Shown here: positions 1-64,000 of the stretch, in pieces
Numbering within the stretch: position 1 is the stretch's first letter
Layout of the letters: each line of letters starts with the position of its first letter
Source of the DNA: Yoonia vestfoldensis SKA53
GTDB lineage: Bacteria; Pseudomonadota; Alphaproteobacteria; Rhodobacterales; Rhodobacteraceae
DNA length: 64,000 nucleotides
Direction: 5' to 3'
Assembly (NCBI RefSeq): GCF_000152785.1
Contig: NZ_CH672414.1
Coordinates: 1,738,639-1,802,638 of the forward strand
The notes under the pieces: model-generated
Database searches by the model: none
What the model was told of the DNA's origin: nothing
The model's input: the letters and a program-made list of their open reading frames with translations, nothing else
Program-made: the position numbers and the translations under genes

Positions 1-795
1 TCGCGGCTGTTTTACAGTGCAGCGGGCTGGACCATCGGGCCTGCGCTGGGGGTCTTTCTTTACAGCTGGTGGTCCCCCGCGCCGTTTTTCATCGCGGCAT
101 GCGCTGCTTTTTCCATGCTGAGCCTGTTCTCGTGGATGCGCCTTGGCAATGGCAAGCTGATCACCAAGGCGACACGACCGCCCGCGAACCCGCTGGCCTA
201 TCTGCCACGTTTTGCAGGGCAGCCACGGCTGATCGCGGGCTGGATTTTCGCAGTGGTCCGATCGGCAGGCTGGTGGGTCTATATCGTCTATCTGCCGATC
301 TATGCGATTGAAAACGGGCTGGGCGACAGGATCGCCGGGATCGTGTTGTCGATGTCGAATGCGGCGCTGTTCATTACGCCGCTGATGCTGCGCTGGATGC
401 AGAAACATTCGATCCGCTATGCGGTGCGCACCGGCTTTGTCACGGCGGGCTGTCTGTTCAGCATCGCGGGGCTGGCCGCGGGCTGGCCTTGGGTCACCGT
501 GCTGGCACTGGTCGGCGGGTCGTTCTTCCTGATCCTGCTGGACGTGTCGGGCGGCTTGCCGTTCCTCTTGGCCGTCAAACCATCCGAGCGGACCGAAATG
601 GCTGCCGTCTATGCCAGTTTCCGCGATGTGTCGGGTATCCTGACCCCCGGCACGGCCTGGCTGGTCTTGTTGTTCGCGCCAGTGTCGGGTGTTTTCGTGG
701 CATCGGGGGCGAGCTTGCTGGCCGCATGGGCGCTGTCGTCCAAGCTGCATCCGCGCCTTGGGCGGGCGCGGATCACAATCGCGCCAGCGGAATGA
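1..795 (+). CDS. MFS transporter, C-terminal part (5' truncated by window edge)
   Basis: The frame is open from base 1 and ends at TGA 793-795, leaving about 264 residues. They form a series of hydrophobic segments of about 20 residues separated by short charged loops (for example RWMQKHSIR between helices), as expected for the second half of a major facilitator superfamily permease in the inner membrane. The start lies outside the window. The substrate cannot be told from this fragment. The stop codon abuts the hisG stop on the other strand, with both stops sharing the sequence TGATCA. Family assignment rests on hydrophobic pattern and overall feel rather than on a diagnostic motif. Confidence 0.7.
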   Translation, partial: SRLFYSAAGWTIGPALGVFLYSWWSPAPFFIAACAAFSMLSLFSWMRLGNGKLITKATRPPANPLAYLPRFAGQPRLIAGWIFAVVRSAGWWVYIVYLPIYAIENGLGDRIAGIVLSMSNAALFITPLMLRWMQKHSIRYAVRTGFVTAGCLFSIAGLAAGWPWVTVLALVGGSFFLILLDVSGGLPFLLAVKPSERTEMAAVYASFRDVSGILTPGTAWLVLLFAPVSGVFVASGASLLAAWALSSKLHPRLGRARITIAPAE

Positions 796-1485
796 TCATA
801 GCTCCAGCGCCCGTTCCAGTGACGTGAGGATCTTGCGCTGCTGGGCCGTCCAATTGGCGCGGCTGCCACGAAACAACGTCGCCTGACTGGCATGGATCAG
901 CCCGTCGGACAGGATTTTCAGCCCATTGGCGCGCAGCGTCTCACCGGTCGAGGTGATATCGGCAATTGCCTCGGCAGTTTCATTCTTGACCGTGCCTTCG
1001 GTGGCCCCTTGGCTGTCGATCAGCTGGTAATCGGCCACACCATTGTCGCGCAGGAATTCGCGCACCAGCCGGTGGTATTTCGTGGCGATCCGCAGGCGGA
1101 ACCCGTGCTGCGCGCGAAACGCGGCTGCGGCTGCATCCAGATCATCAAGTGTATCGACATCAACCCAAGCCTGCGGCACTGCGATCACCAGATCAGCCCC
1201 GCCAAAGCCCATCAGTGCCATTTCCCGCACACGGCCCTGCCAATTCACCAGCTTTTCGCGCACCAGATCGGACCCGGTCACCCCCAGATGGATATTGCCC
1301 AGCGCCAGTTCGCGCGGGATTTCACCCGCTGACAACAAGACCAGTTCCAACCCCTCGATCCCATCCACGGCACCGGCATATTCACGCTCTGACCCAGATT
1401 TGCGCAAGGTGACGCCACGCGCGCCAAACCAGTCAAAGGTCTTTTCCATCAACCGCCCTTTGGACGGCACGCCAAGCTTCAGCAT
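796..1485 (-). CDS. hisG: ATP phosphoribosyltransferase catalytic subunit, short form (HisG-S)
   Basis: First enzyme of histidine biosynthesis: it joins ATP and PRPP to give phosphoribosyl-ATP in the cytoplasm. The 229-residue protein begins LKLGVPSKGRLME and carries the PRPP-binding stretch around ETAEAIADITSTGETLRANG (about residues 168-187). The length is that of the short HisG form, which lacks the C-terminal regulatory ACT-like domain and needs HisZ as regulatory partner. That partner is encoded immediately upstream, overlapping by 7 nt, so the two are translated together in stoichiometric fashion. Transcription presumably starts upstream of hisS. Very secure assignment. Confidence 0.97.
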   Translation of the reverse strand: MLKLGVPSKGRLMEKTFDWFGARGVTLRKSGSEREYAGAVDGIEGLELVLLSAGEIPRELALGNIHLGVTGSDLVREKLVNWQGRVREMALMGFGGADLVIAVPQAWVDVDTLDDLDAAAAAFRAQHGFRLRIATKYHRLVREFLRDNGVADYQLIDSQGATEGTVKNETAEAIADITSTGETLRANGLKILSDGLIHASQATLFRGSRANWTAQQRKILTSLERALEL

Positions 1486-2558
1486 CTGCCCACCTCCAGC
1501 GCCAGATCGGGGCGGATCACGCCGCCCACCGCAGGCACCGCGCGCCCCTGCCCCAACCGCGCGGTCAGCGCGTCATAACGGCCACCTGTGGCAATCGGCG
1601 GCAGTTCGGGGCGCTCGCTCGCGTAAAAACCAAAGACGAAACCATCGTAATATTCAAGCGACGTACGCCCATAACTGCCTTCGAAATCGAGCGTGTCAAC
1701 GTCGATCCCGCGGGCGGCCATCGCATGCAGCCGCGCCTCCATCCGGCGCACGGCACTGCCGATGCTGGGCATGTCCACGGCGATATCGCGCAGCACGCTC
1801 AGCGCATCGGTGCTGGTGGCGCGCAGGCCAAGAATCGCATCGATCAGCGCGGTTTCATCGGACGACAAGGGCGCTGCTGCGGCATCCGCACGCAAGGCTG
1901 CGATACGGGCCGCAACCTCTGCCTGACTGCGCAAGCCGATCTCGGGACCGGCAGCGGCGAAAGGATCATCCGCCGCCAGCAAGGCCGCACGCAGGGGCGG
2001 CACATCACCCGCGCCATAGCGGCGCAGCAGCGCGCGAAATCGGACCGGCCGCCAGATATGGCGCAGCAAAGCTGCCTTGCGGTCCTCGGTCGTGCGCAAC
2101 CCGCGCACCGCAGCCATCAGCACGCCGATATCGCCTGTTGCCGCCCGCAAAGGCAGGCCTGCCAGCCCTGCGGCGATCACGGCAAAGACTTCGGCATCGG
2201 CGGCGGCGGGGTTCTGGCCGTCAAACACCTCGTATCCGACCTGCACATATTCATTGGCACGCGTCTCGTCGGTTTCTTGTTTGCGGAACACCTTACCCGA
2301 ATAGGTATAGCGCGCGGGATCGGCATAGGTTTCCATATGCATCTGCACGACCGGCACCGTGAAATCGGGGCGCAGCACCATTTCGCCGCGCAAGGGATCG
2401 GCGGTCAGATAGGCGCGCGCACGGATATCATCGCCATAAAGATCAAGCAACAGATCGGCAGGTTGCAGCACATCCGCCTTGACCACGACAGCCCCTTGCG
2501 CTGCGAAATGGTCACGCAGGCGGCGCGCCTCGGTCAGGGTCGCGGGCGAGGTCGGCAT
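1479..2558 (-). CDS. hisZ: ATP phosphoribosyltransferase regulatory subunit HisZ
   Basis: A catalytically dead paralogue of histidyl-tRNA synthetase (359 residues) that binds short-form HisG and confers histidine feedback inhibition. It keeps class II synthetase-like segments (LRPDFTVPVVQMHM near residue 62, YSGKVFRKQETDE near 85) and a GGRYDALTARLG motif near the C-terminus, but is about 130 residues shorter than the HisS encoded just upstream and lacks the C-terminal anticodon-binding domain. Its start overlaps the hisS stop by 1 nt (TGATG) and its end overlaps hisG, making a hisS-hisZ-hisG unit in which tRNA charging and synthesis of histidine are co-expressed. Confidence 0.95.
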   Translation of the reverse strand: MPTSPATLTEARRLRDHFAAQGAVVVKADVLQPADLLLDLYGDDIRARAYLTADPLRGEMVLRPDFTVPVVQMHMETYADPARYTYSGKVFRKQETDETRANEYVQVGYEVFDGQNPAAADAEVFAVIAAGLAGLPLRAATGDIGVLMAAVRGLRTTEDRKAALLRHIWRPVRFRALLRRYGAGDVPPLRAALLAADDPFAAAGPEIGLRSQAEVAARIAALRADAAAAPLSSDETALIDAILGLRATSTDALSVLRDIAVDMPSIGSAVRRMEARLHAMAARGIDVDTLDFEGSYGRTSLEYYDGFVFGFYASERPELPPIATGGRYDALTARLGQGRAVPAVGGVIRPDLALEVGRC

Positions 2559-4036
2559 CAGCCCTGCCCGTCCAGAATGGCGCGCACGCGGGCGACCATC
2601 TGCTCACGTGACACTTCGTATTGGCTGGGGCGGTCTTTCCATTCTTCCAACGTGGCGTTCTTGGCAATCTGCGCCCCAAGGATCAAATCCTTGATCTGCA
2701 CGACACCTTTGGCGAATTCGTCGCCCCCCGCGATGATCGCAACGGGTGATGCGCGCTTGTCGGCATATTTCAGCTGGTTGCCGAAATTCTTGGGATTGCC
2801 AAGATAGACCTCGGATCTGATCCCCGCCTTGCGCAATTCGGCCACCATGCTTTGGTAATCGGCCATATGCGCGCGGTCCATGACAGTGACGATGACGGGA
2901 CCGGCAGATGCAGACGTGATGCGCCCCGTGGCGCGCAAGGCAGCCAGCAGCCGGTCCACCCCGATCGAGACACCCGTCGCAGGCACCTCTTGTCCGGTAA
3001 AGCGCTTGACCAGATCGTCATAGCGCCCCCCCCCCGCGACCGAGCCGAAATTGCGCGGACGGCCCTTTTCATCGGTGACCTCAAAGGTCAGTTCGGCCTC
3101 AAAGACAGGGCCGGTGTAATAGCCAAGGCCGCGCACGACGGAGGGGTCGATGACGATGCGGTCGGGGCCATAACCTTGGGCAGACAGCAATCCTGCGATC
3201 TCGTCAAGCTCTGCGACACCGGCCACCCCGATGGGCGAGCCTGCCACCAGTTCGGCCAGCCGCGCGACGGTGGCGGCACCGGTGTCGCGCTTGGCCTCCA
3301 TGAACCCGATGACGACATCCGCCTGCGCCTGCGACAACCCCGCGCCCTTGGTGAAATCGCCACTCTCATCCTTGCGACCCTCGCCCAGCAGCGCGCGCAC
3401 GCCCGCCACACCCAGCCGGTCAAGCTTGTCGATAGCACGCAGCACGATGCCGCGTTCGGCTTCTGTGTCATCCCCCGACAGGCCGGCCACCTCTAGCACG
3501 CCGTTCAGAACCTTGCGATTGTTGACACGAATGACGTAATCACCGCGCGCGATGCCCACTTCTTCCAGACAATCCGCCAGCATCGCACAAATCTCGGCAT
3601 CCGCGGCGACACTGGCCGCCCCCACCGTATCGGCATCGCATTGGTAAAACTGCCGGAACCGGCCGGGTCCGGGTTTTTCATTGCGCCAGACCGGCCCCAT
3701 GGCATAGCGGCGATAAGGGCTTGGCAGATCGTTGCGATATTGCGCCGCCACCCGCGCCAAAGGGGCGGTCAGATCATAACGCAGCGCCAGCCAATCGGCA
3801 TCCTCCTGCCATGCGAAAACACCCTCATTGGGACGATCCACATCAGGCAGGAACTTGCCCAAAGCCTCGACCGTCTCGACAGCGGATGTCTCCAAAGCAT
3901 CAAATCCATAGCGATCGTAGACAGCCGCAATCTTGGCCAGCATCGCGGCCCGTTCGGTCACATCCGCGCCGAAATAATCCTGAAACCCCTTGGGCGTCAC
4001 TGCCTTGGGGCGCGGTTGCTTTTTGTCACTGGCCAT
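2558..4036 (-). CDS. hisS: Histidyl-tRNA synthetase
   Basis: Class II aminoacyl-tRNA synthetase (492 residues) that charges tRNA-His in the cytoplasm. Motif 2 is visible as [27 protein letters not shown] (about 108-134). The HisS-specific signature follows as [13 protein letters not shown] and the motif 3 region as [12 protein letters not shown], with a C-terminal anticodon-binding domain. It is longer than the E. coli enzyme, as is usual for alphaproteobacteria. The GGG of the GGGRYDD motif is encoded inside a run of ten G at 3026-3035 (C on the plus strand). It is first gene of hisS-hisZ-hisG. The 163-bp gap upstream should contain the operon promoter, though I see no convincing boxes. Confidence 0.97.
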
Positions 4037-4199
4037 CGCGATGTCCTTTTGCTTTGGCGCGGTTTACCCCGCAAGCATGACAGGGGCAATGCAATGCAAG
4101 GCTGCACCAAAGGCCCTTTCACTTCTTTTTTCCAAAAATACTCAAAGCAGAACCGCGCCACAGGCTTTGCGCGCGCGCAAGGGCGGTGTATCAGACACC

Positions 4200-4403
4200 A
4201 TGAACACCATTGACCCGCTCGAAGAAAAAATCGCCCATCTCACGCGCAGCGTCGATGATCTGTCTGATATTGTCGCGCGTCAGGACAAAGAACTAGCGTT
4301 GCTGACGCGGCGCGTCGCGCTGTTGATCGAACGGGAAATGTCGCGCGATCAAGACGCCGGCAACAACGTCACCTTGACAGACCAGCGCCCGCCGCATTGG
4401 TAG
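4200..4403 (+). CDS. slyX: SlyX family protein
   Basis: A 67-residue protein starting at the ATG at 4200 (MNTIDPLEEKIAHL). It has a heptad pattern of Leu/Ile/Val (IAHL, VDDL, LALLTRRVALLI) over residues 10-43, predicting a coiled coil, and ends in the family-typical PPHW (PPHY in many members). SlyX proteins are small coiled-coil proteins of unknown biochemical role. It lies between hisS, on the opposite strand, and the 3' end of dnaE, converging on dnaE with an 18-bp gap. The gene is probably monocistronic. The longer upstream reading frame has no support. Confidence 0.85.
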   Translation: MNTIDPLEEKIAHLTRSVDDLSDIVARQDKELALLTRRVALLIEREMSRDQDAGNNVTLTDQRPPHW

Positions 4404-4421
4404 GGAGCATCACGATCCGGC

Positions 4422-7400
4422 TTACGCGTCCTCGACCTCGATCACCCCGCCAAGGCTGCGCAAGGCACCCTTGATCTGCGGATTGACCGGAAACGGCTCG
4501 CCAAGATCAAGCTCGACCTCGCCGGGCAGATCCGCATTGGTCAGGCAGATATAGACCGGCCCACGCGCGGCGCGCACCCCGTCGCGGGCGGCACTGGCCA
4601 GAATGCTGGCAATCGTGTCAATCGCGCTGGGGCTATCGATGAACACGCGCAATCCCGCCGAACCTGCATCGGCCACCACACTGTCGATGGGCGACACCGA
4701 CCGGCCCAAAAGCTTGAGCTGGTCCCCCTCCATCGTCGCCTCGCATTGCAGCACGATCTGCGATCCTGTCTCCAGATAGGTGCGCGCGACCTCAAGCGTG
4801 TCGGAAAACATCGTGACCTCGTATTGGCCCGTTGGATCAGACAATTGTACAAAGGCGAAACGGTTGCCACGCGCCGATTTGCGTTCTTGCCGGCCTGACA
4901 CGGTGCCTGCCATCTTGACCAGCGCCGCACCCTTTTCGGCACGCGCGATCACCTCGTCCAGCGTCAATACCTGCTTGCGTTTCAGCGCGCCCATGTAATC
5001 GTCAAGCGGATGGCCCGACAGATAGAACCCGATGGCCTTGAATTCCTCGGCCAGCCGTTCGGCAGGCAGCCAGTCATCGCCAAAGGCAAGGCGCGGTTCG
5101 GGCAAATCCTCGCCCGCATCACCGAACAGCGATACCTGGTTAGATGATTTTTGATCATGGATCGCCGCCGAATAGGCAGTCAGCGCATCCAGCGATGCCA
5201 TCACCCGCCGCCGGTTGCGGTCAAGCACATCAAACGCCCCTGCGCGGGCGAGCATCTCCAGCGACCGTTTGCCGATGCGCTTGAGATCACAGCGCCGCGC
5301 GAAATCGAACAGGTTCACGAATGGTTTCGGTGTCGCCCCGGACGCAGATCCGGGGCCTCCGGCGGAGTGAGGCCCCGGGTCAAGCCCGGGGTGACCCTCA
5401 CGGCCCGCAACGATCAGCTTCATCGCCTCGACACCGACGTTTTTCAAAGCACCCAGCGCATAGACCAGCTTGCCGTCCTGCACCTCGAAAGTAGCACCCG
5501 ACCGGTTCACGCAGGGCGGGATGTAATCAATCCCCAGCCCTTTTTTGACCTCTTGGAAATAGACGCCAAGCTTGTCGGTCAGGTGGATATCGCAGTTCAT
5601 GACACCGGCCATGAATTCGACCGGATGGTTCGCCTTGAGCCATGCAGTCTGGTAACTGACCACGGCATAAGCTGCGGCATGCGATTTGTTGAACCCGTAA
5701 TTGGCGAATTTCTCCAGAAGGTCGAACACCTCGCGCGCCTTTTTCGGCTCCACCCCGTTGGCCTTGGCGCCGGCCTCGAATTTGGGGCGTTCCTTGGCCA
5801 TTTCCTCGGCGATTTTCTTACCCATCGCGCGGCGCAACAAATCCGCCCCGCCAAGGCTGTAACCCGCCATGACCTGCGCGATCTCCATCACCTGTTCCTG
5901 ATAAACGATGATGCCTTGGGTTTCCGCCAGAATGTGGTCGATCGACGGATGGATCGATTCCAGCTCTTTGATCCCGTTCTTCACCTCGCAATAGGTGGGG
6001 ATATTCTCCATCGGGCCGGGCCGGTAAAGCGCCACCAGCGCCACGATATCCTCGATACAGGTGGGTTTCATGCGCTTGAGCGCATCCATCATGCCAGAGC
6101 TTTCCACCTGAAACACGGCGATGGTCTTGGCAGATGCATAAAGCGCATAGGATTTCGCATCATCCAGCGGGATCGCCCCGATATCATATTCAAAACCTAC
6201 GGGCGGCTGATACAGCACATCGCCATCCGCGGTGACATTCAGGCTGCGCCCCGCCTTGCGGATCAGTTCCACTGCATTGTGGATCACGGTCAGGGTTTTC
6301 AGCCCCAGAAAGTCGAATTTTACCAGCCCCGCCTGTTCCACCCATTTCATATTGAACTGGGTTGCGGGCATGTCAGAGCGCGGGTCTTGATAAAGCGGCA
6401 CCAATTCATCCAGCGGCCGGTCCCCGATTACCACACCCGCGGCATGGGTCGATGCATTGCGCAACAGCCCCTCGACCTGCTGGGCATAGGTCAGCAGGCG
6501 TTGCACGACCTCTTCGTTCTTGGCCTCTTCGCGCAGGCGCGGCTCGTCCGCCAGCGCCTTTTCGATGCTGACGGGTTTGACGCCTTCGACGGGGATCATC
6601 TTGGATAGGCGGTCCACCTGACCATAAGGCATCTGCAACACGCGCCCCACATCGCGCACGGCGGCTTTGGACAAGAGCGCACCAAAGGTGATGATCTGCC
6701 CCACACGGTCGCGGCCGTATTTGTCCTGCACATAGCGGATGACTTCTTCGCGGCGGTCCATGCAAAAGTCGATGTCGAAATCAGGCATCGACACACGTTC
6801 GGGGTTCAGAAAGCGTTCAAACAGCAGGCTATAGCGCAAAGGGTCCAGATCGGTGATCAGCAGCGCATAGGCGACGAGCGAGCCAGCCCCCGACCCCCGC
6901 CCCGGGCCTACGGGAATCCCGTTGTCCTTGGCCCATTTGATGAAATCGGCGACGATCAGGAAATAGCCGGGAAACCCCATGCCCTCGATGATGCCAAGCT
7001 CGAAATCGAGCCGTTTTTCGTAGTCCTCGATACTTGCCGCATGCGGGATCACGGCCAGCCGCGCGCGCAGCCCTTCTTGCGCTTGCCTACGCAATTCGGC
7101 GACTTCGTCATCGGCGAATTTGGGCAGGATCGGCGCCCGTTTATAGGCTTTGAAGGCGCAGCGCTGTGCGATCTCGATCGTGTTTTCCAAGGCTTCGGGC
7201 AGATCGGCAAACAGCGTCGCCATTTCGCGTGGGGATTTGAAATAATGCTGCGGCGTCAGGCGGCGGCGCGGTTCTTGTTGATCGACATAAGCGCCATCCG
7301 CGATGCAGATCAGCGCGTCATGGGCTTCGTAAAAGGCCGATTTTGGGAAATAGACGTCGTTGGTTGCGACCAGCGGCAGACCCTTGGCATAGGCCATTTC

Positions 7401-7988
7401 GATATGGCCACGCTCGGACAGCCGTTCCGCCTCGGGCAGGCCACCATCGACAGGGTGGCGCTGCAATTCGACATACAACCGCTGCGGATAGATCGCAGCC
7501 AACTGATCCAGCAACAGATCGGCCTTGGCCTGTTGGCCGTGGCGCAACAACCGCCCGATGGGGCCGTCCGGGCCACCCGTCAGGCAGATCAGCCCCGTAC
7601 CATATTGCGCCAGCTCATCCACGGTGACCTGCGGCAATTCACCGGCAGCATCCAGATAGGCGCAGGAATTCAGCTTCATCAGGTTCAGATAACCCGCCTC
7701 GTTCTGCGCCAGCAGCACGATTGGGGCGGGTGGTTCGGGCCGTTTGCCGGGGTCAGGGGTGGCATAGGCCAGATCAAGCTGGCAACCGATGATCGGCTGC
7801 ACGCCTGCCTTGACAGCGTATTCGGAAAACTCCAGCGCGCAGAACATGTTGTTGGTATCGGTCACGGCGACCGCAGGCATCCCCATGCCCGCCGCCAATG
7901 GGGCCAGCGATTTGACCGGCACCGCCCCTTCCAGCAAGGAATATTCGGTATGGGTGCGCAGGTGGATGAATCGGGGGCTGTCTGTCAT
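4422..7988 (-). CDS. dnaE: DNA polymerase III alpha subunit (replicative polymerase)
   Basis: Catalytic subunit of the chromosomal replicase, 1188 residues. In order it shows an N-terminal PHP domain (FIHLRTHTEYSLLEGA), a palm with GPGRGSGAGSLVAY and the catalytic PDFDIDFCMDRR acidic motif (about 400-411), the NASTHAAGVVIG and KFDFLGLKTL segments of the polymerase core, the helix-hairpin-helix region, and a C-terminal OB fold (VKMAGTVSGRQERKSARG). It is slightly longer than the E. coli protein. Part of the excess is a Gly/Pro/Ser-rich stretch at about residues 863-886, encoded by a palindromic repeat described separately. It is divergent from the ArsR-type gene, with 89 bp between starts. Confidence 0.97.
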   Translation of the reverse strand: MTDSPRFIHLRTHTEYSLLEGAVPVKSLAPLAAGMGMPAVAVTDTNNMFCALEFSEYAVKAGVQPIIGCQLDLAYATPDPGKRPEPPAPIVLLAQNEAGYLNLMKLNSCAYLDAAGELPQVTVDELAQYGTGLICLTGGPDGPIGRLLRHGQQAKADLLLDQLAAIYPQRLYVELQRHPVDGGLPEAERLSERGHIEMAYAKGLPLVATNDVYFPKSAFYEAHDALICIADGAYVDQQEPRRRLTPQHYFKSPREMATLFADLPEALENTIEIAQRCAFKAYKRAPILPKFADDEVAELRRQAQEGLRARLAVIPHAASIEDYEKRLDFELGIIEGMGFPGYFLIVADFIKWAKDNGIPVGPGRGSGAGSLVAYALLITDLDPLRYSLLFERFLNPERVSMPDFDIDFCMDRREEVIRYVQDKYGRDRVGQIITFGALLSKAAVRDVGRVLQMPYGQVDRLSKMIPVEGVKPVSIEKALADEPRLREEAKNEEVVQRLLTYAQQVEGLLRNASTHAAGVVIGDRPLDELVPLYQDPRSDMPATQFNMKWVEQAGLVKFDFLGLKTLTVIHNAVELIRKAGRSLNVTADGDVLYQPPVGFEYDIGAIPLDDAKSYALYASAKTIAVFQVESSGMMDALKRMKPTCIEDIVALVALYRPGPMENIPTYCEVKNGIKELESIHPSIDHILAETQGIIVYQEQVMEIAQVMAGYSLGGADLLRRAMGKKIAEEMAKERPKFEAGAKANGVEPKKAREVFDLLEKFANYGFNKSHAAAYAVVSYQTAWLKANHPVEFMAGVMNCDIHLTDKLGVYFQEVKKGLGIDYIPPCVNRSGATFEVQDGKLVYALGALKNVGVEAMKLIVAGREGHPGLDPGPHSAGGPGSASGATPKPFVNLFDFARRCDLKRIGKRSLEMLARAGAFDVLDRNRRRVMASLDALTAYSAAIHDQKSSNQVSLFGDAGEDLPEPRLAFGDDWLPAERLAEEFKAIGFYLSGHPLDDYMGALKRKQVLTLDEVIARAEKGAALVKMAGTVSGRQERKSARGNRFAFVQLSDPTGQYEVTMFSDTLEVARTYLETGSQIVLQCEATMEGDQLKLLGRSVSPIDSVVADAGSAGLRVFIDSPSAIDTIASILASAARDGVRAARGPVYICLTNADLPGEVELDLGEPFPVNPQIKGALRSLGGVIEVEDA
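5332..5395 (-). repeat. Palindromic repeat inserted in frame inside dnaE
   Basis: Two imperfectly complementary arms, 5332-5358 and 5370-5395, flank an 11-nt loop and can form a long GC-rich hairpin. On the dnaE strand the arms read GTCACCCCGGGCTTGACCCG... and ...CCGGATCTGCGTCCGGGGCGAC. This resembles the abundant dispersed palindromes of alphaproteobacterial genomes that usually lie between genes. Here it is translated (HPGLDPGPHSAGG...SGATPKP) between the segment ending LIVAGRE and the conserved FVNLFDFARRCD, without disrupting the frame. Confidence 0.8.
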
Positions 7989-8077
7989 TTGGCGAAACTA
8001 GCGGATGGGCGCGCAGGTACAAGGCCGCGTGCGGCCGCTGCCTTGACTTGGACCGCTTTAGACTGCCACTAGACCCG

Positions 8078-8374
8078 ATGACGGCGAAACTTGATAAATT
8101 CTTTGGGGCGATGTCGGACCCAACACGGCGCGCGGTGCTGGAACGGCTGGCCTCTGGCCCCGCCAGCGTGGGTGAATTGCACAGGCCGCACCAGATGGCC
8201 CTGCCGACCTTCATGCGGCATCTGAAAGTCCTGGAAGACAGCGGCGTGCTGCGGTCGGTCAAGAAAGGCCGCGTGCGAACCTGCCAGCTGGAAACAGCCC
8301 CCTTGATCGAGGTGCAAGGCTGGCTGGCATGGCAACGCACGATCTGGGAAAACCGCGACGCGGGCCAACCCTGA
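8078..8374 (+). CDS. ArsR/SmtB-type winged-helix transcriptional regulator
   Basis: A 98-residue regulator. The start chosen is the ATG at 8078 (MTAKLDKFFGAMSDPTRRAVLERL), because the conserved DPTRRAVLERLASGPASVGEL opening of the winged helix follows at once. The recognition helix falls in ALPTFMRHLKVLEDSGVLRSVKKGR. No metal-binding Cys pair (ELCVCDL-type) is present, so this belongs to the metal-independent branch that often controls neighbouring START/SRPBCC or metabolic genes. It lies between divergent dnaE and the xanthine dehydrogenase operon 166 bp downstream on the same strand. A role in controlling that operon is only inferred from position. Confidence 0.85.
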   Translation: MTAKLDKFFGAMSDPTRRAVLERLASGPASVGELHRPHQMALPTFMRHLKVLEDSGVLRSVKKGRVRTCQLETAPLIEVQGWLAWQRTIWENRDAGQP

Positions 8375-8540
8375 GAGCCGCCCATTTTTTTAGCGAAAGC
8401 AGCGTTGCAGGGCAATTGGCGGCGAAAACTCTTGCAAACGGGCGGTCAGGCCGGTTTGATACGCTGTAGTGACGGGCAGATGTCTACGCCGCATCGACAT
8501 TTGCATCCTTTTGATCTGGTAACGCGGCAGGTCTACACCA

Positions 8541-9896
8541 ATGGAAATCACGTTTCTTCTGAACGGGGAAACCATGCGCATCACCGCGCAACCCACAACG
8601 ACGTTGCTGGATTGGCTGCGCAATGACCAAGGCCTCTGCGGCACCAAGGAAGGCTGCAACGAGGGCGATTGCGGCGCCTGCACAGTGATGGTGACGGATG
8701 ACAGCGGCGCGAAATCGCTGAACGCCTGCATCCTGCTTTTGCCCCAGCTGCATGGCAAGGCCGTGCGCACCGTCGAAGGCATTGCCGCACCGGATGGTGC
8801 GCTGCACCCGGTCCAGCAGGCGATGATCGACCACCACGGGTCGCAATGCGGGTTTTGCACCCCCGGTTTCATCGCCGCGATGGCGACAGCCCATCTGGCC
8901 GGCCGGACCGACCATGATGATGTGCTGGCAGGCAATTTGTGCCGCTGTACGGGCTATGCCCCGATCATCCGCGCGGCGAAGGCGGCAGAAGCCCTGCCCA
9001 GCCCTGATTGGGTCAAAGATATCCCGCCTGCGGTCGCACCCGCCCTCTATGCGCCCGAGACTTTGGATGAGCTGGCCGCATATTATGCTGCCCACCCCGA
9101 TGCAACGATTGTCGCGGGGGCGACCGATGTCGGCCTTTGGGTCACAAAACAATTGCGCGACCTGCAAATCCCCGTATTCCTGCACCGTTGTGTGGACTTG
9201 CAGCACATCACCGTGGCGGATGACGCCATTGACATTGGCGCAGGTGTGACCATGGCCGCGGTATTGGGTAAGATGGGTGAATATCACCCATCCTACGCGG
9301 AATTGATCCGGCGGTATGGGTCTGATCAGGTGCGCAATGCGGCGACTATCGGCGGCAATATTGCCAATGGATCGCCCATCGGGGACAATCCACCCGCGCT
9401 GATCGCGCTTGGCGCGACCTTGCATCTGCGGCACGGGGAAGACACGCGGCAAATGCCGGTCGAGGATTTCTTTCTCGACTACGGCAAGCAGGACCGCAAG
9501 CCTGGCGAATTGGTGACGGGCGTCACCCTGCCGCGCGTGTCCCCTGATCTGCGCTGCTACAAGATATCCAAACGCTTTGATCAGGATATTTCCGCCGTCT
9601 GTGGCTGTTTCAACATCAGCGTCGCGGATGGCGTGGTCACAACCGCGCGGATTGCCTTTGGCGGGATGGCCGGCGTGCCGAAAAGGGCCGCAGCGGTCGA
9701 GGCGGCCTTGATCGGTCAACCTTGGACGCAAGAAAGCGTCGCTGCCGCCGCTCGCGCCTTTAGGGATGATTTCACGCCGCTGTCAGATATGCGCGCCAGC
9801 GCGGATTACCGGCTGCAGGTCGCGCAGAACCTGTTGCTGCGCTATTTCGCGCAAAGCACGGGGCAAGCCGCCAATGTGCTGGAGGTATCGGCATGA
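8541..9896 (+). CDS. xdhA: Xanthine dehydrogenase small subunit (2Fe-2S and FAD)
   Basis: Electron-transfer subunit (451 residues) of xanthine dehydrogenase, which oxidises hypoxanthine and xanthine to urate with NAD+. The N-terminal plant-type [2Fe-2S] domain has Cys39, Cys44, Cys47 and Cys63. The second [2Fe-2S] domain has CGFC (103-106) and CRC (134-136). The rest is an FAD-binding domain ([25 protein letters not shown]) and a C-terminal CO-dehydrogenase-flavoprotein-like domain. It overlaps xdhB by 4 nt. The start is supported by [10 protein letters not shown], the normal family N-terminus. The 166-bp leader upstream should hold the promoter of the whole purine operon. Confidence 0.96.
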
Positions 9897-12265
9897 GCGT
9901 CGCAACATCCTTGCCACATGATGCCGCCCATCTGCATGTCACCGGACAAGCGCGCTATATCGACGATATCCCCACGCCTGCAGGCACGCTGCATCTGGCT
10001 TTTGGCCTGTCGGATGTGGCCAAGGGTGCCATCACCGCGATGGACCTTGACGCTGTGCGCGCCGCCCCCGGTGTGGTGGCGGTGCTGACGGCAGATGACC
10101 TTCCATTTGCCAATGATGTCTCGCCTTCGGTGCATGATGAACCGCTGCTCGCCACGGGCGAGGTGCATTATCTGGGCCAGCCCCTGTTTGTGGTCATAGC
10201 CGACAGCCACCTTGCCGCGCGCAAGGCGGCACGGCTGGGCAAGGTCAGTATCACGCCAGAGACGCCGATCCTGACGATTGATCAGGCTTTGGCCGCGAAC
10301 AGCCGGTTCGAGGATGGCCCGCGCATCTGGACCAAAGGCGACTTCGATGCAGCCTTGGCCGCAGCACCCCGCCGCATCACCGGCCAGATCGACATGGGCG
10401 GGCAGGAGCATTTCTATCTTGAAGGCCAAGCCGCCCTTGCCCTGCCGCAGGAAGGCGGGGATATGGTGGTGCAAAGTTCCACCCAGCATCCCACGGAAAT
10501 CCAGCACAAGGTGGCGGATGCCTTGGGTCTGCCGATGCATGCCGTGCGCTGCGAGGTCCGCCGCATGGGCGGCGGGTTCGGCGGCAAGGAAAGTCAGGGC
10601 AATGCTTTGGCGGTGGCCTGTGCCGTGGCGGCACGGCTGACAGGGCGGCCTTGCAAGATGCGCTATGACCGCGACGACGACATGATGATCACGGGCAAGA
10701 GGCATGATTTCCGTATTACCTATGACGTCGGTGTGGATTCGGATGGCCGGTTGCTGGGTGTCGATTTTGTGCAGATGACGCGGTGCGGCTGGGCGATGGA
10801 CCTGTCGCTGCCAGTGGCGGACCGCGCGATGCTGCATGCGGATAATGCCTATCATCTGCCCGCCGCGCGGATCACCTCGCACAGGCTCAAGACCAACACG
10901 CAATCGGCCACCGCCTTTCGCGGTTTCGGAGGGCCGCAGGGGGTCTTGGGCATCGAGCGGGTGATGGACCATGTCGCAGCGGAACTGGGGCTTGATCCGG
11001 TGGTCGTGCGGCAACGCAATTTCTATGCCCCGATGGCGGAAGACGAAGCTGCGCCTGGGGCGCATGGGGGGCTGTCTGCCCCCCACGGTGCTGCGCACCT
11101 GCCCCCCGAGGATATTTCCGCTCGAACGATGGAAGCGCAGACCACGCCTTATCACATGCCGGTCACGGATTTCATTCTGCACGGGTTGGCGCAGCGGTTG
11201 CTGGAGACGTCCGCGTATCACGCGCGGCGCGCGGCGATTGCACGCTGGAACGAAGGCCAGCCGGTGTTGAGGCGCGGGATCGCGTTTAGTCCGGTGAAGT
11301 TCGGGATTTCCTTCACGCTGAGCCACCTCAATCAGGCGGGGGCGCTGGTGCATGTGTATCAGGATGGCTCGGTCCATATGAACCACGGCGGCACCGAGAT
11401 GGGGCAAGGCCTGTTCCAGAAGGTGGCGCAGGTGGCGGCCAGCCGGTTCGGGATCGACGTGGCGGCGGTCAAGATTACCGCCACCGACACTGGCAAGGTG
11501 CCGAATACATCGGCGACGGCGGCATCGTCGGGGTCGGATCTGAACGGGATGGCGGTGGCCAATGCCTGCGATACGATCCGCGACCGGATTGCGGCCTGTT
11601 TGGCGCAGGTGCACCAGTGCCATGTGGCGGACGTGCATTTTGCGGATGGCCATGTGCATGCCGGCGGTGATGTGATGACTTTTGCCAAGGCCGCACAGAC
11701 CGCCTATTTCCAGCGTGTCAGCCTGTCGGCCACTGGGTTTTACAAGACGCCGGGTCTGAGTTGGGACCGCATTAGGGGCGAAGGCAAGCCGTTTTTCTAT
11801 TTCGCCCAAGGTGCCGCTGTGACCGAGGTGGTGATTGATACGCTGACCGGCGAGAACCGGATTTTGCGTACGGACCTGTTGCATGATGCTGGCGCTTCGC
11901 TGAACCCGGCGCTGGATATTGGGCAGGTTGAGGGTGCCTTTGTCCAAGGCGCGGGTTGGCTGACGACCGAAGAACTGGTCTGGGACGCCAAGGGCCGGCT
12001 GCGCACCCATGCGCCCGCGACCTATAAAATCCCCGCCTGTTCGGACCGGCCAGAGATTTTCAACGTGGCGCTTTGGGACCAGCCCAATCCGGCGCAGACG
12101 ATCTATCGGTCCAAGGCGGTGGGCGAGCCGCCGTTCATGCTGGGGATTTCCGCATTCCTAGCGCTGTCAGCGGCGGTGCAGGCCTGCGGGCCATCCTATC
12201 CCGATTTGCAGGCCCCTGCCACGGCAGAAGAAGTGCTGCGCGCTGTTCATCGGGCGCGCGGATGA
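9893..12265 (+). CDS. xdhB: Xanthine dehydrogenase molybdopterin-binding subunit
   Basis: The 790-residue molybdenum subunit containing the substrate site. Molybdopterin-binding motifs [12 protein letters not shown] (about 224-235), [11 protein letters not shown] and [12 protein letters not shown] are present. The active-site base is Glu745 in [12 protein letters not shown], as in the bovine enzyme family. A non-conserved stretch at about residues 385-415, rich in Gly, Ala, Pro and His, separates [11 protein letters not shown] from [11 protein letters not shown]. It coincides with a DNA repeat (see the repeat entry) and looks like an in-frame insertion. It overlaps xdhA upstream and xdhC downstream by 4 nt each, so the three are translationally coupled. 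Confidence 0.96.
11066..11135 (+). repeat. Hairpin plus GAGGATATTT repeat inserted in xdhB
   Basis: A perfect 7-bp stem with a 5-nt loop (GGGGGGC at 11066-11072, GCCCCCC at 11078-11084) is followed by CCCCCCGAGGATATTTCCG (11102-11120) and a GAACGATGGAAG tail. The same layout, a GC palindrome then GATATTT then a GATGAAG-like tail, occurs between genes at 14527-14563. I therefore read it as the same dispersed repeat family, here inside the coding sequence and kept in frame. Confidence 0.6.
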
Positions 12266-12999
12266 CGGGTATCCGCATCACGGTTGCGCAGACCGCAGGA
12301 TCGGCCCCGCGCGAGACGGGGGCGCAAATGATGGTCTGGGCCGACCGCATCGAAGGAACGATCGGGGGTGGCGCGCTGGAATGGGACGCCATGGCCGAGG
12401 CGCGCCGGATGCTGGTCGACGGCCGGACCCAACACCGCGCGACGATCCCGCTGGGGCCTGCCTTGGGCCAATGCTGCGGCGGGTCGGTGACGCTTGTCTG
12501 GGGTGTGGCAGAGGCGCTCGAAGATCCGCCGCGCCGCGCTTTGTGGATTTACGGCGCAGGCCATGTGGGCCGTGCAATCGTGCATGTAATGCAGCCTTTG
12601 CCGGATTTCGCGATCACCTGGGTCGATGTGGCCGCTGACAGGTTTCCGCAAACGGACGTGACCACCTTGGTCGCCGTCGATCCCGCGCAAGCGGTGCGCC
12701 ATGCACCCGATCAGACTGATCACCTGATCCTGACCTATAGCCATGCGCTTGATCTGGCCCTGTGCCACGCGATCCTGTCGCGTCCGTTCGCGAGTGTGGG
12801 GTTAATCGGGTCAGCGACCAAGTGGGCGCGGTTTCGCAAGCGGTTGGGCGATCTGGGGCATAGTTCTGCACAAATCGACCGCATCGCCTGCCCGATCGGT
12901 GATCCGGCGCTGGGCAAACATCCGGCAGCCCTTGCGCTTGGCGTCGCAACCGCCATGATCAGGACTGAGACGCGCCAGAGCAGGGAGCGCCAAGCATGA
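12262..12999 (+). CDS. xdhC: Xanthine dehydrogenase accessory protein XdhC
   Basis: Chaperone (245 residues) that binds the molybdenum cofactor, promotes its sulfuration and inserts it into XdhB. The start is the ATG at 12262, overlapping the xdhB stop as ATGA. The N-terminal XdhC/CoxI segment has GSAPRETGAQMMV and GTIGGGALEW, then LGQCCGG with the CC pair. A Rossmann-like C-terminal domain begins at WIYGAGHVGRAI (about residue 94). It overlaps the following ABC ATPase by 4 nt, tying enzyme maturation to transporter synthesis. The longer upstream frame is inside xdhB and is not used. Confidence 0.93.
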   Translation: MTGIRITVAQTAGSAPRETGAQMMVWADRIEGTIGGGALEWDAMAEARRMLVDGRTQHRATIPLGPALGQCCGGSVTLVWGVAEALEDPPRRALWIYGAGHVGRAIVHVMQPLPDFAITWVDVAADRFPQTDVTTLVAVDPAQAVRHAPDQTDHLILTYSHALDLALCHAILSRPFASVGLIGSATKWARFRKRLGDLGHSSAQIDRIACPIGDPALGKHPAALALGVATAMIRTETRQSRERQA

Positions 13000-14519
13000 C
13001 CACACCTTTGCTGCGCCTGCGCGGCCTGACCAAAGCCTATCCGGGCGTCGTGGCCAATCAGGACGTGTCTTTTGACATCCAGCCCGGCGAGATTCACGCG
13101 CTGTTGGGCGAAAACGGCGCGGGCAAATCGACCTTGGTCAAGACAATCTATGGTCTGGTCAAACCCGATGCCGGGCAGATGGAATTGCAAGGTGCAGTTT
13201 TCGCGCCCGCAGAACCGCGTGCGGCGCGCATGGCGGGTGTGGCGATGGTGTTCCAGCATTTTTCTCTGTTCGATGCGATGAACGTGGCCGAAAATATCGC
13301 GCTAGGCATGGAAAATCCGCCGCCCCAGCGCGAGATCGCGGCGCGCGTGCGGCTTGTGTCGGACCAATACGGCCTGCCTTTGGACCCGTTGCGGATCGTG
13401 GGCGAGCTGTCGGCGGGCGAACGTCAACGGGTCGAGATCGTACGCTGCCTGTTGCAGGACCCCAAGCTGTTGATCATGGACGAACCGACTTCGGTGCTGA
13501 CGCCGCAAGAGGTGGCGATCTTGTTCGAGACCCTGCGCCGGTTGCGCGCGGCGGGCGCGGCGATCTTGTATATCTCGCACAAGCTGGAGGAAATCCGCGC
13601 TCTTTGCGATGCGGCAACAGTGTTGCGGCTGGGCCGTGTGGTGGGCAGTTGCGATCCACGCACCACATCCGCACGCGAGATGGCCGAATTGATGGTGGGT
13701 AGCAGCCTGCATGTCCCGCACAAGGCCGCGCGCCCCGAAGGCGAGGTGATCCTGACCTTGCAGGGGCTGAGCGCGAAGGCGCCGCACCGCTTTGGCACCG
13801 CGCTGCGCGATATCGATCTGACGGTCAGGCGCGGCGAAATTCTGGGTATCGGCGGTGTGGCCGGCAACGGGCAGGACGAACTGGTTGCGGCCTTGTCGGG
13901 TGAAATCCGCACGCGGCGCGACATGGTCCTGTTTGATGGCAAAAGCATCGGGCATCTGGCCCCGAACGCGCGCCGCCGTCTGGGGCTTTTGGCCGCGCCC
14001 GAGGAACGGATGGGCCATGCTGCGGCCCCCGATATGAGCCTGACGGAAAATGCGCTGCTGACGGCGGCTGCCAGGCAGGACCTGACCGCGCGCGGGTTTG
14101 TGCGCTGGGGCAAGGCGCGCGAATTCGCGGCCAATGTCATCGCGGCTTTTGATGTGCGCACGCCGGGGGCGGGCAATACCGCGCGGTCGCTGTCGGGCGG
14201 CAACCTGCAAAAATTCGTGATCGGCCGTGAGATCATGCAAGACCCAGCCCTGCTGGTCGTCAACCAGCCGACCTGGGGTGTTGATGCATCCGCCGCGGCG
14301 GCGATCCGGCAGGCTCTGCTGGATCTTGCGGCCAAAGGGGCGGCGGTGATCTGCATCAGTCAGGACCTTGACGAGTTGATGGAGATTTCAGACAGGTTTG
14401 CCGCGTTGAACGCAGGGCGGCTATCCGCACCCCGCCCCGCACAGGGGCTGAGCGTGGAACAGATCGGGCTGATGCTGGGCGGTGCGCATGACATGGAGGT
14501 GGCACATGTTGATGCCTGA
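12996..14519 (+). CDS. BMP-family (nucleoside/purine) ABC transporter ATPase, double domain
   Basis: A 507-residue cytoplasmic ATPase with two ABC modules, as in ribose and nucleoside importers. The first has Walker A GENGAGKST (about 38-46), signature LSAGERQRVEI and Walker B LLIMDEP. The second has a degenerate Walker A (GVAGNGQDE) and signature LSGGNLQKFVIGRE, a pattern normal for this family. It is followed by two permeases and a BMP-type binding protein, and preceded by xdhABC with a 4-nt overlap. I infer uptake of purine bases or nucleosides that feed the xanthine dehydrogenase. The exact substrate (guanosine, adenosine, hypoxanthine) is not determinable here. Confidence 0.9.
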   Translation: MTTPLLRLRGLTKAYPGVVANQDVSFDIQPGEIHALLGENGAGKSTLVKTIYGLVKPDAGQMELQGAVFAPAEPRAARMAGVAMVFQHFSLFDAMNVAENIALGMENPPPQREIAARVRLVSDQYGLPLDPLRIVGELSAGERQRVEIVRCLLQDPKLLIMDEPTSVLTPQEVAILFETLRRLRAAGAAILYISHKLEEIRALCDAATVLRLGRVVGSCDPRTTSAREMAELMVGSSLHVPHKAARPEGEVILTLQGLSAKAPHRFGTALRDIDLTVRRGEILGIGGVAGNGQDELVAALSGEIRTRRDMVLFDGKSIGHLAPNARRRLGLLAAPEERMGHAAAPDMSLTENALLTAAARQDLTARGFVRWGKAREFAANVIAAFDVRTPGAGNTARSLSGGNLQKFVIGREIMQDPALLVVNQPTWGVDASAAAAIRQALLDLAAKGAAVICISQDLDELMEISDRFAALNAGRLSAPRPAQGLSVEQIGLMLGGAHDMEVAHVDA

Positions 14520-14526
14520 CTTTGAT

Positions 14527-14563
14527 GCCGCCGGCGGAGATATTTATGCTCTGATGATGAAGG
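14527..14563 (+). repeat. Short intergenic palindromic repeat (CCGCCGGCGG-GATATTT type)
   Basis: The self-complementary CCGCCGGCGG at 14528-14537 is followed by AGATATTT and a CTGATGATGAAGG tail that also provides the ribosome binding purines for the next permease. It occupies nearly all of the 51-bp gap between the ATPase and the first permease. A related element is inside xdhB, and a core TGCCTCCGGCGGGGA recurs at 42914-42928. Confidence 0.55.
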
Positions 14564-14570
14564 GGCTGGC

Positions 14571-15650
14571 ATGATCCGGTTAGAAAAGCGCACGGCGCCG
14601 TCGCGGTTCTGGACTTATGCCGCCCCCTTGCTTGCGGTGGTGTTGACCATGGTCTGCGGTGCTTTGTTGTTTGCCGCACTGGGCAAAGACCCGTTCGAGA
14701 CGATCCGGACGATTTTCTGGGACCCGCTGTTTTCGGAGTTTTCGTGGTATTACCGCCCGCAGCTGTTAATCAAGGCGGCCCCATTGGTGCTGATCGCGAT
14801 CGGGCTGTCGTTCGGATTTCGCGCGGGTGTGTGGAACATCGGGGCAGAAGGCCAGTATATTCTGGGCGCGATCTGCGGGGCGGCGGTGGGGCTGGCGTTC
14901 TATCCAACCGAAAGCCCGTTCATCTTTCCGCTGATGGTGATGGCGGGTGCTTTGGGCGGGTGGGCCTGGGCGATGATCCCGGGGTTTTTGCGGGTCAGGT
15001 TTGGCACCAATGAAATCCTTGTGTCGCTGATGCTGGTCTATGTCGCGCAGAGCCTGTTGGCCTCAATGGCGCTGGGAGCGTTGCGCAACCCTGATGCCAG
15101 CGGGTTTCCGGGCAGCCGGAACCTTGCGCGCTATCCCTCCGCGACAAGCTGGATCAATGAAAGTGCCGGGCTGCATTGGGGCGTTGTCTTTGCGCTGATC
15201 GCGGTGATTTTCGCCTATATCACTTTGTCGCGGCATATTTTCGGGTTCCATGTGCGCCTGTCGGGGCAAAGCCCGCGGGCCGCACGGTTTGCCGGGGTGA
15301 ACCCCGGCCTACTGGTGTTGATCTGCATGGCGATCTCGGGCGCGCTGGCGGGGCTGGCAGGGTTGTTCGAGGTGGCGGGACCATCGGGGTTGATCAGCAT
15401 TGATTTCAACGCAGGTTATGGCTTTACCGCGATCATCGTCGCTTTTCTGGGACGCTTGCATCCCGTTGGCATCCTGCTGGCGGCGGGGCTGATGGCGCTG
15501 ACCTATATCGGTGGCGAGATCGCGCAATCGAACCTTCGCCTGCCAGCCGCGGCCATTCAGGTGTTGCAGGGGATGTTGTTGTTCTTTCTTTTGGCAGTTG
15601 ATGTGCTGACGCATTACCGCATCCGGCTCACAGCGCGGGGGGTGGCATAA
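14571..15650 (+). CDS. BMP-family ABC transporter permease 1
   Basis: A 359-residue inner-membrane permease with about nine to ten hydrophobic segments, including the first near residues 17-37 after a short basic N-terminus (MIRLEKRTAPSRFWTY). It carries the family's central motif region FGFRAGVWNIGAEGQYILGA, which is typical of permeases paired with BmpA-like binding proteins. It is larger than permease 2, and the two probably form a heterodimer. It lies 51 bp after the ATPase, with AAGG just upstream of ATG 14571, and overlaps the next gene by 1 nt. Confidence 0.9.
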   Translation: MIRLEKRTAPSRFWTYAAPLLAVVLTMVCGALLFAALGKDPFETIRTIFWDPLFSEFSWYYRPQLLIKAAPLVLIAIGLSFGFRAGVWNIGAEGQYILGAICGAAVGLAFYPTESPFIFPLMVMAGALGGWAWAMIPGFLRVRFGTNEILVSLMLVYVAQSLLASMALGALRNPDASGFPGSRNLARYPSATSWINESAGLHWGVVFALIAVIFAYITLSRHIFGFHVRLSGQSPRAARFAGVNPGLLVLICMAISGALAGLAGLFEVAGPSGLISIDFNAGYGFTAIIVAFLGRLHPVGILLAAGLMALTYIGGEIAQSNLRLPAAAIQVLQGMLLFFLLAVDVLTHYRIRLTARGVA

Positions 15651-16564
15651 TGGATCTATCCGCAATCAACCCGATCCTGTTGCTGGCCTCGCTGATGGTG
15701 GCGGCGACCCCGATCCTGCTGGCGGCGATCGGCGAATTGGTGGTCGAACGCGCCGGCGTGCTGAACCTTGGCGTCGAGGGGATGATGATCACCGGCGCTG
15801 TCTGCGGGTTCATCGTGACGATCAATGCGGGATCGCCGCTGCTGGGCTTTGCAGGGGCCGCGATCGGAGGCGCGTTGCTGGCGCTCGTGTTCGGCGTATT
15901 GACGCAGGTTCTGCTGTCCAACCAAGTAGCCACGGGGCTCGCGTTGACGCTGTTTGGCTTGGGCTTCGCTGCATTGCTCGGGCAGGGCTATATCGGGATC
16001 AAAGCACCCGTCATCCCGAAATGGCCAGTGCCGGTGCTCAGCGATATTCCGGTGATCGGGCCGATCCTGTTCAACCATGACCCTGTCGTTTATCTGGGCA
16101 TCGCCATCATCGCCGGCGTGTGGGCTTTCCTGCGCTATAGCCGCGCCGGACTGATCCTGCGCGCGGTGGGTGAAAACCACGACGCAGCCCATGCGCTGGG
16201 CTATCATGTGATTCGCGTTCGGCTGCTGGCAATCATGTTCGGCGGGGCCTGCGCGGGGCTTGGCGGGGCGTATCTGAGCCTTGTGCGCGTGCCGCAATGG
16301 ACCGAAGGGCTGACCGCCGGGGCGGGCTGGATCGCGCTGGCCATCGTGGTTTTTGCAAGCTGGCGACCATGGCGGCTTTTGCTAGGTGCTTATTTATTTG
16401 GCGGTGTGACCGTGTTGCAGCTTAATCTACAGGCGGCGGGGATGGCGATCCCGGTGGCATATCTTTCCATGGCACCATATCTGGCAACTATTCTAGTTCT
16501 GGTTATGATGCGGGCGGGACGGGCACCGGGGTCGCTGGCCCAGTCTTTCCACGCCTCGCGTTGA
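15650..16564 (+). CDS. BMP-family ABC transporter permease 2
   Basis: The second membrane subunit (304 residues), almost entirely hydrophobic helices. The segment GELVVERAGVLNLGVEGMMITGAV (about residues 25-48) is the hallmark of the second permease of the nucleoside ABC family. The start overlaps the stop of permease 1 (TAATG), indicating coupled translation. The substrate is inferred from the linked xdhABC genes to be a purine base or nucleoside. It is followed 25 bp later by the binding protein gene. Confidence 0.9.
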   Translation: MDLSAINPILLLASLMVAATPILLAAIGELVVERAGVLNLGVEGMMITGAVCGFIVTINAGSPLLGFAGAAIGGALLALVFGVLTQVLLSNQVATGLALTLFGLGFAALLGQGYIGIKAPVIPKWPVPVLSDIPVIGPILFNHDPVVYLGIAIIAGVWAFLRYSRAGLILRAVGENHDAAHALGYHVIRVRLLAIMFGGACAGLGGAYLSLVRVPQWTEGLTAGAGWIALAIVVFASWRPWRLLLGAYLFGGVTVLQLNLQAAGMAIPVAYLSMAPYLATILVLVMMRAGRAPGSLAQSFHASR

Positions 16565-16589
16565 GGCTTTGACCACCAAGGGGATGAAG

Positions 16590-17663
16590 ATGAAATTCAA
16601 GAAATTACTGGCCGGGACGGGCATTGCCCTTGCCTTGGCGACAGGCGCTTTCGCGCAAGACAAAACCACCGTCGGTTTCGTCTATGTTGGCCCCGTCGGC
16701 GACGGCGGCTGGACCTATGAACACGACAAGGGCCGTCAGGCCGTCGAAGCCCATTTCGGCGACGCTGTCGAAACTGTCTTTGTCGAAAGCGTGCCTGAAG
16801 GCCCCGATGCCGAACGCGTCATCACGCAGATGGCTCTGCAGGGTGCCGACCTGATCTTTACCACGTCATTCGGGTATATGGACGCGACGATCAACGTGGC
16901 TGAGCGTTTTCCGGACGTAAAGTTCGAACATGCGACGGGTTACAAGACCGCAGATAACGTGGCGATCTATAACGCTCGTTTCTATGAAGGCCGTGCCATT
17001 CAGGGCCATATCGCGGGCCAGATGACGCAAAGCAATATCGTCGGTTATATCGGATCTTACCCGATCCCCGAAGTGATCCAGGGCATCAACTCTGCGTTTA
17101 TTCACGCGCGTGAAGTGAACCCCGATGTCGAATTCCGCGTCGTCTGGGCCTATACTTGGTTCGACCCCGCGAAAGAGGCCGAAGCCGCCACCGTGCTGAT
17201 CGAACAGGGTGCCGATGTGATCCTGCAGCACACTGATTCGACTGCACCGCAGGCCGCAGCGCAGGCTGCCGGCAATGTCGTGACCTTTGGTCAGGCATCC
17301 GACATGTCCGAATTCGCGCCATTCCCGCGCGTGTCCTCCATCATCGACGATTGGGCGCCTTATTATGTCGCGCGCACGCAGGCCGTGATCGACGGCACTT
17401 GGGAAAGCAGCGACACATGGGATGGTATCCCCCAAGGCATGGTCAGCATCGGTGAAATCACCGAAGCCGTGCCTGCCGAGGTCAAAGCATCGGCCGAAGC
17501 GATGATCGAAGCGATCCGCGCGGGCGAATACCACCCGTTCACCGGACCGCTGAACCGTCAGGACGGGTCGGTCTGGCTGGCCGAAGGTGAAACCGCCAGC
17601 GATGGCGACCTGCTGGGCATGAATTTCTATGTCGAAGGTCTGACAGGCGACATTCCGCAATAA
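16590..17663 (+). CDS. BMP-family periplasmic substrate-binding protein (purine/nucleoside)
   Basis: A 357-residue exported binding protein. I chose ATG 16590 because AAGGGG at 16578-16583 sits 6 nt upstream. The ATG at 16584 is also possible. The signal peptide MKFKKLLAGTGIALALATGAFA is followed by QDKTTVGFVYVGPVGDGGWTY, the classic start of the BMP (Med/TmpC) fold. There is no lipobox Cys, so it should be a soluble periplasmic protein. A strong hairpin terminator follows the stop, closing the xdhABC-ABC operon. As last gene, it is probably the most strongly translated component. Confidence 0.9.
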   Translation: MKFKKLLAGTGIALALATGAFAQDKTTVGFVYVGPVGDGGWTYEHDKGRQAVEAHFGDAVETVFVESVPEGPDAERVITQMALQGADLIFTTSFGYMDATINVAERFPDVKFEHATGYKTADNVAIYNARFYEGRAIQGHIAGQMTQSNIVGYIGSYPIPEVIQGINSAFIHAREVNPDVEFRVVWAYTWFDPAKEAEAATVLIEQGADVILQHTDSTAPQAAAQAAGNVVTFGQASDMSEFAPFPRVSSIIDDWAPYYVARTQAVIDGTWESSDTWDGIPQGMVSIGEITEAVPAEVKASAEAMIEAIRAGEYHPFTGPLNRQDGSVWLAEGETASDGDLLGMNFYVEGLTGDIPQ

Positions 17664-17681
17664 GCGGATCAAGCCGGATGA

Positions 17682-17708
17682 AAGGCCCCGCCACTGGCGG
17701 GGCCTTTT
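17682..17708. terminator. Rho-independent, probably bidirectional terminator
   Basis: An 11-bp perfect stem (AAGGCCCCGCC / GGCGGGGCCTT) with a 3-nt ACT loop is followed by TTTT. It lies between the convergent binding-protein gene and the symporter gene, 19 bp after the former's stop. The reverse strand also carries a short T run, so it can serve both genes. Confidence 0.9.
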
Positions 17709-17711
17709 GCG

Positions 17712-19277
17712 TTATTTGGGCTGTTTGACAATCTCGCCCGACCGCAACCGGCGGCGATAGCTGTGCAGCTCGCGCTTGACGATGGGCATCAGGCAATACA
17801 ACGCGATGATGTTTACGATCGCCATGGAAAACAGCATCGCATCCGAAAAGTCGATCACCGGCCCAAGGCTTGCCGCCGCACCGATCACGATGAACAGGCA
17901 AAAGATAATCTTGAAGATCAGCTCTTTTACCGCACCTTCGCCGAACAGGTAGGTCCAGGCCTTCAGCCCGTAATAGGACCAGCTGATCATCGTGGAAAAG
18001 GCGAACAGCACCACGGCCACCATCAACAGCACCGGAAACCACGAAAACGCCGTCGCATAGGCTGCCGAGGTCAGCGCCACGCCGCTGACATCACCCGCCG
18101 TGGTGATCCGGCCCAATTCGGCGTTCCAGATATAGAGGCCCGTCGCGGAGTCCTGCGCCAGCACGCCACTGATCACGATCACAAGGGCGGTCATCGTGCA
18201 GATCACCACCGTGTCGATAAAGGGTTCCAACAAGGCAACATAACCTTCGGTCACGGGTTCCTTGGTGCGCACCGCCGCATGGGCAATGGCGGCAGAGCCG
18301 ATCCCGGCCTCGTTGGAAAAGGCCGCACGCCGGAACCCCTGGATCAGCGCGCCGGTAAAGCCGCCGACGACACCAAGCCCGGTAAAGGCACCTTCGATGA
18401 TCTGGCCAAAAGCCCAGAGGATCTGGTCATAGTTGATCAGCAGGATCAACAGCGACACCAGCACATAGAAAATACCCATGAATGGCACGATCTTTTCGGT
18501 CACGCGCGCAATCGATTTCAGGCCACCCGCGATCACGGCAAAGGTCAGCAGCGCCAGCACGACGCCGGTGATCCAGCCCGGATAATCGCCCACCACGGTC
18601 GAGATTTGCGCATGGGCCTGATTGGCCTGGAACATATTGCCCCCGCCCAAGGCCCCAAGGATCGTGAATATCGAGAATACCACTGCCATCGCCCCGCCCA
18701 AGGGCAGCCCGCGTTCCTTGAAGCCTTTGACCATGTAATACATCGGCCCGCCGGACACCGACCCGTCGGGATATTCGTTTCGGTATTTGACGCCCAATGT
18801 GCATTCGGTAAACTTGGTCGCCATGCCGAACAGGCCCGCGACGATCATCCAGAACGTAGCCCCTGCCCCGCCGATGCTGACCGCGACAGCAACGCCCGCG
18901 ATATTACCCAGACCGACAGTGCCGGACAATGCCGTGGTCAGCGCCTGAAAATGGCTGACCTCGCCTGCGTCGTTAGGGTCGGAATAATCGCCTTTGACCA
19001 GCCGGATCGAATGGACGAAGCCGCTGAACTGGATCGCGCCGAAATAGACGGTAAAGACAACCGCCCCCACGACCAGCCACAAGGCGATCCATGAAAAATC
19101 CGTGCCCGGAAAGGGGGCAAAAATAAACCCGACATACCAGCCGGTGTAATCCGCGAATATCCCGTTGATCCGTTCGTCAAGGCTTACAGCCTCTTGTGCT
19201 GCGGCAAGGCCCGGCAGCAGACAGGCCGCCAGCGCGGCCATGATGTGATGCAGTTTCAACATGATAAAGCATTTCAT
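17712..19277 (-). CDS. Sodium:alanine/glycine symporter, AGCS family
   Basis: A 521-residue inner-membrane secondary transporter that imports a small neutral amino acid with Na+. The AGCS signatures are present: GTVGLGNIAGVAVAVSIGG (about 121-139) and NEAGIGSAAIAHAAV (about 317-331), among about ten transmembrane helices. The first 28 residues look like a cleaved signal (LLPGLAAAQ), a feature found in some roseobacter members. The start at 19277 overlaps the stop of the upstream uspA gene (ATGA), which supports this ATG over the internal ones and implies coupled translation. Confidence 0.92.
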   Translation of the reverse strand: MKCFIMLKLHHIMAALAACLLPGLAAAQEAVSLDERINGIFADYTGWYVGFIFAPFPGTDFSWIALWLVVGAVVFTVYFGAIQFSGFVHSIRLVKGDYSDPNDAGEVSHFQALTTALSGTVGLGNIAGVAVAVSIGGAGATFWMIVAGLFGMATKFTECTLGVKYRNEYPDGSVSGGPMYYMVKGFKERGLPLGGAMAVVFSIFTILGALGGGNMFQANQAHAQISTVVGDYPGWITGVVLALLTFAVIAGGLKSIARVTEKIVPFMGIFYVLVSLLILLINYDQILWAFGQIIEGAFTGLGVVGGFTGALIQGFRRAAFSNEAGIGSAAIAHAAVRTKEPVTEGYVALLEPFIDTVVICTMTALVIVISGVLAQDSATGLYIWNAELGRITTAGDVSGVALTSAAYATAFSWFPVLLMVAVVLFAFSTMISWSYYGLKAWTYLFGEGAVKELIFKIIFCLFIVIGAAASLGPVIDFSDAMLFSMAIVNIIALYCLMPIVKRELHSYRRRLRSGEIVKQPK

Positions 19278-19714
19278 GGGATGATCGTGATCGGCACGCT
19301 GGCCGTCGCAGCAAGCCGCCCCGCAACGCCGCCGAACAGCCGCGATTTCAACCCGCGCGCGCCGATGCGCCCGACGATGATCTGCTTGGCCCCCCGTTCG
19401 CGGGCCAGAGCGTCAAGGATGTCGGCCGCATCGCCATGGCGCACGATGCCTTCGATGTCGAACCCTTCGGCCCGCGTCATGGTCAGCGCGGGATTAAGCA
19501 CGCGCTCATGCGCCATCGCGATCTCGGCCTCGCGGCGTTTGTGGCGTTCGCGGTTTTCCTCGGCTGTCTGAAAGGTGAATGGCGACCATTCGATCACATA
19601 GCAGATGACAATGGCACAATCGCCGATGGCCGCCGCGCGGTCCATGGCAAAGGCAAGCGCGCGCGCCCCCGTTTCGGACCCGTCAAGGCCGACGATGAAC
19701 GTGGTTTTTTCCAT
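19274..19714 (-). CDS. Universal stress protein (UspA family)
   Basis: A 146-residue single-domain USP. It begins MEKTTFIVGLDGSETGARALAFA, and the C-terminal ATP-binding signature is visible as GRIGARGLKSRLFGGVAGRLAATASVPITII (G-x2-G-x9-G-(S/T) type pattern). I chose ATG 19714, preceded by GGGGG about 7 nt upstream. The extension further upstream is not conserved in style. Such proteins bind ATP and respond to stress or starvation. The 4-nt overlap with the sodium symporter gene suggests that it regulates or accompanies this transporter, a pairing known for other USP and transporter genes. Confidence 0.9.
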   Translation of the reverse strand: MEKTTFIVGLDGSETGARALAFAMDRAAAIGDCAIVICYVIEWSPFTFQTAEENRERHKRREAEIAMAHERVLNPALTMTRAEGFDIEGIVRHGDAADILDALARERGAKQIIVGRIGARGLKSRLFGGVAGRLAATASVPITIIP

Positions 19715-20030
19715 GGTGATACCCCCGTTGGTTGATGTTCCAGTGTGGTTTGCAGGACAAGCGTCGCGCGGGCAGGTTCGGGTGCCTGCCTGCCACAACC
19801 TTAAGGACTGCATCCTGCTTTTGGGAAAAAATCTGACCGATGGAGCATTTTCAGGAACAACGGCCATCTGATAGATAGACAATAACCCTAAAAGTCGGCC
19901 TTTTGTCGCTTTGACAGTCCAAACGCCTTGGCTTTCTTCCGGCGGCTCTGCCCTGCAAGACCGATTGCCCCCCGCGCGGGCTTGCGTTATCGACAAGGCT
20001 GATCCTGATCAGAACAGCGGAGCAGCGCAA
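19715..20030. other. Intergenic region between divergent uspA and ettA (316 bp)
   Basis: No supported gene. It contains a GC hairpin (GGCAGG/CCTGCC around 19771-19791), and a perfect TTGACA at 19911-19916 that could be the -35 box for ettA. The -10 region 17 nt later (TTCTTC) is poor. I see no clear operator for uspA. Confidence 0.5.
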
Positions 20031-21686
20031 ATGGCAGCCTATCAATACGTCTACTTCATGGACGGCGTGTCCAAGACCTATCCCGGTGGCAAAAAGGTGT
20101 TCGAGAACATCCGCCTGAACTTTTTGCCGGGCGTGAAAATCGGGGTTGTCGGTGTCAACGGCACGGGTAAATCCACGCTGATGCGGATCATGGCCGGACA
20201 GGACAAGGATTTCGCTGGCGAGGCTTGGTCGGCTGAGGGCGCGCGTGTTGGTTACCTGCCGCAGGAACCCGAATTGGACCCAAACCTGACCGTGCGTGAA
20301 AACGTGATGCTGGGTGTGGCGGGCAAAAAGGCAATTCTCGATCGCTATAACGAAGTGGCGATGAATTATTCCGAAGAAACCGCCGACGAGATGGCGCAGC
20401 TTCAGGATGAAATCGACGCGCAGAACCTGTGGGATCTGGATGCGCAGATCGACATCAGCATGGAGGCGCTGCGCTGCCCCCCCGATGAGGCCGATGTGAC
20501 CACCCTGTCGGGCGGCGAAAAGCGCCGTGTTGCGCTGTGCAAGCTGCTGCTCGAAGCGCCTGACATGCTGCTGCTCGACGAACCGACCAACCATTTGGAC
20601 GCCGAAACTATCGCATGGTTGCAACAACACTTGATCGACTACAAAGGCACGATCCTGATCGTGACGCACGACCGCTATTTCCTTGATGCGATCACAGGCT
20701 GGATTCTGGAACTCGACCGTGGGTCAGGCATCCCGCATGAAGGCAATTATTCCAGCTGGCTGGAAGCCAAGGCCAAACGGCTGGAACGCGAAGCAAAGGA
20801 TGACAAATCCAAGCAGCGCACGCTGGAACGCGAATTGGAATGGATGCGCCAAGGGGCCAAGGCACGGCAGGCCAAATCCAAGGCACGGATCAGCGCCTAT
20901 AACGATCTGGCCAACCAGTCAGAGCGTGAAAAGATGGGCCGCGCGCAGATCATCATCCCCAATGGCCCGCGTCTGGGCAACAAGGTGATCGAGGTCGAAG
21001 GCCTGAAAAAGGCGATGGGCGACAAGCTGTTGATCGAGGATCTGACGTTTGATCTGCCCCCCGGCGGGATCGTCGGCGTGATCGGGCCGAACGGCGCGGG
21101 TAAATCCACGCTGTTTTCGATGCTGACCGGCCAGACCCAACCTGATGAAGGCTCTGTCAGCTATGGTGACACGGTGAAACTGTCCTATGTGGACCAATCG
21201 CGCGACGCACTTGCCCCCGACGCCACCGTCTGGGAGGAAATCACCGGCGGCGCCGAAATCATCATGCTGGGCGACGCGCAGATGAACAGCCGTGCCTATT
21301 GTTCGGCCTTCAACTTCAAAGGCGGCGACCAGCAGAAAAAGGTTGGCCTGCTGTCGGGCGGTGAACGTAACCGCGTGCATATGGCCAAGCTGTTGAAATC
21401 CGGCGGCAACGTGCTGCTGTTGGATGAGCCGACCAACGATCTGGACGTCGAAACTCTGCGCGCGCTCGAAGATGCGCTGGTTGATTTCGCCGGCTGCGCG
21501 GTGGTCATCTCGCACGACCGCTTCTTCTTGGACCGGATCTGCACACATATTCTGGCCTTCGAAGGCGATGCCCATGTCGAATGGTTCCAGGGCGGGTTCA
21601 CCGATTACGAAGAAGACAAAAAATCGCGTCTTGGGGCCGATGCGCTGGAACCCAAGCGGATGAAGCACAAGAAATTCGTGCGCTGA
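20031..21686 (+). CDS. ettA: Energy-dependent translational throttle protein EttA (ABC-F)
   Basis: A 551-residue soluble ABC-F ATPase that binds the ribosomal E site and gates elongation according to ATP/ADP. Two ABC modules are seen: Walker A GVNGTGKST and signature LSGGEKRRVAL in the first, GPNGAGKST and LSGGERNRVHM in the second. Both Walker B motifs are of LLLDEPTN type. Between them lies a charged linker (KRLEREAKDDKSKQRTLERELEWMR), the P-site tRNA interaction motif. The length matches EttA. Start ATG 20031 gives the family N-terminus AAYQYVYFMDGVSK. It is followed by a long perfect hairpin. Confidence 0.95.
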   Translation: MAAYQYVYFMDGVSKTYPGGKKVFENIRLNFLPGVKIGVVGVNGTGKSTLMRIMAGQDKDFAGEAWSAEGARVGYLPQEPELDPNLTVRENVMLGVAGKKAILDRYNEVAMNYSEETADEMAQLQDEIDAQNLWDLDAQIDISMEALRCPPDEADVTTLSGGEKRRVALCKLLLEAPDMLLLDEPTNHLDAETIAWLQQHLIDYKGTILIVTHDRYFLDAITGWILELDRGSGIPHEGNYSSWLEAKAKRLEREAKDDKSKQRTLERELEWMRQGAKARQAKSKARISAYNDLANQSEREKMGRAQIIIPNGPRLGNKVIEVEGLKKAMGDKLLIEDLTFDLPPGGIVGVIGPNGAGKSTLFSMLTGQTQPDEGSVSYGDTVKLSYVDQSRDALAPDATVWEEITGGAEIIMLGDAQMNSRAYCSAFNFKGGDQQKKVGLLSGGERNRVHMAKLLKSGGNVLLLDEPTNDLDVETLRALEDALVDFAGCAVVISHDRFFLDRICTHILAFEGDAHVEWFQGGFTDYEEDKKSRLGADALEPKRMKHKKFVR

Positions 21687-21693
21687 ATCCGCC

Positions 21694-21733
21694 GTTTTGC
21701 GCGGGGCGGTATCGTCACCGCGCCGCGCAAAAC
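21694..21733 (+). terminator. Long hairpin, probable ettA terminator
   Basis: GTTTTGCGCGG (21694-21704) pairs with CCGCGCAAAAC (21723-21733), and an inner GCGGT/ACCGC pair extends the stem to about 16 bp around a 6-nt loop with one G-G mismatch. There is no downstream T run, but the stem base is A/T rich. It starts 8 nt after the ettA stop. Confidence 0.65.
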
Positions 21734-21784
21734 CCGTGGTTACAAAGTTTCCCTTGCTTTATTGCGGTGCAAGCCTCATGTTGT

Positions 21785-21843
21785 GGCTGCAAACGTTATT
21801 CTTCTCGACCCACTGTTCTCCTTTCGGCCACAGTCACTCGATC
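21785..21843 (+). promoter_or_regulatory. Conserved cold-shock leader, copy 1
   Basis: A block running from GGCTGC through AACGTT, TCGACC, ACTG and TCTCCTTTCGGCC to AGTCACTCGATC. Nearly the same series of words occurs 430 bp later, in front of the second cold-shock gene (22228-22281). Conservation outside the coding sequence suggests a promoter plus a structured 5' untranslated leader of the kind that controls cspA mRNA. I cannot place the transcription start. Confidence 0.6.
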
Positions 21844-21903
21844 AAGTTCTGACTAAGCCGCGCTGCCGCAATCTCGCGGGCAGCATCAAAAAGGAATAAT
21901 ACG

Positions 21904-22110
21904 ATGGCCAATGGCACCGTAAAGTGGTTCAACGCAACTAAAGGCTTCGGCTTTATCGCTCCTGAAGGTGGATCCAAGGACGTTTTCGTCCACATCTCCG
22001 CTGTAGAGCGTTCCGGCCTGACTGGCCTGAAAGATGACCAGAAGGTCACTTTCGACATCGAATCCGGCCGTGATGGCCGCGAATCCGCGATCAACCTCGC
22101 GCTCGCATAA
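21904..22110 (+). CDS. Cold-shock protein, CspA family (copy 1)
   Basis: A 68-residue single cold-shock domain, an RNA chaperone that binds single-stranded nucleic acid. RNP1 is KGFGFIAPE (about 14-22) and RNP2 is DVFVHIS (about 27-33), separated by the usual loop. AAGGAATAATACG provides a strong ribosome binding site. It is nearly identical in sequence to the second copy 234 bp downstream. It has a long leader and its own terminator, so it is expressed independently. Confidence 0.95.
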
Positions 22111-22124
22111 GATTTCGATCTTGA

Positions 22125-22157
22125 AATGGCGCACGGCTTCCGTGCGCCATTTTTTTT
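22125..22157 (+). terminator. Rho-independent terminator of cold-shock copy 1
   Basis: Stem AATGGCGCACG/CGTGCGCCATT around a short GCTTC loop, followed by seven T. It starts 14 nt after the stop. A textbook intrinsic terminator that separates the two tandem cold-shock genes. Confidence 0.93.
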
Positions 22158-22227
22158 GGCAAGGGCCTGCCATGATTGGCCCAGCTTTCAAATTTTGTTG
22201 ATTTTACGGCAGATCGTGGCAACATGA

Positions 22228-22281
22228 GGCTGCGACGTTGATAAATCGACCACTGTCTCCTTTCGGCCCAGTCATTCGATC
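22228..22281 (+). promoter_or_regulatory. Conserved cold-shock leader, copy 2
   Basis: Same ordered words as copy 1: GGCTGC, GACGTTGATAAA, TCGACCACTG, TCTCCTTTCGGCCCAGTCA and TCGATC, ending 62 nt before the start codon. The tract between here and the ATG diverges (AAAAAAAGAGGAAAGACAAGG instead of AAAAAGGAATAATACG). Confidence 0.6.
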
Positions 22282-22343
22282 TTACGTTGACCGAGCCGGT
22301 CCGCTGCACAATGCGAGCGGAAAAAAAGAGGAAAGACAAGGAC

Positions 22344-22553
22344 ATGGCTTCAGGCACTGTCAAATGGTTCAACACCACCAAAGGCTATGGTTTCATTGCA
22401 CCCGAAGGCGGGTCCAAGGATGTATTCGTGCATATCTCTGCTGTCGAACGGTCGGGCCTGACCGGTCTGAAAGACAACCAAAAGGTGAATTTCGACATCG
22501 AAGCCAGCCGTGATGGGCGTGAAAGCGCCGTCAACCTGACACTGGCCGATTAA
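22344..22553 (+). CDS. Cold-shock protein, CspA family (copy 2)
   Basis: A 69-residue single-domain cold-shock protein with RNP1 KGYGFIAPE and RNP2 DVFVHIS. It starts at ATG 22344 with an extended purine-rich ribosome binding site (GAGGAAAGACAAGGAC). Compared with copy 1 it differs mainly at the N-terminus (ASGTVKWFNTTKGYG against [15 protein letters not shown]) and the C-terminus, so the pair is a tandem duplication whose coding parts and leaders have both been kept. Possibly the two respond to different conditions. The sequence does not say which is the true cold-inducible copy. Confidence 0.95.
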   Translation: MASGTVKWFNTTKGYGFIAPEGGSKDVFVHISAVERSGLTGLKDNQKVNFDIEASRDGRESAVNLTLAD

Positions 22554-22609
22554 GCTCGGACGTCAGACGTTACCCGATCAGGCCTCCGGCTGGTGACATC
22601 CGGTGGCCC

Positions 22610-23287
22610 CTATCGCGGGACATCCGCGATCAGGTCCAGAATAGCTGGCCCAATGTCGGCCACGATCAGCGCCACACCTTCGGCGCTGGGGTGGATGCCG
22701 TCGGCTTGCATGAAAGCCGGCAAATCGCTGTCGGTCACGCGCATCCCCGCGAACATGTCATGGTACAGCGGTACGTCATAGCTGGCGGCAAGGTCTGTGT
22801 AATTCGCCTCGAAATCGCGTTTGTAGGCGGGGCCGTAATTCGCTCCAACCTGCAGCCCGACCAGCAGCATCGCAACACCGGCCTGCTGGCCTGCAGCAAG
22901 AATGCCATCCAGATTGGTGCGGCTGACAGCAGGATCAAGCCCGCGCAGGTAATCATTGCCGCCCAAGGCCACGATCATCGCATCCACCTGCGGCGTCAGG
23001 GTCCAGCCCACCCGCGCCAGACCGCCTGCTGTCGTGTCACCTGACACGCCGGCATTGATCATCGTCACATCAGCGCCTTGATCGCGCAGCCATTGTTCCA
23101 GCTGCGGCACGAGCCCCTGCCCCTGATCCAGCCCGTAACCGGCCGTCAAACTGTCACCAAGTGCCGCGATTGTCACCGTTTGCGCATGCCCGGCTGTCAT
23201 CGTCAGCAAAACCACCCCGCCGATGTTGCGCAGGCCACGGATCGCCCCATATGCAAAAGTGACCCCGCGACCAAAGGCTTTGCGCAT
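22610..23287 (-). CDS. tesA: SGNH-type arylesterase/lysophospholipase (TesA-like), exported
   Basis: A 225-residue GDSL/SGNH hydrolase. The signal-like N-terminus (hydrophobic GGVVLLTMTAGHA) leads to block I GDSLTAGYGL with Ser46, block III GGND (Asn111) and block V DGIHP with Asp196 and His199, so the catalytic set is complete. It should act in the periplasm on lysophospholipids, aryl esters or acyl-CoA-like thioesters. The start at 23287 overlaps the start codon of the divergent ABC gene within a single CATG. The E. coli tesA gene is likewise divergent from ybbA-ybbP, so the neighbourhood is conserved. Confidence 0.88.
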   Translation of the reverse strand: MRKAFGRGVTFAYGAIRGLRNIGGVVLLTMTAGHAQTVTIAALGDSLTAGYGLDQGQGLVPQLEQWLRDQGADVTMINAGVSGDTTAGGLARVGWTLTPQVDAMIVALGGNDYLRGLDPAVSRTNLDGILAAGQQAGVAMLLVGLQVGANYGPAYKRDFEANYTDLAASYDVPLYHDMFAGMRVTDSDLPAFMQADGIHPSAEGVALIVADIGPAILDLIADVPR

Positions 23288-23975
23288 GACCGACCCTGTT
23301 CTGACAATCACTGACCTTAACCTGTCGCTGGACGGCAATGCAGGGCGCGTCGATATTCTGCATGACATCTCGCTGACCGTGGCGCAGGGCGAAACCTTGG
23401 GGCTGGTCGGGCCAAGTGGGTCGGGCAAATCATCGCTCCTTATGGTGATGGGCGGGCTGGAACAGGCGACATCGGGGCGGATCATGGCGCTTGACCAGGA
23501 CCTGACGGCGATGAACGAGGACCAGCTGGCTCGCTTTCGTAGGGATAATATGGGGGTGGTGTTCCAATCTTTCCACCTGATCCCGACAATGACCGCGCTG
23601 GAAAACGTGGCAACGCCGTTGGAACTGGCAGGTGTGCGCGATGCCTTTGCCCGCGCCGAGGCGGAATTGCGCGCTGTGGGCCTTGGTGACCGGATCAACC
23701 ACTACCCCAGCCAGATGTCAGGCGGCGAACAGCAGCGCGTGGCCCTTGCCCGCGCCTCTGCACCGCGGCCCAAGATATTGCTGGCGGATGAACCAACCGG
23801 CAATCTGGATGCCACCAACGGGGCCGCAATCATCGATCTGTTGTTCGATCTACGCGACCGGCATGGGGCCACGCTGATCATGGTAACCCATGCCAATGAA
23901 CTGGCTGCGCGTTGCGACCGCGTGGTGAACCTGCGCGACGGGCGGATCGACACGCTGGCAAAGGCCGCCGAATGA
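23286..23975 (+). CDS. LolD/YbbA-type ABC exporter ATPase
   Basis: A 229-residue ATPase of the MacB/LolD/FtsE class. It has Walker A GPSGSGKSS (about 47-55), Q-loop VFQSFHLIPTM, signature MSGGEQQRVALARA and Walker B ILLADEPTGNLD, in which ADEPTGNLD is typical of the class. The start ATG 23286 gives MTDPVLTITDLNLSL. It overlaps the following FtsX-like permease by 4 nt (ATGA), so the two make one complex in the inner membrane. The substrate is unknown. The E. coli orthologous pair YbbA-YbbP is also uncharacterised in detail, but is linked to TesA. Confidence 0.9.
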   Translation: MTDPVLTITDLNLSLDGNAGRVDILHDISLTVAQGETLGLVGPSGSGKSSLLMVMGGLEQATSGRIMALDQDLTAMNEDQLARFRRDNMGVVFQSFHLIPTMTALENVATPLELAGVRDAFARAEAELRAVGLGDRINHYPSQMSGGEQQRVALARASAPRPKILLADEPTGNLDATNGAAIIDLLFDLRDRHGATLIMVTHANELAARCDRVVNLRDGRIDTLAKAAE

Positions 23976-26488
23976 CCCTGCGCATCGCGTCACGTTTCGC
24001 TTTGCGCGAATTGCGCGGTGGTCTGCGCGGGTTCCGCGTGTTTCTGGCCTGTCTGGCGCTGGGTGTCGCAGCGATTGCCGCCGTGGGCACCGTGCGCGCA
24101 GGGATAGAGGCGGGGCTGACCCGCGATGGCGCGGCCCTTCTGGGTGGCGATGCCGAGGTGGAATTCACTTATCGCTTTGCCCGTGCCGAGGAACTGGCCT
24201 TTCTGAACAGCATCGCAGACCGGATTTCCGAAACCGTCGATTTCCGGTCGATGGCCGTGGTGGATCGTGACGGCACCACGGAACGCGGGCTGACCCAGAT
24301 CCGCGCGGTGGATGATCCCTATCCGCTGGTCGGTGCCGTGCAGCTTGACCCCGCAATGCCGCTGGCCGATGCGCTGGCCGATCAGGGCGGGGTGATGGAA
24401 CGGGTGCTGGCCGACAGGCTGGGGCTGGTGGCGGGCGATACGTTCCGGCTGGGCGAGGCCACATTCACCCTGCGCGCGATCCTTGAACGCTATCCAGACA
24501 ATGCATCCGCCGGTTTCGGCCTTGGGCCACGCACGATTGTTTTGACCGACGCTCTGGCGGGGTCCGGCCTGATCGTCGAAGGCACGCTGTTTTCCACACA
24601 ATACCGACTGGACCTGCCCGCAGGGGCTGATCTCGCGGCACTGGAGCAACAGGCCGAGGATCAATTCCGCGACGCGGGCCTGCGCTGGCGCGATAGCCGG
24701 CGAGGTGCGGGCGGGGCTGCACAATTCGTGGACCGGATCGGGGCGTTCTTGATCCTTGTTGGCCTCTCGGGGCTTGCGGTCGGCGGGGTTGGTGTCTCTG
24801 CAGCCGTGCGCGCCTATCTGGCGGGCAAGACCAGCGTGATTGCCACGCTGAAAACGCTGGGCGCGACGCGGTCCACTATTTTCCTGACCTATTTCATCCA
24901 GATCGGCGTGCTGACATTGGCGGGCGTGACGTTGGGGCTGATCCTTGGCGCAGGCCTGCCAGTGGTGCTGGCTCCCTTTATCGAGGCACGTTTGCCGGTG
25001 CCAGCGGTGTTCACGATCTATGCCGCGCCCTTGGTCGAAGCAGCGGTTTACGGCATCCTCGCCGCGCTGATCTTCACGCTCTGGCCCTTGGCCAAGACCG
25101 AGGATATCCGCGCCGCGACCCTGTTCCGCGATGCGTTTTCCGCGTCACGCGCGCTGCCGCGTAAGACTTATCTGGCGGTGATCGCGGGGCTGTTGACCCT
25201 GCTCGTGGGAGCGGCGATCTGGTTTTCAGGCACGGTTTTCCTGACGCTCTGGACCGCAGGCGGGATCACCGGATCGCTGCTGATCCTGACCCTTGCCGCC
25301 GCCCTGATCCGCTGGATCGCGCGCAAATCGCGGCTGGCGGCGCGCGGGAACACATCGCTGCGCATGGCGCTGGGGTCGATTGGCGCGCGGGGGGGGGAAT
25401 CCACATCCGTGGTGCTGTCGCTGGGGTTGGGGCTGACGGTGCTGGCCGCCGTGGGCCAGATCGACGGCAACCTGCGCAGCGCCTTTGCCGATGACCTGCC
25501 TGCGGTGGCACCCAGCTATTTCTTTGTCGATATCCAGCCCGACCAGATCGGCGGGTTCCGCGAACGCCTTGATCAGGACGAGGCCGTCAGCCGCTATGAC
25601 ACCGCGCCGATGCTGCGCGGCATCATCACCCAGATCAATGGCCGCCCCGCGACCGAAGTCGCCGCAGGCCATTGGGTCGTGCGCGGTGACCGCGGCGTGA
25701 CCTATGCCGATGCGCAGCCTGCGGGCACCGAGATTACCGCAGGCGCATGGTGGCCCGCGGGCTATGACGGCCCGCCCCAGATCAGTTTCGCCGCCGAGGA
25801 AGCCGCAGAGATCGGCCTGCAATTGGGCGATACGATGACCGTCAACATCCTTGGCCGCGACATTACCGGCGAGGTCACCAGTTTTCGCAACGTCAGCTGG
25901 GAAGATGCGGGCATCGGTTTCGTGCTGGCGATGAACCAAAGCGCGTTGCAAGGCGCGCCGCATAGCTGGATTTCCACTGTCTATGCCACACCGGAATCCG
26001 AGGCCGCGATCCTGCGTGATCTGGCCACCGCCTATCCCAATATCACCGCGATCCGCGTGCGCGATGCGATTGATCAGGTGATCGCGCTTGTCGGCGGGCT
26101 GTCGGCGGCAACGCGCTATGGCGCGCTGATCACGCTGGTCACGGGGTTTCTGGTACTGATCGGCGCAGCCGCGGCAGGCGAACGCACGCGCACCTATGAA
26201 GCGGCCGTGCTGAAAACGCTGGGCGCGTCGCGGCGCAGTATCCTGGCCAGTTTCGCGCTGCGGTCTGCCTTGCTGGGGCTGGCGGCGGGGGTTGTCGCGC
26301 TTGGCGCGGGGATATTGGGGGGGTGGGCTGTCGCAACCTTTGTCATGGACACCGGCTATACCGTGATCTGGGGCAATGCGCTGTTGATTATCGGAGGCGG
26401 CATCATGGCGTCTCTGCTGGCGGGGCTAGGTTTTGCCTTGCGCCCCTTGGCCGCGAAACCCGCACGCGTGTTGCGCGCGCGGGAATAA
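23972..26488 (+). CDS. FtsX-like permease (YbbP-type), paired with the preceding ATPase
   Basis: An 838-residue membrane protein. It begins MTLRIASRFALRELRGGLRGFRVFLACLALGVAAIAAVG, giving a first transmembrane helix at about 20-42, then a large periplasmic domain. Three helices around residues 255-385 (first FtsX domain) and a further helical pair precede a second periplasmic domain, and the last FtsX domain at about 700-835 ends in RPLAAKPARVLRARE. This duplicated FtsX layout is that of YbbP. It converges on gltX with only 2 bp between stops. A run of nine G lies at 25389-25397 in the coding sequence. Confidence 0.88.
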   Translation: MTLRIASRFALRELRGGLRGFRVFLACLALGVAAIAAVGTVRAGIEAGLTRDGAALLGGDAEVEFTYRFARAEELAFLNSIADRISETVDFRSMAVVDRDGTTERGLTQIRAVDDPYPLVGAVQLDPAMPLADALADQGGVMERVLADRLGLVAGDTFRLGEATFTLRAILERYPDNASAGFGLGPRTIVLTDALAGSGLIVEGTLFSTQYRLDLPAGADLAALEQQAEDQFRDAGLRWRDSRRGAGGAAQFVDRIGAFLILVGLSGLAVGGVGVSAAVRAYLAGKTSVIATLKTLGATRSTIFLTYFIQIGVLTLAGVTLGLILGAGLPVVLAPFIEARLPVPAVFTIYAAPLVEAAVYGILAALIFTLWPLAKTEDIRAATLFRDAFSASRALPRKTYLAVIAGLLTLLVGAAIWFSGTVFLTLWTAGGITGSLLILTLAAALIRWIARKSRLAARGNTSLRMALGSIGARGGESTSVVLSLGLGLTVLAAVGQIDGNLRSAFADDLPAVAPSYFFVDIQPDQIGGFRERLDQDEAVSRYDTAPMLRGIITQINGRPATEVAAGHWVVRGDRGVTYADAQPAGTEITAGAWWPAGYDGPPQISFAAEEAAEIGLQLGDTMTVNILGRDITGEVTSFRNVSWEDAGIGFVLAMNQSALQGAPHSWISTVYATPESEAAILRDLATAYPNITAIRVRDAIDQVIALVGGLSAATRYGALITLVTGFLVLIGAAAAGERTRTYEAAVLKTLGASRRSILASFALRSALLGLAAGVVALGAGILGGWAVATFVMDTGYTVIWGNALLIIGGGIMASLLAGLGFALRPLAAKPARVLRARE

Positions 26489-26490
26489 CG

Positions 26491-27810
26491 TCAAAGCTTG
26501 GGCTTAACCTGCAACAGAGGCATGACGTCGGCCATTTCGGGGCCGCGTTCAAGCCCTGTGACGGCCTTGCGCAGCGGCATGAACAGGCCCTTGCCCTTGC
26601 GGCCAGTCTCGTCCTTGACGAGCGTGGTCCAGTTTGACCATGTATCTGCCGTGTAGGGCGGGCTATCGAGCAGGAACAATGCCTTGGCGATAAATTCGCG
26701 GTCTTCGTCATCGACCAGCGGTGTCGCCCCGTCGCGCAACATTGCCCACCAGCCGGCCACATCGTCCAGCGTGGCGATATTGTCGCGCACCAGCGTCCAG
26801 AAAGGCACCCGCAGGTCGGTTGGCACACCAGCCGATGTCAGCACATCGGCCACGTCCTGCGCCGACAGCGTGGCCAGATAGCGCGCGGTAAGCGGGCCAA
26901 GATCCTCGGCGTCGAACTTCGTCGGGGCCGACCCGAATTTCGACAGATCGAACCCGGCCACAACCTCGGTCACATCTGCGCGCAATTCCACAGGATCAGC
27001 GGACCCCAGCCGCGCCATCAGCGACAAGATCGCCTGTGGTGCGATGCCTTGGGCGCGCAGGTCGCGCAGCGACAGCGTGCCAAGGCGTTTTGACAGCGCC
27101 TCGCCCTTGGGACCGGTCAGCAGGGAATGATGCGCAAAGCGGGGTACGGTGCCGCCCAGCGCCTGAATGATCTGGATCTGGGTTGCGGTATTGGTCACAT
27201 GGTCCGATCCGCGCACGATATCGGTGATGCCCATTTCCACATCGTCTACAACGGAGGCGAGTGTGTAAAGGATCTGCCCGTCATTCTTGAACAGGACCGG
27301 ATCACTGACCGAGGCCGCGTCGATCGAGATGTCCCCAATGATCCCGTCTGGCCAGTCGATCCGCTGCTGGTCCAGTTTGAACCGCCAATGCGACCCACGC
27401 TCGGCGCGCAATGCGTTCTTTTCATCCTCGGTCAGGGCCAGCGCTGCACGGTCATAGACCGGCGGCTTGCCCATGTTGAGCTGCTTCTTGCGCTTGAGGT
27501 CGAGTTCCACCGGCGTTTCGAAACATTCGTACAACCGGCCCATGTCGATCAGCCGCTGCTTGGCCTCGGCGTAGCGGTCCATGCGGCGCGACTGGTATTC
27601 CATCCGGTCCCATGTCAGGCCAAGCCATGTCAGATCGGCCTTGATGCCTTCGACATATTCATCCTTGGACCGTTCGGGATCGGTGTCGTCGATCCGCAAA
27701 ACGAAAGTGCCGCCGTTCTGCCTTGCAATCGCATAGTTGAACAAAGCCGCGCGCAGGTTTCCGATATGCAGCCAGCCGGTGGGGGATGGGGCGAATCTTG
27801 TCGTGGTCAT
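26491..27810 (-). CDS. gltX: Glutamyl-tRNA synthetase (short, GltX2-like)
   Basis: Class I aminoacyl-tRNA synthetase of 439 residues. The HIGH motif is PSPTGWLHIGN (about 8-18), and the KMSKS-equivalent is the variant ALSKRLG. I start at ATG 27810 (MTTTRFAPSP), which has AGGAG 9 nt upstream. The longer frame is out of register with the family N-terminus. Many alphaproteobacteria have two GltX paralogues, and the length and ALSKR form suggest the second type. Whether it charges tRNA-Glu, tRNA-Gln for transamidation, or both cannot be read here. Confidence 0.92.
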   Translation of the reverse strand: MTTTRFAPSPTGWLHIGNLRAALFNYAIARQNGGTFVLRIDDTDPERSKDEYVEGIKADLTWLGLTWDRMEYQSRRMDRYAEAKQRLIDMGRLYECFETPVELDLKRKKQLNMGKPPVYDRAALALTEDEKNALRAERGSHWRFKLDQQRIDWPDGIIGDISIDAASVSDPVLFKNDGQILYTLASVVDDVEMGITDIVRGSDHVTNTATQIQIIQALGGTVPRFAHHSLLTGPKGEALSKRLGTLSLRDLRAQGIAPQAILSLMARLGSADPVELRADVTEVVAGFDLSKFGSAPTKFDAEDLGPLTARYLATLSAQDVADVLTSAGVPTDLRVPFWTLVRDNIATLDDVAGWWAMLRDGATPLVDDEDREFIAKALFLLDSPPYTADTWSNWTTLVKDETGRKGKGLFMPLRKAVTGLERGPEMADVMPLLQVKPKL

Positions 27811-27951
27811 GCGATATACTCCTATTGCGGCACGCTTTGTCATGTTGGGGGCGTTTTGTCCATGCAAGGCACAGCGATCACAAAAGCGTTGGTTGCCAGA
27901 CAGACAGCGCGAGCTACGTCTGCTGAAACCAATTTAAGGAAGGATTTCGTC

Positions 27952-28863
27952 ATGCTGATTTCCCGTCGTCAGGCCCTGCTGTCAGGGGCTGCCCTGCCAT
28001 TGGCTGCGGCTGCCCCGTCGCTGGTGCAGGCACAGGCCGCCACCGCCAGCCTGCCCACGCACCGCGATTTTACGCTGGGCGATTTCCGGGTGACCACCCT
28101 GTTGTCCGGCAGCCGCCGTGTCGAAAACCCGCAAGGCATTTTTGGCATGAACGTTGATGCCGATACCTTTGCCGCCGTCAGCGCCGAAAACTTCATTCCA
28201 ACCGATGCCGCGCAGTTCTTTTTCACGCCCACCGTGCTGGACACCGGATCAGAGGTCATCCTGTTCGACACCGGCAACGATGCCGCCGGAATCACCGCCG
28301 CACTGGCCGGTGCCGGTTACACAACCGACCAGATCACCCATGTTGTCCTGACCCATATGCATGGCGACCATATCGGCGGTCTGACCGATGAAAGCGGCGC
28401 GGAAACATTCGCCAATGCCGCCTATGTCACGGGTCAGGTGGAATACGACCATTGGGCCGGTGCCGAAAACGAAGGGTTCAATGCCAAGGTTCGCCCGCTG
28501 GCCGAAAAGATGTCGTTTCTTGAGGATGGTGACGCCGTGCGCGGCGGCGTGACCGCAATGGCCGCCTTTGGCCATACGCCCGGCCATATGGGGTACATGC
28601 TGGAAAGCGGCGGATCACAGCTGTTCTTGATGGCAGATACCGCCAACCACTATGTCTGGTCGCTGGCCTATCCCGATTGGGAAGTCCGCTTTGATATGGA
28701 CAAACAATCCGCCGCTGCGACCCGCCGTCGTGTGATGGGGATGGCCGCTGCCGACCGGATCCCACTGATCGGCTATCACATGCCGTTCCCGGGCCTTGGC
28801 TTTATCGACACCCGCGCGGATGACACGTTCCATTTCGTGCCGCATTCCTATCAGCTGATCTGA
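27952..28863 (+). CDS. Tat-exported metallo-beta-lactamase-fold hydrolase
   Basis: A 303-residue protein. The N-terminus has a twin-arginine signal (ISRRQALLSGAALPLAAAAPSLVQAQA), placing the folded, probably di-zinc enzyme in the periplasm. The metal motif HMHGDH is at 135-140 (His135, His137, Asp139, His140), with GHTPGH further on. AAGGAAGG lies 8 nt before ATG 27952. The fold includes lactonases that cleave acyl-homoserine lactones, phosphodiesterases and sulfatases. Nothing in the sequence decides which. It is convergent with nadE, the two stop codons abutting as TGATCA. Confidence 0.88.
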   Translation: MLISRRQALLSGAALPLAAAAPSLVQAQAATASLPTHRDFTLGDFRVTTLLSGSRRVENPQGIFGMNVDADTFAAVSAENFIPTDAAQFFFTPTVLDTGSEVILFDTGNDAAGITAALAGAGYTTDQITHVVLTHMHGDHIGGLTDESGAETFANAAYVTGQVEYDHWAGAENEGFNAKVRPLAEKMSFLEDGDAVRGGVTAMAAFGHTPGHMGYMLESGGSQLFLMADTANHYVWSLAYPDWEVRFDMDKQSAAATRRRVMGMAAADRIPLIGYHMPFPGLGFIDTRADDTFHFVPHSYQLI

Positions 28864-30525
28864 TCAGCTAGGATCGCGCCAGCGGTTGACGATCGGATAC
28901 CGCCGGTCCAGCCAGAAGGCGCGATCCGACAACCGCACGCCGGGGGCCGCCTGAAAGCGTTTGTATTCGCTGATATAGACCAGATGTTCGATCTTTTTGA
29001 CGGTGGCGCGGTCATAACCCGCCGCGACGCAATCAGCGACCGAGGCGTCACCGTCCACCAGCATGGCCAAAATACCATCCAGCACGTCATAAGGCGGCAG
29101 GCTGTCGTCGTCGCGCTGGTCGGGGCGCAGTTCGGCTGATGGTGGCTTGTCGATGATCGCGGGCGGGATCACCTGCCCCGCCGGCCCCTGCATCCAGTCG
29201 CGGTGATGGGCGTTGCGCCAGCGGCAGATGTCAAAAACACGGGTTTTATACATGTCTTTGATCGGGTTATAGCCGCCGGCCATATCGCCATAGATCGTGG
29301 CATAGCCCACCGCGACCTCGGATTTGTTGCCGGTGGTCAGCAGCATTTCACCAAACTTGTTGGATTGCGCCATCAACAGCAGGCCACGGATGCGGGACTG
29401 GATGTTTTCCTCGGTCAGATCGGCAGGCATGTCGCCAAACAGCGGCGCGAGCGCCTCGGTCACGGCGGCGCGCGGGCCTGCTATGCTGACGGTGTCATAG
29501 CGACAGCCCAGCGCGCGCGCGGCAGCGGCGGCATCATCCAGCGACGCCTGCGACGTATATTCCGACGGCAGCATGACGCAGCGCACCTGATCCGCCCCCA
29601 GCGCATCAACGGCGATGGCGGCGACGATGGCGGAATCAATCCCGCCTGACAGGCCCAACAGGACCTTGCCGAAACCGGTCTTGCGCAGGTAATCGCGCAA
29701 CGCCTCGACCATAGCGCGGTAATCTTGTTCCAGATCGTCAGGCAACAGCGCCTTGGGACCATCAAGCGTGACCCAACCTTGATCGGTTTCCTGAAAATCC
29801 ACATGTGTGATCGCCGCGTCAAAGACGGGCAATTGCACGGCCAGCTTGCCACCACGGTTCAGCACGAACGACCCACCGTCGAACATCTGATCATCCTGCC
29901 CACCGATCATATTCAGATAGACCAGCGGCACATCGTTTTCCACGACGCGCGCAATCATCGTTTGCAACCGGATCGGGAACTTGTCACGGAAATAGGGCGA
30001 TCCGTTCGGCACAACGAGTATCTGCGCCCCGCTTTCGACCATGGTTTCGCAGACATCGGGGGACCAGGCATCCTCGCAGATCGGCGTGCCGATGCGCGGA
30101 CCACCCGCCAGCGTGACCGGGCCAGAGATAGCGGCGCTATTGAACAGACGCACTTCGTCGAAGACGTTGAAATTAGGCAGGAAATGTTTGCGAAACCGCG
30201 CCGTGATCTTGCCCCCGGCCAGATAGACGTAACAATTATAAAGATTGTCATCCTCGACCATCGGCAGGCCGATCCCCAGCACTGGCCCATCCGCGCAGGC
30301 CCGCGCCAAAGCATCAAGCCGGCTCGCGGCATCGGCGACAAAAGCCGGTTTGCGCACCAGATCCTGCGTCTGATAGCCTGTCAGAAACATTTCCGGCAGC
30401 ACCACCAGATCGGCGCCCGCCGCCTTGCCTTCCGCCCATGCCTGCGCCGCCAGCGCCGCATTGCCCGCCAGATCGCCCAATGTGGGATTAAGCTGTGCCA
30501 TGGTCAGGCGAAAGATGCGTGTCAT
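28864..30525 (-). CDS. nadE: Glutamine-dependent NAD+ synthetase
   Basis: Final step of NAD synthesis: amidation of deamido-NAD using glutamine-derived ammonia. The protein has 553 residues. The N-terminal nitrilase-type glutaminase domain has a full triad of Glu45 (LPEMFLTGYQ), Lys113 (RKHFLPNFNVF) and Cys150 (TPICEDAWS). The C-terminal synthetase domain has the ATP pyrophosphatase loop LSGGIDSA at about 292-299. ATG 30525 gives the normal start MTRIFRLTMAQLNPTLGD, and the frame upstream is not conserved in character. The gene appears monocistronic, with a 149-bp gap to the divergent MORN gene. Confidence 0.95.
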   Translation of the reverse strand: MTRIFRLTMAQLNPTLGDLAGNAALAAQAWAEGKAAGADLVVLPEMFLTGYQTQDLVRKPAFVADAASRLDALARACADGPVLGIGLPMVEDDNLYNCYVYLAGGKITARFRKHFLPNFNVFDEVRLFNSAAISGPVTLAGGPRIGTPICEDAWSPDVCETMVESGAQILVVPNGSPYFRDKFPIRLQTMIARVVENDVPLVYLNMIGGQDDQMFDGGSFVLNRGGKLAVQLPVFDAAITHVDFQETDQGWVTLDGPKALLPDDLEQDYRAMVEALRDYLRKTGFGKVLLGLSGGIDSAIVAAIAVDALGADQVRCVMLPSEYTSQASLDDAAAAARALGCRYDTVSIAGPRAAVTEALAPLFGDMPADLTEENIQSRIRGLLLMAQSNKFGEMLLTTGNKSEVAVGYATIYGDMAGGYNPIKDMYKTRVFDICRWRNAHHRDWMQGPAGQVIPPAIIDKPPSAELRPDQRDDDSLPPYDVLDGILAMLVDGDASVADCVAAGYDRATVKKIEHLVYISEYKRFQAAPGVRLSDRAFWLDRRYPIVNRWRDPS

Positions 30526-30674
30526 AGTTTTGTCCCAATATGCTGAAACTGATGTAGCAGAACCGAGCGCGGGGGAAAGACCAATGGCGACATTCACCGC
30601 TGCTACCGTCTTGCACGTTGTCAGGTGGCAGTAGCTCTTTTAAGCTGTGCCAACCTTAGGGATCGGAGACGAGG

Positions 30675-32084
30675 ATGAAGATGTTTGGTTTACCTCAGGG
30701 GATCGCCACGACCCTTTTGATTGCAGGGTTCGCTGCCAGCGCACAGGCGCAGGACATCCAGACAAAGCAATATGACGACGGTGGCGTTTACGAAGGCACC
30801 TTTGTCGATGGCCTGCAGGACGGTACCGGCACCTATCGGTTGCCAAATGGATATGAATATTCCGGCGATTGGGTTGCGGGCGAAATTCGTGGCCAGGGCA
30901 TCGCGCGCTTTCCCAACGGATCGGTCTATGAAGGTAGCTTTGCTGCGGGTAAGCCCGAGGGCCAGGGCAAGATCACCTTTGCCGACGGCGGTACTTTTGA
31001 GGGTGACTGGGTCGATGGCACTATCACCGGCACCGGCGTGGCCGAATATGCCAATGGTGTCGTCTATCAAGGCGAATTCCGCAATGCGATGCATCATGGG
31101 ATCGGTATCATGACCGGCCCTGGCGGCTATTCCTACGAAGGCGAATGGATCAACGGCATCAAGGAAGGCGAAGGCCGCATCACCTATCCCGATGGTGCGC
31201 TTTACCAAGGCAGCCTGCGCGCAGGTGAACGCGATGGCACTGGCACGCTGACCATGGCCGACGGTCTGGTCTATACCGGCGACTGGGTCGCAGGCCAGAT
31301 CGAGGGGACCGGCACGCTGACCCAACCCAATGGCGATATCTACGAAGGTGCTTTGGTTGCTGGCCGCCGCGAAGGTCAGGGCCGCATCACCTATGCCAAT
31401 GGCGACACCTATGAGGGCAGCTTCATGAGCGACCGGCGCGAAGGTGCAGGCACGTTCCAAGGTGCAGATGGTTACGTCTATACCGGTGAATGGGCGGCCG
31501 GTCAGATGTCCGGCATGGGCGAGGTCACCTATCCCGACGGGTCGGTCTATGTCGGCAGTTTTGCAAATGATCTGGCCGATGGCACCGGCAAAATCACTTA
31601 TCCTGACGGGTCAACCTATGAAGGCACATGGGTCGCTGGCGTGATCAGTGGCAAGGGCATTGCGACCTATGCCAACGGTCTGGTCTATGACGGCGAATTC
31701 CTGAACGCCCAGAACCACGGCCAAGGCAAGATGACCTATGCCGACGGCTATATCTACGAAGGCGCATGGGCCGAAGGCCAGCGCAACGGCATTGGCCGCG
31801 CGACCTATGCCGATGGCACGATTTATGTCGGCGAGTTCGTCGATGGCCAGCGCAGCGGCCAAGGCGAAATCACCCTGCCCGACGGGTTCATCTATGCCGG
31901 TGCGTGGCAGGACGGTGAGATCAGCGGCTATGGCATCGCGACCTATGCCAATGGCGATGTCTACGAAGGCAATTTCCTGCGCGGCCGCCGCGAAGGTGAC
32001 GGCACGATGCGCTATGCGACAGGGCAGCAAAGCACCGGTTTGTGGTCGGACGGGGCGTTTGTGTCGCAAACAGCGGGCGAGTGA
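30675..32084 (+). CDS. Exported MORN-repeat protein with 18 repeats
   Basis: A 469-residue protein with a Sec signal peptide (MKMFGLPQGIATTLLIAGFAASAQAQ). From residue 39 it carries 18 consecutive 23-residue MORN repeats of the type Y-x-G-x-[WFL]-x6-G-x-G-x4-x2-G, then one degenerate unit (TGLWSDG). Repeats alternate between Phe/Leu and Trp at position 5, and repeats 1-9 resemble 10-18 in register, suggesting duplication of a nine-repeat block. It should be an extended beta-sheet rod in the periplasm or on the outer surface. In bacteria such repeats are often linked to membrane or envelope binding. The function is unknown. Confidence 0.9.
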   Translation: MKMFGLPQGIATTLLIAGFAASAQAQDIQTKQYDDGGVYEGTFVDGLQDGTGTYRLPNGYEYSGDWVAGEIRGQGIARFPNGSVYEGSFAAGKPEGQGKITFADGGTFEGDWVDGTITGTGVAEYANGVVYQGEFRNAMHHGIGIMTGPGGYSYEGEWINGIKEGEGRITYPDGALYQGSLRAGERDGTGTLTMADGLVYTGDWVAGQIEGTGTLTQPNGDIYEGALVAGRREGQGRITYANGDTYEGSFMSDRREGAGTFQGADGYVYTGEWAAGQMSGMGEVTYPDGSVYVGSFANDLADGTGKITYPDGSTYEGTWVAGVISGKGIATYANGLVYDGEFLNAQNHGQGKMTYADGYIYEGAWAEGQRNGIGRATYADGTIYVGEFVDGQRSGQGEITLPDGFIYAGAWQDGEISGYGIATYANGDVYEGNFLRGRREGDGTMRYATGQQSTGLWSDGAFVSQTAGE

Positions 32085-32095
32085 CCCAAGCGCAT

Positions 32096-33622
32096 TTATA
32101 CAGGCGCGCCCGCGTCCATCCGCGACAAGAAATCCGCCGCCTCTGACAGCACCTGATGACGGCGGGCAGGGTCCATCTTGTCCCATACGGCGTACATCTG
32201 GCCCATCCGCGGATTGCCTTTGAAACGGTCGCGGTGGCGGTCGAGGAAATGCCAGTAGAGCAGGTTGAACGGACAGGCATCCGCGCCGGTCTTGTCCTGC
32301 ACGCGGTAGGCGCAGCTGCCGCAATAATCCGACATCTTGTGAATGTAATTGCCAGACGAGATATAGGGTTTCGATGCGATGATCCCGCCATCGGCAAACA
32401 GGCTCATCCCGATGACATTGGGCGCCTCGACCCATTCATAGGCATCGGCATAAACCGCCAGATACCATTCATGCACCGCTGCCGGGGCGATCCCCGCCAG
32501 CAGCGCAAAATTGCCGGTAACCATCAGGCGCTGGATATGGTGGGCATAGGCGTCGGTCTTGGTCTGGTCCACCGCCTTGGCGATGCAGTTCATCTTGGTG
32601 GGTGCACCCCAGTACATCGCGGGCAGCTGTCGGGTGTGGCCCAGCGCGTTGCGGCTGACATAATCCGGCCCTTCGCGGAAATAGATACCGCGCACATATT
32701 CGCGCCAACCAATGATCTGGCGGATGAACCCTTCGACCGCGTTCAGCGGTGCGTGGCCCGCGCGATAGGCCGCCTCTGCGGCCTGACAGACCTCCAGCGG
32801 GTCCAGCAGGCCTGCGTTCAGATATAACCCGACAATCCCGTGATACAGGAACTTGTGGTCGTTCAGCATTGCATCCTGATAATCGCCGAACTTGGGCAAC
32901 CCGCCCTTGATCCAATGCGCGAGATGCTGGCGGGCCTGGCCTGTGTCGGTGGCAAACCAGAACGGGCGCAGATCGCCGAAATTGTTGCCAAAGCGGCGCG
33001 CGACCAGATCAAGCACCTCTTCGACCACCGCGTCGGGGGTGAACTGCAGCGGCCCTGCGTAATCCACGCTGTCGGGGGCCGGTTTGCGGTTGTCATGGTC
33101 GTAATTCCACTTGCCGCCCTCAGGCTGGTCGCCATCCATCAGAATGCCCGTCTTGCGGCGCATATCGCGGTAGAAATATTCCATCCGCAATTGTTTGCGC
33201 CCCTCGGCCCAAGCATCGAAATCCGCGTGAGACGCGATAAACCGGTCATCGGGCAATGAATGGGATTGCAGCGGCATATCCCCCAGCGCCGCGATCAGCC
33301 GCCATTCGCCAGGTTCAGTATAGACGACACCCGCCGCCTTATGTTCGCTGGAACGCCGGATCAACTCGCCCGTGATCGAGCCTGTGTTGTCGGGATCATC
33401 CAGCCGCGTATAGGCGACCTGCCAGCCATCCGCGCGCAGCCGGTCCGCGAATTTGCGCATCGCGGCGAAAAGAAACGCGATCTTCTTGGGGTGATGCGGG
33501 ACATATGATGCCTCATCCGCAACCTCGGCCATGACCACGACATCGTTGGCCTTGTCGCATTTGCGCAGGGCCGACAGATTGGGCGACAGCTGGTCGCCCA
33601 GAACAAGAACCAGCCTCACCAC
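32096..33622 (-). CDS. Cryptochrome/photolyase-related protein of the FeS-BCP class, probable (6-4) photolyase
   Basis: A 508-residue flavoprotein of the photolyase-related family, opening MVRLVLVLGDQLSPNLSAL. Four cysteines in the C-terminal FAD domain, Cys346, Cys434, Cys437 and Cys450 (NCIAKA, DYCGSC, ADACPF), match the [4Fe-4S] ligand pattern of bacterial FeS-type (6-4) photolyases such as PhrB. It uses light to repair UV lesions in DNA, binding FAD and probably a lumazine-type antenna. The stop lies 12 bp from the convergent MORN gene. Its start overlaps the end of the SDR gene by 7 nt, so the two are one transcript. Confidence 0.92.
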   Translation of the reverse strand: MVRLVLVLGDQLSPNLSALRKCDKANDVVVMAEVADEASYVPHHPKKIAFLFAAMRKFADRLRADGWQVAYTRLDDPDNTGSITGELIRRSSEHKAAGVVYTEPGEWRLIAALGDMPLQSHSLPDDRFIASHADFDAWAEGRKQLRMEYFYRDMRRKTGILMDGDQPEGGKWNYDHDNRKPAPDSVDYAGPLQFTPDAVVEEVLDLVARRFGNNFGDLRPFWFATDTGQARQHLAHWIKGGLPKFGDYQDAMLNDHKFLYHGIVGLYLNAGLLDPLEVCQAAEAAYRAGHAPLNAVEGFIRQIIGWREYVRGIYFREGPDYVSRNALGHTRQLPAMYWGAPTKMNCIAKAVDQTKTDAYAHHIQRLMVTGNFALLAGIAPAAVHEWYLAVYADAYEWVEAPNVIGMSLFADGGIIASKPYISSGNYIHKMSDYCGSCAYRVQDKTGADACPFNLLYWHFLDRHRDRFKGNPRMGQMYAVWDKMDPARRHQVLSEAADFLSRMDAGAPV

Positions 33623-34281
33623 GGCACCTCGGCACCGGCATAGTCGAAAAACCGCCCCGTCTGCGCCGGTGTCAGCCCGTCAATGACCGCCAGCAGATGC
33701 GCCGCCGCGTCGGGTGCGGGCATGGTCTTATGACGGCCCGCATAATTTGCGGTAAACGGCGTCTCCACCGTGCCGGGGTGCAGCGCCACGCAAGCGGCCT
33801 GTTTGTGCGACCGCCCCAATTCGATCGCGGCCCCGCGGATGATCTGGTTCAACGCGGCCTTGGACGCGCGATAGGCATGCCAGCCGCCGATCTGGTTGTC
33901 GCCGATGGACCCCACGCGGGCGGACAGGATGGCTGCCACGGCAGGCCCATCCTTGGCCAACAATCGCGGCATATGTCGCAGAACCAACGCAGGACCAATC
34001 GTGTTGACCGCCAGAACCTGCGCCATGCTCTGCGCGTCGATCGCCGATAGCGCCTTTTCCGGCCCACTGCCCTGTGGCGCCAGAATACCGACCGCCACAA
34101 AGACCAGATCAAACGGGCCGTGCAGCGCACCCAGGTGCCGGTCAACGGATGAAGGATCGGTCACGTCAAACCCGTCAGCACGGCGCGACAGACGCGTCAC
34201 CGCGACACCGCAACGTTCCAGTTCCAGCGCCACGGCCGCGCCGATGCCGCCAGAGGCGCCGATGATCAATGCATTTTTCAT
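33616..34281 (-). CDS. Short-chain dehydrogenase/reductase family protein
   Basis: A 221-residue Rossmann-fold SDR with the nucleotide-binding motif GASGGIGAAVALELE (about 8-22), the catalytic YRASK (Tyr-x3-Lys) near residue 145, and a Ser (SARVGSIGDN) upstream of it. The C-terminal HPGTVETPFTANY segment fits the CsgA/C-factor-like branch. The substrate is unknown. It lies directly upstream of the photolyase gene with a 7-nt overlap, a pairing that suggests a role in light or oxidative stress rather than central metabolism, but this is inference from position only. Confidence 0.9.
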   Translation of the reverse strand: MKNALIIGASGGIGAAVALELERCGVAVTRLSRRADGFDVTDPSSVDRHLGALHGPFDLVFVAVGILAPQGSGPEKALSAIDAQSMAQVLAVNTIGPALVLRHMPRLLAKDGPAVAAILSARVGSIGDNQIGGWHAYRASKAALNQIIRGAAIELGRSHKQAACVALHPGTVETPFTANYAGRHKTMPAPDAAAHLLAVIDGLTPAQTGRFFDYAGAEVPW

Positions 34282-34357
34282 ACTGATCAGGATAGGACGC
34301 CCGCCATGCGCGACCAGCCCCCATCCTCGCTTTGTTCCAAATACTCACTTTATCGGC

Positions 34358-34385
34358 TTTTCAACAGGCACAGGATTTGTATAGT
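34358..34385 (+). promoter_or_regulatory. Candidate promoter of the leuA leader
   Basis: TTTTCA (34358-34363) and TATAGT (34380-34385) are separated by 16 nt. The second box lies 6 nt before the ATG of the leader peptide, so transcription would start at or next to that ATG and the leader peptide would be translated from a leaderless mRNA. Confidence 0.45.
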
Positions 34386-34391
34386 CCCCCT

Positions 34392-34454
34392 ATGATCACC
34401 ATGGCACAGACATCCGGCACTGTCCCCGCCCTGCTACTTCTTAGCAGCGCCTGA
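34392..34454 (+). CDS. Leucine-rich leader peptide upstream of leuA
   Basis: A 20-codon open frame (MITMAQTSGT...ALLLLSSA) with four consecutive leucine codons, CTG-CTA-CTT-CTT, just before the stop at 34452. CTA and CTT are rarely used in the surrounding genes, as expected for a sensor of charged tRNA-Leu. It ends 69 nt before leuA, the first committed enzyme of leucine synthesis, with overlapping hairpins between. There is no good ribosome binding site, consistent with leaderless translation. A second ATG at codon 4 is an alternative start. Position and composition match amino-acid attenuator leaders. I did not identify a homologous Rfam model. Confidence 0.72.
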   Translation: MITMAQTSGTVPALLLLSSA

Positions 34455-34495
34455 GCGTGCCTGTCGGCGCGACCGCTCGGATGGGACAGCGCCGA
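34447..34495 (+). promoter_or_regulatory. Mutually exclusive hairpins between leader peptide and leuA
   Basis: Segment 2 (TCGGCGC, 34464-34470) can pair either with GCGCC at 34447-34451, over the end of the leader peptide, or with GCGCCGA at 34489-34495. A ribosome stalled on the leucine codons would cover the first partner and favour the second pairing. This is the logic of an attenuator, but I see no T run before leuA. The control may thus act on translation or Rho rather than by intrinsic termination. Confidence 0.5.
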
Positions 34496-34523
34496 TACTG
34501 CCAAAGATCAAAGGAATAGTGAC

Positions 34524-36080
<1,557 letters not shown>

Positions 36081-36105
36081 GCCAGACGACTCGGATGAAC
36101 GGCAC

Positions 36106-36133
36106 AGGCGGCCCCCACAAAGGGGCCGCCTGT
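36106..36133 (+). terminator. Rho-independent terminator of leuA
   Basis: Stem AGGCGGCCCC/GGGGCCGCCT around a short CACAAA loop, followed by GTTGCGTTT. It begins 25 nt after the stop codon. The T run is interrupted, but the stem is strong and perfectly paired. Confidence 0.85.
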
Positions 36134-36176
36134 TGCGTTTAATGGGACGAAAGCAGGGTACAGCCAGCAGGTATGT

Positions 36177-36232
36177 TGCAATATTATTATTAAAGACATT
36201 CTTTATGTCCATTTTATCTAAATAATATTGCA
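36177..36232. repeat. AT-rich nested inverted repeat upstream of mreB
   Basis: TGCAATATTATT (36177-36188) and AATAATATTGCA (36221-36232) are perfect 12-nt inverted repeats. Inside them GACAT/ATGTC (36195-36199, 36205-36209) forms a second small hairpin with a TCTTT loop. The 56-bp stretch is mostly A+T within a GC-rich chromosome. It sits between the leuA terminator and the mreB promoter region, 136 bp before the mreB start. Possible roles are a protein-binding operator or a DNA-bending site. I recognise no known motif. Confidence 0.75.
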
Positions 36233-36355
36233 TTAGTACAACTAGCGCCTTGCCGCCGTCATCGCAGAAACGGGGGCTTCTATCCCTGCGCGGCAGTCTT
36301 TATAACCTATTCAACCGGGCGCAGCGGGACGGCGCGGGAGAGTGATTTTGAATAG

Positions 36356-37405
<1,050 letters not shown>

Positions 37406-37429
37406 CTCCGGCCTAAGGACATCCGCCCC

Positions 37430-38353
37430 TTGGCACGCGACAATTCCAGTGAGACCTATATCACCCCCATCCGCAACCTGCTGGTGGGGGTGTTGGTCTT
37501 GGCGCTACTGGTTATCTTTGCGGTCTGGCGGATAGATAGCCCGCGCGTTGAACGGTTGCGGATGGCCGTGATCGACCGCGTGGTGCCATCGTTCGACTGG
37601 GTGATGGCTCCGATTAACGGCACCGCTAATCTGCTGGCCGATTTCCAAAGCTATCAGCGGCTGGCGGCCCAGAACCAGGATCTGCGCCGTGAATTGCAAC
37701 AGATGAAAGCCTGGCGCGAGGCCGCGCTCCAACTGGAACAAGAGAACGCGAAACTTCTTGACCTGAACAACGTGCGGATCGACCCAAAGCTGACCTTTGT
37801 CACAGGGGTGGTGATGACCGACAGCGGGTCGCCGTTCCGGCAATCTGTCCTGCTGAATGTCGGCGCGCGCGACGGGATCATTGATGGCTGGCCCACCATG
37901 GACGGGATCGGGCTGGCGGGCCGGATCGCGGGTGTGGGCCGCCAGACAAGCCGCGTGCTGTTGTTGACCGATACATCCAGCCGGATACCAATCACGATCC
38001 TGCCGTCAGGGCAGCGTGCGATCCTTGCCGGCGACAGTACTTCCAACCCGATCATCGAGTTTCTGGAGGACCGCGCTGTCGTGCGTCCGGGCGACAGTGT
38101 TGTGTCATCAGGCGATGGCGGTGTCTTTCCAGCCGATCTTTTGGTCGGGCAAGTGGCGCTGGGCACCGACAACCGGCTACGGGTCCGGTTGGCGGTCGAT
38201 TACCAGCGGCTGGAATTTCTGCGTGTCCTGCGCGCGCATCCGCATGAGGTGATCAACGATCCGGGCCGGCTTTTGACGCCGCTGCCAGAGATTTATGGCC
38301 CCTCCGCGCTCAGCCCCGCGGCACCGGCAACAGCCGAGGCCGCAGATGGCTGA
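37430..38353 (+). CDS. mreC: Rod shape-determining protein MreC (TTG start)
   Basis: A 307-residue bitopic membrane protein linking MreB to the periplasmic synthases. A short cytoplasmic tail is followed by a transmembrane helix (NLLVGVLVLALLVIFAVW, about 13-30), a coiled coil (about 70-105, LRRELQQMKAWREAALQLEQEN) and the MreC beta-barrel core. The start is a TTG at 37430, chosen because the sequence ARDNSSETYITPIRN matches the expected N-terminus and AAGGAC lies about 10 nt upstream. No ATG is available in the right place. It overlaps mreD by 8 nt. Confidence 0.94.
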   Translation: MARDNSSETYITPIRNLLVGVLVLALLVIFAVWRIDSPRVERLRMAVIDRVVPSFDWVMAPINGTANLLADFQSYQRLAAQNQDLRRELQQMKAWREAALQLEQENAKLLDLNNVRIDPKLTFVTGVVMTDSGSPFRQSVLLNVGARDGIIDGWPTMDGIGLAGRIAGVGRQTSRVLLLTDTSSRIPITILPSGQRAILAGDSTSNPIIEFLEDRAVVRPGDSVVSSGDGGVFPADLLVGQVALGTDNRLRVRLAVDYQRLEFLRVLRAHPHEVINDPGRLLTPLPEIYGPSALSPAAPATAEAADG

Positions 38354-38885
38354 CATCGCAGAGCCGACAATCTGGGCGCGCCGGGCGGTGTTCGTGCTGC
38401 TGGCCTGCATCATCATAATCACACAGCTCGTGCCACTGAACCTTGAACCGGTGGTATGGGCGGCGCCTGACCTGCTGCTGGCGATGACCTGCGTCTGGGT
38501 CGCGCGCAAGCCGGGCTATGTCCCTGTCTATATCGTGGCGGCAGTGTTTTTCGCCACTGATCTGCTGTTCCAGCGCCCACCTGGGCTGTGGGCAGCGCTG
38601 GTTGTGCTGCTGACCGAGGCAATCCGCACCCGACACCGCGAATTGCGCAGTATGTCATTCGCGGCGGAATGGGCCTTTGTGACGCTTGGGCTGGTCACGA
38701 TCACATTGGCGAACAGGATCGTGCTTGCTATTGTGATAATACCTTTGGCACCCTTGGGGCTGACGATGATGCAACTGGTTGGCACTGTGCTGATCTATCC
38801 GCTGGTGGTCTTTGTTGCCCGCTACCTGTTTGCTGTGGCCTATGCCGCCCCCGGCGACATGCGAAAGATTGGACAACGGACATGA
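38346..38885 (+). CDS. mreD: Rod shape-determining protein MreD
   Basis: A 179-residue integral membrane protein with about five transmembrane helices (for example FVLLACIIIITQLVPLNL and LVVFVARYLFAVAYAA). MreD bridges MreC and the SEDS/PBP2 synthase. ATG 38346 gives MADIAEPTIWARRAVF, and the frame further upstream lies within mreC and is not used. It is coupled on both sides, with an 8-nt overlap with mreC and a 4-nt overlap (ATGA) with mrdA. The family is poorly conserved in sequence, so the call rests on topology and gene order. Confidence 0.9.
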   Translation: MADIAEPTIWARRAVFVLLACIIIITQLVPLNLEPVVWAAPDLLLAMTCVWVARKPGYVPVYIVAAVFFATDLLFQRPPGLWAALVVLLTEAIRTRHRELRSMSFAAEWAFVTLGLVTITLANRIVLAIVIIPLAPLGLTMMQLVGTVLIYPLVVFVARYLFAVAYAAPGDMRKIGQRT

Positions 38886-40822
38886 GACGCCCGCCAAAGG
38901 ACGTGATCCAAAGTACGCGCAGCATCGGGCGTCGCGCGCTGGTCGTGGGCGGGCTGCAACTGGGCGTGTTGAGCGCGATCGGCTTCCGGCTGCGCGACAT
39001 GCAGGTCAAACAGGCCGATCAATACCGGATGCTGGCCGAGGAAAACCGCATCAGCATGCGCCTGCTGCCACCCGCGCGCGGCATGATCTTTGATCGCAAC
39101 GGCATCGCCATCGCCGCCAATGAACAAAATTACCGCGTCGTCATGGTCCGCGAGGATGCAGGCGATATCGAACAGGTGCTGGCGCGGCTGACCGAGATCA
39201 TCGACATCCCCCCCGACACCCTGACCCGCGCGATCGAGGAAATGCGCCGCCGCGCGCCTTTTGTGCCAGTGACGATCCTTGAACGTGTGTCTTGGGACGA
39301 CGTGGCGCAGATCAATCTGAACACGCCTGTCCTGCCCGGTGTGCAGGCCGAGGTTGGCCTCAGCCGCTATTACCCGATGGGCGAGGATATGGCCCATGTC
39401 GTAGGCTATGTCGGTCCAGTCAGCGATTACGACCTTGACCAGATTGAAAACCCTGATCCGCTGTTGCAGATCCCGCGTTTCGAATACGGCAAGACGGGTG
39501 CTGAAAACAGGCTAGAAGCAGACCTGCGCGGCAAGGCCGGCACCCGCCGCATCGAAATCAGCGCCGCAGGCCGGATCATCCGCGAACTCGACCGGCAAGA
39601 CGGCATCGCGGGCAAGGATCTGCAGCTGACCATCGACGCGCGGCTGCAATCTTATGTGCAGGCGCGGCTGGACGGCGAATCTGCCAGCGCCGTGGTGATC
39701 GACCTTGAAAACGGCGATCTGCGCGCGGTGGTGTCGTCGCCTTCGTTCGACCCCAACATGTTCGTGCGTGGCATTTCGGTGGCGGACTGGCAGGCGCTGA
39801 TGGAAAACAAATATCGCCCGCTGGCAGCCAAGGCGGTCCAAGGCACCTATCCACCAGGCTCAACCTTCAAGATGGTCACGCTGCTGGCCGCAATGGAGGC
39901 GGGCGTCATCACCGCAGAGGATACCGTCTATTGTCCCGGCTACGCCGATGTGGGCGGCACCCGGTTCCACTGCTGGAAACGTGGTGGTCATGGCAACATG
40001 AACCTGCATGAATCCGTGAAACAAAGCTGTGACGTCTATTACTACGACATCGCCCAGCGCGTGGGCATTGAAAAGATGGCCGAAATGGCGCGCAAGCTGG
40101 GACTTGGCCTGCGCCACGACCTGCCCTTGTCGGCGGTGGCGACGGGCATTGCGCCCGACCGCGACTGGAAATCCTCGGTGCGCGGCGAAACATGGCGGAT
40201 CGGGGATACGGTCAACGCGTCCATCGGGCAGGGCTATGTGCTGACATCGCCCATACAACTGGCCGTGATGACCGCTCGGCTTGCCACCGGCAATGAGATC
40301 ACGCCGCGCCTGCTCCGGCTGATTGACGGGGTGGAACAGCCCAGCGGGATCGGGCCAAGCCTTGGGTTGAACGAAAACACCCTGCGCCGCGTGCGCGCAT
40401 CGCTGGACGCGGTTTGCAATCACAACCGCGGCACCGCTTATGGGTCACGCATCCTGACCGAGGGGCGCAAGATGGCGGGCAAAACCGGCACCAGTCAAGT
40501 CCGCCGCATCACCCCCGAAGAACGCGCAGCAGGCGTGATCCGCAACGAGGACTTGCCCTGGGAACGCCGCGACCACGCCTTGTTCGTGGGCTATGCTCCG
40601 CTGGAAAATCCGCGCTATGCGGTATCGGTCGTGGTCGAACATGGTGGCGGCGGATCCGCGGCGGCGGCCCCTGTGGCGCGCGATATCTTGTTGCAGGCCC
40701 AATATGGCGGCCCGCCACCATTGGACGCCTATCCTGCCAACCTGCGCGACCAGATCGCCGCACAACAACGCCGCATCGCAGACCGAATCCCGGCAGGCAC
40801 CCGCAGTCAGGGCCGCGCATGA
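38882..40822 (+). CDS. mrdA: Penicillin-binding protein 2, elongation-specific transpeptidase
   Basis: Class B PBP (646 residues) that cross-links lateral peptidoglycan made by RodA. A single N-terminal transmembrane helix (about 18-36) anchors it, followed by the pedestal domain (about 50-240). In the transpeptidase domain the SxxK motif is Ser327-Thr-Phe-Lys330, the second motif is Ser382-Cys-Asp384, and the third is Lys534-Thr-Gly536, so the active site is complete. The start ATG 38882 overlaps the mreD stop. rodA begins 4 nt before its end. This is the standard RodA-PBP2 pair. Confidence 0.96.
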   Translation: MRRPPKDVIQSTRSIGRRALVVGGLQLGVLSAIGFRLRDMQVKQADQYRMLAEENRISMRLLPPARGMIFDRNGIAIAANEQNYRVVMVREDAGDIEQVLARLTEIIDIPPDTLTRAIEEMRRRAPFVPVTILERVSWDDVAQINLNTPVLPGVQAEVGLSRYYPMGEDMAHVVGYVGPVSDYDLDQIENPDPLLQIPRFEYGKTGAENRLEADLRGKAGTRRIEISAAGRIIRELDRQDGIAGKDLQLTIDARLQSYVQARLDGESASAVVIDLENGDLRAVVSSPSFDPNMFVRGISVADWQALMENKYRPLAAKAVQGTYPPGSTFKMVTLLAAMEAGVITAEDTVYCPGYADVGGTRFHCWKRGGHGNMNLHESVKQSCDVYYYDIAQRVGIEKMAEMARKLGLGLRHDLPLSAVATGIAPDRDWKSSVRGETWRIGDTVNASIGQGYVLTSPIQLAVMTARLATGNEITPRLLRLIDGVEQPSGIGPSLGLNENTLRRVRASLDAVCNHNRGTAYGSRILTEGRKMAGKTGTSQVRRITPEERAAGVIRNEDLPWERRDHALFVGYAPLENPRYAVSVVVEHGGGGSAAAAPVARDILLQAQYGGPPPLDAYPANLRDQIAAQQRRIADRIPAGTRSQGRA

Positions 40823-41958
40823 GCTATCTGGAGTATAACACCAAGTCGGTACCTGTCGGGCTGCGCAAGTTGCTGTATCTTAACTGGCCGCTGATCCTGC
40901 TTTTGATCGCGGTCGCCTGTGCCGGTTTCTTGATGCTGTATTCTGTCGGCGGTGGGTCGTTCACCCCTTGGGTCGAACCGCAGATGAAACGGTTCGCCCT
41001 TGGGCTGGCGGTCATGATCGCAGTTGCGATGGTCCCGATTTGGTTTTGGCGAAACATGTCATTCGTGGCCTTCGGCGGGTCTGTGCTGTTGTTGGTCGGG
41101 GTTGAATTCTTCGGAGACGTGCGGATGGGTGCCCAACGCTGGATCGACTTGGGGTTCATGCGGCTGCAACCCTCTGAATTGACCAAGATCACGCTGGTCA
41201 TGTTTCTGGCGGCTTATTACGATTGGCTGCCGTTTGAGCGCAAATCACATCCGGTTTGGGTGATGGTGCCAGTGGTCGTGATTCTGGTGCCAGTGGCGCT
41301 GGTGCTGCAACAGCCAGACCTTGGCACGGCCTTGCTGCTTTTGATGGGCGGCGGGGCGATCATGTTCTTTGCGGGCGTACATTGGGCCTATTTCGCCACC
41401 GTCGTTGCCGCCGGGATAAGCATGATCATCGCCGTCTTCCAAAGCCGCGGTACAGGCTGGCAGATCCTGCAAGAGTATCAGTACAGCCGCATCGACACAT
41501 TCCTCGACCCGGCCAATGATCCTCTGGGGGCAGGCTACAATATCACGCAGGCCAAGATCGCGCTTGGCTCTGGCGGCTGGACCGGGCGCGGGTTCATGCA
41601 AGGCACCCAGTCACAGCTGAACTTTCTGCCTGAAAAGCATACTGATTTCATCTTTACCACGCTGGCCGAGGAATTCGGCTTTGTCGGTGCAATTACTCTT
41701 TTGGTGCTCTATATGTTGATCGTCGTGTTCTGCATCGCGTCTGCGCTGTCGAACAAGGATCGTTTCGGGGCTTTGCTGACACTGGGGATTGCACTGACAT
41801 TCTTTTTGTTCTTCGCGGTGAACATGGCGATGGTCACAGGATTAACCCCCGTGGTCGGAGTGCCATTGCCGCTGGTCAGCTATGGCGGGTCGGCGATGCT
41901 GGTGCTCATGGGCGCCTTCGGACTGGTGCAAAGCGCCCATGTCCACAGGCCGCGCTGA
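40819..41958 (+). CDS. rodA: Peptidoglycan glycosyltransferase RodA (SEDS family)
   Basis: SEDS polymerase of 379 residues with ten transmembrane helices that polymerises lipid II into glycan strands during elongation. Family signatures include GAQRWIDLGFMRLQPSELTKI (about 98-118), QPDLGTALLLLMGG (about 159-172) and the C-terminal VVGVPLPLVSYGGSAML. ATG 40819 gives MSYLEYNTKSVPVGLRKLLYLNW. Its start overlaps mrdA by 4 nt, and its stop overlaps the start of the following dehydrogenase by 1 nt. Confidence 0.96.
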   Translation: MSYLEYNTKSVPVGLRKLLYLNWPLILLLIAVACAGFLMLYSVGGGSFTPWVEPQMKRFALGLAVMIAVAMVPIWFWRNMSFVAFGGSVLLLVGVEFFGDVRMGAQRWIDLGFMRLQPSELTKITLVMFLAAYYDWLPFERKSHPVWVMVPVVVILVPVALVLQQPDLGTALLLLMGGGAIMFFAGVHWAYFATVVAAGISMIIAVFQSRGTGWQILQEYQYSRIDTFLDPANDPLGAGYNITQAKIALGSGGWTGRGFMQGTQSQLNFLPEKHTDFIFTTLAEEFGFVGAITLLVLYMLIVVFCIASALSNKDRFGALLTLGIALTFFLFFAVNMAMVTGLTPVVGVPLPLVSYGGSAMLVLMGAFGLVQSAHVHRPR

Positions 41959-42890
41959 TGCTGAGGGTTCTGTTTTCCGCCAAGCCTCAGGCATGGGACG
42001 AGTACGAAGCGCCCCTGTCGGATGCTTTTGCCAAGGCTGGGCTGACTGTCGAGCTGTCGCGCAATCACACCCCGGCACAAACCGATTACATCGTTTTTGC
42101 ACCCAATGGTCCGGTCCGCGACTTTGCCCCCTATGTCAACACCAAGGCCGTGCTGAGCCTATGGGCCGGGGTCGAGACGGTCGTGGACAACCCCACCCTG
42201 ACCCAGCCATTGTGCCGTCTGGTCGATCCCGGCCTGACGCGCGGCATGGTGGAATGGGTCACCGGCCATGTGCTGCGCCATCATCTGGGGATGGATGCGC
42301 ATATTCGGGGGCAGGACGGCATCTGGCGTGATGGGGTCAGCCCACCACTGGCCGCAGAACGCCCCGTGACGATCCTTGGCATCGGCGCGCTTGGGGCTGC
42401 CTGCGGGCAGGCGCTAGCGTATCTGGGATTTCCGGTGACAGGCTGGAGCAGGTCGCCCAAGGACGTGCCACATCTGCAGTGCCTGCATGGCGAAGACGGG
42501 CTGCAAGAGGCGCTGGCGGGGGCACAGATCGTCGTGCTGCTGTTGCCGCAGACAGCGCAGACGCAGAACATCCTGAGCGGGCACAGTCTGGCGCTGATGG
42601 CAAAAGGCGCCTGCGTGATCAACCCCGGTCGCGGCCCGCTGATCGATGACGAAGCCCTGTTGGCGGCGCTGGACAGCGGGCAGATCGCCCATGCCACGCT
42701 GGACGTGTTCCGCCGCGAACCGCTGCCCGCAGATCACCCGTTCTGGGCGCATCCGCGTGTCACCGTCACCCCCCATATCGCCGCCACCACGCGCCCCGAC
42801 ACCGCCGCAAAGATCATCGCCGAAAACGTCAGGCGAGGCGAGGCAGGTCTGCCGTTTCTGAACGTCGTCGACCGGCAATTGGGGTACTAA
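41958..42890 (+). CDS. D-isomer-specific 2-hydroxyacid dehydrogenase, GhrA-like glyoxylate/hydroxypyruvate reductase
   Basis: A 310-residue NAD(P)-dependent oxidoreductase of the GhrA type. The Rossmann motif is LGIGALGAACGQALAYLGF (about 140-158). The catalytic set follows as Arg in NPGRGPLIDD (about 220), Glu in VFRREPLPADHPFW (about 255) and His in VTPHIAATTRP (about 272). It probably reduces glyoxylate and hydroxypyruvate. Translation is coupled to rodA through TGATG, so it is the last gene of the elongation operon although metabolically unrelated. A short TGCCTCCGGCGGGGA repeat core follows at 42914-42928. Confidence 0.88.
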   Translation: MLRVLFSAKPQAWDEYEAPLSDAFAKAGLTVELSRNHTPAQTDYIVFAPNGPVRDFAPYVNTKAVLSLWAGVETVVDNPTLTQPLCRLVDPGLTRGMVEWVTGHVLRHHLGMDAHIRGQDGIWRDGVSPPLAAERPVTILGIGALGAACGQALAYLGFPVTGWSRSPKDVPHLQCLHGEDGLQEALAGAQIVVLLLPQTAQTQNILSGHSLALMAKGACVINPGRGPLIDDEALLAALDSGQIAHATLDVFRREPLPADHPFWAHPRVTVTPHIAATTRPDTAAKIIAENVRRGEAGLPFLNVVDRQLGY

Positions 42891-42981
42891 TCTCGCATTC
42901 CTGCGGAATACGATGCCTCCGGCGGGGATCACGTCAAATCGCGCTCTGCGTAAATTGACGAGCTCGGAAGATGGGCAAGGA

Positions 42982-43761
42982 TCAGCGCAGTTTGGGCGGC
43001 CTTGTCGGGTCCATGCCGGGGGCTGCGGGACCGGCGGCAGTAACGGCGGGTTGCGGCAGGTCGAAGCGCAGGCCGACTGTGGCCAGACGCGCGGCCATCG
43101 GATCAGCGGCGCGCAGGAACAACACATCCATCATCCCCGCCTCGATGCCCGAAAACGTCAGCGCCTCGCCTGCGGCAGAGGCCAGTGCCTTTTCGGCACC
43201 TTCCACCGCATCGACGAATGCCAGCACATGGCCTTTCGCGCCGGTGTCATAGGTCACCTCGGCCAGATAGGCCAAGCGTGCCAGACCTGCGGCGATGGCC
43301 AGTTTGCGGTCAAGCCCCGTCACCACGCTTTGCGGCAGGTGGCGGGGGGCGGCGATAGCGGTCAGCCGCGCCTCTGTCTCGGCGGGGGCATGCAACAGGG
43401 TCTGTGCCAGCCAATCCACCGCATCCGTGGGGATCAGCATGGCCGATGGCGCCACTTCGAGGTTCAGGCCCAGCCCGACCCCCTGCCCTGCAAGCATCTG
43501 CACCAGCGCCCGCCCCGGCAGGGCGGCATAGGGGGCAGTCCGACCCACGAAATCCGACAGCCGTTCTTCGCGATCAAAAATCAGCGCATATTGCCCGTCC
43601 TCAACATCGAACAGCGCAGGCGTGATCTGGTCGCCTTCGGCCTCGGCACCCAGAAGCAGATAGATCTCGCTGTCAGCCAGCCGTTCGTAGAACCGCAGAC
43701 GTGCGCCATCGTCTTCTGGCGCGGCCTCCATGGCCGCATGGGCGGTGTCGAGATCGGTCAT
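42982..43761 (-). CDS. SseB family protein
   Basis: A 259-residue protein resembling the SseB (enhanced serine sensitivity) family. It starts at ATG 43761 (MTDLDTAHAAMEA), with an N-terminal domain around RLRFYERLADSEIYLLLGAEAEGDQ and the family-like FDVEDGQYALIFDREERLSDFVG segment (about 55-77). The C-terminal half ends in a short Pro-rich tail. The molecular role is unknown, since the name comes from an E. coli phenotype. It starts 4 bp after the end of the dehydrogenase gene upstream, so the two form an operon. Confidence 0.8.
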   Translation of the reverse strand: MTDLDTAHAAMEAAPEDDGARLRFYERLADSEIYLLLGAEAEGDQITPALFDVEDGQYALIFDREERLSDFVGRTAPYAALPGRALVQMLAGQGVGLGLNLEVAPSAMLIPTDAVDWLAQTLLHAPAETEARLTAIAAPRHLPQSVVTGLDRKLAIAAGLARLAYLAEVTYDTGAKGHVLAFVDAVEGAEKALASAAGEALTFSGIEAGMMDVLFLRAADPMAARLATVGLRFDLPQPAVTAAGPAAPGMDPTRPPKLR

Positions 43762-43765
43762 TGCG

Positions 43766-44635
43766 TCAGAGTGCCTGCAACCGTTTGAACAAGGCAGACG
43801 TATCCCAGCGCCCGCCACCCATTTTCTGCACATCCTTGTAGAATTGATCCACAAGGGCGGTCACCGGCAGGCTGGCACCGTTTTCATCGGCGGTATCAAG
43901 GCAGATGCCCAGATCCTTGCGCATCCAGTCCACGGCAAAGCCATGCGTAAAATGATCATCCAGCATGGTCTTGTAGCGGTTGTTCATCTGCCAGCTACCC
44001 GCGGCCCCCTGGCTGATCACCTCGATCACGGCATGCCCGTCAAGGCCGGCCTTGTCGGCGAAATGCATCGCCTCGGACAGGCCCTGCACCAGCCCCGCGA
44101 TGGCGATCTGGTTGCACATCTTGGTCATCTGGCCCGCGCCGCTGTCGCCGATCCGGCGCGCGAGTTTGGCATAGACCGCGATCACAGCACTGATCGTGTC
44201 GTAATCGGCCTGATCGCCGCCACACATGATCGAGAGTTGCGCGTTTTCGGCACCGGCCTGTCCGCCCGAAATCGGCGCATCGACAAAGCTCAGACCCTTG
44301 TCCTTGGCGGCGGCGTAAAGCTCGCGCGTGACCTTGGCCGATACGGTGGTGTGATCGACAAAGATCGCGCCCTTGGCCATCGTCGTAAATGCGCCATCAG
44401 GCCCGGTGCATACTGCGCGCAGATCATCGTCATTGCCCACACAGGCCAGCACGATATCGGCCCCTTGGGCGGCGGCAGCGGGCGTGTCAGCGGCACGGCC
44501 ACCGTGTTTGGCGACCCAGGCATCGGCCTTGGCGCGGGTCCGGTTGTAGACCGTCACCTCATGCCCTGCGGCGGCAAGATGGCCTGCCATCGGGAAACCC
44601 ATCACCCCAAGTCCAAGAAAAGCGAGTTTTGTCAT
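43766..44635 (-). CDS. Beta-hydroxyacid dehydrogenase (3-hydroxyisobutyrate dehydrogenase/GarR type)
   Basis: A 289-residue NAD(P)-dependent enzyme. The N-terminal Rossmann motif is FLGLGVMGFPMAGHLAAAG (about 5-23), the substrate-binding motif is DAPISGGQAGAE (about 119-130), and the catalytic Lys is in GAGQMTKMCNQ (about 171). This matches the family containing 3-hydroxyisobutyrate dehydrogenase and tartronate semialdehyde reductase. The exact substrate cannot be fixed. It lies upstream of the SseB-like gene, 4 bp apart, and divergent from the capsule export genes with a 272-bp gap that shows no clear motif except an AT-rich CAATAATATATG at about 44809. Confidence 0.9.
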   Translation of the reverse strand: MTKLAFLGLGVMGFPMAGHLAAAGHEVTVYNRTRAKADAWVAKHGGRAADTPAAAAQGADIVLACVGNDDDLRAVCTGPDGAFTTMAKGAIFVDHTTVSAKVTRELYAAAKDKGLSFVDAPISGGQAGAENAQLSIMCGGDQADYDTISAVIAVYAKLARRIGDSGAGQMTKMCNQIAIAGLVQGLSEAMHFADKAGLDGHAVIEVISQGAAGSWQMNNRYKTMLDDHFTHGFAVDWMRKDLGICLDTADENGASLPVTALVDQFYKDVQKMGGGRWDTSALFKRLQAL

Positions 44636-44907
44636 AATCCGAAATCCTGTTCATTTATCGCAAGAATAGAGCATGGCGCACAGCGTCAAGCCCGTCGCCT
44701 ATCAAAGCAGCCTATGCATCATGTCAGACCATGCGGGAAGGGCAAGCCCGCCAAAGGGCGCATGTTTTGGTCCGATCACGGCCTTAGCGTCGTAATCAGG
44801 CCGCATTTCAATAATATATGCGTCCAGCACGCGCATCATCAGGGCCTGTTAACCTCTTAGCGGGAAACCTGTCGCAGACCATTCTGACAGGTACTTATAG
44901 GACCCAT

Positions 44908-45561
44908 ATGCTGGAATTTGCGAATTTCAGCAAATCATTCTGGACCGGCACGCAGCGCAAGGTGATCCTTGACCGCGTGTCGTTTCGCGTGGAGCTAGGC
45001 AATTCGCTGGGCATTCTTGCGCCCAACGGGACCGGCAAAACAACGCTGATCAACATGATGGCAGGGCTGGAAAAACCCGATGAAGGCACGATCACCCGCA
45101 CCTGCCGGATTTCCTTTCCGCTGGGTTTCATGGGCGGGGTGATCGGCAAGCTCAGCGCGATGGAAAACAGCCGCTACATCGCGCGGATTTACGGGCTTGA
45201 CCCAGATTATGTCGAGGCTTTCTGTCGGTGGCTTTGCGGCATCGAGGAATATTTTGACATGCCTGTAGGGACCTATTCCAGCGGGATGAAACAACGATTC
45301 ACATTCGCGCTGATGCTGGCGCTGGAATTCGACATCTACCTGATCGACGAAGGCATGCCGAGCGCAACTGACGTGGAATTCAATCGCAAGGCAGGCGATG
45401 TCCTGCGCGAACGGCTCGAAAGCACGACGATCATCATCGTATCGCATCAGGCTGCGACACTCGAACGGTTCGCGCGGTCTGCCGCCGTGCTGCGCAACGG
45501 GCAGCTTTACATGTTCGACACCCTCGAAGAGGCAAGGGCGCTTTATGACTATCAAACCTAG
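44908..45561 (+). CDS. kpsT: Capsular polysaccharide export ABC ATPase (KpsT-like)
   Basis: A 217-residue ATPase powering export of capsular or lipid-linked polysaccharide. It has Walker A APNGTGKTTLI (about 37-47), signature YSSGMKQRFTFAL (about 128-140, the GMKQR form typical of polysaccharide exporters) and Walker B IYLIDEGMPSA. The start is ATG 44908 (MLEFANFSKSFW) with TAGGA 5 nt upstream. The permease (KpsM) is not adjacent, which is unusual. It overlaps the next gene by 17 nt, and kdsA follows, pointing to a Kdo-containing capsule. Confidence 0.9.
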   Translation: MLEFANFSKSFWTGTQRKVILDRVSFRVELGNSLGILAPNGTGKTTLINMMAGLEKPDEGTITRTCRISFPLGFMGGVIGKLSAMENSRYIARIYGLDPDYVEAFCRWLCGIEEYFDMPVGTYSSGMKQRFTFALMLALEFDIYLIDEGMPSATDVEFNRKAGDVLRERLESTTIIIVSHQAATLERFARSAAVLRNGQLYMFDTLEEARALYDYQT

Positions 45562-47092
45562 GGTCCAAAAGTTCCGCATCCGGCGCGACGCGCCGGCAGC
45601 TCCGCAGGCAGAGGCCGTGCAACCCGCCGCCGCGGACGAACCGGCCCCAACCCCAACCCCGACCATGCAGGACCAGCTTGATGCGATCGCGCAAGAAGGG
45701 CTGACAGCCCGCCAATTGCGTATGGCCCGCCGCGTCGCGCAAAAACGCGGATTGATCGTAGGCTCGGACTATGACGCTGTGCGGCAGTTGCGGCTGGCCG
45801 GGATCGATCCGTTCCAGCGCCAATCTGTTTTGGAACTGGTCCATCCCAAACCCGATGGTGCAGGGCGGGTCCAACTGCCCGACACAATCGCCAAGGGCAG
45901 CACCCTGCCCGAATCCAAGGCAATCCAGCGCGCCAACAAGAACGCGTCCGAGATCATCAAGATCCAGCGCGACATCGCCCGCCGCCGGCGGCTCAAGCTG
46001 GCGATGCTGACGGTGCGTCTGGCCGTCTTCATCTGTTTGCCGACCATTCTGTTGGGCTGGTACTATTACAATATCGCAACACCGATGTACGCGACGAATT
46101 CCGAAATCGTGATCCAGCAGGCGCAGCCCGCCCAAGCCAGCGCAAGCGGATTATCCAACCTGTTCCAAGGCACGTCGATAGCGACCCAACAGGACAGTAT
46201 CGCGGTGCAATCCTACCTTGCATCGCGCGAGGCGATGCTACGGCTGGATATTGACCATGGCTTCAAGGCCCATTTCAGCGATCCCGCCATTGACCTGATC
46301 CAGCGCCTTAGCCCGGACGCCAGCAATGAAGAAGCGTTCAAGCTGTACAAGCGCCATGTCATCATCAGCTATGACCCGACCGAAGGCCTGATCCGGATGG
46401 AAGTGATCGCCGCCACGCCGGAAAAGGCCTATGAATTCTCGCAGGCGCTGATCGGCTATGCCGAAGAACAGGTTGACCAGCTGACCCGTCGCTTGCGTGG
46501 CGACCAGATGCAGGGCGCGCGCGAAAGCTATGAAGCAGCCGAGCGACGCCGCGCAGAGGCGCTTGCGGCATGGCTTGCAATCCAGCAAGAGGTCCAACAG
46601 ATCGACCCCGTCAGCGAAGCCGCCAGCCGACTTGGCCAGATTTCGACGCTGGAAGGTGAACGCCAGCGGCTGGAGCTGGTGCTGCAATCGCGGCTGAACG
46701 TGGACCGGCCCAGCCAAGTGCAAGTCCAGGCGCTGCGCGATCAGATTGCCAATATCAACGCACTGATTGTAGAATTGCGCACCGAGCTGATCGGCAAAAC
46801 CAACGATCAGGGGTCATTGGCCGCACGCAACACCGAATTGCTGACCGCCGAAGAAAACTACACTTTCCAGACGGTCATGGTGCAACAGGCATTGACCCAG
46901 ATGGAAACGGCCCGGATTGAAGCGAACCGTCAGGTACGCTACCTGTCAGAAAGCGTGCGGCCTGTCTTGCCCGATCAGGCAACATATCCGCGCGCATTTG
47001 AAAACACGATATTGGCTTTTTTGATATTCTCGGGGATTTATCTGATGATTTCGCTGACAGCCTCTATCCTTCGCGAACAGGTCAGCTCTTGA
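45545..47092 (+). CDS. Capsule export inner-membrane protein, KpsE/RkpR-like
   Basis: A 515-residue polysaccharide co-polymerase-like protein. The N-terminal 150 residues are unusual: a Pro/Ala/Thr-rich linker (PAPTPTPT) and a basic helical region. A first transmembrane helix (LAVFICLPTILLGWYYYNI, about 160-178) follows, then a periplasmic domain with a long coiled coil (about 300-450) and a C-terminal helix (NTILAFLIFSGIYLMISLT, about 485-505). KpsE links the ABC exporter to the outer-membrane KpsD. At 515 residues it is much longer than E. coli KpsE, owing to the N-terminal extension. It overlaps kpsT by 17 nt and kdsA by 1 nt. Confidence 0.85.
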   Translation: MTIKPRVQKFRIRRDAPAAPQAEAVQPAAADEPAPTPTPTMQDQLDAIAQEGLTARQLRMARRVAQKRGLIVGSDYDAVRQLRLAGIDPFQRQSVLELVHPKPDGAGRVQLPDTIAKGSTLPESKAIQRANKNASEIIKIQRDIARRRRLKLAMLTVRLAVFICLPTILLGWYYYNIATPMYATNSEIVIQQAQPAQASASGLSNLFQGTSIATQQDSIAVQSYLASREAMLRLDIDHGFKAHFSDPAIDLIQRLSPDASNEEAFKLYKRHVIISYDPTEGLIRMEVIAATPEKAYEFSQALIGYAEEQVDQLTRRLRGDQMQGARESYEAAERRRAEALAAWLAIQQEVQQIDPVSEAASRLGQISTLEGERQRLELVLQSRLNVDRPSQVQVQALRDQIANINALIVELRTELIGKTNDQGSLAARNTELLTAEENYTFQTVMVQQALTQMETARIEANRQVRYLSESVRPVLPDQATYPRAFENTILAFLIFSGIYLMISLTASILREQVSS

Positions 47093-47925
47093 TGCATATC
47101 GTTGAAATCGGACAACTGAAGGTCGGCAACGACCTGCCCTTGCTGCTAATCGCTGGCCCCTGCCAGTTGGAAAGCATCGATCACGCCCAGATGATCGCGG
47201 GGCGGATGGCCGAAATCTGTACGGCACATGGCGCGCAATTCATCTTCAAAGGCAGTTTCGACAAGGCCAACCGCACGTCGCTGGGCGGCAAGCGCGGGCT
47301 TGGCATCGACGGCGGGCTGAAGGTGATGCAATCGGTCAAGGACAGCATCGGCTGTCCGGTGCTGACCGATATCCACACCGCCGACCAATGCGCGCCGGTC
47401 GCCGATGTCTGCGATGTTCTGCAAATCCCCGCATTCCTGTGCCGGCAAACCGACCTGTTGATCGCAGCGGGTGAAACCGGCGCTGTCATCAACGTCAAGA
47501 AAGGGCAGTTCCTTGCGCCTTGGGACATGCCAAATGTCGTGGCCAAGATCGAAAGCACCGGCAACCGGCGGATTCTGGTCACGGATCGTGGCACGTCGTT
47601 TGGCTATAACACGCTGGTGGCTGATATGCGGTCGCTGCCGACGATGGCGCGCATGGGCTATCCCGTCGTGATGGATGCGACCCATTCGGTCCAGCAACCA
47701 GGCGGGCAAGGCGGATCATCCGGCGGGCAACGCGAATTCGCCCCCGTCATGGCGCGGGCGGCCGTATCTTTGGGGATTGCGGCGGTGTTTATCGAAACTC
47801 ACGAAGACCCCGACACGGCACCATCCGACGGGCCGAACATGATCCCACTGTCGCAGATGGACGCGCTGGTCAAAAGCTTGATGGGTTTTGACGCGCTGGC
47901 AAAGGCAGACCCGATCCGCGTTTAG
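47092..47925 (+). CDS. kdsA: 3-deoxy-8-phosphooctulonate synthase (Kdo-8-P synthase)
   Basis: Condenses phosphoenolpyruvate with arabinose-5-phosphate to give Kdo-8-phosphate for lipopolysaccharide and Kdo-linked capsules. The protein has 277 residues, starting at ATG 47092 (MHIVEIGQLKVGND), which overlaps the KpsE-like stop. The TIM-barrel motifs are IAGPCQLES (about 20-28), KGSFDKANRTS (about 53-63), GCPVLTDIHTADQCAPV and DATHSVQQPGGQGGSSGGQREF (about 200-221). It is last in the kpsT-kpsE-kdsA cluster. The 268 bp after it hold no gene I can support. Confidence 0.95.
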   Translation: MHIVEIGQLKVGNDLPLLLIAGPCQLESIDHAQMIAGRMAEICTAHGAQFIFKGSFDKANRTSLGGKRGLGIDGGLKVMQSVKDSIGCPVLTDIHTADQCAPVADVCDVLQIPAFLCRQTDLLIAAGETGAVINVKKGQFLAPWDMPNVVAKIESTGNRRILVTDRGTSFGYNTLVADMRSLPTMARMGYPVVMDATHSVQQPGGQGGSSGGQREFAPVMARAAVSLGIAAVFIETHEDPDTAPSDGPNMIPLSQMDALVKSLMGFDALAKADPIRV

Positions 47926-48193
47926 TGCGGGTCACCCAGACCGCTGCGCTGTGAAGAACCACGGCACTCAGCGGCGGGCCTTGCAAGCTGCGTCCGGCAA
48001 AACAGCAAAAGAACGCGAATACCACGCAGTTTGGCGTCAAAAACCGCCGTGCGCGCGCGCATGACTGACGCTGTATACACCCGCAATTTGACCGAACTGG
48101 TTTTGCACCCGGACCACCAAACGGAATAGTCGGCTTTTTGGCAAAACGGGGCTTGAACCGCTCCGCGCTTCGCAGTATCCAGCGTCACGCTGT

Positions 48194-48268
48194 TGGGATG
48201 TAGCCAAGTGGTAAGGCATCGGTTTTTGATACCGTGTATCGTAGGTTCGAATCCTACCATCCCAGCCA
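48194..48268 (+). tRNA. tRNA-Gln (anticodon UUG), CCA encoded
   Basis: A complete cloverleaf: acceptor TGGGATG (48194-48200) pairs with CATCCCA (48258-48264). The D arm follows as GCCAAGTGGTAAGGC, the anticodon arm as TCGGT-TTTTGAT-ACCGT with loop TTTTGAT (anticodon TTG), and the T arm as GTAGG-TTCGAAT-CCTAC. Discriminator G at 48265 and a genomic CCA at 48266-48268. The antisense frame that reads across it is a known type of false gene. Confidence 0.96.
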
Positions 48269-48291
48269 GCCTTACTCATTCTCTAAAATAG

Positions 48292-48435
48292 TTATGCAGT
48301 CAGGCTTCGCCTGTCGCGATCTGTGTCAAAGATGACGCTTGGATCGGTGAACCGGACATCGCGCAGCATGGGGTGCAACCCAGTGGCGCATTCATCGACC
48401 AAAGGCACAAAATCAATGCTGTTTGTGGATGCGCA
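48292..48435 (-). pseudogene. Possible truncated gene remnant downstream of tRNA-Gln
   Basis: A 47-codon open frame with protein-like composition (SIDFVPLVDECATGLHPMLR..., ...DPSVIFDTDRDRR) that ends in TAA at 48292-48294 but has an in-frame stop, no start and no ribosome binding site at its 5' end. It lies 23 bp after the tRNA. It could be the tail of a degraded gene. It could also be chance. Confidence 0.3.
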
Positions 48436-48483
48436 TCATCTTACCAGATGGCCATGGGTGCAGCCGCGCGCGGGGCTTGCCCG

Positions 48484-49734
48484 CTATTGCGCAACCGCGA
48501 CGATGCGCTCAAGATAAACGGCCAAAGCATCACGGTCCTCGGGCGCGGCGATCCTTTGTTCGGGCATGCGCGAACCGGGTGTATAGGCCTCTGGGCCATA
48601 GGTGAACAAGTCGGACAGGGTTTGCGGTGTCCAGATGATGGCAAGCTGCTGCAAAGCATCGGAATACGCATACCCCGGTTGCGAGCCGATCTTGCGGCCA
48701 AAAATGCCGAACAGGCTCGGGCCTGCCCTGCTATGATCATCCGGCGCCAGTGAATGGCAGACGGCGCAATTTTTCCAAATCTCGGCACCACGGCTGCTGT
48801 CATGCGCAGCAGGCACGGCCTCAGTCACACCGCCACCCAAGGCAGCACCGTCAAGCGACCAGCGACGGATCGTTCCATCGGTACCAGAGGTGAACAGCTG
48901 CCCCTGCGCGATCGCCAAACCCCAGACAGGACCGTTGGCCGCCATGAACGATTGGCGCGGCACAAGGTCATTGCTTTGTATCAGCCAGACCGTCCCGTCG
49001 AGAGTGCCTGCCGCGATATGACCCGACCCCGATGCAACAGACACCAAAGGACGGTCGGTCAAAAACCGGTCAGATCGCAACACGCCAGCGTCATCATATA
49101 GCCGCAACGCCCCGTCGGCGAATATGACCGCAATACCGTCGTCCGCGCGCACTAGACCATTGGGAAGCGCGGGAAGTCCGATCCTGAATGTCATATCTGA
49201 TAGCGGGGTCCAGCGGGCCAGCAGCAGGTCTCCACCGACGGTGACCAGATCACCACCCGGCAGAAAGCCAAGGCCGGTGACGCGGTCACTGTGGGCGACA
49301 AAAGTCTGCGTTTCGCGGGTGGCAAGATCAAGGCGCACAACACGCCCATCCCAGTAACCCGCAGCAACCTGCGCCCCGTCATCGCTGACATCCAGCGACG
49401 CTATGGCAGATTGGCCCGGTGGCGTGACAAACTCCGGTATCCGTCCATCGGCTTGCCAGACGGCCAGACGCCCATCCTGTCCCGCCGTCATAAAGCCGCC
49501 CATCGGCAAAAGCCGGACGGCCGTCACATTGCCGCTGTGAAACCGCGTCACATTGCGCGCGGTTGCCGCATCGAGATCCCACAGGATCGCGCGCGTATCA
49601 AAGCCGCCGGACACCAACAGCCCTTGCCCTGCATCCAACGCCCCCACCGGCCCGCCATGCCCGACCAGATCCTGCGCAGCCGCAGGCCCGATCAGGCCCG
49701 CAGCCACGATCAGCGGTATCAGACCCGAGCGCAT
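48484..49734 (-). CDS. Periplasmic WD40 beta-propeller fused to class I cytochrome c
   Basis: A 416-residue exported protein. A signal peptide (MRSGLIPLIVAAGLIGPAAAQ) is followed by about six to seven WD40-like repeats over residues 22-305 (GHGGPVGALDAGQGLLVSGGFDTRAILWDL, HSDRVTGLGF, GTIRRWSLDG). A C-terminal mono-haem cytochrome c domain has CAVCH at 323-327 and probable axial Met390 (GSRMPEQ). The domain order suggests a docking propeller that presents a cytochrome. It is the last gene downstream of the formate dehydrogenase operon, 13 nt after a 51-residue peptide gene. A role as electron acceptor is inferred from position. Confidence 0.85.
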   Translation of the reverse strand: MRSGLIPLIVAAGLIGPAAAQDLVGHGGPVGALDAGQGLLVSGGFDTRAILWDLDAATARNVTRFHSGNVTAVRLLPMGGFMTAGQDGRLAVWQADGRIPEFVTPPGQSAIASLDVSDDGAQVAAGYWDGRVVRLDLATRETQTFVAHSDRVTGLGFLPGGDLVTVGGDLLLARWTPLSDMTFRIGLPALPNGLVRADDGIAVIFADGALRLYDDAGVLRSDRFLTDRPLVSVASGSGHIAAGTLDGTVWLIQSNDLVPRQSFMAANGPVWGLAIAQGQLFTSGTDGTIRRWSLDGAALGGGVTEAVPAAHDSSRGAEIWKNCAVCHSLAPDDHSRAGPSLFGIFGRKIGSQPGYAYSDALQQLAIIWTPQTLSDLFTYGPEAYTPGSRMPEQRIAAPEDRDALAVYLERIVAVAQ

Positions 49735-49747
49735 GATCCGCGAAGGA

Positions 49748-49903
49748 TCAATAGGCGTACAGATTGGCTCCCGGTTCACCGACCCGCGCACCTTCGGTCG
49801 CGTAGGCCGAATAGCTGGGCTGCTGGAACGAGTCTTGCAAAACAGACGCCGCACCAACGGCGACGACACCGGCAAAGATCACGGCAAAGATAAAGGCTTT
49901 CAT
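49748..49903 (-). CDS. 51-residue exported or membrane peptide, unknown function
   Basis: A small gene with a strong ribosome binding site (CAGGAGAAC) 5 nt before ATG 49903. The product starts MKAFIFAVIFAGVVAVGAAS, a hydrophobic segment that is either a signal peptide or a membrane anchor, followed by a short polar tail rich in Tyr, Ala and Gly (SYSAYATEGARVGEPGANLYAY). It lies between apbC (27 bp) and the WD40-cytochrome c gene (13 bp) on the same strand. I do not recognise the family. Good translation signals and placement in the operon argue that it is real. Confidence 0.7.
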   Translation of the reverse strand: MKAFIFAVIFAGVVAVGAASVLQDSFQQPSYSAYATEGARVGEPGANLYAY

Positions 49904-49930
49904 ATCAGTTCTCCTGTGTGTTTCAGTCTA

Positions 49931-51022
49931 TCAAATCTTACGCGGGGCAAGCCCCGCCTTTTCGTCGCCCAGGCCATCAAGCATGGTCTGGGCAATATCC
50001 TTGTAGATGCGCCCCAACGGGCCATCTGGATCGCGCGCAACAATCGGTTGCCCCGCATCCGATGCCGCCCGCAGCGCCATCGTCAGCGGCACCGCCCCCA
50101 GAAATGGCACAGCCAGACGCGTAGCTTCGGTTCTGGCACCGCCATCGCCAAAGATCGCATGACTACTGCCGCAATCAGGGCAGATGAATTGCGACATGTT
50201 CTCGATGACGCCAAGGATCGGGACATCGACCTTGCGGAACATGGCGATCCCGCGCCGCACGTCAATCAGCGACAGGTCCTGCGGGGTGGACACGATCACC
50301 GCCCCTGCCAGCCGCGTACCTTGGGCCAGCGCCAATTGCGCATCGCCTGTTCCGGGCGGCATATCCACCAGCAGCACATCCAGCGCGCCCCATTCCACAT
50401 CGGCCATCATCTGTGTGATCGCCGACATCACCATCGGCCCACGCCAGACCATCGCGGTTTCGGGTTCAACCAGCAGGCCCATCGACATTGCCTGCAGCCC
50501 ATAAGCCCGCATTGGCCGCAATTTGCGCCCCTCGCCCATACCCGGTTTGCCATGCAAGCCCAGCAGGGTCGGCAAGGAAGGGCCATAGATATCGGCATCC
50601 AGAATGCCAACGCGCAACCCCATCGCAACCAGCGCTAGCCCCAGATTGACCGTTGTGGTCGATTTACCAACCCCGCCCTTGCCAGAGGCCACGGCAATCA
50701 CATGGCGGACGCTGTCCAGCGGGTCGATCTTTGCAGGCGTCTGCGCCACGAGTTTTGGCGGCGCGGCACGTTCAGCGGTTAGCACAACAAATGCTGAAGT
50801 CACCCCTGCCAATGTCCGCAGACGCGCCTCGAGGGTGTCGCGCAGCGGGGCAAAGGCGCCCGCTTCTTCCGGCGTGATCTGGATCGACAGGCTAACCCGT
50901 CCACCGGACTGGTTCAAACCTGCAATGCGCCCCGATGTACCCAAGGGTTGGCCGTCAGGCAAAAGCATCGCCCCCAGAACCCCGGATATATCATCATCGA
51001 GATCGCGGTTGCCTTGGGACAT
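49931..51022 (-). CDS. apbC: Iron-sulfur cluster carrier protein ApbC/Mrp
   Basis: P-loop NTPase (363 residues) that carries and delivers [4Fe-4S] clusters. ATG 51022 gives MSQGNRDLDDDISGVLG. The N-terminal MIP18-like domain (about 1-90) is followed by the deviant Walker A ASGKGGVGKSTTTVN (about 111-125), Walker B LLVDMPPGTGDAQL, and the cluster-binding CxxC in FICPDCGSSHAIFG (about 265-278). It lies downstream of formate dehydrogenase subunits that need at least five FeS clusters, separated by a strong hairpin. It is a general housekeeping factor, so the linkage may reflect demand. Confidence 0.93.
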   Translation of the reverse strand: MSQGNRDLDDDISGVLGAMLLPDGQPLGTSGRIAGLNQSGGRVSLSIQITPEEAGAFAPLRDTLEARLRTLAGVTSAFVVLTAERAAPPKLVAQTPAKIDPLDSVRHVIAVASGKGGVGKSTTTVNLGLALVAMGLRVGILDADIYGPSLPTLLGLHGKPGMGEGRKLRPMRAYGLQAMSMGLLVEPETAMVWRGPMVMSAITQMMADVEWGALDVLLVDMPPGTGDAQLALAQGTRLAGAVIVSTPQDLSLIDVRRGIAMFRKVDVPILGVIENMSQFICPDCGSSHAIFGDGGARTEATRLAVPFLGAVPLTMALRAASDAGQPIVARDPDGPLGRIYKDIAQTMLDGLGDEKAGLAPRKI

Positions 51023-51050
51023 ATTTCTCACAACGTATTTCAGGGCAAAC

Positions 51051-51078
51051 GACCCAGCCTCTTGTCCGAGGCTGGGTC
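51051..51078 (-). terminator. Hairpin terminator or attenuator between FDH gamma and apbC
   Basis: A perfect 11-bp stem GACCCAGCCTC/GAGGCTGGGTC around a 6-nt loop, 25 nt after the gamma subunit stop, followed on the minus strand by GTTTGCC. The T run is short, so it may only partly terminate, lowering expression of apbC and the genes behind it relative to fdh. Confidence 0.75.
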
Positions 51079-51103
51079 GCATCTGTTTGTATCAAACGTC
51101 CGA

Positions 51104-52087
51104 TTACTCGGCAGGTGTCGACAACGCGCTATCCTTGGAGGATTTTGCTTTCTCTTGCTCGACCCAAAGACCGTGATGCTCTTTCGCCCAATTGACGTCA
51201 ACTTCGCCAGATCCCATCGCGTCAAACGCACCTTCCATACCGACCGAGCCGATGTAGATATGAGCGATGATGATGGCCGAAAGGCCCGCTGCGATCAAAG
51301 CATGGATGGTCTGGTACAATTGCCAATCAGCCGCAGCACCCGCAACACCGGGGAACAGCAACATGACACCTGTGAAGGACAAGCCAGCGCCGCCAATGAT
51401 CACCGCCCAAAAGATGACTTTCTGACCGGCGTTGAACTTTTTCGCAGGTGGATGCACGCCTTTTTTGAAGATGCCACCACCCTGCTTGAGCCATTCAACA
51501 TCAACCTTGTCAGGGATATTGTCGATCACCCACAAAACAAAGATCAGCGCCAAAGCCACCATGAACGGCCACGCCAGATAGTTATGCGCAATCTTGCCAA
51601 GGGATGTCAGCGCACCAAACGCATTTTCCCCCAAAAGCGGCAGGATCACGGACGTACCAATGATCAGGTTCAGCCCGGTCAGCGCCAGAATGATAAAGGT
51701 CGAGGCCAGTGTCCAATGCGCGAAACGGTCGATCGCACCGAAGCGCAGTATCTTCAGGCCAGACATGCCTGAATCCACCTTGATCCGTCCACGGAACATA
51801 TAGAACAGCGCGAGCAGACCGACCATGCCCACAACAGCAATCACAGACAGCGTCTGTACTGTGCCAACCTGAAACGCAGCCCAGGACTTGTTGTCCGGCT
51901 TGATCAGGTTTGCAGCATTGCTGTCCGGAATGGAGACGCGCCCGGCCACCGCGTTGGTATCGGTGCCCAATGCCTCGAACATCGATTCCTCGGTCACGGC
52001 GCGTTCTGTTGGATTCACCTGCGCATTGGCCTGTCCGACAAAGACAAGAACCGCGAGAGCGATCATAAACTGAGATAAGTATCGCAT
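51104..52087 (-). CDS. Formate dehydrogenase gamma subunit, cytochrome b
   Basis: A 327-residue membrane anchor that passes electrons from the beta subunit to the quinone pool. The N-terminus has a signal-like segment (MRYLSQFMIALAVLVFVGQANAQ) and an extra periplasmic stretch of about 90 residues with one helix (TVQTLSVIAVVGMVGLLALFYMF). The four-helix cytochrome b556 core follows, with haem-ligand histidines in RFAHWTLASTF, AHNYLAWPFM and QTIHALIAAGLSAIIIAHIYIG. AAGGAGG stands before ATG 52087. Third of alpha-beta-gamma, 13 bp after beta. Confidence 0.92.
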   Translation of the reverse strand: MRYLSQFMIALAVLVFVGQANAQVNPTERAVTEESMFEALGTDTNAVAGRVSIPDSNAANLIKPDNKSWAAFQVGTVQTLSVIAVVGMVGLLALFYMFRGRIKVDSGMSGLKILRFGAIDRFAHWTLASTFIILALTGLNLIIGTSVILPLLGENAFGALTSLGKIAHNYLAWPFMVALALIFVLWVIDNIPDKVDVEWLKQGGGIFKKGVHPPAKKFNAGQKVIFWAVIIGGAGLSFTGVMLLFPGVAGAAADWQLYQTIHALIAAGLSAIIIAHIYIGSVGMEGAFDAMGSGEVDVNWAKEHHGLWVEQEKAKSSKDSALSTPAE

Positions 52088-52100
52088 CCTGATATCCTCC

Positions 52101-52697
52101 TTAAACCGCTACCGTTTCGCCATAAGCCGTGCGCCAACCCCAGGCGCCTGACCCATAACCGCGTGTGACAACCCGCTCACGATAGATGTCGGCGATGATG
52201 TCGCCATCCCCCGCCAGCAGCGCCTTTGTTGAACACATTTCAGCGCAAAGAGGCAGCTTGCCTTCGGCAAGACGGTTCGAACCATATTTCACGTATTCTG
52301 CCTGTGACATGTCCGGCTCTGGACCGCCCGAACAATACGTGCATTTGTCCATCTTTCCACGCGTACCGAAATTGGCAGTTTGTGGATATTGGGGTGCGCC
52401 AAACGGACAAGCGTAGCTGCAATAACCGCAGCCGATGCAGGTGTCCTTGTTGTGCAACACGACAGCATCGTCGGTGGTGTAAAAACAATCCACCGGACAG
52501 ACCGACGCGCAAGGTGCGTCGGTACAATGCATACAAGCCATCGACACCGACCGTTCACCGGGCAGACCATCATTCAGAGTGACGACCCGGCGGCGGTTGA
52601 TGCCCCACGGCACCTCGTGTTCGTTTTTGCAGGCGGTAACGCAGGCGTTGCATTCGATGCAGCGGTCCGCGTCACAAAGGAATTTCATGCGTGCCAT
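52101..52697 (-). CDS. Formate dehydrogenase beta subunit, four [4Fe-4S] ferredoxin type
   Basis: A 198-residue electron-transfer subunit. Four cysteine groups are visible: CDADRCIECNACVTACK (about 8-24), CMHCTDAPCASVCPVDC (about 55-71), CIGCGYCSYACPFG (about 88-101) and CTYC...CAEMC (about 119 and 150). Together they bind four [4Fe-4S] clusters that link the alpha-subunit cluster to the gamma-subunit haem. There is no C-terminal transmembrane helix, so it is the soluble FDH3-type beta subunit, carried across the membrane with alpha. The gap to alpha is 15 bp. Confidence 0.93.
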   Translation of the reverse strand: MARMKFLCDADRCIECNACVTACKNEHEVPWGINRRRVVTLNDGLPGERSVSMACMHCTDAPCASVCPVDCFYTTDDAVVLHNKDTCIGCGYCSYACPFGAPQYPQTANFGTRGKMDKCTYCSGGPEPDMSQAEYVKYGSNRLAEGKLPLCAEMCSTKALLAGDGDIIADIYRERVVTRGYGSGAWGWRTAYGETVAV

Positions 52698-52712
52698 TTT
52701 TTTGATCCTCCC

Positions 52713-55682
52713 TTATGCCGCTGCGATTTGGCAAAGTGTGACTTTGCCTTCATGCATACCGGTCACCGGGTCATAGCCGTAGCTGGTGATAACGTTGACG
52801 GATTCGCCCAGAACGATCGGGTCAGTGCCGGCAGGGTAATTGCCGCGCTGATCTTCACCCTGGAACCAGCCTGCGAAGTGGAACGGCATAAAGGCCAGAC
52901 CGGAATTCACCCGCTCGGTGACCAGCGCCTTTACCCGTGCCTTGGACTCGTTCTCGGGGCCGTAAACCCAGACCCAATCGCCATCGACGATACCGCGGGC
53001 GGTGGCGTCTGCGGGGTTGATCTCGACGAACATGTCCTGCTGAAGTTCGGCAAGCCATGGGTTCGACCGGGTTTCCTCGCCGCCGCCTTCGTATTCAACC
53101 AAACGACCAGAGGTCAGGATGATCGGGAAGTCCGCGGCAATATTACGGTCCACGGCGCTTTGCTGCACCACTTTACCGATGTTTGGCATCCGCTGCTGAC
53201 GACGGTCGTCATTGGTCGGATATTCCGCCACCAGCTCAGGGCGTGCCGAATAGATCGGCTCGCGGTGAACAGGAATCGGGTCTGGCAGGTTCCACGCGAC
53301 GGCGCGGGCCTTGCCGTTGCCGTAGGGGACGCAACCATGTTCGATCGCCACCCGCTGGATGCCGCCCGACAAGTCGAGAGACCAGCTGACGCCATTGATC
53401 TTTTCTTCGTCGCCGCCGCCGATACCTTCGATCACAGCCCGTTCGCGCGCCGTCAAATCGGTATCCCAGCCCAGTTCTTTCAGCACGCCCATGGTGAATT
53501 GGGGATAGCCGTCCTGAATCTCGGAACCGGGGTTCCAGCTGCCTTCGGCAAGAAGCGTCTCGCCGTCACGCTCAAGCCCGAAACGTGGGCGGAACGCGCC
53601 ACCACCCTCTTTCACCGGAATATTGGTGTTATAAAGGATGTGGCTGCCGGGATGCCGGAATTCAGGCGTGCCCCAGCAAGGCCAAGGCAGACCGTAAAAG
53701 TCGCCTGCGATCTCGGCGGGTGCATCGGGCAGTGCCTTCAGCGTAACCAGATCGAAATGCTGCTGGTTGGCCATATGGGCCTTCAGCCGCTCTGGGCTTT
53801 GGCCTGTGTAACCAACAGACCAGCCACCACGGTTGATTTCGCGCAGGATGGATTCTGGTGTTGGCTCCATGCGGAACTTGCCCTGGACCAGCTCAAAGTT
53901 CTTGAACATCTCATCGGCAAAGCCAAGCCGCTGCGACAGGCCATACATGACTGCATAATCATTGTCGGATTCGAAAATCGGATCGACAACTTTTTCGCCC
54001 CATTGCACGGACCGGTTGGACGCGGTGCGCGAACCGGAACATTCAAACTGCGTGCAGACTGGCAGCAGATAGGTGTTATCAGTGCGCGAATGCAATGCGG
54101 CAAAAGTCGTTGGGTGCGGGTCGGCAACGACCAGCAGATCCAGCGCATCCATGCCGCGACGGGCATCCTGCATCCGAGGAACTGTGTTGCCGCCGTGGCC
54201 GAAGACCAGCATCGCCTTGATGTTGTCTTTCTGGTCAACTTCTTCGCTGTCCATCGTGACCGCATCGAACCAGCGGGTCGAGGTGATGCCCGGAATGGCC
54301 ATGTTTTCCTCGGATGTCCGCGCGTCGCGTCCACCTTTGGAAGGCACTTCGTCAAAACGGCTGACAAAATAATTGTAAGGCACTTCCCAAACACGCGACC
54401 AATGCTGCCATGCGCCTGCGCCCAGACCGTAGTAGCAAGGCAGGTTGCCCACATCGAGACCAAAGTCCGTCGCACCCTGCACGTTGCAGTGACCGCGGAA
54501 AATATTGGCGCCATTGCCCTGGCCGCCGACGTTGCCCGTCGCCAGCAGCAGAATGTTGTAGGCGCGCACATTGGCCGTGCCGACAGTATGCTGCGTGCCA
54601 CCCATGCACCAAATAAAGGTCGATGGGCGTTCCTTGGCGAATTTCTCGGCGGCACGTTTCAGCGTGTCACCATCGACGCCAGCGATCTTCTCGACGACCT
54701 CGGGCGTGTAGGCTTTCACCACTTCGCGCACCTGGTCCATGCCGTAAACGCGCTGTGCCAGATATTCGGTATCTTCCCAGCCGTTTTCGAAGATGTGGTA
54801 AAGCATCCCGTTGATCACGGCGATATCGGTGCCGGGGCGGAAACGGATGTATTCGGTGGCATGGGCGGCCGTGCGGGTAAAGCGCGGGTCAAGCACGATC
54901 ACGTTGGCGCGCTGGGTTTCCTTGCCGGTGAGGATGTGCTGCATCGACACTGGATGCGCCTCTGCCGCGTTCGACCCCATGAAGATCACGGTTTTCGAAT
55001 TGCGGATGTCGTTATAGCTATTGGTCATCGCACCATAGCCCCAGGTGTTCGCAACACCCGCCACTGTGGTCGAATGGCAAATCCGCGCCTGGTGGTCGAC
55101 GTTGTTGGTCCCCCAGAAAGCCGCAAATTTGCGGAACAGGTAAGACCCTTCATTGCTGAACTTGGCCGAGCCCAGCAGATACACGGAATCGGCACCGGAA
55201 TTTTCGCGGATTTCGCCCATCTTGGCGGCGATTTCATCCAGCGCCTGATCCCAGCTGATCCGCTGCCATTCGCCACCGACTTTTTTCATCGGATATTTCA
55301 GGCGGCGATCACCATGCACGACTTCGCGGACCGATGCACCCTTGGCGCAATGGGTGCCGCGGTTGATCGGGCTGTTATAGGCAGGCTCTTGCCCGACCCA
55401 GACACCGTTCTGCACTTCGGCGACGACTGAACACCCGACCGAACAATGGGTACACATGTTCTTTTTGATTTCGATCGGCTGCGCCGGATCGGTAAAACCG
55501 GCGGCTTCGACCCGCCGCGTCAACCCGGACCCAACAGTCGCGATAACAGCAAGGCCGCCAATGCTGAGCCCTGAGGCGCGCAAGAAACTGCGGCGGTCGA
55601 TTGGTTTGGCGGCGACGCCTGCGGCCAATTGCGACAAACGGCCTGTCGCTGTGGCCTCACGTGATCTGCGTTTGACCAGCAT
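52713..55682 (-). CDS. Formate dehydrogenase alpha subunit (Mo/W-bis-MGD, Cys type, Tat-exported)
   Basis: Catalytic subunit, 989 residues, oxidising formate to CO2 in the periplasm. The twin-arginine signal DRRSFLRASGLSIGG is at about 29-43. Cys77, Cys80, Cys84 and Cys112 hold the proximal [4Fe-4S] cluster. Metal ligand Cys202 (QARICHSTTVAGV) is followed by the conserved His203. E. coli FdnG has selenocysteine at this position, so this is the Cys form and no SECIS element is needed. The molybdopterin dinucleotide-binding domain occupies the C-terminus. The start overlaps the stop of the small Tat protein gene (TGATG). Confidence 0.96.
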   Translation of the reverse strand: MLVKRRSREATATGRLSQLAAGVAAKPIDRRSFLRASGLSIGGLAVIATVGSGLTRRVEAAGFTDPAQPIEIKKNMCTHCSVGCSVVAEVQNGVWVGQEPAYNSPINRGTHCAKGASVREVVHGDRRLKYPMKKVGGEWQRISWDQALDEIAAKMGEIRENSGADSVYLLGSAKFSNEGSYLFRKFAAFWGTNNVDHQARICHSTTVAGVANTWGYGAMTNSYNDIRNSKTVIFMGSNAAEAHPVSMQHILTGKETQRANVIVLDPRFTRTAAHATEYIRFRPGTDIAVINGMLYHIFENGWEDTEYLAQRVYGMDQVREVVKAYTPEVVEKIAGVDGDTLKRAAEKFAKERPSTFIWCMGGTQHTVGTANVRAYNILLLATGNVGGQGNGANIFRGHCNVQGATDFGLDVGNLPCYYGLGAGAWQHWSRVWEVPYNYFVSRFDEVPSKGGRDARTSEENMAIPGITSTRWFDAVTMDSEEVDQKDNIKAMLVFGHGGNTVPRMQDARRGMDALDLLVVADPHPTTFAALHSRTDNTYLLPVCTQFECSGSRTASNRSVQWGEKVVDPIFESDNDYAVMYGLSQRLGFADEMFKNFELVQGKFRMEPTPESILREINRGGWSVGYTGQSPERLKAHMANQQHFDLVTLKALPDAPAEIAGDFYGLPWPCWGTPEFRHPGSHILYNTNIPVKEGGGAFRPRFGLERDGETLLAEGSWNPGSEIQDGYPQFTMGVLKELGWDTDLTARERAVIEGIGGGDEEKINGVSWSLDLSGGIQRVAIEHGCVPYGNGKARAVAWNLPDPIPVHREPIYSARPELVAEYPTNDDRRQQRMPNIGKVVQQSAVDRNIAADFPIILTSGRLVEYEGGGEETRSNPWLAELQQDMFVEINPADATARGIVDGDWVWVYGPENESKARVKALVTERVNSGLAFMPFHFAGWFQGEDQRGNYPAGTDPIVLGESVNVITSYGYDPVTGMHEGKVTLCQIAAA

Positions 55683-55894
55683 CAGTTTTCTCCCTGATCA
55701 TAATAGCGATTGGTACGGTAAAAGGCTGCGACATGCTCTGTTTCGCGGTACCGCGCCTTTGTCCGTTCATCCCCAGTTTGCTGTGCCATGACAGGGCGCG
55801 CGCCGCCCATTGTCAGTGCTGCGGCCGAAGCACCCGTCGCCGCGACGCCGAAAAACGCACGGCGGCTCATCGGATCATGTTTGTCTTTCGTCAT
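55682..55894 (-). CDS. Small Tat-targeted protein of FDH operons
   Basis: A 70-residue protein with a clear twin-arginine motif (MSRRAFFGVAATGASAAALTMGG, about 9-31). Its short mature region has RYRETEHVAAFYRTNRYY, and matches the family described as 'formate dehydrogenase region TAT target'. It overlaps the start of the alpha subunit by 1 nt, so it is translated in step with it. Its role is unknown. It may be a fourth small subunit or an export helper for the alpha-beta complex. Confidence 0.9.
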   Translation of the reverse strand: MTKDKHDPMSRRAFFGVAATGASAAALTMGGARPVMAQQTGDERTKARYRETEHVAAFYRTNRYYDQGEN

Positions 55895-55956
55895 CGAGAT
55901 CTCCCTGGTGGCGGCTGCGGCAAGCGGGCTGGCTTGCCGAGGTAAAAATTAGTCTG

Positions 55957-56562
55957 TTAGGCGGCGAGCGCGAAGGCACGCGCCTCGATATCAGTCAGTA
56001 ACCGGCCAATTTCGGCCAGCGGTCGGTAGAAATCTGCACTTGGGGCAATCGCAAGATCATCAAAGAATTGCGCAGCCCAAGGCGCGATATGACGGTTGAA
56101 GAACGCGCGCTGGATATCAGCGCTTGCCACAACGTCGCCAGAAATCATGTCGGCCATCACATCCATCAACAGGGCAATGTGATCTTCGGGTTCGTGCCGC
56201 CCATTGGCACGCGCCACACCCAGACGGGACAGATCATCACGCAACACCGCCAATGGCCGTTCGTTCAAAAATCCGGTCTGGTAAAAGCTCGAATAGGGCA
56301 GCAATTCGCCACGCCCAACGCCGATGAACAATTCGAAAAATTCACGCTCTACCCGGGCAGAATCAGCTGTCTTGGCACACAGCGCCAAAGCGGTAAACGC
56401 GCATCCCAGCGGCGTTTTATCGCCCTGCAACTGAGCGACGTGATTCAGTAATGCCTGATCGGGTGCAGACGACAGCATGCGCGCGAGAAAACGATACTGA
56501 TCGCTTCTCAACGCCTCAAGGGGATCGCTGGCTCGCCCGTTTATGGGCTGGCTATCCGTCAT
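55957..56562 (-). CDS. TorD/DmsD-family chaperone for formate dehydrogenase
   Basis: A 201-residue, almost all-helical protein. I start at ATG 56562 (MTDSQPINGRASD); a GTG 15 nt further up is possible. The family signature is around EFFELFIGVGRGELLPYSSFYQTGFLNERPL (about 76-106), with E-x-F-x2-LF-x-GxGRG-x-L-P-x2-S-x-Y as in FDH and DMSO reductase chaperones. Such proteins bind the Tat signal of the molybdoenzyme and prevent export before cofactor insertion. It lies upstream of the small Tat protein gene with a 62-bp gap. Confidence 0.9.
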   Translation of the reverse strand: MTDSQPINGRASDPLEALRSDQYRFLARMLSSAPDQALLNHVAQLQGDKTPLGCAFTALALCAKTADSARVEREFFELFIGVGRGELLPYSSFYQTGFLNERPLAVLRDDLSRLGVARANGRHEPEDHIALLMDVMADMISGDVVASADIQRAFFNRHIAPWAAQFFDDLAIAPSADFYRPLAEIGRLLTDIEARAFALAA

Positions 56563-56583
56563 GTTACCTAGTCTCACTCCCTA

Positions 56584-56604
56584 GTGGTAAAAAAATAATA
56601 CCAC
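56584..56604. promoter_or_regulatory. Inverted repeat upstream of the FDH chaperone gene
   Basis: GTGGTA (56584-56589) and TACCAC (56599-56604) are perfect inverted repeats separated by nine A/T bases, 21 nt before the chaperone start, in the 129-bp gap between the DUF3306 gene and the fdh genes. This geometry fits a dimeric regulator site. The regulator is not known. Confidence 0.4.
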
Positions 56605-56691
56605 ATCCAACATCTTTACGCAGCCAACCGACGTCTGTCCAGAATCTTTGCATATCGTTGCACACATTTCATCACAAATTGCCGCAAGCGC

Positions 56692-57339
56692 CTAGGCGGG
56701 CAAAGCGCCGCCATGGCGACGGCGTGCCGGCGTCAGGTCTGTTTGTAGGTCGATGTCTTGCTGCTGTGCCGTTTGCGGCGCTGTATCGGGTTCAGAACTG
56801 GGATCGTTCGCTGCGGTTTCCTGCTGGGTCAGCGCCGCAGTCGTTTGTCGCACGGCACTCTCCTGAGTAGGAATCGACCCAGGATGATCAGAATCACCCT
56901 CCGTATCGGCAACCTGCGTCGCTGCGGGATCTTGGCGTGGCGCAAAAAGCTCGCGCAGCATTTGCGCCGCGCGTTCGGGTGAGGGTGCCGCGCCATCGCC
57001 CGGCACACCGCCCGGCGTGTTCCAGTCCCAAGCGTAATCCACTGCGGGGTCGTTATGGTCTCTGATACCGGGGACCAGCATCCATTTGCGACGCAGCGCT
57101 GCGTTGCGCAGGGCCTGTGGCACGCCCTTTTGCAGGAACACGCGAATATCGGTCTGCGGGGTCAGATCATCAATATCGGGCAGTGCCGCGATCTGTTCTT
57201 CGGTCAGCGGCTCTTGCTCTGATTCTTGGTTCGTCGCTGGCTCGGGCTCTGCGACGCCCTCTGGCATGACGGGATGCGCACGCTTGTTGCGCGACCAGCG
57301 GCCCAGAAAGGATTCTGTCTCATCGGTCGGTTTTGGCAT
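56692..57339 (-). CDS. DUF3306 domain protein of FDH cluster
   Basis: A 215-residue protein beginning MPKPTDETESFLGRWSRNK, with the recognisable FLGRWSRNK-type opening. A helical acidic segment (EEQIAALPDIDDLTPQTDIRVFLQKGVPQALRNAALRRKW, about 47-86) follows, with a low-complexity Glu/Asp/Gln/Pro-rich remainder. No signal peptide or membrane segment; no cofactor-binding Cys or His cluster. Function unknown; family members occur beside FDH genes. It follows the DUF3305 gene by 3 bp, with AGGTGAG before ATG 57339. Confidence 0.85.
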   Translation of the reverse strand: MPKPTDETESFLGRWSRNKRAHPVMPEGVAEPEPATNQESEQEPLTEEQIAALPDIDDLTPQTDIRVFLQKGVPQALRNAALRRKWMLVPGIRDHNDPAVDYAWDWNTPGGVPGDGAAPSPERAAQMLRELFAPRQDPAATQVADTEGDSDHPGSIPTQESAVRQTTAALTQQETAANDPSSEPDTAPQTAQQQDIDLQTDLTPARRRHGGALPA

Positions 57340-57342
57340 GGC

Positions 57343-57873
57343 TCACCTCTTGCGGGGGCTATGCGCCCATTTGTCTGCGTCGTGCAAAACACGCGGGGCG
57401 CGCGCAGGCGGGGCATTGGGGTCGATCACATCGCGTTTGCGCTTTTTGAAGGGCATGTCGACATGGTGTTGCGCCACGAATTCCGCAATCTGCGCTTCGA
57501 TCACAGCAGGCATCGGCACCGGCTCGACGAAAAGGTCCAGATCAGAGGCATAGCCTTCGCCTTCGTAAGGGTCGGCAGTGACATTCACGATCTCGGCGGT
57601 TCTGGGGTCCTGCCCACGCAAAGCGACCCAGAGCGCCGGACGCCCGGAGACCAGATTGTCTTGATGGTGCAGCGTATCACCCGAATAAAGCGACAGGTCG
57701 CGCCCGCCCAGGTACCAGGTCTCGACCCCATTTTCGGCGTAAAGCAGTGTATGCGGCGCCGCGTCAGGTTCCTGTGGCAGCACCGAACAGGGACGCAATT
57801 CGCCCGCACCCCATTTCGTCACCGCAGGCCGCCTGATGGCAAGAACCGAAATGCGCAGCGTCTTGATCGGCAT
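57343..57873 (-). CDS. DUF3305 domain protein of FDH cluster
   Basis: A 176-residue protein (MPIKTLRISVLAIRRPAVTKWGAGELRPCSVLP). The conserved part is a beta-rich domain of about 130 residues with LLYAENGVETWYLGGRDLSLYSGDTLHH (about 42-69) and PALWVALRGQ. The C-terminus is basic (FKKRKRDVIDP). No known catalytic motif. It is always seen next to DUF3306 in this gene context, to my knowledge, and its function is not established. AAGGA stands 6 nt before ATG 57873, and the gap to the DUF6352 gene is 10 bp. Confidence 0.85.
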   Translation of the reverse strand: MPIKTLRISVLAIRRPAVTKWGAGELRPCSVLPQEPDAAPHTLLYAENGVETWYLGGRDLSLYSGDTLHHQDNLVSGRPALWVALRGQDPRTAEIVNVTADPYEGEGYASDLDLFVEPVPMPAVIEAQIAEFVAQHHVDMPFKKRKRDVIDPNAPPARAPRVLHDADKWAHSPRKR

Positions 57874-57883
57874 GGTGATCCTT

Positions 57884-58873
57884 TCAGTTCAGCACGGGCG
57901 CGGCCAGCGGCAACCCGGTCAGCAGGTTCTGTGGCTTGATTCGCACCGCGCCATCGGCACCCAGCCCCAAGAACAGCCAGATCGGCTGGCCCCGCAAATC
58001 CGGCGTCACGCGAGAGTGATCCGCGATATCAAGCCGGAACAGCCCCACAAGTGTAGCAGGCATAGGCTGCTTGTTCCATAACGCGTTGCCGATGGCAGTA
58101 CCGGCCTGATCCAACCCCACAAACCACCGCAAGTCGATGTTGTCAGCAGAGGCCTGTGCCGTGACAGTGCAATCCAGCCCCAGCATATGGCGCAGATAGC
58201 CAGCAATCGCCGTGGCCATACCCGCACGCGCGGCCGCGTCACCGCCGAAATTCAGCACCATCGTATGGGCATCAGACCGCGACCAATACGTCCAGTCGTT
58301 ATCCGCGCTCAGCACATCCAACCCGTCGATGCCACCCGACAACATCGCCGTCAGCGGCGAGCTGTGCATCTCTTGTTCCAGTAATTGCACCAATTCCTCA
58401 TCGGCCAGAAACAGGGTGTCGTTCTGGATATGGCTGCGCTGCGGGCGAAAGAAACATTCCGCCGCGCGCAGGACCTGCGGATCGTCGCAGCCGTCCAGCG
58501 CGTTGCGCAGGATCAGCTGCACAAGCTGCGACATGAACACGACAGGCAGGGTGATTCCGTCTTGCACGATCTGGGCATAGCCGTTTTCAACCGTACCTGC
58601 GGCGATCAGCCGGTCACGCAATGTCAAAAGAAAGCGCCAGTTTTCGCGCGCATCGGGGTCTTGCAGCGCGATCAGTTCCATGTCCGACACTTTGGCGCGC
58701 GGCTGATCCATCAGCCGCTTGTGCAAGGTGCGTTCGGCCGCGCATGCCTCTGGCGGGGGCAGTACCTCTGGACGCGCTAACCAGGCAAGGATCAGCTCGT
58801 CGGTGACGGTCATGCGCCCGGCATTGTCCAGACGGGTCAGGTGATGACCCGAAGCGACCCAGAATTCAGGCAT
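57884..58873 (-). CDS. DUF6352 family protein of FDH cluster
   Basis: A 329-residue cytoplasmic protein with no signal peptide, starting MPEFWVASGHHLTRLDNAGRM. It is mostly helical with alternating acidic and hydrophobic segments (EVLPPPEACAAERTLHKRLM, about 36-55) and ends in PIWLFLGLGADGAVRIKPQNLLTG. No catalytic signature is visible. I assign the family from the opening FWxxxGxHLxxxDxxGR pattern. It overlaps the DUF6505 stop by 1 nt (TGATG). It is found with formate dehydrogenase accessory genes; its function is unknown. Confidence 0.75.
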   Translation of the reverse strand: MPEFWVASGHHLTRLDNAGRMTVTDELILAWLARPEVLPPPEACAAERTLHKRLMDQPRAKVSDMELIALQDPDARENWRFLLTLRDRLIAAGTVENGYAQIVQDGITLPVVFMSQLVQLILRNALDGCDDPQVLRAAECFFRPQRSHIQNDTLFLADEELVQLLEQEMHSSPLTAMLSGGIDGLDVLSADNDWTYWSRSDAHTMVLNFGGDAAARAGMATAIAGYLRHMLGLDCTVTAQASADNIDLRWFVGLDQAGTAIGNALWNKQPMPATLVGLFRLDIADHSRVTPDLRGQPIWLFLGLGADGAVRIKPQNLLTGLPLAAPVLN

Positions 58874-59433
58874 CAGGCTTTTCCTCTTAATACAAAGATA
58901 TCGACGTGATCTTCGGGGCCGGTATCCTCGGTTTCCTCGAAGAATTGAAACGCACGGTCATGGCCTTGCAGGTGGGATCCTGAAAAGGCCGTCTCGTCGC
59001 GGGGTTTGAGCGTGCGAAATTGTTCGCGTATATCGCCCGCGTCATGTTTACGGTGCAGCGCGATCAGCGTGTTCAGCGGATGCGCGCGGCACAGGCTTTC
59101 GGCCAGCGCCACTTCTTCTTCGGCGGCGGGGCGGGCGGCCTCCAACGATGGCGCGCCCAGATGGGTCACCAATTGACGGGCCAGCGTCAGAACCATGGCG
59201 TCGCGTTCGTCTGGTCGCGCCTCTTGCACCGTCACCAAGGTCGCATGACCAAAGCTGTCCACCCCCAGAAAACCCGAGCGAAAGGCAATCGCCTCTTTGC
59301 GGGTCAGATCATCGGGGGCGCGCCCCCAGAACAAAAACGTGCCCGGCACAGCCCATTCACCGGGGCTGGCAGCACGGCTGAACACGACCTTGTCAGAGGC
59401 ATCAAGCTGGATTGTCCTAGGCAGGCGGATCAC
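58873..59433 (-). CDS. DUF6505 family protein of FDH cluster (GTG start)
   Basis: A 186-residue cytoplasmic protein opening with IRLPRTIQLDASDKVVFSRAASPGEWAVPGTF. The N-terminal half is beta-rich (FLFWGRAPDDLTRKEAIAFRSGFLGVDSFGHATLV, about 33-67), and the rest is helical. The start is a GTG at 59433, overlapping the stop of the preceding gene as GTGA. Function unknown. The family call comes from the recognisable GEWAVPGxFxF and FRSGFLGVDSxG patterns. It is part of the tight five-gene operon 60164-56692. Confidence 0.75.
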   Translation of the reverse strand: MIRLPRTIQLDASDKVVFSRAASPGEWAVPGTFLFWGRAPDDLTRKEAIAFRSGFLGVDSFGHATLVTVQEARPDERDAMVLTLARQLVTHLGAPSLEAARPAAEEEVALAESLCRAHPLNTLIALHRKHDAGDIREQFRTLKPRDETAFSGSHLQGHDRAFQFFEETEDTGPEDHVDIFVLRGKA

Positions 59434-60164
59434 AATTTCGGCCCCTTGGCATCGCGCCAGTCAGTCGCGTTGAAGGATTGCAACAAGGGCTCCGATCTTT
59501 TGCCGCCGCCCGCTGGCGTGATCTCGACCAGACGGTCACCTTCGATCCGCCGTACCCCCCGCAAAAGCGGCGGGTCGATGCGCATTAAATAGCGGTTGGT
59601 CACCGCATCCAGACCATCATGCAGCCAGCGATCAAAATACAGCATCATGTAGCTGGCGAAGGTGGCGATGATATCTTCGTGCGGATCAAAGTCTTCTTCT
59701 TTCAAAGATGTCGACTCTGGAAAACGGCCCGGTTCCAGCAAATGGTCACGCTCAGAGATCAGCTCCGCCGCGAAAACCATCCAGTCCGGCACATCCTGCG
59801 GTCCGGTGCCGGGGGCGACAGCAAAGCGCCCGCCACCGATACGGGCCTTGTCATAGCGGATTTCGTCGGGCCAGTTCAGCCGCACCGCGCGTTCGGGTGG
59901 ACAATGTGCCGCAAGCGCATCGGCAACAGCGACCATGCCCAAAGGAAAGGCCATCTGCGCCTCTTGCAGTTTTTGCGTCGGTTCCAGCACCACCGCAAAT
60001 GCCAGCAATCCCGATGACGCGTGACACACCAATGTTCCGGCCCCGTGTTCGGGCGCAAGCTGAACCGCCTGTTCCAGCACATCTGGCCCCGTCCCCGCAT
60101 GCAGCGTATAAGGTGGTGGCAGCGCAATATGCCCCAAGCCGTGGGTTTGTGATCTGTCGTCCAT
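59430..60164 (-). CDS. Biotin/lipoate protein ligase-like protein (DUF4444 type)
   Basis: A 244-residue protein with the fold features of the BPL/LplA family: PPPYTLHAGTGPDVLEQAVQLA (about 17-38), FPLGMVAVADAL and LNWPDEIRYDKARIGGGRFAVAPG (about 98-121), the last resembling the WPND-x-Y-x-x-x-K-x-G-G motif of biotin ligases. The key Lys is retained in YDKARIGG. A C-terminal domain follows (HDGLDAVTNRYLMRIDPP). GGAGG lies 5 nt before ATG 60164. It is first of five overlapping genes beside FDH. I see no lipoyl or biotinyl acceptor domain in the operon, so its substrate is unclear. Confidence 0.8.
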   Translation of the reverse strand: MDDRSQTHGLGHIALPPPYTLHAGTGPDVLEQAVQLAPEHGAGTLVCHASSGLLAFAVVLEPTQKLQEAQMAFPLGMVAVADALAAHCPPERAVRLNWPDEIRYDKARIGGGRFAVAPGTGPQDVPDWMVFAAELISERDHLLEPGRFPESTSLKEEDFDPHEDIIATFASYMMLYFDRWLHDGLDAVTNRYLMRIDPPLLRGVRRIEGDRLVEITPAGGGKRSEPLLQSFNATDWRDAKGPKL

Positions 60165-60274
60165 GTCGCCTCCCCGATTATCGCGCGCCGAACTCTAGGC
60201 TTTGCAATCAATCAAGCGTATATCGGCCAAGACCGGTCAACTTCCAGCCATATCTAGCCAGATGCGAGACACCA

Positions 60275-62227
60275 ATGCCCCAACACGACAAAACCCGTCT
60301 GATTTGTAGCTGCGAAGGTAGCATGAAAGTCGCCGTCGAAGCATTAGGCGGACAGGGCAAGGGGGCGCATCACTTGTGCCGCAGCCAGCTTGACCATTTC
60401 CGCAAGGCGCTGGGCGATTTCGCCGAAGTGACCGTCGCCTGCACGCAAGAGGCCCCGCTTTTCGCCGAAGTGGCCGAGGATATGGGGTATGAGGGCACGC
60501 TGCATTTCGCCAATATTCGCGAAACCGCAGGCTGGTCGGAGGCGGGTCACGACGCCGCACCAAAAATGGCAGCCTTGCTTGCGATGGCAGAAATCGCAGC
60601 GACACCCTTTGATGTCATCAGCCTGGAAAGCAACGGGATCACCTTGATTCTCGGGCGCGATCAGGCAGCAGTGGATCTGGCGCAAAGCTTGTCCGACACG
60701 CTGGATATCACCGTTTTGTTGCTGCCCGGCGCAGATGTCGTGCCACGTCCGCAGACGACCTGGCCCGTGCTGCAAGGGCGCGTCCGGCAGGCCACTGGGC
60801 ATCTGGGTGCGTTCGAGCTGACGGTGGATGATTATGCCGCACCTGTTGTGTCTTCACGCGCGCAGCTGGCATTTGACGCGGCGCGCAACGGTGCTGTTTC
60901 CACCTGTGATCTGGTGATCGACGTGACCGGCGGACAGCCATTATTTCACGAAACCCGTCCGGGCTATCTGCGGGCCGATCCGCGCGACCCGGTCGCGCTG
61001 GCCAAGCTGGTGACCGAGGCCAGCCAGATGGTCGGCACCTTTGACAAGCCCAAATACATCAATTTTATCCCCGACCTCTGCGCCCATTCGCGCAATACCC
61101 TGACTGGCTGCACCCGCTGTCTGAACCTGTGTCCGACAGGGGCGATCACGTCCAACGGCGATACCGTGGCGATTGATCCCAATATCTGCGCGGGCTGCGG
61201 CCAATGCGCTGCGGCCTGCCCGACCGGGGCTGCCGCCTATGCGATGCCTGTGACAGAAAACATTGCCGCCCGCCTGCGCGCGGGGCTTGAGGCGTATTTC
61301 GCGGCAGGCGGCAAACATGCGCCCATCGTGCTGTTTCACGATGCAGATCACGGATCCGCCCTGATCGACGCGACCGCGCGCTTCGGCAAGGGCCTGCCCG
61401 CGCATGTGATCCCTGTGCAGGTCAACGAACCATCGCAGATAGGGCCAGAAATCATGGCGGCGGCGCTGGCCTATGGGGCCGGCGGCCTGCGGGTGCTGGC
61501 CAAGGAACGCCCGGCCCATCCGCTGGACGGGTTGCAGGACAGCCTGGACCTGATGGCGGTGATCTGCACGCAAACCGGCCATGATCCGGCGGCCTGCGGC
61601 CTGCTGTCGATCGACGATCCTGACGCGCTGGACAGCGCGCTTTGGCAACCTGCCACAGCCGCCCGCGCAACGCGGTCGGGCTTTTTGCCGCAAGACGACA
61701 AACGCGGCTTGCTGCTGCTTGCAGTCGAGGAAATGAACCGCACGGCCCCCGCGCCAACCGATTTCATTGCGCTGCCACAGGGCGCGCCTTTTGGCGCCGT
61801 CACGCTGGATCACGATGCCTGCACGCTGTGCCTTGCCTGTGTTGGCGCCTGCCCTGCCGGAGCCTTGTCGGATAATCCCGACCTGCCGATGCTGCGGTTC
61901 ACCGAAAGCGCCTGTGTGCAATGTTCCATCTGCGTGGCAACATGCCCCGAAGATGCGTTGAGCCTGACCCCGCAAATCGATCTTGCCGCTTGGGCTGCAC
62001 CACGCCGCGTGCTGAAACAGGAAGACCCTTTCGCCTGCACATCCTGCGCCAAGCCGTTCGGCACCAAGTCAAGCATCGAGCGTGTGATGCAAAAGCTGGA
62101 AGATCACTGGATGTTCGCCGGCGATACGGGGGCAGAGCGCCGCCGGCTGCTGACGATGTGCGATGATTGCCGCACCCGCGAGGTCGTGATGGCGGGCTTT
62201 GATCCGCATGAAAAGGCCGAAACCTGA
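60275..62227 (+). CDS. Polyferredoxin-like 4Fe-4S protein of FDH cluster
   Basis: A 650-residue cytoplasmic protein starting at ATG 60275 (MPQHDKTRLICSCEGSM). It has an N-terminal CSC (11-13), then a region without obvious motifs, then a ferredoxin pair CTRCLNLCPTGA (279-290) and CAGCGQCAAACPTG (305-318). A middle alpha/beta region follows, then a second pair CTLCLACVGACPAG (516-529) and CVQCSICVATCPED (532-545), and C-terminal CTSC (573-576) and CDDC (614-617) motifs. Four [4Fe-4S] clusters are predicted. It is divergent from the ligase-like gene with 110 bp between starts. It probably supplies electrons or clusters for FDH maturation. Confidence 0.85.
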   Translation: MPQHDKTRLICSCEGSMKVAVEALGGQGKGAHHLCRSQLDHFRKALGDFAEVTVACTQEAPLFAEVAEDMGYEGTLHFANIRETAGWSEAGHDAAPKMAALLAMAEIAATPFDVISLESNGITLILGRDQAAVDLAQSLSDTLDITVLLLPGADVVPRPQTTWPVLQGRVRQATGHLGAFELTVDDYAAPVVSSRAQLAFDAARNGAVSTCDLVIDVTGGQPLFHETRPGYLRADPRDPVALAKLVTEASQMVGTFDKPKYINFIPDLCAHSRNTLTGCTRCLNLCPTGAITSNGDTVAIDPNICAGCGQCAAACPTGAAAYAMPVTENIAARLRAGLEAYFAAGGKHAPIVLFHDADHGSALIDATARFGKGLPAHVIPVQVNEPSQIGPEIMAAALAYGAGGLRVLAKERPAHPLDGLQDSLDLMAVICTQTGHDPAACGLLSIDDPDALDSALWQPATAARATRSGFLPQDDKRGLLLLAVEEMNRTAPAPTDFIALPQGAPFGAVTLDHDACTLCLACVGACPAGALSDNPDLPMLRFTESACVQCSICVATCPEDALSLTPQIDLAAWAAPRRVLKQEDPFACTSCAKPFGTKSSIERVMQKLEDHWMFAGDTGAERRRLLTMCDDCRTREVVMAGFDPHEKAET

Positions 62228-62301
62228 TCAGCGCGAACCGCAGGGTTCGAGTGGGTGCGGCCAAGGCTGCACCCTGACGCCCAAGCGACAGACAAGCCGC
62301 T

Positions 62302-63024
62302 TCACAATACCAGATCACCGTTCAGAAACGCCGCTGCCTGCGCCGATGCAGGTCCGGCAAAAAACACCGCAGCGGGCAATATTTCGACGACCTGCCCAGC
62401 GTGGACGAACAACACCTCATCGGCAAGACGGCGGGCCTGGCCCAGGTCATGGGTGGACATCACGACCCTTGTGCCATCCGCACAGGCGGCATGCAGGATG
62501 GCCTCGATTTCCTGCGTGGCGTGACCATCAAGATTGGCGCAAGGTTCGTCCAGAAACAGCACCTGCGGGGCCGTGACCAAGGCGCGCGCCAATGCGAGTT
62601 TCTGTTTTTCCCCGCCTGATAGCACCGTCGCTGCACGCAAAACCGCAGACCCCAGCCCGACACGTGCGGCCCAAACATCCGCCGCAGCGCGGGCGTCACG
62701 GCGGTTCACGCCGCGCAGAACTAGCGGATAGGCGATATTGTCGCGAACCGTGCGGCGCATCATGATCGGCGCCTGAAAGACGAATGATTGCGCCGCATGC
62801 GCCTGCGCATCGCTGACGGCCCAAGCTTTGTGACCAGCCGATATCCGGTCAAGCCCGTGCATCGCGCGCAGCAATGTGGTCTTGCCGCTGCCATTCGGCC
62901 CGACGACCACGCTGATCCCCTTGCCCTGCAAAGTCAGCGACACCGGGCCAAGAATATGCTTGCCACGCCGCTTGACCGTGATCTCTCGCAATGTCAGCGG
63001 CAGGATGTTGTGTTCGTTTACCAT
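62302..63024 (-). CDS. tupC: Tungstate-type ABC transporter ATPase (TupC-like)
   Basis: A 240-residue ATPase. ATG 63024 gives MVNEHNILPLTLREITVKRRG. It has Walker A GPNGSGKTT (about 42-50), the Q-loop FVFQAPIMMRRTVRDNIAYPL in which the PIMMRRTVRDNI pattern is that of TupC/ModC-like importers, signature LSGGEKQKLALARAL and Walker B VLFLDEPCANLD. There is no C-terminal molybdate-binding TOBE domain, favouring tungstate over classical ModC. It overlaps the permease gene by 7 nt. Next to a Mo/W formate dehydrogenase it probably supplies the metal. Confidence 0.85.
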   Translation of the reverse strand: MVNEHNILPLTLREITVKRRGKHILGPVSLTLQGKGISVVVGPNGSGKTTLLRAMHGLDRISAGHKAWAVSDAQAHAAQSFVFQAPIMMRRTVRDNIAYPLVLRGVNRRDARAAADVWAARVGLGSAVLRAATVLSGGEKQKLALARALVTAPQVLFLDEPCANLDGHATQEIEAILHAACADGTRVVMSTHDLGQARRLADEVLFVHAGQVVEILPAAVFFAGPASAQAAAFLNGDLVL

Positions 63025-63725
63025 CTGCTGCCCTGTTCCGTCCGGGACAGGACATGAATACAAAGGTTAACCACCACCGCGAGCCCGATCAGGATGAACC
63101 CCAAGGCAAGCGCCAGCGCGAATTCTCCGCGCCCCGTCTCAAGCGAGATTGCCGAGGTCAGCACGCGTGTCGCATTGTCGATATTGCCGCCGACGATCAT
63201 GATCGCCCCAACTTCACCAATGCCGCGCCCGAAACCGGCCAGCTGCGCCGTCAACAAGGTGCGTCGCCCATCCCAGACCAGCGTGGCGATACGCTGCCTG
63301 CGCGACGCATGCAGCGAGATCAGCAAATCATGATAATCCGCCCATAATTCCCGCATCGCCTGATGCGCAACCGAGGCGACAAGCGGCGTGATGATGATGA
63401 CCTGCGCAATGATCATCGCCGTTGGCGTGAACAACAGGCCCAGCACGCCAAAAGGGCCGGACCGCGACAGCATGATATACACAATCAGCCCCACGACGAC
63501 CGGCGGCAGCCCCATCAGCGCATTGAGCAGCGCAATCACATAACGCCGTCCGGGAAACCGCGTGATCGCCAGCCATGCCCCCAATGGCAAGCCAATGACA
63601 GACGCAACGGCTGTCGCGCTCAGGGTCACATGAAGCGACCGCAGCGTAATCTCGATCAGTTCAGGGTCCAGTGACACAACCAACCGGGCAGCCGTGGCAA
63701 AGCCATCTGCAATATCGCTCATCAC
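63018..63725 (-). CDS. tupB: Tungstate-type ABC transporter permease (TupB-like)
   Basis: A 235-residue permease with about five to six helices. A first helix (TAVASVIGLPLGAWLAI) is followed by LLNALMGLPPVVVGLIVYIML (about 87-107), typical of TupB/WtpB permeases, and the ATPase-coupling loop around RELWADYHDLLISLHASRRQR. It ends LVVNLCIHVLSRTEQG. The start is ATG 63725, with a second ATG 3 nt later, preceded by GGATAAG. No substrate-binding protein (TupA) is adjacent: upstream lies a 161-bp gap and the end of another gene. Confidence 0.85.
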   Translation of the reverse strand: MMSDIADGFATAARLVVSLDPELIEITLRSLHVTLSATAVASVIGLPLGAWLAITRFPGRRYVIALLNALMGLPPVVVGLIVYIMLSRSGPFGVLGLLFTPTAMIIAQVIIITPLVASVAHQAMRELWADYHDLLISLHASRRQRIATLVWDGRRTLLTAQLAGFGRGIGEVGAIMIVGGNIDNATRVLTSAISLETGRGEFALALALGFILIGLAVVVNLCIHVLSRTEQGSRW

Positions 63726-63806
63726 TTATCCATTGCCGGTGTCACGCCTGAAACCCGCCGTACAACACCACCGCGCTGCACCGCTGGCGTGCAGTATCAG
63801 CAATAA

Positions 63807-63822
63807 GCTTGTGACAACAAGC
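63807..63822. promoter_or_regulatory. Perfect dyad upstream of tupB
   Basis: GCTTGT/ACAAGC inverted repeat with a GACA loop, 82 bp before the tupB start, in the 161-bp gap. It could be a regulator site for the metal importer or a weak terminator of the gene upstream. No T run follows. Confidence 0.35.
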
Positions 63823-63886
63823 CCCTCAGCTGCGCGATGCTGACAGGGCAAGGGTGACATTGCAGCAGCGGCCAACGCCTCTTTGT

Positions 63887-64000
63887 CTAGGCGGCAGGTG
63901 CGGCACTTTTCCATTGCTGAGGGGAAACATAGACAATCCGATCATCCAGACTGATCATCACTTCGCCGTCCTGAATATTGACCTGCAACTTCATGGCGCG
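63887..64000 (-). CDS. C-terminus of an unknown protein, cut by window edge
   Basis: The last 37 codons of a minus-strand gene ending in TAG at 63887-63889. The visible residues read MKLQVNIQDGEVMISLDD, then RIVYVSPQQWKSAAPAA, with the ATG at 63994-63992 as one possible start (35 residues) if the gene is tiny. Otherwise the start is outside the window. I do not recognise it. Its ending does not resemble that of a TupA binding protein. Confidence 0.55.
   Translation of the reverse strand, partial: RAMKLQVNIQDGEVMISLDDRIVYVSPQQWKSAAPAA

Follow-up and report, generated by a model that had tools for sequence, protein, structure and literature searches.

An in-frame REP-like palindrome in a recurrently lengthened loop of the replicative DNA polymerase of Rhodobacteraceae

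DnaE is the product of an essential gene, and the presence of a palindromic genome repeat within the dnaE coding sequence of Yoonia vestfoldensis SKA53 raises the question of how such an element was acquired. The locus was analysed within a 64,000-nt stretch of this genome (i.e. the window), in which dnaE (4422..7988, minus strand) was identified as an ORF for the 1188-aa DNA polymerase III alpha subunit by matches to NCBIfam PRK05673 (1437 bits) and the Pfam profiles PHP, DNA_pol3_alpha, DNA_pol3_finger and HHH_6. A first-pass annotation had described an imperfect 64-nt palindrome that adds about 22 Gly/Pro/Ser-rich residues to the protein. This palindrome was confirmed at 5332-5395 and consists of REP unit 1 (5332..5359; GTCGCCCCGGACGCAGATCCGGGGCCTC on the plus strand, with an outer tag of TGTC) and REP unit 2 (5369..5395; inverted relative to unit 1, with an arm, CCCGGGTCAAGCCCGGG, that has three further exact genomic copies), separated by a 9-nt centre (5360..5368). 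Alignment with other DnaEs indicated that the net insertion is 66 nt rather than 64 nt (5331..5396, minus strand), i.e. the palindrome with one edge base per side. Lying in codon phase within the HHH_6 region, this block encodes 22 residues rich in Gly, Pro, Ser and Ala (865-886; GHPGLDPGPHSAGGPGSASGAT); the residue count and the retention of frame both stood. One reading frame of the REP arm contains a TGA, which the dnaE frame avoids. The RNA fold of 5325-5402 had an energy of -50 kcal/mol (z -4.2), with none of 200 dinucleotide shuffles equally good, and Rfam gave no matches across window 5000-5800. Elsewhere in the window, at 31000-32010, repeats were spaced by multiples of 69 nt (repeat entries D2, D7 and D9), and we presume that these may be MORN repeats.

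The position of the insert in the protein was examined by profile matching, alignment and modelling. The best HHH_6 stretch (residues 819-864; 5397..5534, minus strand) covers profile positions 1-46 of 90 and ends in a helix (853-864) adjoining the insert; a second HHH_6 stretch was also counted. Alignment with the E. coli PolIII alpha (5fku) placed the insert near residues 854-857. In an AlphaFold2 model of mediocre overall quality (mean pLDDT 69, pTM 0.48), residues 866-886 had pLDDT values of <50 and lay between helices 853-864 and 893-899. Both the alignment and the model show the insert site to be a loop between two predicted helices of the HhH region. The tolerant loop proposed in the first-pass annotation is borne out by this low-pLDDT segment and by an alignment of 81 DnaEs, and the loop is presumably exposed at the surface. 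The insert peptide is predicted to be, probably, a disordered or floppy linker. Hydrophilic or small residues (AEGKPQRSTDN) accounted for 91% of 367 REP-encoded residues in 12 inserts.

Copies of the repeat were counted in the 3.07-Mb genome. The arm CCCGGGTCAAGCCCGGG was present in four exact copies, including that in dnaE, and in 15 copies at ≤2 mismatches. At ≤3 mismatches, 45 matches were found as compared to 28 for a reversed-pattern control, indicating that the weaker matches are partly due to chance. Nine of the 15 copies lie in inverted pairs of ~60 nt and a few of the others are chance-like or lie within genes. Searches for the inverted-pair pattern gave 8 forward and 9 reverse matches versus none in either direction for the control, in keeping with the earlier description of the palindrome as a genome repeat. 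No second copy of the arm within 3 mismatches was found in the 64-kb window besides that of dnaE. An ORF scan of 15 loci, the sole source for gene context, indicated that the family occurs both inside genes (the in-frame dnaE copy) and outside genes (pairs near gene ends). An in-frame REP-like segment, EPGPEAAANAEVPDQVRDAPT, was also seen within the valyl-tRNA synthetase gene (valS) at C1:3036044 (L018; ORF L018:2-2896, minus strand). REP-like arms are likewise translated in pyruvate dehydrogenase E1 beta and E2 (C1:1118858, L028; C1:1120253, L009), where they lie in Pro/Ala-rich linkers after lipoyl domains and may be chance features of GC-rich linkers. Across the 56 sampled genomes of the window's GTDB genus, inverted-pair matches were present in 25, with at least two forward matches in 20; the control gave 11 matches in total over the 56.

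The repeat was then compared with known REP families. For GTAG REPs and REPINs, which go with a RAYT (TnpA-REP), an inverted REP pair is the presumed mobile unit. The window element shares the inverted REP pairs of this system but differs in that its genome lacks a Y1 transposase. The first-pass annotation had likened the palindrome to the in-frame elements of Rickettsia and had set it apart as lying in an essential alphaproteobacterial gene; the likeness is apt, whereas the precedent was understated, Rickettsia being itself alphaproteobacterial. The account of the CGTC-tagged REP superfamily by Di Nocera, De Gregorio and Rocco (2013; PMC3733652) places the R. conorii RPE-4 and RPE-6 in that superfamily, as CGTC-4 and CGTC-1, and records a REP in R. 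conorii dnaE, the relevant section giving no position for it. Both cases share with the window repeat palindromes in frame within genes, and the occurrence of one family inside and outside genes is likewise of the Rickettsia type. Four alphaproteobacteria with 1.2-1.3 Mb genomes had no insert at the DnaE loop that holds the window insert.

As described in the same source (PMC3733652), CGTC REPs are short palindromes that often occur as head-to-head pairs, with a 5-nt loop and an NGTC-type outer-edge tag; they are mostly alphaproteobacterial, some lie within ORFs and no tyrosine transposase is linked to them. The window repeat is likewise dispersed as head-to-head pairs in an alphaproteobacterium, and its genome gave no PF01797 matches. 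With respect to the outer tag (CGTC, TGTC or CCTC), the window copy carries TGTC at one edge and GGTC at the opposite edge, such that one of two tags fits, and CGTC is the outer tag in several other genomic copies. The loop, CTTGA, has 5 nt and the stem ~7–8 bp, which is close to the CGTC description (a stem of 8–9 bp and a loop of 4–5 nt), but the stem opens with G/C where AT pairs are described for positions 1–2, and the unpaired tail has CCTC, in this and many other copies, rather than a sequence near CCA. As judged from sequence features, the element resembles a CGTC-type head-to-head REP dimer and is a GC-rich relative of the four listed CGTC families, not a member of one of them. The full names Rhodobacter, Roseobacter, Ruegeria, Paracoccus, Silicibacter and Dinoroseobacter are absent from the main text of PMC3733652. 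As that 2013 article already reports REPs in frame within genes, R. conorii dnaE among them, the kind of insertion is known. Neither recurrent insertion at one polymerase loop nor Rhodobacterales cases were found in the titles and abstract text searched, and the new part is the recurrence at one DnaE loop.

A possible mobiliser was sought with the PF01797 (Y1 transposase) profile, which gave no matches in the Y. vestfoldensis genome while 5 of 14 control genomes were positive. Within the genus, Y1 matches over the cut-off were unrelated to richness in REP pairs (3/20 pair-rich versus 5/36 other genomes), as were matches including those below the cut-off (5/20 versus 6/36; P = 0.50). A RAYT or other Y1 transposase was rejected as the mobiliser on the basis of both findings. 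Y1 transposase fragments were seen at many contig ends of one genome (G028), pointing to a multicopy IS200/IS605-like element.

Presence or absence of the insert was assessed in close relatives, as the first-pass annotation had suggested. The 22-residue block was found in 0 of 80 DnaEs from the contig database, among which the nearest genus-named protein was that of Loktanella sp. PT4BL (87% in the best segment); a lone REP unit occupies this position in two of the 80 (L068, Mangrovicoccus algicola; L082, Roseovarius confluentis). The block thus differs between relatives and the repeat has other genomic copies, such that neither a conserved DnaE length nor a palindrome unique to this gene was observed and the original reading of an inserted repeat was upheld. 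The site was seen in 55 of the 56 genus genomes, and eight have the full REP pair in dnaE. The pair is read as PGLDPG, the window copy type, in G000, G022, G054 and G055, as PGLAR, PGLTR and PGPTR in G044, G049 and G051, and as PGVTR in G021. Three sister genomes share the insert with the window genome, and surrounding relatives are without it, as one block. In a DNA tree of the genus (53 rows, insert left out), the eight carriers fell in three places with four changes, and a common clade for all eight was rejected (p-AU 1.4e-87). The fourth change is at G048 (L124), which has a short loop, DSETAKP, and is nested with 100/100 support in the second clade, where the three remaining members all have the REP pair. 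This empty site is possibly due to loss or excision of the pair, with the AU test leaving an alternative placement unrejected (P = 0.161). Inserted dnaE genes occurred in 8 of 20 pair-rich genomes (at least two forward pair matches) versus 0 of 35 others (Fisher P = 1e-4, a test that ignores kinship).

Recurrence was surveyed across the Rhodobacteraceae with an empty DnaE segment as query against 394 genomes (393 genera). Matches were obtained in 379, spans were read for 347 (the remaining 32 being those with the best scores among the unlisted genomes) and 344 of these could be read at the site, three genomes (G435, G123 and G210) being cut or unresolved there. The dnaE match of G435 (C111; L175) lacks ~80 residues across the loop region, as an assembly error or a real deletion. 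Inserts of +12 to +96 residues were present in 17 of the 344 genomes. Nine contain a REP unit (G000, G049, G105, G135, G153, G171, G207, G399 and G281), with singles (G399 and G281), pairs and a tandem of two pairs (G105) in different reading frames; single-unit inserts were unremarkable in folding (z -0.5 for G281, -1.0 for G399 and -1.6 for L082) and were assigned by sequence. In five (G400, G167, G119, G075 and G411) the sequence is of another kind and its fold surpasses those of 95% of dinucleotide shuffles, with G400 having 111 residues in the interval and a fold z of -8.4. The other three (G425, G246 and G147) stayed below this threshold, and a palindrome reading was dropped for these; by eye only, G147 has the look of a decayed REP array. 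A 42-residue interval without a palindrome (z 0.3) was seen in L071. Comparison of 11 inserts with the retrieved loci gave no clear genomic copies of the non-REP inserts, 7 of the 11 matching only themselves. On a quick family tree (178 rows, enriched for inserted rows, with a long-branch warning elsewhere in the tree), parsimony gave 12 changes for REP-type inserts and 20 for all long inserts, or 11 and 13, respectively, with branches <95 collapsed, each change being a gain or a loss.

Among 81 full-length DnaEs (residues 40-1150), insertions of at least 10 aa occurred only at 865 (4 rows) and those of at least 6 aa at 494 (1 row), 865 (6 rows) and 1007 (3 rows). A class-wide survey of 385 genomes gave 370 with matches, 150 being among the matches listed. 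A second search of 22 of these survey genomes, selected largely because their matches were split or weak, showed no insert at the DnaE loop in the 16 readable through it (G694, G813, G786, G696, G573 and G534 were cut or unparsed). In five of the 16 (G462, G463, G742, G782 and G819), another DnaE loop, just upstream, is lengthened. A different DnaE loop, directly before the YALGAIKGVG motif, is longer by roughly 15–45 residues in five genomes of other alphaproteobacteria (L229, L230, L233, L234 and L235), and in L230 looks like simple GGC-rich repeats.

We consider it highly probable that the dnaE insert is an in-frame CGTC-type REP dimer, tolerated in a permissive disordered loop that has been hit repeatedly in Rhodobacteraceae. 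A non-autonomous REP dimer would have entered dnaE in an ancestor of the window's clade, and the essential gene would have survived because the length was a multiple of three and the frame lacked the TGA. The resulting Gly/Pro/Ala/Ser-rich linker would be weakly constrained, with probably no function of its own. The same loop has taken REPs and other long inserts many times, presumably because no other place in the polymerase is as permissive for added residues.

The recurrence at the loop is clear from these surveys but does not by itself separate permissiveness from target preference. A far-reaching reading, and an unlikely one, is that the HhH loop is a family-wide site to which mobile palindromes are targeted or funnelled, with inserts of up to 96 extra residues tuning the polymerase through a longer loop beside the DNA-binding HhH motif. 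Targeted insertion as such, in which the machinery that moves the repeats would favour this part of dnaE for its sequence or replication-fork context, was judged quite improbable. It would account for the acceptance by one loop of REP singles, pairs, a tandem of two pairs and other sequences, for the lack of any other place with at least 10 extra aa in the 81 DnaEs and for the statement in PMC3733652 that genes of DNA synthesis and repair are numerous among those with REPs. However, the site is shared by elements with no sequence relationship, whose edges, compared by eye, lie several codons apart within the loop, as expected for a permissive loop, and shorter lengthening at this point (+4 and +9 aa) involves no REP units.

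Selection on the insert was estimated in the four sister copies, which differ at 6–13 of 78 nt. Flank rates (699 codons) were 0.36–0.50 for dS and 0.007–0.022 for dN, and insert rates (26 codons) were 0.09–0.31 and 0.06–0.16, respectively. The insert dN is thus 5–13-fold the flank dN but 0.17–0.35 of the flank dS, indicating that constraint is weak but not absent. The lower dS of the insert could reflect residual constraint, or a dS inflated by codon bias, or conversion among REP copies. Maintenance of the insert for a function, either as a regulatory hairpin of the mRNA or through a new protein contact made by the polymerase, would fit its slower change relative to flank synonymous sites, its retention in four sister genomes with flank dS of up to 0.5 and the strong folds of six of the eight pair-bearing genus copies, including that of the window. 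Hairpins are retained in the second clade (z -5.1, -4.5 and -2.9). Against this, the high insert dN and the possible loss in G048 are joined by the decay of the hairpin in two of the four sisters (z for dinucleotide shuffles: G000 -4.9, G022 -3.3, G055 +0.4, G054 -0.7; simple shuffles similar), despite which the reading frame is open in all four. The data for the window's clade favour a tolerated linker over a kept hairpin, and a retained function appears very unlikely. Ordinary variation in loop length, with a palindrome that arose by chance in GC-rich coding sequence, has a negligible likelihood, for although the loop varies in length in the absence of REP units (mostly 15 to 24 residues following LGALKNVG) and 3 of the 17 long inserts lack a clear palindrome, near-identical arms elsewhere in the genome contradict coincidence for the window copy, as do its fold and the presence of the 22 aa as one block.

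With respect to biology, tolerated REP insertion at this loop of PolIII alpha, near E. coli residues 854-857, indicates a place that is likely to accept tags. For the Rhodobacteraceae, the locus amounts to a natural repeated experiment in which selfish palindromes become protein, with inserted and empty sisters. As one loop of an essential enzyme has been hit many times, in varied frames and arrangements and with empty sisters at hand, it allows tests of whether translated REPs are adaptive or simply tolerated, of the rate at which palindromy is lost and of why genes of DNA metabolism are prominent among those that carry REPs.
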